Shown here piece after piece: positions 1 to 33,076 of a stretch of DNA of 33,076 bases; position 1 is the stretch's first letter; each line of letters begins with the position of its first letter. The DNA is from Candidatus Thermoplasmatota archaeon. Its GTDB lineage: Archaea > Thermoplasmatota > E2 > UBA202 > DSCA01. Made by a program: the position numbers and the translations under genes. The notes beneath the pieces are model-generated. The model had not been told where the DNA came from. It did no database searches and was given only the letters and a program-made list of their open reading frames with translations. The stretch lies in the NCBI GenBank assembly GCA_034660695.1, contig JAYEJS010000079.1, forward strand, positions 1 through 33,076, given 5' to 3'.

Positions 1-238
1 TTATGAATGGAAGTTTTTTGATATCCCCTATGCCCTTTATATCATCCGGACGGATGCCTGCTTCCCTGTACTTTTTTCTGTAAATGGGCACATCATAAGC
101 ATATCTGATGATTTTTCTGAATTGTTTGTCCCTGTATTTCTCAAGCTCTTCGTACGATACTCTCCAAACCCTGTTTATATCTGTCACATATGCTTTTGTC
201 GCGCGAAGCAGAAAGACGGGATTCAGGAAGGGATTCAT
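1..238 (-). CDS. N-terminus of a CapK/PaaK-like adenylate-forming ligase (partial)
   Basis: An open frame starts at the ATG at 236-238 and runs off the left edge, giving 79 codons. The translation contains VPIYRKKYREAGI followed by a D-D-I-K...L-K-K-L-P-F-I pattern. This is typical of the N-terminus of the phenylacetate-CoA ligase/CapK family of AMP-forming enzymes, often found with surface polysaccharide genes. A UDP-glucose dehydrogenase gene lies 0.8 kb upstream on the same strand, which fits a polysaccharide role. The catalytic AMP-binding core lies outside the window, so the substrate cannot be named. A TATA box about 28 bases upstream suggests a leaderless mRNA starting at this ATG. Family call is fairly sure, function is inference. 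Confidence 0.65.
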   Translation of the reverse strand, partial: MNPFLNPVFLLRATKAYVTDINRVWRVSYEELEKYRDKQFRKIIRYAYDVPIYRKKYREAGIRPDDIKGIGDIKKLPFI

Positions 239-260
239 TTTCTCTTCTGCAATGTCTCAT

Positions 261-270
261 AAAATTTATA
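261..270 (-). promoter_or_regulatory. TATA box of the CapK/PaaK-like gene
   Basis: The minus strand reads TATAAATTTT, centred about 28 bases before the ATG at 238. This is the usual archaeal TATA-to-start distance, and it places the transcript start at or next to the start codon. The T/A-rich 55-base gap to the upstream tbp gene holds nothing else recognisable. Confidence 0.45.
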
Positions 271-293
271 TTTTTTGGCCTAAGCTTTTTTGT

Positions 294-839
294 TTATATC
301 AATCTCAATGAATGCAGCTTTGAGGATAAGGTATCTATTGCTTTAGATGCCTCCTCTGGACTTTTTGTTCCCAGACATATGATTTTTCCGGAATTGAAAA
401 TCAAGAAAACCGCACGGGATTCCTCCAGCCAATACACCAACCCAGGAAATTGCTCGGACTCATATTCAACGTTTTCCAATCCAAGGGCCAATACCATATT
501 CGTCAGATTCATTTCCACGCATAAGTCAGAAGATGCAACTACGTTTTTTATCGCAATTTCTGATTCGAATGATACTTCAAAACCAGATTCTACAAGTTTT
601 TCGCATAGTTTCTGGATGCCCGCCCGCAATTCCTCCTCGGACTTCGCACCCAAGCTCACCACCTTGCCGTTCTTGAACAGCAGATACGTTGTTTTTGGCT
701 CATCTATGTGCATGATTAACCCTGGAAAACGTTCTTTTTCGTACTTGCTGCCTGCCACAGTTGATGCGATTTTTTCCAAATTAAGCTCTTTTCCAATCGT
801 TGTGGTAGCAACTATATTTTCTACTTTCATGTCCATCAT
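294..839 (-). CDS. tbp: TATA-binding protein, divergent paralog (TBP1)
   Basis: This is a 181-residue archaeal TBP made of two direct repeats (about residues 1-90 and 91-181). It binds the TATA box and recruits TFB and RNA polymerase. Both repeats keep the core pattern: FPGLIMHIDEPKT...LLF..GKVV in the first and QFPGLVYWLEES...LIF.SGKII in the second. The start is supported by a GGAGGT Shine-Dalgarno at 845-850. It is less like typical TBP than the second copy at 2.8-3.3 kb: CTGAK-type turns are changed to SLGAK and CLGTK, and the C-terminus differs. Stop is TAA. Two TBPs suggest specialised promoter sets, but the intact copy here is the more divergent one. Confidence 0.93.
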   Translation of the reverse strand: MMDMKVENIVATTTIGKELNLEKIASTVAGSKYEKERFPGLIMHIDEPKTTYLLFKNGKVVSLGAKSEEELRAGIQKLCEKLVESGFEVSFESEIAIKNVVASSDLCVEMNLTNMVLALGLENVEYESEQFPGLVYWLEESRAVFLIFNSGKIICLGTKSPEEASKAIDTLSSKLHSLRLI

Positions 840-908
840 GGAATACCTCCAATCACAGGAAAATGGCTGATCTTCCTCTCTTTATTGCATATGTCTAATC
901 CCGTATAT

Positions 909-929
909 CTGCTTTTCTGTCAAAAGCAG
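909..929. other. Perfect 8-bp inverted repeat between tRNA-Arg and tbp1
   Basis: CTGCTTTT and AAAAGCAG flank a 5-base loop. The hairpin lies 17 bases past the 3' end of tRNA-Arg and about 70 bases before tbp1. It could be a tRNA 3' processing or termination structure, or an operator for tbp1. The sequence alone does not decide. Confidence 0.4.
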
Positions 930-945
930 GGTTCTGTTGCATTAG

Positions 946-1020
946 CGGGCCCGAGGGGATTTGAACCCCTGATCTGCAACTCCGAAGGCTGCCGCCTTAT
1001 CCTAGCTAGGCTACGAGCCC
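946..1020 (-). tRNA. tRNA-Arg (anticodon UCG)
   Basis: The minus strand folds as a full cloverleaf. The acceptor stem GGGCTCG pairs with CGGGCCC, including one T-G pair. The D-stem is GCCT/AGGC. The anticodon stem GCAGC/GTTGC closes the loop CTTCGGA, giving anticodon TCG, which reads CGA as arginine. The T-arm is AGGGG-TTCAAAT-CCCCT. The discriminator base is G and no CCA is encoded, as is common in archaea. There is no intron. A likely TATA box (AAATTTAAGTA on the minus strand) lies just upstream and overlaps the 3' end of the UDP-glucose dehydrogenase gene. Confidence 0.97.
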
Positions 1021-1040
1021 GATTGGAATAGTTGCACCTT

Positions 1041-1051
1041 TTACTTAAATT
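1041..1051 (-). promoter_or_regulatory. Probable TATA box of tRNA-Arg
   Basis: An A/T-rich element (AAATTTAAGTA on the minus strand) is centred about 25 bases upstream of the mature tRNA 5' end. It directly follows the stop codon of the upstream dehydrogenase gene, so the tRNA probably has its own promoter. Confidence 0.4.
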
Positions 1052-2320
1052 TTACCAGCATATGCCCTCATAGATCAGCCCTTCTTTTTCCTCGACGATA
1101 TGCCTCCCATCAATGACAACAGGTCTTTTCATCAACCTGAAATTCAGATGGGAGAACTCTTCCCAGTCGGTCATGATAAGACATCCATCGGCATTTTTAA
1201 GGGAAGCATCTGCACTTTTGCAGTAATCTATATTTTCAAAAATTTTCTTCATATTTTCCATGGCGAGGGGATCATATGCAGAGATGACAGCATTCTTTTC
1301 AATAAGTTTTTTTATGACTGGTATGGAACGTGATTCTCTTATATCATCTGTTCCTGCTTTGAAGGAGAGGCCAAGAACCGATATTTTCTTTCCGTCAAGT
1401 TTTTCAGTGTGTTTTTCGAGCAGTTCGATCATCTTCAAGGACTGTCTCTCGTTAACGTGCATGACAGAACGCAGGATGGCCGTATCACATCCCCGTTCAT
1501 CGCCAGCAGAAATGATTGCCCTCACGTCTTTGGGAAAACAGGAGCCGCCAAAGCCCGCCCCTGAGTTGAGGAAATAAGGGGAGATACGATGGTCCATTCC
1601 CACGGCTTCCATAACATCGTATGTATCCACTCCGAGCTTTTTGCAGAAGTTTCCAATTTCGTTGGCAAAAGATATCTTTGTTGCTAGAAGAGCGTTGCTT
1701 GAATATTTTATCATCTCGGCAGTTGTTAGAGTTGTTATAAAAAGAGGCGCGTGGAACGGAGTGTATAGCCTGGTTAACAGTTCCTCAGATTTTTTATCGT
1801 GCACACCGATCACGATTCTGTCGGGATGTTTGAAATCGTGTATTGCTTTTCCTTCCCTCAAAAATTCCGGATTCATTGAAACGCCAAAATCATGCCCGGC
1901 TTTTTTGCCCGTTAATTTTTCCAGAAAGGGTATGACAAAACCTTCGGTTGTACCAGGCAAAACAGTGCTTTTTATTACAACCAATTTCCATTCATTTCCG
2001 ATATATCTGCCAATATTTTTAATTGCTTCCTCCACATATTCTAAATTTATGCTTCCGTCTTTCCTTGAAGGCGTGCCTACGCACACAAAAACAGCATCCG
2101 CTTCTGTTATGGGCCCATATTCTGTCGTTGCTTTTATCCTCCCGCTGTTTCTTTTAAGCATCTCCCCCAGGTCATCCTCATATATTGGCGGAAACGATTT
2201 ATTTATTTCATTCACTTTTTCTTCGTCGATATCTATGAATACTACATCATTTCCATTATCTGCAAGGCAAACACCGGTTACCATCCCCACATATCCGGCA
2301 CCAATTATGCATATCTTCAT
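1052..2320 (-). CDS. ugd: UDP-glucose 6-dehydrogenase family protein
   Basis: This is a 422-residue enzyme of the UDP-glucose/GDP-mannose dehydrogenase family, oxidising a nucleotide sugar to the uronate with two NAD. The N-terminal Rossmann motif is GAGYVG (residues 7-12). The NPEFLREGKAI block is at about 150-160. The catalytic cysteine lies in GAGFGGSCFPKD (Cys261). The C-terminal domain has SVLGLSFKAGTDDIRESRS. An ATG at 2335 is also in frame, but TTTAAA near 2340-2346 is about 25 bases before the ATG at 2320, and the family starts at M-K-I. The exact sugar (UDP-Glc, UDP-GlcNAc or UDP-ManNAc) is not fixed by sequence reading. It probably serves surface polysaccharide or glycoprotein glycan synthesis. 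Confidence 0.92.
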   Translation of the reverse strand: MKICIIGAGYVGMVTGVCLADNGNDVVFIDIDEEKVNEINKSFPPIYEDDLGEMLKRNSGRIKATTEYGPITEADAVFVCVGTPSRKDGSINLEYVEEAIKNIGRYIGNEWKLVVIKSTVLPGTTEGFVIPFLEKLTGKKAGHDFGVSMNPEFLREGKAIHDFKHPDRIVIGVHDKKSEELLTRLYTPFHAPLFITTLTTAEMIKYSSNALLATKISFANEIGNFCKKLGVDTYDVMEAVGMDHRISPYFLNSGAGFGGSCFPKDVRAIISAGDERGCDTAILRSVMHVNERQSLKMIELLEKHTEKLDGKKISVLGLSFKAGTDDIRESRSIPVIKKLIEKNAVISAYDPLAMENMKKIFENIDYCKSADASLKNADGCLIMTDWEEFSHLNFRLMKRPVVIDGRHIVEEKEGLIYEGICW

Positions 2321-2426
2321 GATTTCGTAATGCAAAGTAGTTTAAAAAAACTCAGGAAGCCGGTGCATGTCTTCTCATCGAATATTATCCAGTTAGAGCC
2401 CGGGACAGATGACAAAAAGAAAATAA

Positions 2427-2443
2427 GAGGGAGAATTCCCCTC
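2427..2443 (-). terminator. Hairpin followed by T-rich tract, possible terminator
   Basis: On the minus strand, GAGGG and CCCTC flank GAATTCT, and TTATTTTCTTTTTG follows. It lies about 40 bases past the stop of the 81-residue membrane protein gene. The 2340-2479 gap holds little else. A 13-base palindrome TGTAACAGTTACA (2472-2484) overlaps the stop codon. Confidence 0.4.
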
Positions 2444-2479
2444 AAAGATAGAGATAGGTATTTTATTTCTCTGTAACAG

Positions 2480-2725
2480 TTACATCCAGAGCAACGCCAT
2501 AAACAGTGCACCGGCGATAATCATTCCCATGCGGGTATAATTGTCTATTTCTGTATCCACCAGTGCTCCAACAGCGAATCCTATTCCACCTATTAGTATT
2601 CCAAGATCCGCTATTACTGTTGATGTATTTATTGCATCCTCGTCGTCTGCATACACTCCTGCTACCATACCTATAAATAGCAGGACAATACCTATTGCGA
2701 CTGCTGCGGGTATCCAGGGTTTCAT
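2480..2725 (-). CDS. Small hypothetical membrane protein, 81 aa
   Basis: I do not recognise a named family. The protein has an N-terminal hydrophobic segment (about residues 7-25), a short acidic stretch (DDEDA), then two hydrophobic segments (about 38-57 and 66-81), giving two or three membrane spans. It is likely real: it has a strong Shine-Dalgarno GGAGGGG (2733-2739), a good TATA box (TATATAAATAA, 2759-2769), and a hairpin plus T-tract after the stop. It stands as a single-gene unit between tbp2 and the UDP-glucose dehydrogenase gene. No function is proposed. Confidence 0.75.
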   Translation of the reverse strand: MKPWIPAAVAIGIVLLFIGMVAGVYADDEDAINTSTVIADLGILIGGIGFAVGALVDTEIDNYTRMGMIIAGALFMALLWM

Positions 2726-2758
2726 ATCTTATCCCCTCCAGAGTGATAATATCTCTTC

Positions 2759-2769
2759 TTATTTATATA
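2759..2769 (-). promoter_or_regulatory. TATA box of the 81-aa membrane protein gene
   Basis: The minus strand reads TATATAAATAA, centred about 39 bases before the ATG at 2725. It predicts a start near 2738 and a short leader carrying the GGAGGGG Shine-Dalgarno. Confidence 0.55.
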
Positions 2770-2797
2770 CATGTCTATTTTTTTTCAAAATTTTACC

Positions 2798-3346
2798 TTA
2801 TAGCAGCATTCCCTTCTCACCTAGTTCTTTCGCCATCATATCTATTGCATCTGAAACCTGTTCCGCTTTTCTCGCTCCTGTGCATACCAGTTTTCCAGAG
2901 CCGAATAGAAGGACAACGACATGAAGGTCTTTAAGTCTATAAACCAGCCCAGGGAACTATTCCGGCTCGTATTCTACTTTTTCAAGACCTATTGCAAGTG
3001 CGACGTCATTCAAATTCAATTTGGCATTCAAATTTGCAGAGGCAACGATGTTCTGGATATTTATTTCCGGACTTTTAAAAACCTTGGATCCTGCCTTCTC
3101 GACTTTATTACAAACTTTTTTTATTGCTCTTTTCACATCTCCCGTCGTCTTTGCACCCGTGCATACGACCTTTCCACTCCTGAACAGCAGAGCAGCAGTT
3201 TTTGGCTCATCCAGACGAAGTACAAGCCCCGGGAATCGCTTGGGTTTATAGTCTCCTCCGGACAATAATTTTGATAACATCGTCAAATCCAATTCATCGG
3301 CTATCGTGGTTGACGCTACAATATTTTCTATTTTCATATCAGCCAT
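2798..3346 (-). CDS. tbp: TATA-binding protein, canonical-type paralog (TBP2), interrupted by one in-frame TAG
   Basis: From the ATG at 3344-3346 the frame encodes 129 residues of a very typical archaeal TBP (FPGLVLRLDEPKTAALLF, GKVVCTGAK) and then meets TAG at 2957-2959. Read through, the same frame continues for 52 perfectly TBP-like codons (FPGLVYRLKDLHVVVLLFGS, then GKLVCTGARKAEQV) to a TAA at 2798-2800, giving 182 residues. That matches the 181 of TBP1. The interrupted position is the Q of the E-Q-F-P-G motif of the second repeat, and TBP1 has CAA there, so a single C-to-T change of CAG explains it. Truncation would remove most of the second repeat's DNA-binding sheet. Options are a sequencing or assembly error, a recent nonsense mutation, or UAG readthrough or recoding. 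GGGGGT (3352-3357) is the Shine-Dalgarno. Confidence 0.9.
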
Positions 3347-3369
3347 AATTTACCCCCTAATTTAAGTAG

Positions 3370-3392
3370 TATATAAACTCCCTTTATAAAGG
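3370..3392 (-). promoter_or_regulatory. tbp2 promoter: TATA-like element and palindrome CCTTTATAAAGG
   Basis: On the minus strand TTTATATA lies at 3370-3377. A perfect 12-base palindrome CCTTTATAAAGG, itself containing TTTATAAA, lies at 3381-3392. If the palindrome is the TATA box, the transcript start near 3360 leaves the GGGGGT Shine-Dalgarno in a short leader. If 3370-3377 is used, the mRNA would be nearly leaderless. Confidence 0.45.
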
Positions 3393-3467
3393 TTTGGAGC
3401 ACAATATCTGTCCTGCATTAGATTTATTGGGATGAACTTTGCATACAACGTTTGACAAAGGAGGAAA

Positions 3468-4397
3468 TCATGGAGGGCATTTTGCACATACCGACCTGAA
3501 CAGTGTTGTACTGAGGTAACGCTCTCCCCTATCAGGTAATATTGCAACAATTGTACCAGAATCCATATTCTTTGCTATATGCAGAGCACCTGCAACTGCT
3601 GCGCCGCTCGATGCACCGACAAAAATTCCTTCTTTTGTGGCGAGAAGGCGTACTATTTCAGATGCCTCATCATCATCGATTACAATTTTTTCGTCCAATA
3701 TACTCTCGTTATAAATTTTGGGAGTCATGGATTCTTTCATATTTTTAAGTCCCTGTATTCTATGTCCTTCCGGCGGTTCTACCCCCACAATCCTGATTTC
3801 TTGCTTTTTTTCCTTTAAATATTTGCCCACTCCCATTATAGTTCCTGTTGTGCCCATGCCAGCAACAAATACATCGACTTCCCCGTCAGTCTGAGAGAAA
3901 ATTTCTGGTCCAGTTGTTTCGTAATGTGAAAGGACGTTATTTTCGTTTTCAAACTGATTGGGCATGAAATACTTATCCGGCTCTTCATTAACAAGTTCAC
4001 GGGCTTTTTTAATAGAACCATCTGTACCTTCATCCGCGGGGGTAAAAGCAACTTCGGCACCAAACGCCTCCAATATGTGCCTTCTTTCCATACTGACGCA
4101 TTCTGGCATTAGTAACTTAACTCTGTACCCTTTTATGGCACCTATCATCGCAAGAGCGATTCCTGTATTTCCGGATGTTGGTTCAAGTATTATCTTATCT
4201 TTTGTCAGCTTCCCAGATTCTTCTCCCTTTTTTACCATATAATATGCCGGTCTATCTTTTATTGAACCACCCGGGTTCATCGCCTCGACTTTACCAAAAA
4301 TCCTAACATCACGGTTTCTATTTAAATTGCTCAACTTCACAAGTGGCGTATTACCAATGGCATCCAATATGCTGAATTTTTTATTTTTCATATCCAC
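3468..4397 (-). CDS. cysK: Cysteine synthase family (PLP beta-replacing enzyme)
   Basis: This is a 309-residue fold-type II PLP enzyme of the CysK/CysM/CBS group, making cysteine from an activated serine and sulfide. The opening ILDAIGNTPLVKL is diagnostic. The PLP lysine is K47 in GGSIKDRPA. TSGNTG (74-79) binds substrate and GTTGT (182-186) holds the PLP phosphate. The end has the typical LPDRGERYLST, plus a short C-terminal CAKCPP tail whose two cysteines could bind metal (inference). The donor (O-acetyl- or O-phosphoserine) cannot be fixed. A TATA-like TTTTTAAATA (about 4417-4426) lies 23-28 bases before the ATG. Stop is TGA. It fits the sulfur-rich theme of the window but is a separate unit. 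Confidence 0.92.
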   Translation of the reverse strand: MDMKNKKFSILDAIGNTPLVKLSNLNRNRDVRIFGKVEAMNPGGSIKDRPAYYMVKKGEESGKLTKDKIILEPTSGNTGIALAMIGAIKGYRVKLLMPECVSMERRHILEAFGAEVAFTPADEGTDGSIKKARELVNEEPDKYFMPNQFENENNVLSHYETTGPEIFSQTDGEVDVFVAGMGTTGTIMGVGKYLKEKKQEIRIVGVEPPEGHRIQGLKNMKESMTPKIYNESILDEKIVIDDDEASEIVRLLATKEGIFVGASSGAAVAGALHIAKNMDSGTIVAILPDRGERYLSTTLFRSVCAKCPP

Positions 4398-4546
4398 CGT
4401 TGAACAAGATGATCGTATTTAAAAATTTTAGCTTGTGTGCTTTGCATAATTATTCCGAGAATTAGCCCCGTACATTTATTGCCAGCAAGGTGTCATACGA
4501 ATGAATGAAATAAAATGGAGTCTCGTCGGGCATGCTCATGCTCCTA

Positions 4547-5359
4547 TTATAACTGTTCCATTTCAAGTGAAAAATCTTTGCTTTTTACTGAATGCGTCAG
4601 CCAGCCCAGTGAAATGATATCGGCAAAAGTATAGTTGGCGATGTTTTCGGGTGTTATGCCGCCGGAAACCTCTATTTTCACGGACGGATTTACTGCTCTT
4701 GCCTCGCGGGCAGCTATTTTTCCTTTGGCTGGAGGCATGTTGTCAAGCATTATGATATTGACGTCCTCTTCAGCGGCAATGACAGCGTTTTCGATACTTT
4801 CAACCTCCACTTCTATCGGCTTATCTATTTTCTCTTTTGCCTTCCTTATGGCTTCCCTAATGGATAGGTATATTAGATGATTATCCTTTATTATAACTCC
4901 ATCATATAACCCCATTCGGTGTGCCATCCCGCCTCCAATTGTAACGGCTTTTTTTTCGTATTTTCTGAAGCCGGGAGTTGTCTTTCTTGTTGCTGCTATA
5001 TTAATTTTTGCGTTCTTTTTCCTACAAGTTTTGACAAGTTCGTTGGTAATACTTGCTATGCCGCTCATTCTGGAAATGACGTTCAAGGCCAGTCTTTCGC
5101 CGGCAAGTATGGAACGGGCCTTTCCTTTTATCTCCATTACCCTGTCGTTTGCCCTGGCTTCCTCGCCGTCCTTCATTATCAAATTTACGGTCAGTCCCAG
5201 ATGGGAAAACACTGCTTTCGCTTCCTCAAGGCCTGCCAGAATGCAACATTCCTTGGAAATGATAAAAGCCTTTCCCGCTTCGTCCCCAAGCAAGCCGTCC
5301 GAGGTTATATCACCCTTCTCATTCAAATCTTCATAAAGGAATCTTTCTATGTCTCCCAT
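4547..5359 (-). CDS. nadC: Nicotinate-nucleotide (quinolinate) phosphoribosyltransferase
   Basis: This is a 270-residue type II phosphoribosyltransferase. It converts quinolinate and PRPP to nicotinate mononucleotide, CO2 and PPi in de novo NAD synthesis. Signature blocks are the N-terminal EDLNEKGDITS, ERLALNVISRMSGIAS, ATRKTTPGFR (123-132), GGG..HR.GL.D (142-153) and IKDNH (157-161), with SGGITPENI near the end. Length is normal. It diverges from nadX across only 35 bases, and nadA lies 6 kb away, so all three de novo genes are in the window. The 4398-4546 gap to cysK holds only the cysK promoter region and no further gene. Confidence 0.95.
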   Translation of the reverse strand: MGDIERFLYEDLNEKGDITSDGLLGDEAGKAFIISKECCILAGLEEAKAVFSHLGLTVNLIMKDGEEARANDRVMEIKGKARSILAGERLALNVISRMSGIASITNELVKTCRKKNAKINIAATRKTTPGFRKYEKKAVTIGGGMAHRMGLYDGVIIKDNHLIYLSIREAIRKAKEKIDKPIEVEVESIENAVIAAEEDVNIIMLDNMPPAKGKIAAREARAVNPSVKIEVSGGITPENIANYTFADIISLGWLTHSVKSKDFSLEMEQL

Positions 5360-5366
5360 AGGAACG

Positions 5367-5395
5367 TATTAATAGAAATCCTCTATTTATTAATA
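5367..5395. promoter_or_regulatory. Divergent nadC/nadX promoter with two TATTAATA palindromes
   Basis: Two identical palindromes TATTAATA lie at 5367-5374 and 5388-5395, 21 bases apart (two helical turns). The first is 21-28 bases before the nadX ATG. The second is 29-36 bases before the nadC ATG and overlaps the nadX start. Each can serve as the TATA box of the gene on the other side, so the two promoters overlap face to face. Confidence 0.5.
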
Positions 5396-6171
5396 TGGAT
5401 AGCATAAAGCTAGGAATAATAGGCTGTGGGGCGGTAGGCAGTGATGTGGCGATGGCCGCGGACAACATGGAAGAGATATGCAAAATCTATCTTTACGACA
5501 TAAAAAAAGAAAAGGCGGAGAAACTGGGTAAAAAATTAAAAAAGGGAGTTGCCGAGGATTTTAATAATTTTTTGGGAAAGGTCGACATTGTTTTTGAGGC
5601 GGCATCCCAGGAAGCAATAAGGCAATATGCAGAAAAGGTTATCGATGCAGGAAAGGATTTGATAATAATGAGTATCGGCAGTCTTTTCGATGACACCCTG
5701 CGAAAAAGATTGGAAAGGAAAGCGAAAGAAAAAAAATGCAAGATTTACCTTCCGTCAGGGGCGGTATGCGGTATTGATGGGATAAAAGCGGCTAGGGCAG
5801 ATGACATAGACGAGGTCACACTTGTAACAACAAAGTCTCCTTCCTCTCTTGGCAGAGAACTGGAAAAGAGGACTATACTTTTTGATGGGAGTGCAAGGGA
5901 AGCGGTAAAGAAATTTCCGAGAAATATAAATGTTGCCGCGTGCCTGTCCATTGCCGGCATAGGATTTGACGAGACGAGGGTTAAAATTGTTGCAGATCCC
6001 GTGGTTAAGTGTAACAGCCATAAAATACTGGCCCATGGAAAATTTGGACGGCTTAGGGCGGAGGTAGAAAATCTGCCGAATCCAAACAATCCCGGTTCAA
6101 GTTACCTGGCATCCCTTTCAGCAATTGCAACCCTGAGACGGGCGATTAATCCAATTCAGATAGGTGCATGA
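5395..6171 (+). CDS. nadX: L-aspartate dehydrogenase
   Basis: This is a 258-residue NAD(P)-dependent aspartate dehydrogenase. It makes iminoaspartate, the substrate of quinolinate synthase, in place of aspartate oxidase NadB. The Rossmann motif is GCGAVG (10-15). Family blocks are EAASQEAIRQYA (68-79), LPSGAVCGIDGIKAA (119-133), KFPRNINVAA (173-182) and the nucleophile-side histidine His209 in CNSHKI. The C-terminal SSYLASLSAIATLRR is typical. Its promoter is shared with nadC. It is the first gene of a plus-strand run in which the next start overlaps its stop, so its co-transcription with redox membrane proteins is notable. Confidence 0.94.
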   Translation: MDSIKLGIIGCGAVGSDVAMAADNMEEICKIYLYDIKKEKAEKLGKKLKKGVAEDFNNFLGKVDIVFEAASQEAIRQYAEKVIDAGKDLIIMSIGSLFDDTLRKRLERKAKEKKCKIYLPSGAVCGIDGIKAARADDIDEVTLVTTKSPSSLGRELEKRTILFDGSAREAVKKFPRNINVAACLSIAGIGFDETRVKIVADPVVKCNSHKILAHGKFGRLRAEVENLPNPNNPGSSYLASLSAIATLRRAINPIQIGA

Positions 6172-6769
6172 AATGAGATTGGCACAGGTTATTGGCATAG
6201 CCATTGCACTTGTGCTTTTCACGGGCGGGGTGTATACTTCATACGAAAAGTCGAGAAATCTAAATGAAGCTACTTGTCTGGGTTGCCTTGCGCTTAACCC
6301 CATCGTAAAATCTTTTTCCGGGTTTTGGGTCGAGTATCCTGAAGGATATGATAAGGAAGGAAACAATGTGCCACATCCGTCGTGGGTCGTTGATGAACTG
6401 AGTAAAGGAAAGGTTGTGATGCTCTTTTTCTGGTATCATGGATGCGATCCATGCAGCAGACAGTGGAGTGACATGAAAAATGCAGGTATTGTTGAAGGAA
6501 GCGAAGAAAACGGGTGCATGGACGAAAGATACAAAAAAAACATCACACTTTTCACTGTAGATATCATCAATAGCGAGAGAAAAGATGTTATAAAAATTTA
6601 CACTCCAAAGGGAGATATTGGAGCACCAACAACGGTCATTCTCACTCTCAAAGATGGAAACGTTTTGTGGTATGCCTTCCAGGGGCCTGCAGGTGGGGAT
6701 GGTGGACAGCCTTCCCTCAAACAGTTAGAAGAAATATTGGCCCTTGCAGTCGAGAATATGGAGGTGTAG
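6164..6769 (+). CDS. Membrane-anchored thioredoxin-like protein
   Basis: The protein has 201 residues from the ATG at 6164, or 198 from the ATG at 6173. The second start lies just after the nadX stop, and which is used is unclear. An N-terminal hydrophobic anchor (about 7-24) precedes a CLGC pair (C38, C41). The thioredoxin-type motif WYHGCDPCSRQW follows (C94, C97) in a VVMLFFW context, then a beta-rich fold ending GAPTTVILTLKDGN. This indicates an extracytoplasmic thiol oxidoreductase (inference). The stop is TAG at 6767-6769, directly abutting the ATG of the NapH-like gene in the same frame. Co-expression with that polyferredoxin suggests electron transfer to exported disulfides. Confidence 0.75.
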   Translation: MHEMRLAQVIGIAIALVLFTGGVYTSYEKSRNLNEATCLGCLALNPIVKSFSGFWVEYPEGYDKEGNNVPHPSWVVDELSKGKVVMLFFWYHGCDPCSRQWSDMKNAGIVEGSEENGCMDERYKKNITLFTVDIINSERKDVIKIYTPKGDIGAPTTVILTLKDGNVLWYAFQGPAGGDGGQPSLKQLEEILALAVENMEV

Positions 6770-7651
6770 ATGCCCCTGTGCAACTTTAACTGTGCGTCGT
6801 GCCCATTTGCATATGTATGCGTGCCGATGGCAATCGGTACTGCAGTAGTATGGAAAAGATATGCATTTTCTCCGATGCAGAAAAAAAGGCTTGCTTCTCA
6901 GCTTGCATTCCTTTTTCTTTCAAATACTGCCTTTCTCGTCGGCAGCACGGGGCTGATATATACGTACTTTTACTGCTGGGAAGCACCCATGGCATCAATG
7001 GCCTGTCCAATCGGCATACTGGAACATGCAGCCATTGAACACAGTTTAACGTCGTTAATTTATCTCGCCGGCTCTATAACCCTTATTTCCATGGTATTCG
7101 GTAGGGCGGCATGCGGCTGGGCATGCCCCATTGGCTTTTTGCAGGATATTATAGGACATAAAAGAAAAATAAAGAGTGCGAATGGCAAAAAGGCTGATAA
7201 AAAATTACGTTATTTAAAATATGCAATTTTATTGTTGATAGCCCCTGCATGTTACATCACGGGGAAAATGGTTTATACAAACATCTGTCCCATCGGCGGT
7301 TTAACTGCCACAATACCTGCCCTAATTCTCCATCCACACGGCTATGCCCTTGGCACATATTTCATTCCAAAAATGCTTTTTCTTGGAGGCTTTTTTGCGC
7401 TCGTTGTTTTGCTGACACGTGGATGGTGCCGGCACCTCTGTCCCGTAGGGGCGATGATGGCTCCTTTCAACAAAATAAGTTTGCTTCAGCTGGAAGTGGA
7501 CATGAACAAATGCACTCACTGCGGGAGATGTAAAGCAGTCTGTCCTATGGACATTGAAATGCCCGAGGATAATAGAAGTTCGGAATGTATAAGGTGCGGA
7601 AGGTGCGTATCAGCCTGCCCCGTCAATGCGATAAAATTGGGTTTTACATGA
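6770..7651 (+). CDS. NapH-like membrane polyferredoxin
   Basis: This is a 293-residue integral membrane iron-sulfur protein of the NapH/CcoG-like group. Hydrophobic segments lie at about 43-68, 92-112, 150-168 and 198-216. CxxxCP-type motifs are at C115-C119 (CGWACPIGFLQD) and C220-C224 (CRHLCPVGA), with ACPIG (C79) and ICPIG (C173). Two C-terminal 4Fe-4S motifs are C248/251/254/258 and C273/276/279/283. An additional N-terminal cluster C4, C8, C11, C17 is unusual. Such proteins pass electrons across or along the membrane. The partner could be the thioredoxin-like protein just upstream (inference). The start codon directly follows the upstream TAG. Confidence 0.85.
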   Translation: MPLCNFNCASCPFAYVCVPMAIGTAVVWKRYAFSPMQKKRLASQLAFLFLSNTAFLVGSTGLIYTYFYCWEAPMASMACPIGILEHAAIEHSLTSLIYLAGSITLISMVFGRAACGWACPIGFLQDIIGHKRKIKSANGKKADKKLRYLKYAILLLIAPACYITGKMVYTNICPIGGLTATIPALILHPHGYALGTYFIPKMLFLGGFFALVVLLTRGWCRHLCPVGAMMAPFNKISLLQLEVDMNKCTHCGRCKAVCPMDIEMPEDNRSSECIRCGRCVSACPVNAIKLGFT

Positions 7652-8079
7652 TCATAAGGGAATTTGTATGTAATGATATACAGCAGGTTATAAAAATATC
7701 TTATAACTCTCTTAAAGAGTATTATTCTCCGGATTTTTTTATTAACGTATGGCAGGTCTCGCCCAACGGTTTTCTGGTTGCAGAGGAGGGTGGGAAGGTT
7801 ATCGGATTTGTATTGAGTGTTATGGCTGGGGCATCCACTCTTCGCATTTTGATGGTATGTGTCAGAAAAGGTTACAGGGGAAAGGGCATAGGCTCTACGC
7901 TCCTGAACCAGATAACAAGGAAATTTGAAAATCTAAAGAAAGTTTATCTGGAGGTGAAAGTAACAAACAAAAAAGCCATAAAGCTTTACAAGAAGCATGG
8001 CTTCGTAATAAAAGAAATCCTCCATGATTTTTATCCAGATGGGACAGATGGCTACCTCATGGAAAAATCGCTCTTATGA
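7648..8079 (+). CDS. GNAT-family N-acetyltransferase (RimI-like)
   Basis: The chosen start is the ATG at 7648, which overlaps the polyferredoxin stop as ATGA. A longer in-frame start at 7585 lies inside that gene. The 143-residue product has the GNAT fold: VIGFVLS, an acetyl-CoA loop RKGYRGKGIGS (73-83), and the C-terminal NKKAIKLYKKHGFVI motif typical of RimI-like protein N-terminal or alpha-amino acetyltransferases. The substrate is not predictable. It is the last gene of the nadX operon and overlaps the converging secreted-protein gene by six bases. Confidence 0.88.
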   Translation: MIIREFVCNDIQQVIKISYNSLKEYYSPDFFINVWQVSPNGFLVAEEGGKVIGFVLSVMAGASTLRILMVCVRKGYRGKGIGSTLLNQITRKFENLKKVYLEVKVTNKKAIKLYKKHGFVIKEILHDFYPDGTDGYLMEKSLL

Positions 8080-10119
8080 TCTTCTATACAAAATTAAGGA
8101 AAAGATGATTGCACATAGTAAGATAGCGAGAGTGAAGGATGGTGTTTCTTCTCCTATATGCCTGTCGGGCATTTTTCCTTCAGTAAATAAAGATACGGTA
8201 TAGCTACTATCAAGCTTTGTACCGTAAATATTTGTTGCATTCCGGTCAATTTCTATGGAATAGTGTTTCTCGTGTTCCAGAGGAGCGGAGGGTATTATGT
8301 ACAATATGTCCCCATTTTCGTTCCAGGATTTACTGAAATCGAAGGTTGCAGATATATTGCCACCCATGCTGCCTTTATCCATTTCCTCCGAGAAAACTAT
8401 TGAAATTTTTGTTGAAACCGGTACTTCCCTTTCTCCGTCATAAGGTAATGAGCAGAGCACTCTTAGCGGCATTACCTCAAAACCAATTGTAAATTTCTTG
8501 CCCATATGGTTGCCCGATTTGTCCATGGCATAAGTTGTTATCATTATTTTATACTCGCCCGGCGGAAGGAATCTCGGTATTATTTTTAAGGCAGTATCAT
8601 TATCTTCCCATTCTATGTGGTAAGAAAACCATGGATCGTTCCTTATGGCTTTTTCGAAAAATCTTATTTCCATTGGTTCTGAAAATTGTATTTTTATAAC
8701 ATCCCCGCTTTTTGCTGTGCCTCCATTGCCAGGATATGTTGAGATTATTTCAGGCGACTCTGTATCTGCAGAAGACGTTTCAAAAGATAACTCGTACGGC
8801 TTTCCCATTTCCTGCCCGCTGTCCCTTCTTATACTGCCGGACAGTGTTATTGTATATACGGTTTTGTACATCCAGTGGTTTTTCGGAGATATTACCAAAA
8901 CTTTGTCACTGTTCCATTTGATACTGTAGTCTATTGGCAGGTCAATTGAAATTGCATTTGAAACAGATGATTTGTCCATGTTGTAAGAAAAGGCTATGGT
9001 TACTGGAGAAAATATATCTTTATCCTTTGAGTTGTCTGCAGGGTCTGTTGATACAACTGTTGGAGGTGATGTGTCAACTGTGAATTGCCATGAAACGGTG
9101 CTTTCCTGTCCTCCATCGTCCTTAACTTTAACCATGAACGTATATTTCCCATCTGCTAAGCTTTCGTAATCTTTCTCTGTTTCCTGTCCCCATTCAGACC
9201 AGCGGCTATCGTACCCTATCAACATATAGGAATAAAGCAACTCGTCACTGGAAGTAAAATCGTCTTTTCCTTCCCAGCTAAACGTTGCGTTTCTGTAACC
9301 TGTAACTGAAGCGGGCTTTCCAATTAGCATGACTGAAGGTGGTGAATCCTCCGGCGGCGAGGCGGCTGCCGCGCTATCCACATAATGGGCAGTGAACCGG
9401 TGATTGTTTGAAGGTGGATCTGAATAGCCGGTATGCCCTTCGGCATCAAAAAGAGCAGCGATCACCATTATGTTGTCCCTGGTTATGTCTTCATATCCTG
9501 CACTGCTCCCGTTCCATACAGTTTCTTCCGTTATAACCCCCTCAATGCTCACATCTTTATCAAGTGCATAGTCAAGGAATCCGAAATGGTAGGGGTTGCC
9601 GGCAAGGTTGTTCCATCTTGATACAGGCTCGACAACATACGCCCTGAGATGTCCGTGGTACGTTCCTCCGTTATTTTCAATTTTTATTGATATGGAAATG
9701 CTGCTCTCCCCGAGCCAGCCGACATCAATGACTACGCCGACATTAGGGTATGCCCTGTTTCTGCACTCATTTATGGCACTCTTATATGGTGCAGTATCGC
9801 TTTTTCCTCCGAAAACTACAGAATACCCTCCATCAAAAAATGAAGTTGGATACCCGGCTATGTTATAATCCTCTATCCTGTCTGCCGCTTTTTCATTTTT
9901 ATCGGTGACCATGGCAACATAATAAAACGAACTATCAGAGCCGTATATTTTGTATAAAGCCTCTGCAGTATTCGGGCATCCTGTGCACCATGTTGCCGTT
10001 ATTTCCTCGCAGAAAACAACTTTGCTTTCAGTTGATGCCTCAGATTCAAAATTAAAGGACGGCAATGACGCCAAAGATAGAAGAATAATTATGGAAAGAA
10101 AGGGGACACTTGCCTTCAT
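8074..10119 (-). CDS. Secreted thioredoxin-fold protein with Ig-like repeats and C-terminal anchor
   Basis: This is a 681-residue exported protein. A signal peptide (about 1-25) is followed by a thioredoxin-like domain with TATWCTGCPN (C45, C48) and an N-I-A-G-Y-P-T-S-F-F-D-G block that matches the cis-Pro region of thioredoxins. A beta domain (about 125-250) contains GHLRAYVVEPVSRWN and GNPYHFGFLDYALD. This pair of domains is shared with the 603-residue protein at 20.9 kb. Three or more Ig-like domains follow, including bacterial Ig-type TVVSTDPADNSKDKD and EIISTYPGNGGTA starts. The end is PSFTLAILLCAIIF plus RRS, a membrane anchor resembling archaeal surface-sorting tails. It is the third gene of a secreted-protein operon. 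Role: surface thiol chemistry, inference. Confidence 0.85.
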   Translation of the reverse strand: MKASVPFLSIIILLSLASLPSFNFESEASTESKVVFCEEITATWCTGCPNTAEALYKIYGSDSSFYYVAMVTDKNEKAADRIEDYNIAGYPTSFFDGGYSVVFGGKSDTAPYKSAINECRNRAYPNVGVVIDVGWLGESSISISIKIENNGGTYHGHLRAYVVEPVSRWNNLAGNPYHFGFLDYALDKDVSIEGVITEETVWNGSSAGYEDITRDNIMVIAALFDAEGHTGYSDPPSNNHRFTAHYVDSAAAASPPEDSPPSVMLIGKPASVTGYRNATFSWEGKDDFTSSDELLYSYMLIGYDSRWSEWGQETEKDYESLADGKYTFMVKVKDDGGQESTVSWQFTVDTSPPTVVSTDPADNSKDKDIFSPVTIAFSYNMDKSSVSNAISIDLPIDYSIKWNSDKVLVISPKNHWMYKTVYTITLSGSIRRDSGQEMGKPYELSFETSSADTESPEIISTYPGNGGTAKSGDVIKIQFSEPMEIRFFEKAIRNDPWFSYHIEWEDNDTALKIIPRFLPPGEYKIMITTYAMDKSGNHMGKKFTIGFEVMPLRVLCSLPYDGEREVPVSTKISIVFSEEMDKGSMGGNISATFDFSKSWNENGDILYIIPSAPLEHEKHYSIEIDRNATNIYGTKLDSSYTVSLFTEGKMPDRHIGEETPSFTLAILLCAIIFSLILYRRS

Positions 10120-10153
10120 TATATTTCAGAGTTCAAAGGTTTTTCGTCGTATT

Positions 10154-10588
10154 TCAAACTTTCGTCCTTTTTCTGAGAAATACCGCTGTCATTGCTACGG
10201 AAATTGCTATGATGGATGCAATAGATGCAAAGCCTGGCGTACTATTTCTACCTGCCTTTTCTACTGCGAATGAGGTCGAGTTGTCCCACGTGCTAGTGTT
10301 ATCAGTATATTCCACGGTGAAATTGAGATGCACATCTGCCGTCTCGTTCACATAGAATGAATATACGTAATTTCCGTTGTCTTTTTCCATTTGCTCTGGC
10401 AGTCGGCATATGTCGCCAATGCATACCTGCAGAATTACCTTGGAAACATTTTCATCTGCTTTTAGATACACTGTTATTTTGTCCCCTGGCTCAGGGTGTT
10501 CGGGTGTCCATGTCACGTTTAGGGCATTTGCCTGAGTTATGGCAAGAGACGCAAAAATCAGTAAGACAAATATTGGGAGTATTTTCAT
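10154..10588 (-). CDS. Secreted protein with PGF-CTERM-like sorting signal, 144 aa
   Basis: It has an N-terminal signal peptide (about 1-22, ending near ANA), a beta-sandwich-like ectodomain with N-glycosylation sequons (NVT, NVS, NET, NTS, NST), and two cysteines (C56, C61). The C-terminal tail S-T-P-G-F (PGF at 118-120) is followed by a hydrophobic span and FLRKRTKV. Such a tail is the pattern of PGF-CTERM proteins processed by archaeosortase A. The ectodomain fold and role are unknown. It sits between the PKD-like gene (8-base gap) and the large thioredoxin/Ig gene (34-base gap), so the three are probably one transcript. Confidence 0.8.
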   Translation of the reverse strand: MKILPIFVLLIFASLAITQANALNVTWTPEHPEPGDKITVYLKADENVSKVILQVCIGDICRLPEQMEKDNGNYVYSFYVNETADVHLNFTVEYTDNTSTWDNSTSFAVEKAGRNSTPGFASIASIIAISVAMTAVFLRKRTKV

Positions 10589-10596
10589 TGCATCAC

Positions 10597-11313
10597 CTAT
10601 AATTTTATCAGCTTGATGTCATCCATTGCTTCGTTCCACTCGCTATCATACGCCCTAACAGTAAGAGGAACATTTCCTTCGTCTATCAATTCATTGTCAT
10701 CGTAATCCTGGTTCCATTCCCAGGTATATAGGGGAGAGGTATCAACATGTACCACTTCCCGTCCGCAGAAGCAGCTCATCTGGAGTAAAAATTCAACCCT
10801 CTGCACGTCGTCGGATGCTTTCACTTCCACGGTTATATCTCCTATAACAATCTGTCCCAGGATTGGCAGTATTTTTATCCCGTACAGATAAATCCCATTG
10901 TGCGGCTTTACTATTTTAATGGAAGGGCCGTTTGAATAACTCAGCGGCATACTTACTTTCAATGTAGCGGGCTCGCTCTCGGCACGATTCTCATCCATTG
11001 CCTTCACCGTTATTGTATAATCACCCTTCTCGTCCCACGTATGTGATGCTGAAGCCTGCTGACCGGAATCGTGCAAAAGGGTGCAGAACTCATCACCATC
11101 GCCCCAGTCGAAGCAGTAAAACACTTTGTCACCGTCAGGGTCTGTTGTCACGGCAGTGTATGTATACCACTTTCCTACCTCACCTGATGACGGCCCGGTT
11201 ATTGTCGGCTTTTCCGGGGGGTTGTTGGGCATCATGCCCGTAGTAGCATTTATCGCCATGACCGACGGAATTACAAGAGCTGCCAATACAAATATCGCTA
11301 TTGCTTTTTTCAT
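10597..11313 (-). CDS. Secreted PKD-domain protein, 238 aa
   Basis: A signal peptide (about 1-20) is followed by a PKD-like domain (about 35-122) with FDWGDGD and SHTWDEKGDYTITVKAMDE. The second Ig-like module (130-238) opens IKIVKPHNGIYLYGIKILP and ends VPLTVRAYDSEWNEAMDDI. This second module has the same opening as the small secreted protein at 12.4 kb. There is no membrane anchor, so it is probably secreted or held by partners. The stop is TAG at 10597-10599, with a TGA three codons later in frame. It is the first gene of the three-gene operon. A 14-base palindrome lies 37 bases upstream of its start. Confidence 0.82.
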   Translation of the reverse strand: MKKAIAIFVLAALVIPSVMAINATTGMMPNNPPEKPTITGPSSGEVGKWYTYTAVTTDPDGDKVFYCFDWGDGDEFCTLLHDSGQQASASHTWDEKGDYTITVKAMDENRAESEPATLKVSMPLSYSNGPSIKIVKPHNGIYLYGIKILPILGQIVIGDITVEVKASDDVQRVEFLLQMSCFCGREVVHVDTSPLYTWEWNQDYDDNELIDEGNVPLTVRAYDSEWNEAMDDIKLIKL

Positions 11314-11349
11314 TTTATCAAACCCTTCATTAAAAATTGATATTAAAAT

Positions 11350-11363
11350 TTAACTATCGTTAA
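11350..11363. promoter_or_regulatory. Palindrome TTAACGATAGTTAA upstream of the secreted operon (copy 1)
   Basis: The minus strand reads TTAACGATAGTTAA (TTAAC and GTTAA around GATA), 37 bases before the start at 11313 and just upstream of A/T-rich TATA-like sequence (11335-11348). An identical 14-mer lies upstream of the homologous secreted protein at 20862. Candidate operator of a shared regulator. Confidence 0.45.
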
Positions 11364-11398
11364 GAAGAGGTGGGATTAACTCGTTGCTCATCAAAAAG

Positions 11399-11406
11399 TT
11401 TTAAAT
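11399..11406 (+). promoter_or_regulatory. TATA box of nadA
   Basis: TTTTAAAT is centred about 29 bases before the ATG at 11432. It overlaps the alternative upstream ATG at 11405, which argues for a leaderless mRNA starting at 11432. Confidence 0.4.
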
Positions 11407-11431
11407 GCAGGTTGACATAAGCAGACAGAAA

Positions 11432-12331
11432 ATGAATGATAAACTCAAAAAACTTGATGAGCTGAAAAAGAAAAGGAATGCTGTTATCCTAGCCCATAAT
11501 TATCAGAGGCCGGAAGTTCAGGATGCTGCAGATTTCACCGGCGATTCCCTTGCCCTTGCCGTGCGGGCGAAAAAAACGGATGCAGATGTTATCGTCTTTT
11601 GCGGCGTGGACTTCATGGCACAGTCTGCAAAAATTTTGAATCCCGATAAAATTGTCTTACATCCAGACATCGGTGCAAGGTGTCCCATGGCCGCGATGGT
11701 TGATGCAGAAACACTGCTTTCCTTCAAAAAAGAGAAGGGGTTGGATGTGGTGAGTTATGTCAATACCACGGCAGAAGTTAAGGCCGTCTCAGACATATGC
11801 TGCACATCTGCAAATGCCGTGAAAGTCGTAAAAAGCATGCCCGACGGCGTCATATTTGTGCCCGACAGTAACCTGGGCAAGTATGTCAAGAGATATGTAA
11901 AAGACAAAGAAGTTATTCTGTGGCCGGGCTTTTGCCCCACGCATGAAGGCATAGAGAAAGAAGATATATTGAGGATAAAAGAAATACACCCGGAGGCGGA
12001 GATAATCGCACATCCGGAGTGCACCCCGGAGGTTATAGACATCGCTGATAAAATCGCCTCTACTGAAGGAATGGTAAATTATGCAAAAGAATCAAAAACA
12101 AGAGAATTTATTGTGGCAACCGAGCGGGAGTTATGCTACAGAATGAAAAAAGAAATGCCCGAAAAGATATTTTATTCAGTTGAAAACGCCGTTTGTCCGC
12201 CAATGAAAAAGATAACCCTGGACAAGATTATAAATTCTCTTGAAAAAATGGAGCCGGAGATAGCAATAGATAAAGAAACAATAAATAAAGCCAAGAAGCC
12301 ATTGGAAAAGATGATGGAATTGGGAAGATAA
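11432..12331 (+). CDS. nadA: Quinolinate synthase A
   Basis: This is a 4Fe-4S dehydratase that condenses iminoaspartate with dihydroxyacetone phosphate to quinolinate. It has 299 residues from the preferred ATG at 11432, which begins MNDKLKKLDELKKKRNAVIL. An in-frame ATG at 11405 adds nine residues but overlaps the TATA-like element. Family blocks are AHNYQRPEVQDAADFTGDSL, FCGVDFMAQSAKIL (first cluster Cys), SDICCTSANA (second), WPGFCPTHE and HPECTPEV, and NAVCPPMKKITL (third). With nadX and nadC it completes the pathway from aspartate to nicotinate mononucleotide within 7 kb, although the genes are in separate transcripts. Stop is TAA. Confidence 0.95.
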   Translation: MNDKLKKLDELKKKRNAVILAHNYQRPEVQDAADFTGDSLALAVRAKKTDADVIVFCGVDFMAQSAKILNPDKIVLHPDIGARCPMAAMVDAETLLSFKKEKGLDVVSYVNTTAEVKAVSDICCTSANAVKVVKSMPDGVIFVPDSNLGKYVKRYVKDKEVILWPGFCPTHEGIEKEDILRIKEIHPEAEIIAHPECTPEVIDIADKIASTEGMVNYAKESKTREFIVATERELCYRMKKEMPEKIFYSVENAVCPPMKKITLDKIINSLEKMEPEIAIDKETINKAKKPLEKMMELGR

Positions 12332-12374
12332 ATGAAAAACAAAAAGTTAAATATCCGCAATTCTTTTAATATAT

Positions 12375-12809
12375 ATGGGAATGAAAAAATTGGTTATCGT
12401 TGTGTCACTGCTTTTCATCATCCCGCTTTTCCAGGGTATAGCCGTCTCGGAGTCAATCAATGACTCGTATATACACATTATTGAGCCACGGGGAGGGCTA
12501 TACTTTTACGGGAAAAAATTAATGCCTGGATATGATCCATTCTGGACGGTAATAATCGGCTCTAATTTCATAAAAGTTGATACGGACAGCAGCAGCAATA
12601 TTTTAACCGCCTATTTTACTCTCTATGACATAGTTGATAAAGAAGTAATAAAAAGCGAGCTGGATAGCACCCCGTCAAACGGATTCTCATGCAATTTTTC
12701 CGACGTCCCTAAAGGAAGATATCTCACTGCGGTTATCGCTCTTGCTGTTGACCTGGACGAACCTGTGGCATCTGACTGGAGGACACCGATATTTTTTATT
12801 CCGATGTGA
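12375..12809 (+). CDS. Small secreted Ig-like module protein, 144 aa
   Basis: An N-terminal signal peptide (MKKLVIVVSLLFIIPLFQG from the third residue; the start may be 12375 or 12381) leads to a single beta-rich module. It opens IHIIEPRGGLYFYGKKLMP and continues with TVIIGSNFIKVDT. This opening matches the second module of the PKD-like protein at 10.6 kb (I-K-I-V-K-P...G-I-Y-L-Y-G-I-K-I-L-P). I recognise it only as an Ig-like module seen in archaeal surface proteins. No anchor is visible. It follows nadA by 43 bases with its own A/T-rich upstream stretch (TTTTAATATAT) and converges on pstB. Confidence 0.65.
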   Translation: MGMKKLVIVVSLLFIIPLFQGIAVSESINDSYIHIIEPRGGLYFYGKKLMPGYDPFWTVIIGSNFIKVDTDSSSNILTAYFTLYDIVDKEVIKSELDSTPSNGFSCNFSDVPKGRYLTAVIALAVDLDEPVASDWRTPIFFIPM

Positions 12810-12823
12810 AAGAGTGTGTCGAT

Positions 12824-13603
12824 TCAAGTTCCTGCCATTATCCCCTTTATGTATTCCTTTGTCTTTTCATTGGTCGGATTATTAAAAAACTGCTCTGCCG
12901 TTCCAGTCTCTACCACTTCCCCGAGATATAAAAATATTACATAATCGGCCAGCCTTTTTGCCTGTCTGAGCACGTGGGTGACCATGACGATAGTGTATTT
13001 CTCTTTGAGGGAAAGAAGAAGATTCTCCAATTTCTCCGATGAAATCGGGTCGAGGGCAGATGTGACTTCATCACATAATATAACCTCGGGCTCTACGGCG
13101 AGGGTTCTGGCCATGCAAAGTCGCTGTTGTTGGCCGATTGATAGGTCAGCTGCCGGAGAATCCAGCCTATCTTTAACTTCATCCCAGAGATTTGCCTTCC
13201 TGAGGCATTCTTCAACTATTCTGTCAAGCTCATTTTTGTTTGGCCTGTAGTGAATCTTTGGCCCATACGCCACATTGTCATATATCGATGCAGGCAGGGG
13301 ATAGGGCTTTTGTGCCACCAGTCCCACCTTCCGCCTGAGTTCCGGCACGGGACGACTAGGATGGTATATGTCCTCTCCTCCGATGAATATCTCTCCGCTC
13401 ACTTTTACGCCTTCCTTGATTTCATGGAGCCTGTTTAACGTTTTCAGAAGTGTGGTCTTCCCGCATCCCGAAGGGCCTATTATCGTGGTCAGCTTATTTT
13501 TTGGAATGTCTATATTTATATTTTTCAATGCCACAACATCCGTACCTCCGCTGTAAAATACATTCAAATTCCTAACCTTTATTTCTGTCTCAATTGCTCT
13601 CAT
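12824..13603 (-). CDS. pstB: Phosphate ABC transporter ATP-binding protein
   Basis: The 259-residue ATPase energises high-affinity phosphate uptake. The Walker A is GPSGCGKTT, the signature is LSIGQQQRLCMARTLA, and the Walker B is VILCDEVTSALDP, followed by the H-loop histidine in VMVTHVLRQAKRLAD. The PstB-typical phrase LNRLHEI is present. The start has a GGAGGT Shine-Dalgarno at about 13609-13614 and overlaps the pstA stop as ATGA. It is the last gene of pstSCAB. No phoU follows, as the next gene converges from the other strand. Confidence 0.95.
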   Translation of the reverse strand: MRAIETEIKVRNLNVFYSGGTDVVALKNINIDIPKNKLTTIIGPSGCGKTTLLKTLNRLHEIKEGVKVSGEIFIGGEDIYHPSRPVPELRRKVGLVAQKPYPLPASIYDNVAYGPKIHYRPNKNELDRIVEECLRKANLWDEVKDRLDSPAADLSIGQQQRLCMARTLAVEPEVILCDEVTSALDPISSEKLENLLLSLKEKYTIVMVTHVLRQAKRLADYVIFLYLGEVVETGTAEQFFNNPTNEKTKEYIKGIMAGT

Positions 13604-14457
13604 TTTTTACCTCCTGAAATATAAGTAGAAAAATGACCTACGAGAATCCTTGATGCAATGTTCAAAAGAAGTACAATTGCCATGAGCACAAAAGCAGCCG
13701 CATAAGCTTGCTCTCTTACTGATGGATAACAACTGCTGGCCTGCTGGAATATCATCACTGGCAATGCAGTAGCTGTCTGAAAAAGCCCGCTGGGCATAAC
13801 GCTGCTGGCACCGCAAGTGAATATAATGGATGCTGCATCGCCCATTCCCCTGCCCAGCCCCATCAAAACCCCAGCAGCTATGCCCGGAAGGGCGTGTCTC
13901 CCGACTATTTTGGATGTTTCCCATCTGGTAGTCCCCATGGAATAAGCGACCTCTTTTACATCCAGAAGAACAGATTGAACAGCCTCATCAGCATACCTGG
14001 CAATTATGGGCAATTCAAGCAGGGCAAGAGCGAAAATCCCGGCGAGCAAAGAAGCCCTTTGGTGCAGATATATCAGGATGGTTAGCACGAAAATGCCGTA
14101 GACTATGGAAGGCGTTCCCCATAAAGCATCCAAAAAAGTGCGCACTGATTCGGAAACTCTTTGGCTGGAATAATCGGATTGTAGAAAAATGGCAATTCCA
14201 AAAGCCATAATAGATGCAAAGGCAGTGGCCGGGAGTACCATGTAAATACTTCCCAGAATTGCGTGCAGGAAACCCCCCTCCCCGCCCAGAAGATATCTGG
14301 GTCCGGGTGCCGTCACGATTACCTGGGGTTTCTGAACCATCACGACTCCGCCTTTTAGGATGGTAATCCCTATTATCAAAAATAGAGAAGATGCAATGAT
14401 TGCCATGGAAAGAAGCATGAGGAATTTGAAGATTTTTTCTTCTAAGTATCTTTTCAT
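13600..14457 (-). CDS. pstA: Phosphate ABC transporter permease PstA
   Basis: This is a multi-span permease with the EAA-type loop (AYSMGTTRWETSKIV...LPGIAAGVLMGLGRGMGDAASI). The start chosen is the ATG at 14457 (285 residues). It overlaps the pstC stop as ATGA and has GGAGAGG eight bases upstream. An in-frame GTG at 14466 would add three residues. About six hydrophobic segments are visible. It pairs with PstC to form the phosphate channel. Confidence 0.93.
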   Translation of the reverse strand: MKRYLEEKIFKFLMLLSMAIIASSLFLIIGITILKGGVVMVQKPQVIVTAPGPRYLLGGEGGFLHAILGSIYMVLPATAFASIMAFGIAIFLQSDYSSQRVSESVRTFLDALWGTPSIVYGIFVLTILIYLHQRASLLAGIFALALLELPIIARYADEAVQSVLLDVKEVAYSMGTTRWETSKIVGRHALPGIAAGVLMGLGRGMGDAASIIFTCGASSVMPSGLFQTATALPVMIFQQASSCYPSVREQAYAAAFVLMAIVLLLNIASRILVGHFSTYISGGKK

Positions 14458-15353
14458 ATTTTCCACCTCTCCTTAAGTCTTCCATTTATTACTCTTGCCA
14501 ACGTGTTGAAAATTGTTACCATTATGAACAGCACAAGGGCAACGAATACCAAAGCGGATTGCTCCATCGGCACGGACATCATTTCCCCAAAGCTACTTAT
14601 AATGACAGACGGCATGGTTTGACCGGCAGAGAACATAGACGTTATCTGGTTTTTACCTCCAATAACCATGGCTACTGCCATCGTTTCCCCAAAAGCCCTC
14701 CCAAATCCCAATAGCACGGAAGAAATTATTCCAGGCCCGGCTGCTTTCAAAAGCACATGCTTTATGCTCTCCCATTTGGTCGCTCCCATTGAGAGAGGTG
14801 CTTCGCGCAGTTCTATGGGTAAAGCCCTCAGTGACTCAACTGACAATGAGATAATTATCGGGAAGACCATGACCGCCAGAATCAAACCCGCGGTGAATAT
14901 ACACATGCCCGTGGTTTCCACGCCGAGCCATGGCCCAAGATAGTCTGATACAAAAGGAACGAACACAATCACTGCACATATGCCAAAAACCACAGAAGGT
15001 ATGCCGGCCAGTACATCTATGAAGGATGAAAAATACTTTCTTACATTTGGCGAAGAATATTCCGATATGTATATTGCGGAAAGCAGGGATATGGGAACAG
15101 CTATTGCCATGGATATTAGGGTAACGTAAAATGTTCCCACGATGGCAGGATAAAATCCAAAATTGTAACGCTCTGGGTCCCAGTTGGAGGAGAATAGGAG
15201 ATCGGTGATGGAGTATTTAGAAATGACTAAAGAGGATTTGCTTAACAGGAGCAAGAATATCAGGATGAAAAGCGCTGATGCAAATCCAGTCATTGCTAGC
15301 ATTGCCCTGCTGCTGATTTTTTCTTTCAGCTGCCTAAACTTCAATAATTCCAT
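14454..15353 (-). CDS. pstC: Phosphate ABC transporter permease PstC
   Basis: This is a 299-residue inner permease. About six membrane segments are seen, with IYISEYSSPNVRKYF and the PstC-type IDVLAGIPSVVFGICAVIVF. The EAA loop is EAPLSMGATKWESIKHVLLKAA...LGFGRAFGETMAVAMVIGG. The start is 26 bases after the pstS stop, without a clear Shine-Dalgarno. The order pstS-pstC-pstA-pstB is the usual one. Confidence 0.94.
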   Translation of the reverse strand: MELLKFRQLKEKISSRAMLAMTGFASALFILIFLLLLSKSSLVISKYSITDLLFSSNWDPERYNFGFYPAIVGTFYVTLISMAIAVPISLLSAIYISEYSSPNVRKYFSSFIDVLAGIPSVVFGICAVIVFVPFVSDYLGPWLGVETTGMCIFTAGLILAVMVFPIIISLSVESLRALPIELREAPLSMGATKWESIKHVLLKAAGPGIISSVLLGFGRAFGETMAVAMVIGGKNQITSMFSAGQTMPSVIISSFGEMMSVPMEQSALVFVALVLFIMVTIFNTLARVINGRLKERWKI

Positions 15354-15379
15354 TTTCTTATCTTACATCGACAAACTTT

Positions 15380-16363
15380 TTATTCTCTATTTCCTTTTTC
15401 TAGACATTCCAATTCTTGTTCTAGCGTTTCATCTGACAGTTGTACGTAGCCATTCTCCCGCACGAAAGCCTGGCCATCCGTGAGTATCCAGTGGACAAAA
15501 TCCTTCGTTTTTCCTTTGAAGGGGCCTTTTGACACCAAATACTCCTTTCTGGCTGGTGGTGAGGGATAGTTACCAAGGGATACGTTTTCTACGAGTTGAT
15601 CCCTGTTGTCATAAAAATTCTCATTCTGGTCAAGTTTATCGTTTCCGTTTAAGTCCAACGGCACCGGCCTGATACCCTCTGCAAACCCTCCGGTTTCTAT
15701 ATCGTAAGCATAATTCAGGTTGTTGAATCCTATTGCGTTTTTCTCTCCACGAACTCCAGTTGCTAGATTCATATCGCCGTCAAAGTTTGCAACCGCTTTA
15801 CTCTGGAGGTCAGATTGAGTGTAATTCCCCAAAAAGCTTGCCCACACTTTTGCGGCACCTGACGCATCGGACCGGCCGTATACCACTATTTTATCGTCCT
15901 CAATGCTTTTATTTACAACATCTCCCCAGTGCGTCACCTCCTTCATAAAAATCTTCCTTAAATCCTCTCTCGACAATCCCTGTTCATATATTTCGTCCAA
16001 AACTGGATTATTGACATTTATGGTGGCAACCACAGCATCCTTTGTAACGGCGATATAGAACGCACCTTGTTCCAGCTCTTCTTCTCTAATGGGGCGGGAG
16101 ACCATCCCTATATCCACCTGTTCGTTTAGAACATCTGACATCCCCTTTCCAGCTCCTCCGCCAGATACATCCACCGTTACGCCATACGCTTTTTCGTATT
16201 CATCTGCCCATACGAGCATCATTGGGTAGAGTGCCCATGCACCTGAAATTCTTATGCTCTCAGATTCACCTATACAACCGGCAAACGCAGTGGCAAAAAT
16301 CAGTATAACCACGGCTATCGTTTTCGGTTTCGATCTTTTTACATATTTCTCTACTTCGAACAT
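15380..16363 (-). CDS. pstS: Phosphate-binding lipoprotein PstS
   Basis: This is a 327-residue substrate-binding protein. The start chosen is the ATG at 16361-16363, because TATTTAAATA lies 27 bases upstream. An open frame extends further to 16462 but would cover the promoter. The signal peptide ends in the lipobox AFAGC (Cys30), so the protein is a membrane lipoprotein. PstS features are ISGAWALYPMMLVWADEYEK, VSGGGAGKGMSDVLNEQVDIGMVSRP and YGRSDASGAAKVWASFLGNY, the last providing phosphate contacts. It is the first gene of the pst operon. Confidence 0.92.
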   Translation of the reverse strand: MFEVEKYVKRSKPKTIAVVILIFATAFAGCIGESESIRISGAWALYPMMLVWADEYEKAYGVTVDVSGGGAGKGMSDVLNEQVDIGMVSRPIREEELEQGAFYIAVTKDAVVATINVNNPVLDEIYEQGLSREDLRKIFMKEVTHWGDVVNKSIEDDKIVVYGRSDASGAAKVWASFLGNYTQSDLQSKAVANFDGDMNLATGVRGEKNAIGFNNLNYAYDIETGGFAEGIRPVPLDLNGNDKLDQNENFYDNRDQLVENVSLGNYPSPPARKEYLVSKGPFKGKTKDFVHWILTDGQAFVRENGYVQLSDETLEQELECLEKGNRE

Positions 16364-16372
16364 ATTATACTG

Positions 16373-16432
16373 AATACAAATCCAGTATTTAAATATTGGT
16401 ATTGTGCAAATACAAATTGGGATTATACAAAT
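16373..16432. promoter_or_regulatory. pstS promoter with 18-base palindrome and TACAAAT repeats
   Basis: CCAGTATTTAAATATTGG (16382-16399) is a palindrome with one mismatched pair. It contains the pstS TATA box, centred 27 bases before the pstS start. The heptamer TACAAAT occurs three times in the plus strand (16375-16381, 16411-16417, 16426-16432), two of them as the nonamer AATACAAAT. These are candidate sites for a phosphate regulator, possibly the AbrB-type protein encoded next door. Confidence 0.5.
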
Positions 16433-16463
16433 ATCGTCATGATATTGAATTTTTAACAACATG

Positions 16464-16470
16464 TATATAG
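16464..16470 (+). promoter_or_regulatory. TATA box of the AbrB-type gene
   Basis: TATATAG is centred about 25 bases before the ATG at 16492, consistent with a leaderless mRNA. Confidence 0.45.
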
Positions 16471-16491
16471 TCCAATGTATTTATCCATATT

Positions 16492-16680
16492 ATGAAAATA
16501 GAACTCGATGACGTTGTGTGCCTGCAGGATACGGCCATCACCATCAAGGGTGCCAGAAGGAGAATAACCGTTCCAATCGAGATAGTAAAATTGATGGGAT
16601 TGAGAGACAGGGATAAAATAAGGTGGCTTGCATTGAAAGACGGAACTGTATTATTGGAAAAGGTAAATCTGCCAAAATAA
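16492..16680 (+). CDS. AbrB/SpoVT-type swapped-hairpin DNA-binding protein, 62 aa
   Basis: The small protein has the AbrB-fold pattern: a beta-hairpin followed by RRRITVPIEIVKLMGLRDRDKIRWLALKDG and VLLEKV. Such proteins dimerise into a DNA-binding barrel. It diverges from pstS across a 128-base promoter region holding a palindrome and repeats. Archaeal AbrB-domain proteins beside pst genes are a known arrangement for phosphate-linked regulation. A role as pst repressor or activator is therefore a good inference but unproven. It has no ligand-binding domain. Confidence 0.82.
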   Translation: MKIELDDVVCLQDTAITIKGARRRITVPIEIVKLMGLRDRDKIRWLALKDGTVLLEKVNLPK

Positions 16681-16738
16681 TGTCTGGTAAATTACAAACC
16701 AAAACACCTAAATGGCCGATTGAATTCCTTTTCAGATA

Positions 16739-17644
16739 ATGATACCTGCCCGTTTAATCCCGGACTATGGAGATATATCAGAGCCGGAAGTTAGAGCAAA
16801 ATATGGGTATTTGGAGGGTTTTGTGAGCATGGCCGGCAATATAGGATTATTTGCGATAAAATTTGTGCTGGGTACGGCAATTGGCAGCATCGCTCTCCTG
16901 GCAGATTCATTTCACACGCTCTCAGATATCTGGACATCCTTTCTTCTAATAATTGGCTTTAAATTTTCAAAGAAAGGCCCGGATGACAGACATCCATTTG
17001 GACATGGGAGAATAGAATTTATAGCCGGGCTCATCATAGCCATTTCTTTAGTAATCATGGGAACAGGATTCGTTTATCGATCTATAGAGAAAATTATTCA
17101 TCCTGCACCGGTCAGGGGCAATATTTTCATCGTACTTCTCCTCATCTTCTTTTCCCTGATAAAAGAGGGAATAGCACAATTTTCTATATCTTTAGGAAAG
17201 AAAATAGATTCCCCGACCCTACTTGCTGATGCGTGGCACCATAGGAGCGATGCAATAACGACAGTTCTCGTAGCAATTGCCATCCTGGGAAGTATGTATG
17301 GTTATCCTATCCTGGATCCATTTTTTGGAATTGCTGTTGCATGCTTGGTGATATATATAGGCATTGACCTCGCAAAAAAATCAGCTGATAGAATCATTGG
17401 CGAAGCCCCTGGTGAGGAAATGATAGGCGCCATAAGGAAATTGGCTATTGAAGTTGAAGGCGTGAAAGGCGCCCACAATATATCCGTGCATGACTATGGC
17501 GATTACAAAGTTGCCACGCTACATTTGGAAGTTGGAGATATGGATATAAAAAGAGCACACGATATCGCCTCAGTCGTTGAAGATAAGATAAAGAAGGAGA
17601 TGAATATCTCGACAATTGTCCATTTAGAACCGTACGAGAAATGA
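16739..17644 (+). CDS. Cation diffusion facilitator (CDF) metal transporter
   Basis: This 301-residue protein has six predicted membrane spans and a C-terminal cytosolic domain. Metal sites are the two H/D-x-x-x-D motifs: ADSFHTLSD on span 2 and ADAWHHRSD on span 5. GPDDRHPFGHGRIE is the typical loop, and the C-terminal VKGAHNISVHDYGDYKVATLHLEV resembles the MntE/MamB/FieF domain. It exports Zn, Fe or Mn in exchange for protons. The metal is not fixed, although H-x-x-x-D in span 5 is seen in several specificities. It is a single-gene unit that converges on the sufB-like gene with a six-base gap. Confidence 0.93.
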   Translation: MIPARLIPDYGDISEPEVRAKYGYLEGFVSMAGNIGLFAIKFVLGTAIGSIALLADSFHTLSDIWTSFLLIIGFKFSKKGPDDRHPFGHGRIEFIAGLIIAISLVIMGTGFVYRSIEKIIHPAPVRGNIFIVLLLIFFSLIKEGIAQFSISLGKKIDSPTLLADAWHHRSDAITTVLVAIAILGSMYGYPILDPFFGIAVACLVIYIGIDLAKKSADRIIGEAPGEEMIGAIRKLAIEVEGVKGAHNISVHDYGDYKVATLHLEVGDMDIKRAHDIASVVEDKIKKEMNISTIVHLEPYEK

Positions 17645-17650
17645 TTCATA

Positions 17651-18568
17651 TCAGCCAAGCATTCCTTTGATGATCGTATCTATCGCTTTTTCTTCTTCCA
17701 ATCCTCTAGCCATAAGAGTTTCAAGTTGTTTTTTATCCACGCTACCTATCGCTGCTTCATGAGTAACCTTCGCTTTTTCATTGCTTACGTTCACGATCGG
17801 TATCGCCTTTGCAATAGCATTATCTTGAACAATTTCAGTGCAGTCAACATGTCCTCTAGCATAAGGAGCATTTCCTTCACTAATGTTAGTAACCTCGGAT
17901 GAGGCGTTATCTTTTACGGCGATCCTCGATTTTATTACGCTTCTTGCGTACTCGCCGTTCAGAACAATACCTTCCTTGACCTTTATTTCATCGTTTCCCT
18001 TTCCATAAACTTTTGTTATCATCTCGCTAATACTTTCCCTTTTTGCATCTATTGAATAATCGATATCAAGCTTTCCCACTCTTCCAATGAGCAGTGAAAA
18101 TGTGGTGTTGATTTCTCCATAGTTTATTATTCTTGCTCTAGGTATTACGGTAGCACCACCATAATTCCCATGCCAATGTATCTCTTCATATCGTAAGGAT
18201 GCTCCTTCTTCGATCATAAATCTTGCATCCATCAAGTGCTTTACTTTCACTGCATTAGGAAATACGCAATGGGCTAGGAGACATGCTTTCGAATTCTTTT
18301 CTGCTATTATCTCTGTATTAATCCGCTGAATTCCTTCTTTTGGTATAACGCCAAAACACAAATGGATTGGTTTCCCTATCTTGCATCCTTCCTTTATTCG
18401 TAATTTAACGTCTACACCTTCCTTTATGCTCTCTTTTTCTAGGACCATACCTTCTACAGCATTGGCACTCAATATTTTATTTTCACTTACAAACAAATAT
18501 GCCACATCTTTTGCTTTTGTAATGGATGGGTTTCCTCCCATGAATTTATATGCTTCTAGGAGACCCAT
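17651..18568 (-). CDS. sufB: Short SufB/SufD-family Fe-S scaffold protein
   Basis: This 305-residue protein has the SufBD beta-helix core: an EEGASLRYEEIHWHG stretch, GEINTTFSLLIGRVGKLDIDY, SRIAVKDNASSEV, ARGHVDCTEIVQDN and the C-terminal VTHEAAIGSVDKKQLETLMARGLEEEKA. It is shorter than bacterial SufB (about 480). This matches the minimal SufCB-type (SMS-like) systems of many archaea, where SufBC alone assembles clusters. Cys within H-V-D-C and the Glu-His pair in T-H-E-A are likely cluster-site residues. The start has GAGGTG upstream and overlaps the sufC end by 23 bases. It is last in the six-gene sulfur operon. Confidence 0.9.
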   Translation of the reverse strand: MGLLEAYKFMGGNPSITKAKDVAYLFVSENKILSANAVEGMVLEKESIKEGVDVKLRIKEGCKIGKPIHLCFGVIPKEGIQRINTEIIAEKNSKACLLAHCVFPNAVKVKHLMDARFMIEEGASLRYEEIHWHGNYGGATVIPRARIINYGEINTTFSLLIGRVGKLDIDYSIDAKRESISEMITKVYGKGNDEIKVKEGIVLNGEYARSVIKSRIAVKDNASSEVTNISEGNAPYARGHVDCTEIVQDNAIAKAIPIVNVSNEKAKVTHEAAIGSVDKKQLETLMARGLEEEKAIDTIIKGMLG

Positions 18569-19289
18569 TCTTTTTCACCTCTAAATATTTGCCAGAAGGA
18601 CATTTCCCACACATTTTCCTGAAAAATTTAGTCACTTCCCAAGTACTACCATTTTTCACTAAATAGCCATCGCAGATCAAGCTCGCCTCGTCTGCTACCC
18701 TCGCTACTTCTTCTCTATGAGTAATTAGTAAGACCGTGATACCTTCTTTTTTAAGACTAACGATTACGTTGAGAAGGTCGTCTAATGAAACGAAATCTAT
18801 TCCAGAGTCTGGTTCATCTAGAATAGCTAGTTTTGGCGTCATCATTATTATTGATGCTAGCTCTATTCTCTTTCTTTCGCCACCGCTCAATGAATCATCG
18901 ATTGCTCTATTCAAACACCGTCTTGGATCTAGATTTACCATCTTCAAAGCTCTTTCTATATTGTTGCCACCTATGGAAAGATAATCCCTGACCAGCAGCC
19001 CCTCAAACCTAGCTGGTTCTTGCCACGCTAATGTTATACCCATTTTTGCTCTCTCATGTATTAAATGACTCGTGATGTCCTTTCCTTCAAAGAAAATTTT
19101 ACCGGTAGAGGGCTTATAAATCCCCATGATTGTATATGCTAGGGTGCTCTTCCCAGAACCGTTCGGACCGATGACAGCATGAATCTTTCCCCTGTTAACT
19201 GATAAGGAAAGCCCTTTTATTATTGTCTTCCCGTTTCTTTCTACTTTTATTGAATCTATTCCAAGTATTTTATTGTCATTCTTTTCCAT
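18546..19289 (-). CDS. sufC: SufC Fe-S assembly ATPase
   Basis: This is a 247-residue ABC ATPase. The start chosen is the ATG at 19287-19289, sharing one base with the MoaD-like stop (TAATG) and preceded by the strong Shine-Dalgarno GGAGGGGGT. An upstream in-frame ATG at 19313 lies within the MoaD gene. Walker A is GPNGSGKS (41-48), the signature is LSGGERKRIELASI, and Walker B is LAILDEPDSGID, all typical of SufC. It works with the adjacent SufB/D to assemble and transfer Fe-S clusters. The C-terminus has CGKC, giving one extra cysteine pair. Confidence 0.94.
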   Translation of the reverse strand: MEKNDNKILGIDSIKVERNGKTIIKGLSLSVNRGKIHAVIGPNGSGKSTLAYTIMGIYKPSTGKIFFEGKDITSHLIHERAKMGITLAWQEPARFEGLLVRDYLSIGGNNIERALKMVNLDPRRCLNRAIDDSLSGGERKRIELASIIMMTPKLAILDEPDSGIDFVSLDDLLNVIVSLKKEGITVLLITHREEVARVADEASLICDGYLVKNGSTWEVTKFFRKMCGKCPSGKYLEVKKNGSPRSI

Positions 19290-19534
19290 TAACCCCCTCC
19301 TACGGGTGGACATAGCGCTACCTCGTCGCCATCTTTTAGCAACTCTGTTCCATTTGCACGGTTATGATTTAATGATAATATAGTTGAATCCATTAATTTC
19401 CTTAATTTGGGGTAGTCGTTCATCAGCATTTTCAACATTTCATTAACGCCTGTCTTTTCCTTTAACTCAATTTCGATTTCCTTCTTACCAACAACTTCTC
19501 TGTGAGCAGAAAAGAATTTCACCTTAATCTTCAT
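19289..19534 (-). CDS. MoaD-like ubiquitin-fold sulfur carrier
   Basis: This 81-residue beta-grasp protein ends in GGG, with the classic DEVALCPPVGGG tail of MoaD-type proteins and KVKFFSAHREVVGKKEIEIEL at the start. The terminal glycine would be adenylated by the E1-like enzyme encoded upstream and then carry sulfur as a thiocarboxylate. It overlaps the E1-like gene by 11 bases. Its own coding tail supplies the sufC Shine-Dalgarno. No other molybdopterin genes are in view, so a molybdenum cofactor role is not supported by context. Sulfur delivery to Fe-S assembly or tRNA thiolation is an alternative. Confidence 0.88.
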   Translation of the reverse strand: MKIKVKFFSAHREVVGKKEIEIELKEKTGVNEMLKMLMNDYPKLRKLMDSTILSLNHNRANGTELLKDGDEVALCPPVGGG

Positions 19535-20264
19535 TTAATCCTCCACAACTCGGACATTTCGGGTCACGCTCTATTTTGATTAGATCATACGTCAGAAATT
19601 GAGCGTCATATACCAATAATTTATTCGTCAACAATGGTTCCATGCCTACAAAAAACTTGACGACCTCTGTTGCTTGAATAGTCCCAATTGTTCCCGTTAC
19701 CGCTCCTAAAATAGGAAACTTTTTGTGAGAAGGAAAACGAGGATAAATACATTTCAGACAAGGAGTTTTCCTTGGTATTATGGTGGTTGCTCTTCCCTCC
19801 AATCCTTCGCAAGCCCCATGGAAGAGAGGAATACCTAATTTTAAGGAGGCATCATTGAGCAAGTATCTACTGGGGAAATTATCCATGCAATCAACTATGG
19901 CGTCAACATACTTTAACAAATCAGTCACGTTTCCTCTTCCTATTTTTTCTTTTATACCAATAATCTTAATATCTGAGTTCATTTTCATGATTTTTTCCAC
20001 AGCGGATTCCACCTTGTTTTTACCTACATCTTCATCCCAGTACAATATCTGACGATTCAAATTTGAAACTTTTATTTTATCATTGTCTATGATTAATATG
20101 CGACCAATCCCAGCAACAGCCAAATATATCCCGACAGCTGAGCCGAGGCCACCCACTCCAGCAACTGCCACACTCACTCCTTTCAATTTTTCTTGTCCTT
20201 CCCTGCCAAAATTTGGTATCACGATTTGCCTATCATATCTTTCTAAATCTCTTTTTGTCAGCAT
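19524..20264 (-). CDS. E1-like adenylating enzyme (MoeB/ThiF/HesA family)
   Basis: This 246-residue enzyme activates the C-terminal glycine of ubiquitin-like sulfur carriers. The N-terminus is LERYDRQIVIPNFGREGQEKL. The nucleotide motif is GVGGLG (36-41). DNDKIKVSNLNRQILY and the adenylation Asp in VDAIVDCMDNFPSRYLLND follow. Zinc cysteines are C169/C172 and C237/C240. The loop that usually carries the conserved Cys of MoeB/ThiF is shortened to YPRFPSHKKFPILGAVTG and has no Cys. It probably adenylates only. It lies between the two carrier genes, two bases from the ThiS-like gene. Confidence 0.92.
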   Translation of the reverse strand: MLTKRDLERYDRQIVIPNFGREGQEKLKGVSVAVAGVGGLGSAVGIYLAVAGIGRILIIDNDKIKVSNLNRQILYWDEDVGKNKVESAVEKIMKMNSDIKIIGIKEKIGRGNVTDLLKYVDAIVDCMDNFPSRYLLNDASLKLGIPLFHGACEGLEGRATTIIPRKTPCLKCIYPRFPSHKKFPILGAVTGTIGTIQATEVVKFFVGMEPLLTNKLLVYDAQFLTYDLIKIERDPKCPSCGGLNED

Positions 20265-20266
20265 CT

Positions 20267-20470
20267 TTAGCCTCCAGAGGATACTCGAATTATTTTTATC
20301 TTATCTCCATCTAATATCTCTTCATCTATAGGTATTGGTATATTATTCCTGACAATTATCACGTTATCTGGAGTTTGACCAATTTTTTTGATCAATTCGT
20401 ATCCATTCAAACTATCAGAAAATTCCATTTCTCTTTCTTTTCCATCATAAAAAATTATTGCCTTTTTCAT
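20267..20470 (-). CDS. ThiS-like ubiquitin-fold sulfur carrier
   Basis: This 67-residue beta-grasp protein ends in RVSSGG, with VIIVRNNIPIPIDEEILDGD typical of ThiS and related carriers. It is a second carrier for the same E1-like enzyme. Its start overlaps the regulator gene's stop as ATGA. Thiamine genes are absent from the window, so a thiamine role is not supported by context. Two distinct carriers in one operon suggest two acceptors or a relay (inference). Confidence 0.87.
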   Translation of the reverse strand: MKKAIIFYDGKEREMEFSDSLNGYELIKKIGQTPDNVIIVRNNIPIPIDEEILDGDKIKIIRVSSGG

Positions 20471-20787
20471 CTATCAACCTCCATGCTCTCTATTCCCTTG
20501 GATCTCAACATTTCGCAAATCCTGCAAATTTCTTTTATTACATCATTTCCATTTATTATGCGTTTTGCAGATTTTTTTATTTGATTTAATATCTGCTCGT
20601 TAATTATTCCCATTTTGCCTTTCCCTCTTTTATCAGATAGATATTGAGATATTGCAGCAGAACTTAGCCCCAATTTTTCTGCTACTTCCTTTTGGCTTAA
20701 ACCATAATCTTCCATCATACATTTGGTTAGTTCTCTTCTGATAAATGGTAGGATGTACCACGTTGCGGTCTCGCAAGGTACTTTCAT
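20467..20787 (-). CDS. XRE/COG2522-type transcriptional regulator with four cysteines
   Basis: This 106-residue protein opens with MKVPCETATWYILPFIRREL and has a helix-turn-helix LSQKEVAEKLGLSSAAISQYLSDKRGKG (about 30-57). The family is the archaeal predicted-regulator group COG2522. Cysteines are C5, C23, C88 and C91, the last two in E-I-C-R-I-C-E. Four cysteines in a regulator heading a sulfur-carrier/Suf operon suggest Fe-S or redox sensing, much like IscR or SufR in bacteria (inference). A CTATATAC element 18 bases upstream is its probable TATA box and half of an inverted repeat, so autoregulation is plausible. Confidence 0.85.
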   Translation of the reverse strand: MKVPCETATWYILPFIRRELTKCMMEDYGLSQKEVAEKLGLSSAAISQYLSDKRGKGKMGIINEQILNQIKKSAKRIINGNDVIKEICRICEMLRSKGIESMEVDR

Positions 20788-20804
20788 TCAGTTCACCAAA
20801 AATC

Positions 20805-20827
20805 CTATATACCGATTTTGTATATAG
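20805..20827. promoter_or_regulatory. Divergent promoter inverted repeat CTATATAC-N7-GTATATAG
   Basis: Perfect 8-bp arms (20805-20812 and 20820-20827) flank seven bases. The left arm lies 18-25 bases before the regulator ATG (minus strand). The right arm lies 35-42 bases before the ATG of the secreted protein (plus strand). Each arm fits a TATA box for its own side, so one site could control both transcripts. Confidence 0.55.
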
Positions 20828-20829
20828 AT

Positions 20830-20843
20830 TTAACGATAGTTAA
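20830..20843. promoter_or_regulatory. Palindrome TTAACGATAGTTAA upstream of the secreted thioredoxin-rhodanese gene (copy 2)
   Basis: This is identical to the 14-mer at 11350-11363. It lies between the right-hand TATA element and the predicted transcript start, a typical repressor position, and 18 bases before the ATG at 20862. Confidence 0.5.
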
Positions 20844-20861
20844 TTAAAAAGGGATGGTAAA

Positions 20862-22673
20862 ATGAATGGAAAAAAATTTGTTGCAATGATATTGATAATA
20901 TTGGTAATGTCACCGCTGGTGAGCACGATAAGTAGCAAAAAAAGCTATACGAACGTTGCCATCATGCCATATAGGGCTGACATAAGTATTACGGGAGTAG
21001 GTGTTGAGATAATGGAACCTGAAGATGGTACTGTTTTCCACCGTAGGAATGTTTCGCTTCGTTGTATGGCACATGCATGTTGTGGAGACAAACTTACTTA
21101 CTGGGAATGGAAATGGATATGGGATAATGGAAGCTATAGTGACTCCAGTACAATCAACTATAAAACGGAATTTGAATTCTGGATAAACATATCCCTCTAT
21201 CCAGGGTGGAATAAAATTGATGTTACTGTAAAGGTCGCTTCAGGCACTGAAGGTCATGATAATGTAACATTATACTATGACGGTCCTGTTGCAAACACGA
21301 ATGGACCTTATGATGGAAGAGTGGGGAAGGAAATAAATTTCTATGGATCTGCGGATGGGGGATATAAGCCATATAAATGGCGCTGGGATTTTGGAGACGG
21401 AAACGAAAGCAACGAGCAGAATTCATCTCATACTTACACAAATACGGGGGTGTACAAGGTAATTTTAACTGTAACTGATAGCATGGAGTACAACGATACA
21501 AGCTATACAGTTGCCGTGATAGATAAGAGAGAGGATAATTTCACTCACACGGTTCTTGCGGAATATGGGACTCTCAGTACCTGCCCTCATTGTCCTCCCG
21601 CGTCAAGCCAGTTATATGACATTTATACTTCTGGAGACTACAATTTTTACTATGTTTCTTTAGTTTACGATAAGAATCATAGAGCAGGTAAGAGGTTGCA
21701 AGAATTAAATATAAGCGGTGTACCAGATGTATATTTTGATGGAAAATATACGCATGTTTTAGGGAAGCAATCTGATAATCAACCCTATAGAAATGCCATT
21801 GCAACTTGTGGCACACGAAATGTAACAGATATAGATTTAGATGTTAATGTTGAATGGAAGGGCAATGCTGCCTTGAGGATAAATATTACTGTCAAAAATA
21901 ATGGTCCTGAGGGATACAAAGGGCATTTACGGGCATATATTGTGGAGCCTGTATCCCGATGGAACGACCAGCAAGGGAATCCATACCATTTTGGGTTTTT
22001 AGGTTTTGCATTTGATAGAAGTCTTTCTTTGGCTAAGAATGGGGTTAAGTCCCTCGGTGGTGATACATATGAGTTCACTACAACCTGGCGTGGTTCCCTA
22101 CATGGATTCAGCGATATATCGGAAGATAACATAATGGTGATTACAGCAGTTTTTAACAAGGAGACAGGCTATGTTAATCAAATTGCTGCGGCAGCGCCAG
22201 CACAAAATGAAAATGATAAACAAGCAGTCGTTACGAGCGTCGGTGGTGGAGACGGCTATACAAACATAACCGTGGAAGAGGCATGGGAACTGTTGCACTG
22301 TCCCTGCAACGGGATACAGATTCCTATAGACGTCAGGACAATAAAAGAATTTGTAGATGAACGAATAAACGTTCCATCTGAAAGGGAAAAACCACGGTGG
22401 TTTCCGGTGCAATTGATGCAGCGTGAGGGATTATTGCTGAACCTCTTCATGTCTTTGTATAAGGGTCAGGAAATCATCCTCTACTGCAGGACCGGTCATC
22501 GGAGTTACAACGCAGTTCAAATTCTCATTGACAACAGCTTTGACGGAAAGATTTACAATATGGTCGGAGGTATAACAGCATGGAAAGAAGCAGGACTTCC
22601 AACTGTTAAAGGATTTATGGGACTGCTAACTTGGGATTTCCAAGATAAAGTGGTCGTTGGGATAAAAGGGTGA
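20862..22673 (+). CDS. Secreted PKD-thioredoxin-rhodanese fusion protein, 603 aa
   Basis: A signal peptide (about 1-25) is followed by an Ig-like region (about 45-140) and a PKD domain (about 145-220, WDFGDG and SHTYTNTGVYKVILTVTDS). Next is a thioredoxin-like domain with STCPHCPPASS (C241, C244) and I-S-G-V-P-D-V-Y-F-D-G. The beta domain has GHLRAYIVEPVSRWN and GNPYHFGFLGFAFD (about 325-440). The C-terminal rhodanese domain (about 465-583) has DVRTIKEFVDE and the active-site loop CRTGHRS (C542). The thioredoxin and beta domains are shared with the 681-residue protein at 8.1-10.1 kb. Joining a dithiol domain to a persulfide-forming rhodanese outside the membrane suggests sulfane-sulfur handling (inference). 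No C-terminal anchor is seen. Confidence 0.88.
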   Translation: MNGKKFVAMILIILVMSPLVSTISSKKSYTNVAIMPYRADISITGVGVEIMEPEDGTVFHRRNVSLRCMAHACCGDKLTYWEWKWIWDNGSYSDSSTINYKTEFEFWINISLYPGWNKIDVTVKVASGTEGHDNVTLYYDGPVANTNGPYDGRVGKEINFYGSADGGYKPYKWRWDFGDGNESNEQNSSHTYTNTGVYKVILTVTDSMEYNDTSYTVAVIDKREDNFTHTVLAEYGTLSTCPHCPPASSQLYDIYTSGDYNFYYVSLVYDKNHRAGKRLQELNISGVPDVYFDGKYTHVLGKQSDNQPYRNAIATCGTRNVTDIDLDVNVEWKGNAALRINITVKNNGPEGYKGHLRAYIVEPVSRWNDQQGNPYHFGFLGFAFDRSLSLAKNGVKSLGGDTYEFTTTWRGSLHGFSDISEDNIMVITAVFNKETGYVNQIAAAAPAQNENDKQAVVTSVGGGDGYTNITVEEAWELLHCPCNGIQIPIDVRTIKEFVDERINVPSEREKPRWFPVQLMQREGLLLNLFMSLYKGQEIILYCRTGHRSYNAVQILIDNSFDGKIYNMVGGITAWKEAGLPTVKGFMGLLTWDFQDKVVVGIKG

Positions 22674-22677
22674 TAAT

Positions 22678-22899
22678 GTGCCAGAAGGAAAAATAACGAA
22701 GGACACCACTATCACTGAAGCTTTAAAATTCCCTCATGCAGAGGAAGTGTTGTATAAATATGGAATTGGATGCATGGGATGCCCGATGATGGTGCTTGAA
22801 AAAATAGGAGATATAGCTATAATGCATAGAATAGATCTAGATAAGCTATTGGAGGAATTAAATGGGGCTATTTCGGAAGGAAAAGGGAGACTGGTATAG
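22678..22899 (+). CDS. DUF1858 protein with CxxC, 73 aa
   Basis: The start is GTG at 22678, four bases after the upstream stop, with AAGGGTG as a weak Shine-Dalgarno. The only nearby ATG (22676) is out of frame and soon stops. The product has KDTTITEALKFPHAEEVLYKYGIGCMGCP (C32, C35) and the helical IDLDKLLEELN end typical of DUF1858/ScdA-N-like proteins. Members are often found with hybrid-cluster, sulfur or nitrosative-stress genes. The protein has no signal peptide, so it is probably cytosolic, and may relay sulfur or electrons between the exported and cytosolic parts (inference). The stop is TAG. Confidence 0.85.
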   Translation: MPEGKITKDTTITEALKFPHAEEVLYKYGIGCMGCPMMVLEKIGDIAIMHRIDLDKLLEELNGAISEGKGRLV

Positions 22900-22951
22900 C
22901 GAGCGGTCTGTCCAGGAGAAACGCGTATATGCCCATAAATATTTCTGCGCT

Positions 22952-23362
22952 ATGAAAAGATTGCTGATTTTTGCCTTCATTATGATTTCGTTCATTTTAT
23001 CAGGCTGTATCTTATATTCGCATACCTCCTCGACAAAGATTGTATCAATCACGCCCGATAAAACAGTGTATCACTCAGGTGACCGCATGACACTTTATAT
23101 CACACTTAAATCATCTGACATAATAAAGAATGTAACTGTCAATGCCACCGGATTAGAAAATAGAATTGGGCAGATACTACTACATGAATCTAAGGTTACC
23201 AACCTCGTGAAAGGAATTAACAATGTAACATTTGAGTATACCTTACCCTCCTGTTCGCCATGCAATAAGTTAGACCCCGGTACATACCCCATCGATGTTA
23301 CGATATCGTATGACGGAAAAATCATAGCACAAAGTACAGAGAATATACAGCTTGAACGATAA
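22952..23362 (+). CDS. Secreted lipoprotein, 136 aa
   Basis: The start chosen is the ATG at 22952 because it begins a lipoprotein signal peptide, MKRLLIFAFIMISFILSGC (lipobox Cys19). An upstream frame to 22862 overlaps the DUF1858 gene and would bury the signal. The ectodomain is a beta-sandwich-like region (VYHSGDRMTLYITLKSSD, FEYTLPSCSPCNKLDPGTYPI). It has a CSPC pair and several N-glycosylation sequons. No known family is recognised, and it resembles CARDB/Ig-like surface modules. The CSPC pair and its place beside the thioredoxin-CcdA gene point to a redox partner (inference). Confidence 0.72.
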   Translation: MKRLLIFAFIMISFILSGCILYSHTSSTKIVSITPDKTVYHSGDRMTLYITLKSSDIIKNVTVNATGLENRIGQILLHESKVTNLVKGINNVTFEYTLPSCSPCNKLDPGTYPIDVTISYDGKIIAQSTENIQLER

Positions 23363-23405
23363 ATTTACCTTTGGTAAAATATGTAAAAACGAAATGAGAG
23401 GAAAG

Positions 23406-24536
23406 ATGAAGAGATTTGTATTTGTTTCATTGCTTGCATTTCTTATTATTGAAACAGCATCTATTATAACGCCTATATCATGTGCAAAAGAGAGCGAAGT
23501 GTGCATCGTATTTTTTTACAGCCCAACATGCCATGAATGCATGGAAGCAAAAGATAAACTGGATAATTTAAAAGCAATATATAATCTCAATATAAAGAAG
23601 TATAATGAAATCCTTGATGAAGATTTGTTGTTAGGATATTATAAGGCATTTGATGTACCCATAAAAGAAAGGGGTGCTTTTGCAGTATTTATGGGGAACA
23701 AGCATTACTGCAAGCTGTCCCAGTTTGATGGTATTGAGGAAGAAATAAAAAAGCATGTTGACACCGGGTTAAAATGCCCGGAGCCGTCTGAGGATGGAAA
23801 TGCCGAGGAGACCGTGAAGGGATTTACCATACTGACAGTCATGGCAGGAGGGGTGATGGACGGAATAAATCCATGCGCTTTTGCTACACTCATCTTTTTC
23901 ATTGCATATATGGAAAAAGTGAAATATGGAAGGAAAACTCTCTTGTCAGTAGGGATATCATTTTCACTGGCCGTATTTACGGGCTACTTACTTATAGGGC
24001 TTGGAATACTGGAATTTTATTATAGGATAGAAGAAGTTGGAATAATTTCAAAGTACATATACCTATTTGCGGGGTTATTCGCATTGATACTTGCCGCTTT
24101 TAACGTGTGGGATTATTTCAAGATAAGCAATGAAGAAAAGCCTGTACTTCAACTGCCAAAATTTTTAAAAAGAAGGAGAGGGAGAATAATAAAAGTTTTA
24201 ACACAGAAGAGGGAAATATTGATTCTATCCTTGCTTGCTTTTGCCACAGGACTTGGCATTTCTCTGCTGGAATTTGTATGTACGGGACAAATACTTTTGC
24301 CCGTAATGGCGGTAATAAAAAGTGCGTCTTCTTTAAGGATGATTGCATTTGCATACCTTCTGCTATACAACACCATGTTTATTGTGCCTCTGCTTATTGT
24401 AATGGCTCTATTCTATGAGGGATATAGCTCTGAGAAATTGGGCGAGATGCAGAAAAAAAGACAAGGGACAGTAAAACTTCTCACAGCTTTGGTACTTGGT
24501 GTCATCGGAATATACATGCTTTACATTTTGACATAA
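23406..24536 (+). CDS. Thioredoxin-CcdA/DsbD-like transmembrane thiol transporter
   Basis: From the ATG at 23406 (GAGAGG four bases upstream; another in-frame ATG lies at 23394) the product is 376 residues. A signal or anchor is followed by a thioredoxin-like domain with FFYSPTCHECMEAK (C42, C45). Then comes a membrane domain with DGINPCAFATLIFF (C157) and LLEFVCTGQILLPV (C292). These two Cys-Pro/Cys-Thr helices are the redox pair of CcdA/DsbD proteins, which carry reducing power from cytosol to outside. It probably supplies electrons to the exported thioredoxin-rhodanese protein. A 6-bp inverted repeat TTTACC-TTT-GGTAAA (23364-23378) lies in the gap before it. Confidence 0.88.
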   Translation: MKRFVFVSLLAFLIIETASIITPISCAKESEVCIVFFYSPTCHECMEAKDKLDNLKAIYNLNIKKYNEILDEDLLLGYYKAFDVPIKERGAFAVFMGNKHYCKLSQFDGIEEEIKKHVDTGLKCPEPSEDGNAEETVKGFTILTVMAGGVMDGINPCAFATLIFFIAYMEKVKYGRKTLLSVGISFSLAVFTGYLLIGLGILEFYYRIEEVGIISKYIYLFAGLFALILAAFNVWDYFKISNEEKPVLQLPKFLKRRRGRIIKVLTQKREILILSLLAFATGLGISLLEFVCTGQILLPVMAVIKSASSLRMIAFAYLLLYNTMFIVPLLIVMALFYEGYSSEKLGEMQKKRQGTVKLLTALVLGVIGIYMLYILT

Positions 24537-24835
24537 AAAAATCTACTTACAAAGAATTTTTATTCAGTCCATCTGTTTATCTAACAGGAATGCTAAATGA
24601 GGAAAAACAATGAATTGTATAAGGCTGTTAGGAGATCCATACGATGCTTCTCTCATTATTTCATTTTTCCAGTTCTCCACGAAATCAAGAGAGATGTAAA
24701 ACTCTCCTTTCCTTATATTCTTTCCAATTTCTTTATTCCGCTATCCGATCCCCCCTTAGGGGAATTACGGCAGAATAATGGCTAAACACAAATGAACAAT
24801 GCAATGATTTTTATAAAAAAATTCGTTTATATAAT
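24537..24835. other. 299-base gap without a supported gene
   Basis: The only firm element is a TATA box (TTTTATAAAA, 24809-24818) before the PUA-domain gene. GAGAG...CTCTC (24689-24706) with a pyrimidine tract after it, and CCCCTTAGGGG (24752-24762), are weak hairpins. The 62-codon frame at 24597-24785 has no recognisable features. Confidence 0.5.
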
Positions 24836-25327
24836 ATGCCCTTGAAACATCGCCACCCTGTCAGAAAAAAAATTGCAGATGATTTGATAAGGGAAATAGA
24901 AGCAAATCTCGGCTGCCGCATTTCATATGATGGAATTGCAGAGACTGCAGATATCAATGGCATAAAGCTTCTTTTGTTGGGCGGTATCGCTAGCATCATA
25001 TTCCTTAAAGATAAGCCATTTCTAACTCTCAGCGGCATAAGCAGATATAAGCCTGAGAAAAGATTTGTAACGGTTGACAGAGGAGCGGTCAAGTTTGTCA
25101 TCGGAGGGGCGAATATCATGGCACCCGGCATTATTGATGCGGATGAAAGTATAAGAAAAGGCGACATTGTATGGGTGAGAAATGAGGAAGGGACAGCACT
25201 GGCACTGGGATATGCATTGATGGACGGAATAGATATGGTTAAGGCGAATAAAGGTAAGGCTGTTGAAAGTCTCCACCATATCGGTGATGAGTTGTGGAAA
25301 TTATCCGTTGAATTGAGTAAATCATGA
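24836..25327 (+). CDS. PUA-domain RNA-binding protein (MCT-1/COG2016-like)
   Basis: The 163-residue protein starts KHRHPVRKKIADDLI, has a pre-PUA region (to about 75), and a PUA domain (about 78-155) with FVTVDRGAVKFVIGGANIMAPGI, IRKGDIVWVRNEEGTALALGYALM and GKAVESLHHIGDELW. This is the archaeal COG2016 family related to eukaryotic MCT-1 and the DENR-MCTS1 translation factors. It probably binds tRNA or rRNA, and its exact role in archaea is not settled. It is a single-gene unit with its TATA box about 23 bases upstream. Confidence 0.9.
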   Translation: MPLKHRHPVRKKIADDLIREIEANLGCRISYDGIAETADINGIKLLLLGGIASIIFLKDKPFLTLSGISRYKPEKRFVTVDRGAVKFVIGGANIMAPGIIDADESIRKGDIVWVRNEEGTALALGYALMDGIDMVKANKGKAVESLHHIGDELWKLSVELSKS

Positions 25328-25551
25328 CATTTTTTGAGGCAAATACAGGTATAGGCAGATACGGGTGGTTGAGAGTTTCTCCTCAGGGGTGAGAAAAATA
25401 TTTTGGAAACAATAAGAACAAACCATTAAAGAAATTATTTCTCGTAAATTTAAGAGAAGAATTTATATCTTAAATCTATGCAGGAATATGTTAGATTAAG
25501 AAGGAAATAAAAAAATGGTAATGGAATAAGAGAAAAATCAAAATGATAATG
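25328..25551. other. 224-base A/T-rich gap
   Basis: It lies between the PUA gene and the end of the zinc-finger/FN3 gene (opposite strand). GAGAGTTTCTC and CTCAGGGGTGAG give a small structured patch (25372-25395) that could be a 3' end for the PUA transcript. Otherwise I see nothing. Confidence 0.35.
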
Positions 25552-27498
25552 TTAATTGTATAAGTAATCCCAAGTTATTTCATATCCATAAAGAGGGATA
25601 TCAAAATATTCGGTATAGATTATGTTACCTTCTTGCCATGTTTTCTCTAGATGATATCTCTCATTTGCCAGCATGTCATCCATTTTCTGTTTCGTAAATA
25701 AGACATCAAGCTGTGGTTCAAGAAATATCAAGCCCCTGTCACTTGTATTAACGGCAACTATAGCATGATCTCCTGGGGAAGTATCTAAATAGACGTATCC
25801 TGCATGGATATTTTCTTTATCTGCATTTTTAATAACATCAACTGAAAAATTATGGCAGACATAACCGCTATTATATTCATTTTCATCTGTTTTATCCCGT
25901 TCTACAAAACTTTCGATCACGTTATAGGCTGGGGCGTTTGGAGAAGCAATAGAAGAGGCACACTCGTCAGAAAACTGCCTAAACTGTGCTTCCTTTGCGC
26001 AGTTCCAAGCCCGATAATAATAAGTTGTCCCCTTTATTACATTCCTGTCAATAAAACGCTCATCAGATCCCTCATAAACAATAACCCCATCATTCATGTT
26101 TTCTGGTGTACTTCCCTCTTTTCTGACAATGTATATTGTATCACTGCCCACTCCATTTTGCCAGTATAATTTAATTTGGTTATTATCATATGATTTAGCA
26201 TGAAAAGAAACAGGACAATATGGTTTAGTGAGTGCAGAACTTACAGAGTAAGCTTGGGAATATTGAGAAAACCCTCCTGATTTTAGGAAATGCCAAGCCT
26301 TATAGTAATATAAATGGCCTGCTCTTCGATTATTATCAGCAAAATATGTCCCAGTGCCATTATATATTACCGTGCCATCATTCATATTTTCGGGCATGCT
26401 TCCTTCTTTTCTAATAATGATGGTTTTTTCTCCACCATCTCCATTATCCCAAGACAGTTCTATTTTTGATTCACCATGCGTCTCTGCCATAAACACTTTA
26501 GGGGCCTCAGGCTTTGTAAGATTAGCAGCAAATGAAAAATCATCTGAACAACAGGTTATATTCATTTTCGTCACATAGTTCCACGCTTTATAACAGTAGA
26601 TTTTACCTGCCTCAGGCAATAGATCCGTAAAAGACTCCCCAGTTAGGTTACTGATTATATGACCATCATTCATATTTTCGGGCATGCTTCCTTCTTTTCT
26701 GACAATATATGTATATTGATCGTTCTGTCCTTTTTTCCACCTCAATTGAATTTGATTTTCATCAACTGATTGCGCAACAAAGGACTGGGGTGCTTGAGGT
26801 TTTGTGAGATTAAAAGCTTGAGCATAGTTATTGGAGCAGCTGTTTTTATCCCCTTTCTCTTTGAAATGCCAGGCCCTGTAACAGTATATTGTTCCTGGTT
26901 GTAAATTAGTATCGACTGTGTAATCATCAGTTCCATTATACACGGTTATCCCGCCAGGATCAGATATTGATTCTGGATAAGTTCCTTCTTTCCTTTTAAC
27001 CAATGTATAAACAATGTAGTTGCCCCGAGAACTATCAGCATCCCATCGTTTTTGCCATTCAAGTCTTATTGAAGAGTTGCTAGCAGTAATTGCTTTCAAA
27101 CTTATGGGAGCATCATCTGGTTCTTTAAAAAAGGGTAATTCAAAATCGGATAAATGCGGCATTACTAAAAAATAAAATGTCACTCCAAACAAAATGAGCA
27201 CCCCCGCTATGGCAATTTTTTTCCTTAGATTTTTTGGTCTAGCAATAATTTTATTAGTATGAAACTCACCGCTACTCGTGGAATGTTTTATTTCTTGACA
27301 GTGTTGCTCAGAATCGATCTTGACAGCATTTACAATACTGTACCTAAAGAAATCTTTTTTCATTTCAGATATTGATTTAAACTCATCGCAAAGGTGGATC
27401 TCAGGCATTCGACAATCTGAGCAAAAATATCTGCTGCAATAAGGACACTTAAAGGGTAATCCTTCAATAGGTTTACCACAATTGTTGCAACGAGTCAT
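25552..27498 (-). CDS. Membrane protein: zinc finger, four FN3-like repeats, transglutaminase-like C-terminus
   Basis: This is a 648-residue protein. The N-terminal AN1-like zinc finger has C4, C7, C18, C21, C26, C29, H35 and C37. A single membrane span follows (about 94-113). Then four fibronectin-III-like repeats (about 125-520) share Y-I-V-R-K-E-G-S-M-P-E-N-M-N-D-G and Y-Y-R-A-W motifs. The C-terminal domain (about 530-625) has SGYVCHNFSVDVIKNA, SPGDHAIVAVNTSDRGLIFLEP. The Cys, His and Asn/Asp spacing resembles transglutaminase-like cysteine enzymes of archaea. The finger would be cytosolic and the rest external if the span is the only one. CTTAAATTTAGG (27518-27530) is the probable TATA. 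Function is unknown; peptide or protein processing at the surface is possible. Confidence 0.8.
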   Translation of the reverse strand: MTRCNNCGKPIEGLPFKCPYCSRYFCSDCRMPEIHLCDEFKSISEMKKDFFRYSIVNAVKIDSEQHCQEIKHSTSSGEFHTNKIIARPKNLRKKIAIAGVLILFGVTFYFLVMPHLSDFELPFFKEPDDAPISLKAITASNSSIRLEWQKRWDADSSRGNYIVYTLVKRKEGTYPESISDPGGITVYNGTDDYTVDTNLQPGTIYCYRAWHFKEKGDKNSCSNNYAQAFNLTKPQAPQSFVAQSVDENQIQLRWKKGQNDQYTYIVRKEGSMPENMNDGHIISNLTGESFTDLLPEAGKIYCYKAWNYVTKMNITCCSDDFSFAANLTKPEAPKVFMAETHGESKIELSWDNGDGGEKTIIIRKEGSMPENMNDGTVIYNGTGTYFADNNRRAGHLYYYKAWHFLKSGGFSQYSQAYSVSSALTKPYCPVSFHAKSYDNNQIKLYWQNGVGSDTIYIVRKEGSTPENMNDGVIVYEGSDERFIDRNVIKGTTYYYRAWNCAKEAQFRQFSDECASSIASPNAPAYNVIESFVERDKTDENEYNSGYVCHNFSVDVIKNADKENIHAGYVYLDTSPGDHAIVAVNTSDRGLIFLEPQLDVLFTKQKMDDMLANERYHLEKTWQEGNIIYTEYFDIPLYGYEITWDYLYN

Positions 27499-27601
27499 CT
27501 ATAAATATCCAATCTCATTCCTAAATTTAAGCATTACGATTTCCCTAGCAAAAATGAAAATATTTTTTGGTCCTCCAATTAATTATCACAAAATTAGCAA
27601 C

Positions 27602-27613
27602 AAACTTATAAGG
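27602..27613 (+). promoter_or_regulatory. TATA box of valS
   Basis: TTATAA (27606-27611) is centred about 28 bases before the ATG at 27637. A GGGAG (27631-27635) next to the ATG is too close to act as a Shine-Dalgarno, so a leaderless mRNA is likely. Confidence 0.45.
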
Positions 27614-27636
27614 GAAATTTTACTTCCATAGGGAGA

Positions 27637-30333
27637 ATGAGCGAAGATTACGATTTCAAGGTGGCTGAAAAAAAATGGCAGAAGAAATGGGAGGAGATAA
27701 ATATTTACCACTTTGACAAAAATAAAGAGCCCGTATATTCAATAGATAATCCGCCGCGATATGCTTCCGGCCCCCTCCATATAGGGCATGCCGTGCATTA
27801 TACCCATATCGATTTTGTCGCCCGCTATAAGAGAATGAGAGGTTATAACGTATTTTTTCCCCTCTGTTTCGATGTGAACGGCATTCCCATAGAGGAGAGG
27901 GTGGAGAAGAAGATGGGCATAACCAGAAAGGATATAGACAGACATGAATTCGTCAAGTTATGCAGAAGTTTTGCCGAGGGCAATATCGGGGATATGAAAA
28001 AACAGTTTTCCATGCTCGGCGAATCCATGGACCCAAGCATTTACTACCAGACGGATGCGGAATATTACAGGAGAATAACGCAGATATCTTTTATTGATTT
28101 GTACGATAAGGGATACATTTACCAGGGAGAATTTCCGGTCAACTGGTGCCCGAGATGCATGACGGCCATGGCGGATGCCGAGATAGAGCATGCGGAAAGG
28201 GAGACCAAACTCAATACCGTAAAATTTTATTTTGCAGAGCAGCAGCCAGGGCAGATAGAAAAATATCATGGCATCGGGAAAGATGAAAAAGGACAGTATC
28301 TGGAGATAGCAACAACACGTCCAGAAATGTTTCCCACCTGCCAGATAGTCGCCGTCCACCCTGATGATGAACGCGCTCCATGGCTTGTAAATAAAGAAGT
28401 CATTGTCCCACTTTTTGGCATGAAAGTTAAGATAATAGAGGACGAATCAGTGGACCCGGACTTCGGAACCGGCATCGTGATGGTATGTACAATCGGTGAC
28501 AAGGACGACCTGGAAAAGGCTTTCAAATACGACCTTCCGATAGAGATATGCATAAATGAAGCGGGGCGCATGAACGACCTTGCCGGAGACTATGAAGGAA
28601 TGAAGGTGGAGGAGGCGCGGGCGGCGGTCTTAAACGACCTCAATGAAGCAGGTCTCCTCATAAAACAGGAAACACTGAGTCAGAGCGTCGGCGTCTGCTG
28701 GAGATGCAAAACGCCAGTTGAATTTATACAAGCGGAACAGTGGTTTTTGAAATTGATGCCTTTCAAGGAAAAGGTTCTGGAGGCGTCACATAAAATACGA
28801 TGGTATCCCGAATACATGAGGTTGAGGTTCGATGAATGGGTAAATTCCCTCAAGTGGGACTGGGTGATATCACGCCAGAGATATTTTGCTACTCCCATAC
28901 CATTGTGGAAGTGCGAGAATTGTGGCGAAGTAATAGTTGCCAGGAAAGAGCAGTGCTATGTCGACCCAACCATTGATTCCCCGCCTGTAGAAAAATGTCC
29001 GAAATGCGGAGGAAAATTAAAAGGATGCGAGGATGTCTTCGATACCTGGATGGATTCTTCCATAAGCCCATTGTACAATACTTTTTGGGAGAGAGACAAA
29101 AATTTGTTTGACAGACTATATCCAATGTCATTGCGCCCGCAGGCACATGACATCATACGGACATGGGCATTTTATACTGTTCTCAGATGCCTTTTAATAA
29201 CTGGAAGGGAGCCTTTCACCGAAATAATGATGGGCGGGTTTATCCTTGCGCCCGATGGAAAACCGATGCACACAAGCTTGGGAAATGTCATAGACCCGCT
29301 GGAGATAATTGAAGAGGATGGCGCCGATTCCCTCCGCTATTATGCGGCCAAGTGCAAACTGGGAGAGGACAATCCATTCCGGTATAAGGACTTGGTCAGA
29401 GGGAAGCGCCTGATGAAAAAGTTATGGAATACGGAAAACTTTGTTGGAAAACCGCTTGAGGGTGTAGAAAAATTGGACGATGTGAAAAAGGAAGGGCTTG
29501 GAAATATTGATAGATGGATTCTCTCGCTTTACAGCAGTGTTGTAGAAAAATGTACCGACCATATGGAAAGTTTCGAATATGCCGATGCAGTGAGGAAAGC
29601 CGAATACTTCCTATGGCATGAATTTGCCGACCACTATATCGAGATGGTAAAACATCGCATTTATGATGAAAACGATAAAAATGCCGTCTATGTTCTGTAT
29701 ACTATTGGTCTGGGTATACTCAAATTGTTTGCGCCATTTTTACCCCACATAACCGAAGAGATATATAATAAATATTACAGGAAATACGAAGGAAAGGGTA
29801 GCATCCATATATCCAGATGGCCCGAGCCAGTACTGACAGACAAAAAAGCAGAAAAAGAAGGAGAGATGATAAAGGAAATAACATCTAAAATTCGTGATTG
29901 GAAGAGCAACAGGGGAATGTCATTAAATTCCGCCGTGAATTCAGTGCAGATATATGGCACCGTCTCCGAAATTAAGATGATTAAACCAGGCAGCAATATT
30001 ATAAAAAATACCTTAAATATCGAAAATTTAGAGATAAAATCCGGTATGCCCGATATTGAAGAAATACCCATTGCTGTCAACCTCGATTATTCTAAAATCG
30101 GGCCAAGATTTGGGGCAGCAACCGGGCAGGTAGTTGATAAGATAAGGCGCGATATCAACACAACTTATCAGGAATGGAAAGAGAAAGGAGAAATTTTGTT
30201 ATCGGATATTCCGCAGGCTGGATCAGCAATAATTAAACGAGAAGAGATAAGTTTCGACACACGCACTCAGATAAAAGGCAAAACGGTGGATTTAATAAAA
30301 GTGGGCGGTATTATACTTTTGATAGAGGGATAA
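27637..30333 (+). CDS. valS: Valyl-tRNA synthetase
   Basis: This 898-residue class I enzyme charges tRNA-Val. The HIGH motif is intact (GPLHIGH, H48-H51), in the ValRS context NPPRYASGPLHIGHA and ARYKRMRGYNV. The editing domain carries ATTRPEM. WDWVISRQRYFATPIPLW, a zinc-like CENC...CPKC and FDTWMDSSISPLY are ValRS-specific, so it is not IleRS. The second signature is degenerate: KPMHTS (542-547) stands where KMSKS is expected, followed by the usual LGNVIDP. The C-terminal anticodon-binding part (about 640-780) and tail are present. Length is normal. Stop is TAA, and a 30-codon peptide follows after two bases. Confidence 0.9.
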   Translation: MSEDYDFKVAEKKWQKKWEEINIYHFDKNKEPVYSIDNPPRYASGPLHIGHAVHYTHIDFVARYKRMRGYNVFFPLCFDVNGIPIEERVEKKMGITRKDIDRHEFVKLCRSFAEGNIGDMKKQFSMLGESMDPSIYYQTDAEYYRRITQISFIDLYDKGYIYQGEFPVNWCPRCMTAMADAEIEHAERETKLNTVKFYFAEQQPGQIEKYHGIGKDEKGQYLEIATTRPEMFPTCQIVAVHPDDERAPWLVNKEVIVPLFGMKVKIIEDESVDPDFGTGIVMVCTIGDKDDLEKAFKYDLPIEICINEAGRMNDLAGDYEGMKVEEARAAVLNDLNEAGLLIKQETLSQSVGVCWRCKTPVEFIQAEQWFLKLMPFKEKVLEASHKIRWYPEYMRLRFDEWVNSLKWDWVISRQRYFATPIPLWKCENCGEVIVARKEQCYVDPTIDSPPVEKCPKCGGKLKGCEDVFDTWMDSSISPLYNTFWERDKNLFDRLYPMSLRPQAHDIIRTWAFYTVLRCLLITGREPFTEIMMGGFILAPDGKPMHTSLGNVIDPLEIIEEDGADSLRYYAAKCKLGEDNPFRYKDLVRGKRLMKKLWNTENFVGKPLEGVEKLDDVKKEGLGNIDRWILSLYSSVVEKCTDHMESFEYADAVRKAEYFLWHEFADHYIEMVKHRIYDENDKNAVYVLYTIGLGILKLFAPFLPHITEEIYNKYYRKYEGKGSIHISRWPEPVLTDKKAEKEGEMIKEITSKIRDWKSNRGMSLNSAVNSVQIYGTVSEIKMIKPGSNIIKNTLNIENLEIKSGMPDIEEIPIAVNLDYSKIGPRFGAATGQVVDKIRRDINTTYQEWKEKGEILLSDIPQAGSAIIKREEISFDTRTQIKGKTVDLIKVGGIILLIEG

Positions 30334-30335
30334 AA

Positions 30336-30428
30336 ATGAAAAGAAAAATCAGAAATCTGATACTAAAAGCGGTTGCGGTTATTGTGATGCTAATCATGAT
30401 ACTAGCTGGATTTATCGTAATGTTCTAG
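30336..30428 (+). CDS. Possible 30-aa single-span membrane peptide
   Basis: An ATG two bases after the valS stop opens a 30-codon frame: MKRKIRNLILKAVAVIVMLI then MILAGFIVMF and TAG. A basic N-terminus followed by one hydrophobic span is the pattern of a small membrane protein. The stop lies in a CTAG that it shares with the converging gene. No family is recognised, and it may be a translated downstream tail of valS or noise. Confidence 0.45.
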   Translation: MKRKIRNLILKAVAVIVMLIMILAGFIVMF

Positions 30429-31258
30429 CACTGATTATCTTTGTCGTATACGACACTGCTTTTTGTCTCTCCCTCTTCAGTTTTTTTGATGCAGATGTGT
30501 ACCCCATCCCCGAAAATTTCCACGCCCTCTTTTCTGTCAATTATTAGTTTTTCCACATGTATCTCCGGAATTTTTCCGGATGCAAAAAAGTTGAGATATA
30601 ACTCTCCGTTTATTTTGGCATTAATGCTGTCCTTTGTTACTGTTATGTCAATTTCCGTGCCGCCTGTAATCCTTATCTCCATTAATTTGCTTTTGATTGG
30701 ATGATAAACCGAGCCGCTTTTTGGCGTTACGTATATGTGGGTTTTGCTATATCCCACATTCCATTCGATGCCTTTCACATACGAAAAAGAGTTGTTAAAA
30801 TTCACGATACGTTTTTTCATGTGAATCAGATTTTTTATACATTCACGCAGCCCCATTCTTTCTCCAATATCCTCAATTCCTTCTGTTACGGATTGAAGTA
30901 CGCCTATGCCCCTCTGCATATCGCCAACCAAGTCTCTAATTTCATCCATCATATCCCTTAACATCGTCTCATCCATTTTTTCATTTGAAAAATATGAATG
31001 ATATTTTTCCCTGATTGTCGACATCGTTTCACAAATTTTTTTGTAATGGGGCATAAGTACCGAATGTTTTTTTATTTCATCAATATCCGTAGCCTCTTCA
31101 AAATTTTCTAAATCCCTTATATCCTCAATAACCTCATCTAAATGTATACCAGCTCCAGATAACAACCATTCCCGCACCGTTTCGTACAGGTCACAATATG
31201 TCAAAAAAAGATTTCCTTCCCATTTCACGGGATACATATCTTCACTGTTTCCGTCCAT
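30425..31258 (-). CDS. Hypothetical protein of 277 aa downstream of pyrG
   Basis: I do not recognise a family. The N-terminal half (about 1-150) is acidic and helical (EVIEDIRDLENFEEATDIDEI, ETMSTIREKYHSYF, MLRDMMDEIRDLVGDM) and may form coiled coils. The C-terminal half (about 165-270) is beta-rich (KGIEWNVGYSKTHIYVTP, MEIRITGGTEIDITVTKDSI). There is no signal peptide or membrane span. The start is one base after the pyrG stop, so it is co-transcribed with CTP synthase. The stop is TAG, overlapping the converging 30-aa gene by four bases (CTAG). It could be a lineage-specific cytosolic protein. Confidence 0.75.
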   Translation of the reverse strand: MDGNSEDMYPVKWEGNLFLTYCDLYETVREWLLSGAGIHLDEVIEDIRDLENFEEATDIDEIKKHSVLMPHYKKICETMSTIREKYHSYFSNEKMDETMLRDMMDEIRDLVGDMQRGIGVLQSVTEGIEDIGERMGLRECIKNLIHMKKRIVNFNNSFSYVKGIEWNVGYSKTHIYVTPKSGSVYHPIKSKLMEIRITGGTEIDITVTKDSINAKINGELYLNFFASGKIPEIHVEKLIIDRKEGVEIFGDGVHICIKKTEEGETKSSVVYDKDNQC

Positions 31259-31259
31259 T

Positions 31260-32861
31260 TTAATCGACTACTTTTTCCATGGCTGCCTTTACAAATCCAA
31301 AAAACAGTGGAGCAGGGCATAGCGGGCGCGATTTGAATTCGGGATGAAACTGAGATGCAATGAAAAATCTATGTTCCGGAATCTCGGCTATTTCCATTCT
31401 TATCTTATCAGGAGAAACGCCAGAGAAAACAATGCCTTTCTTTTCAAGTTTATCTATGTACTCCGGGTTTACTTCATATCTGTGGCGGTGACGTTCGGAT
31501 ATTTCTGTTTTTTTGTATAGTCCGTGTGCAATTGTCCCTTCTTTTATCTTTATTTTGTATGAACCAAGCATCATTGTGCCGCCCATATCTTTCACACCGT
31601 ACTGTTCCGGGAGTATCGTTATAATGGGGTGCTTTGTTTTCGGGTCTATCTCCGTGCTGTTGCAATCAATGCCGGCAACATTTCTTCCGTACTCCACAAC
31701 GGCAAGCTGAAATCCGAAGCAAATTCCAAGGAATGGAACATCATTTTCCCTTGCATACCGTATGGATTCAATTTTTCCGTCGGTGCCTCTTGTTCCAAAT
31801 CCGCCTGGCACCAGTATTCCATGTAAATTTTTTAGAGAGTTGAGGTCACCTTTCTCAAGATCTTCTGCCTCTATCCACTTTACATTTACGTTAACTCCAA
31901 GATTTGCCCCGGCATGACGGAAAGCCTCGACTATGCTGATATACGAATCGCTTAAGGCCGTATATTTTCCCACAATTCCTATATTCACGCTATCTTTTGT
32001 CCCTTTTATTTTATCGACAAAGTCTCTCCATTTTCCCAGTCCGTCTCTCTTCTCGAGCCCGAATCTTTTCAGCATAAAATCTGTTAATCCCTGTCTGTCA
32101 AGCAATAGAGGAACTTCATAAATACATTTCACATCAGGCACAGATATCACTCCCTCGGGAGGCACATCGCAGAAAAGGGCTATTTTCTCCTTGGTTTTCC
32201 TTTCGAGAGGTTCTTCCGAACGACCAATAATAATATCGGGGTCTATCCCTATGGCACGAAGTTCCTTGACAGAATGTTGTGTTGGTTTTGTCTTCTGTTC
32301 CCCCACAACACCTATTACTGGGATCAAAGTCGTGTGGAGAAACACAATGTTATCATGTCCTACATCCTGGTGAAGCTGACGAACTGCCTCGAGGAATGGC
32401 ATGGATTCTATGTCGCCGACCGTGCCGCCTACCTCAACGAGACATATATCCGCTCCGCTTTCCATTGCAACTCTTTTTATCCATTCCCATATCTCGTCTG
32501 TTATATGGGGCACTATCTGTACCGTTTTGCCCAGGTAATCCCCTCTCCTCTCTTTTTCAATGACGGATTTGTAGACCCTGCCGGTTGTTATATTATTATC
32601 CTTCGAAAGATTTACATCCAGAAACCTCTCATAATTCCCCAAGTCCAAATCCACTTCTCCGCCATCTTCCAGAACAAATACCTCTCCATGCTGAAATGGA
32701 TTCATGGTGCCGGCATCACAATTAAGATACGGATCTATTTTTATTGCAGTAACATTATACCCCTGCATTTTAAGGAGAAGGCCAACCGATGATGTTGTGA
32801 TGCCTTTTCCCAAACCAGATAAAACACCACCTGTAATAATGATATATTTGCCTCTTGGCAT
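31260..32861 (-). CDS. pyrG: CTP synthase
   Basis: This 533-residue enzyme makes CTP from UTP, ATP and glutamine. The N-terminal synthetase domain (1-about 270) has the P-loop [15 protein letters not shown] and [22 protein letters not shown]. The C-terminal class I glutaminase has VPGGFGTRG and [10 protein letters not shown], with its nucleophile Cys, and the [18 protein letters not shown] triad region. Length is normal. TATTAATA (32881-32888) is about 24 bases before the ATG, suggesting a leaderless start. It leads the hypothetical 277-residue gene in one transcript. Confidence 0.97.
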
Positions 32862-32880
32862 AACTCCATTATGCGTTTTG

Positions 32881-32986
32881 TATTAATAGAATTATCGGTA
32901 GAACATTTGGTAATCCCCAATAAATTTGTTGAAGATTTAAATAGTAGGAGATAATTGCCTCTTAGCAGAAGAACATGCTAGGAGGG
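32881..32986. promoter_or_regulatory. Divergent promoter region of pyrG and the small right-edge gene
   Basis: TATTAATA (32881-32888) serves pyrG on the minus strand. TTTAAATA (32936-32943) serves the plus-strand gene at 32992, followed by a Shine-Dalgarno GGAGGG (32981-32986) five bases before its ATG. Confidence 0.45.
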
Positions 32987-32991
32987 AAAAG

Positions 32992-33076
32992 ATGGAAAAA
33001 AAGAAAGGTAAAAAATGCCTAAAAGATAGGCATGGAAATGTGGTAACCTGTCAAAATCCAGAATGCAAGGCTTACC
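32992..33076 (+). CDS. N-terminus of a small Cys-containing protein (partial)
   Basis: The ATG at 32992 opens MEKKKGKKCLKDRHGNVVTC and goes on QNPECKAY to the window edge. The start is supported by GGAGGG and a TATA box. Three cysteines in 28 residues in a basic context suggest a small zinc-binding protein. Family unknown. Confidence 0.55.
   Translation, partial: MEKKKGKKCLKDRHGNVVTCQNPECKAY

Follow-up and report, generated by a model that had tools for sequence, protein, structure and literature searches.

We have analyzed a window of 33,076 nucleotides from a Thermoplasmatota archaeon, in which two sets of genes diverge from a common promoter. The ten open reading frames described in the initial annotation are all present at the positions given there. 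The arm on the minus strand begins with an XRE-type HTH regulator (20467-20787; PF01381) that has an N-terminal cysteine and a C-terminal CxxC. This is followed by a ThiS/SAMP2-like ubiquitin-like protein (Ubl) with a GG terminus (20267-20470; PF02597 and PF21965), an E1 of the ThiF-type adenylyltransferases (19524-20264; PF00899, E = 2e-70), and a MoaD-like Ubl, again ending in GG (19289-19534; PF02597, TIGR01687), of a kind that adjoins E1 in relatives. The arm is completed by an SmsC-type SufC, an ABC ATPase (18546-19313, with a start more likely at about 19289; matching MJ0035 SmsC) and an SmsB-type SufB of 305 amino acids (17651-18568; PF01458, matching MJ0034 SmsB). The domains proposed for this set, from regulator to SufB, are thus upheld by family matches.

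The plus-strand arm comprises an exported protein with PKD, thioredoxin-like (Omp28/HBP35-type) and rhodanese domains (20862-22673), a DUF1858 CxxC protein (22678-22899; PF08984, TIGR03980), an exported lipoprotein (22862-23362, start more likely about 22952), and an exported thioredoxin domain joined to a CcdA-like membrane domain (23352-24536, start more likely about 23406). The PKD, rhodanese and DUF1858 assignments are borne out by family models, but the name CcdA is backed by no model above cut-off. The overlaps between genes claimed for both arms are real, though short, in the minus-strand arm, whereas the likelier starts in the plus-strand arm give small gaps.

The exported redox arm

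The exported dithiol domain of the first protein has no Pfam match, while its AlphaFold model (pLDDT 90.8) matches the thioredoxin-family proteins HBP35 and Omp28. The rhodanese domain scores 40 bits against PF00581 (cut-off 22.2), with the catalytic cysteine loop CRTGHR. The lipoprotein gave no family match; a lipobox LSGC and a CSPC motif can be read from its sequence.

The 394-amino-acid membrane protein gave no match to the CcdA/DsbD family models above cut-off. Four of its cysteines (C60, C63, C175 and C310) are invariant among 34 homologues, forming the CxxC of the exported thioredoxin domain, an NPC motif in the membrane part and a single position in a later helix. The model has helices at 151-393 at moderate quality (pLDDT 78), and a fold search with it (pTM 0.60) returned meaningful matches for the thioredoxin domain alone, so that neither a solved fold nor a family model could be used to name the protein. 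We therefore describe it as a CcdA-like putative thiol conduit, a label based on the invariant cysteines and the helical model. The known proteins of the CcdA/DsbD group move electrons outward, not sulfur inward. Like the conduits of the ResA/CcdA and SoxV/SoxW systems, the protein has two conserved membrane cysteines and an exported thioredoxin partner; unlike them, it has diverged beyond the family models and is linked to Ubl activation, not to cytochrome c or Sox genes.

Rhodanese and DsbD-like domains also occur together in the Tso selenoprotein operon (TsoB rhodanese/DsbD-like, TsoC; PMC13188914). The TsoB and TsoC matches at our locus are weak, and in contrast to that operon we see no selenoproteins, while Ubl and E1 genes are present. 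We found nothing relevant on DUF1858 in the literature.

The Fe-S scaffold and the ubiquitin-like carriers

The SufC and SufB genes are adjacent, with no SufD beside them. SmsB aligns over its full length (residues 2-305) with MJ0034 SmsB (E = 6.7e-71), SmsC matches MJ0035 SmsC (E = 1.6e-77), and the best solved match of the pair is the M. jannaschii SmsC2B2 complex. The cluster ligands of SmsC, C218, C239 and C242, are aligned within the motifs SLIC and CGKC, of which CGKC is identical. The NCBIfam model NF052511 for SmsB gave 90.9 bits against a curated cut-off of 650; the model, at 445 positions, is longer than our 305-amino-acid protein, and we have therefore not filed it under NF052511. 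By sequence, then, the SufCB pair is an SMS-type scaffold, predicted to assemble [4Fe-4S] clusters as an SmsC2B2 heterotetramer.

The SMS of M. jannaschii lacks a desulfurase; it is able to use sulfide in vivo, free and without a carrier (PMC12192291). The absence of a cysteine desulfurase from the locus, correctly noted before, is therefore normal for a sulfide-using SMS and provides no clue. The genome as a whole does encode a dedicated IscS and IscU, together with a second SufCB (there are two SUFBD_core matches, each beside its own SufC). The window pair shares with known SMS systems (M. jannaschii MJ0034/MJ0035, T. kodakarensis SmsBC; PMC12192291, PMC12442378) the arrangement without adjacent SufD, the C-terminal CGKC and upstream cysteine of SmsC, and the full-length likeness of SmsB. 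It differs in that one operon joins it to the Ubls and E1, with the HTH promoter in common, and in that the genome also carries the second SufCB and IscS/IscU.

The window SmsB clusters with those of genomes G106 and G026, apart from its own family. The closest SmsCB is found in G026, which belongs to another family, as HTH-SmsC-SmsB near DUF1858 (SmsC 72%, SmsB 63-65% identical); G026 has no E1 match. In other genomes we found SmsCB linked to HTH and DUF1858 genes only, and not to E1. Sister-clade SmsCB genes lie beside those for rubrerythrin, desulfoferrodoxin, flavodiiron protein, peroxiredoxin and flavoredoxin.

Both of the carrier proteins are beta-grasp members of the ThiS/MoaD family. 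The E1 has the nucleotide motif and zinc cysteine pairs, and is the only strong E1 match in its genome (one match at E<=1e-30). The cysteine of the ThiF C184 region is absent, with PSHKKFPILG lying opposite ERNCRTAGVVG of ThiF. MoeB works without this cysteine, and because of this we do not take it as defining the family. No MoaE match was found in the genome, in a search where 11 of 14 controls were positive. Synthesis of the molybdenum cofactor (Moco), which had been raised as a competing explanation of the carriers, therefore does not account for them and is ruled out. The genome contains an NcsA-type tRNA thiolase gene, and its IscS could feed the Ubl carriers.

The Ubls of T. kodakarensis feed tRNA thiolation, a role that S0 can take over (PMC11323500). 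Our locus has in common with the archaeal carriers (UblA/UblB-TK2117, SAMP-UbaA; PMC11323500) a MoaD-like Ubl in tandem with E1, a second ThiS/SAMP2-like Ubl and a single genomic E1. It departs from them in the absence of MoaE from the genome and in the tie to exported thioredoxin and CcdA-like genes, which appears in no paper searched; a search for a link between Ubl and CcdA gave nothing relevant. The bacterial relatives of the E1 (45-49%) had no Ubl, CcdA or DUF1858 neighborhood in the ten loci examined.

The common promoter and the recurrence of the two arms

An inverted repeat, CTATATAC-N7-GTATATAG, lies at 20805-20827 in the promoter. The repeat claimed earlier is exact, but arms of equal length arise in 4% of composition-matched shuffles, making it a weak candidate for the main operator; it may correspond to two divergent TATA boxes. 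Adjoining it is TTAACGATAGTTAA (20830-20843), the better-supported candidate operator, which would define a candidate regulon. The 14-nucleotide palindrome TTAACN4GTTAA in the promoter common to both arms was found upstream of 13 of 46 HTH genes, compared with 14 of 1146 other open reading frames (Fisher 1e-12); among the 14 are several that diverge from an HTH gene. The palindrome did not occur directly upstream of any SufC or SufB gene in this survey.

A second exact copy of TTAACGATAGTTAA, read on the minus strand, lies at 11350-11363, 37 nucleotides before the gene at 10597-11313. This is the first gene of a probable minus-strand operon (8074-11313) encoding a PKD protein, a small exported protein and an exported thioredoxin-like protein (8074-10119), the last being 49% identical to the thioredoxin domain of the 20862-22673 protein. 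The operator also precedes orthologues of the first gene in G004, G015, G017 and G019. The three cysteines of the HTH regulator are invariant among 23 aligned homologues. We take its family to be that of COG2522 and arCOG01863, and under these identifiers the literature search gave nothing relevant.

Does the association of the two arms extend to other genomes? Within family f6 of the same class, E1, Ubl and CcdA genes are adjacent and co-directional in 17 of the 20 genomes that have a short E1. At the head of most of these units is an exported thioredoxin, in several genomes 52-63% identical to the thioredoxin domain of the window. Hydrogenase genes were seen as neighbors in f6. The palindrome precedes some of these operons, the strict form occurring at 4 of 15 f6 thioredoxin genes examined. 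In G023, HTH-E1-MoaD diverges from DUF1858 and thioredoxin-CcdA, and in G024 the same three genes diverge from DUF1858; no ThiS-like gene was seen between HTH and E1 in either. DUF1858 adjoins E1 in G023, G024 and G079. The E1 of window type and DUF1858 lie within 2.5 kb of each other in all four genomes holding both (product of chance values 3e-10, a figure that treats G023 and G024, of the same genus, as independent).

A tree places the E1s of the window and family f4 in a different clade from those of f6, ruling out the f6 E1 as an orthologue, and the CcdA-like proteins of window and f6 are only about 20% identical. The link is therefore not one inherited block. The proposed co-occurrence in relatives is supported by G023, G024 and f6, but not by the window's own family (G001-G003), where E1, SmsCB and CcdA lie apart on different contigs. 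The possibility that the arms are rarely neighbors is for this reason half realized. Nevertheless, the divergent neighbors of G023, the co-directional f6 operons and the common operator motif agree with the earlier view that the two arms belong together, and as judged by gene order the carriers and E1 on one arm are truly linked to the exported redox proteins on the other.

A proposed thiol or sulfur-redox regulon

The locus is the fullest version that we have seen of a candidate thiol/sulfur-redox regulon recurring in this archaeal class. We found no described system with this gene set in the literature searched, as had been claimed. Together with the operons of relatives that join carrier genes to exported redox proteins, the set suggests that thiol or sulfur balance involves a pathway not yet described. 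Our preferred reading, to which we give a probability of about 0.4, is a thiol/sulfur-redox regulon whose CcdA would send electrons outward, with the reduced sulfur so produced serving E1/Ubl and SMS. The HTH protein would sense thiol or sulfur state through its three invariant cysteines, and repress at the palindrome. By way of CcdA, reducing equivalents of the cytosol would reach the exported thioredoxin and rhodanese, and these two could then reduce extracellular disulfides and sulfane sulfur; the sulfide so made may enter as H2S. The E1 is expected to adenylate the Ubl C-termini; these would take sulfide or persulfide to form thiocarboxylates, for tRNA thiolation and other uses. The SMS scaffold would draw on the same sulfide for its Fe-S clusters, with DUF1858 as a putative cytosolic dithiol partner. 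Counting against this reading are the scattered parts in the window's own family, the strict palindrome at only 4 of the 15 f6 thioredoxin genes and before no SufC or SufB gene, the oxygen-stress neighbors of sister-clade SmsCB, and the presence of an IscS able in principle to supply the carriers. A further proposal, that a thioredoxin-CcdA relay and Ubl thiocarboxylate jointly handle sulfur or thiols, coupling Ubl/E1 chemistry to the cell exterior under a cysteine-sensing regulator that also controls the Fe-S scaffold, would be previously undescribed; we advance it tentatively, and think it rather unlikely.

Nearly as likely as the sulfur-redox reading, though slightly less probable, is a thiol or oxidative-stress regulon. 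Here the exported thioredoxin, rhodanese and CcdA would reduce external disulfides and persulfides, SMS would repair or replace damaged Fe-S clusters, and E1/Ubl would either safeguard the thiolation of tRNA or, like Urm1, modify proteins. The invariant cysteines of the regulator fit a thiol switch, and sister-clade SmsCB sits with oxygen-defense genes, but these are absent from the ten-gene locus and the f6 operons examined, and the exported rhodanese and f6 hydrogenase neighbors point to sulfur. In keeping with a stress role, an association with peroxiredoxin genes has been described for some archaeal ThiS-family Ubl genes (PMC2948915). We consider it improbable that these are mostly independent housekeeping neighbors, with E1/Ubl serving tRNA thiolation, SMS serving clusters, and exported thioredoxin/CcdA serving protein folding outside the cell. 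The single E1 and NcsA-type gene, and the separation of the parts in the closest relatives, would suit such an arrangement, but the 17 f6 operons, the recurrent DUF1858 neighborhood and the shared palindrome argue against it. Least probable is the initial annotation's chain, in which outside sulfur passes through CcdA, DUF1858 and the Ubls to SufBC. Its parts are all contiguous and two of its joins recur in other genomes. However, CcdA-type proteins are known for carrying electrons, outward, and not sulfur, and G026 has HTH-SmsCB with DUF1858 yet no E1 match; moreover SMS is able to take free sulfide without a carrier (PMC12192291). Delivery of sulfur atoms through CcdA and DUF1858 into SufBC thus finds no support.

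The locus bears on the sulfur source of archaeal SMS scaffolds and Ubl carriers, and on the role of most archaeal Ubls. A conserved operon of E1, Ubl, exported thioredoxin and membrane thiol conduit with a candidate operator offers a testable route, in a system of one regulator, one 14-nucleotide site and four core genes. DUF1858, a domain without known function, gains a recurrent partner.

Association of the two arms

The ten genes placed at 17651-24536 by the initial annotation are confirmed there by open reading frames and domain matches. The left arm (minus strand) carries an HTH regulator, a ThiS-like Ubl, E1, a MoaD-like Ubl, SufC and SufB, and the right arm (plus strand) an exported protein, DUF1858, a lipoprotein and a CcdA-like protein. 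The right-arm gene overlaps mostly disappear once likelier start codons are used. The archaeal genome (1.63 Mb, 99.6% complete) includes the window as contig C79.

The arms had been proposed to form a single system. They are not adjacent in the window's own family, but DUF1858 and Trx-CcdA are divergent from HTH-E1-MoaD in one relative (G023), as is DUF1858 in another (G024), and E1 is followed by DUF1858 in a third (G079). In the class search, this E1 type and DUF1858 occur together only in these three genomes and that of the window, lying within 2.5 kb in 4/4. In family f6, E1, Ubl and CcdA are consecutive in 17 of the 20 genomes with a short E1 (the three exceptions have the genes split over separate contigs), and an exported Trx mostly precedes them; several of these thioredoxins share 52-63% identity with the Trx domain in the window. 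The f6 short E1 belongs to a different clade of the tree and the CcdA is only about 20% identical to that of the window, and thus the association arose or persisted in more than one gene lineage. Membership of both arms in one module, with a candidate operator, is supported.

A candidate shared operator

The palindrome TTAACGATAGTTAA is present twice in the window (0.10 expected at one mismatch), in the divergent promoter (20830-20843) and, at 11350-11363, 37 nt before the gene at 10597-11313 that heads a second exported-thioredoxin operon (8074-11313, minus strand). In a search set picked around these same genes, TTAACN3-4GTTAA lies upstream of 13/46 HTH genes vs 14/1146 other ORFs, several of the latter 14 being divergent partners; the palindrome was spotted by eye before counting, so these values are descriptive and not an independent test. 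Four of the seven 'TlpA' entries are copies of the window gene, leaving four distinct cases. The palindrome is found upstream of orthologues of the 10597-11313 gene (G004, G015, G017, G019), before Trx-E1-Ubl-CcdA operons (G044, G045, G057), before a second, divergent Trx gene (G070), and between HTH and DUF1858 (G023, G024). From its sequence it is a candidate operator common to both window promoters and some operons of relatives.

A near-match lies 3-19 nt ahead of the DUF1858 start codon at four f6 loci (L154, L156, L165, L166). Related f6 HTH genes adjoining a longer UbaA-type E1 often have another palindrome, in several of loci L208-L214 resembling CTTACCAATTGGTAAG, a different candidate operator.

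The SMS pair and other sulfur genes

Judged by sequence, the left-arm SufC and SufB form a pair of the SMS type. Among solved structures, SufC is closest to M. jannaschii SmsC (1.6e-77) and SufB to SmsB of that species (6.7e-71, along the full length), and the three cluster-holding cysteines of MjSmsC (PMC12192291) are aligned in the window protein, with CGKC identical. The M. jannaschii system functions without a desulfurase and is able to use sulfide (PMC12192291), so the absence of a desulfurase from the locus, formerly taken as a clue, is no longer surprising. A genome search, as the initial annotation had advised, found IscS beside IscU. The genome also encodes a further SufCB, located close to genes of iron-uptake type, four Ubl genes above cut-off, one strong E1 match and an NcsA-type tRNA thiolase gene; MoaE gave no match. 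The cysteine of the ThiF C184 region is missing from the window's E1 on alignment with ThiF.

The window's SmsB clusters with those of G026 and G106, apart from its own family (support 94/95). The G026 order is HTH-SmsC-SmsB, with DUF1858 beyond one divergent gene, and its SmsB (L203, C151, 7965-8870) has Gly in place of a Cys conserved in others (GHVDG). The G106 SmsB adjoins an exported Trx protein and homologues of the window genes 6770-7651 (50%) and 6164-6769 (36%); window 6164-7651 comprises a TlpA-like exported gene and a NapH-like polyferredoxin gene. No SmsCB-E1 operon was seen among the relatives' loci examined.

Exported proteins and possible function

The exported right-arm protein (20862-22673) comprises PKD, a thioredoxin-fold domain and a rhodanese domain with CRTGHR; a structure model (pLDDT 90.8) predicts the second to be of Omp28/HBP35 type. 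In the 394-aa membrane protein, the CxxC of the exported Trx domain and two cysteines of the membrane part are invariant across 34 homologues. Profile searches found no family model naming this protein and its fold matches were confined to the Trx domain, hence the label CcdA-like. The HTH regulator family has three invariant cysteines.

We give a probability of about 0.4 to a sulfur-redox system, in which the regulator would sense through cysteine, the CcdA-like protein would export electrons to the Trx/rhodanese protein, sulfide made outside would enter as H2S, the Ubls would form thiocarboxylates and the SMS scaffold would consume sulfide. A response to oxidative stress is a nearly as good, if tentative, reading; the neighbours of the sister clade of the window's SmsCB are oxygen-defence genes. 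The individual parts are of known kinds, and the literature searched, with incomplete coverage, held no description of the E1-Ubl-Trx-CcdA set.

In one relative (L240, G029 C19, 2677-8532) an oxygen-defence cluster of Fur-like, flavodiiron, rubrerythrin and desulfoferrodoxin genes ends with SmsCB. Elsewhere in the window's genome (L018, C126, 17701-18661) a second gene for a MoaD-like Ubl, whose product shares 74% identity with that of the window, adjoins a hydrogenase-maturation-protease-like gene; E1, MoaD and protease genes are consecutive in G003, and hydrogenase subunit and maturation protease genes adjoin the Trx-E1-Ubl-CcdA operon at L279, L280 and L284.
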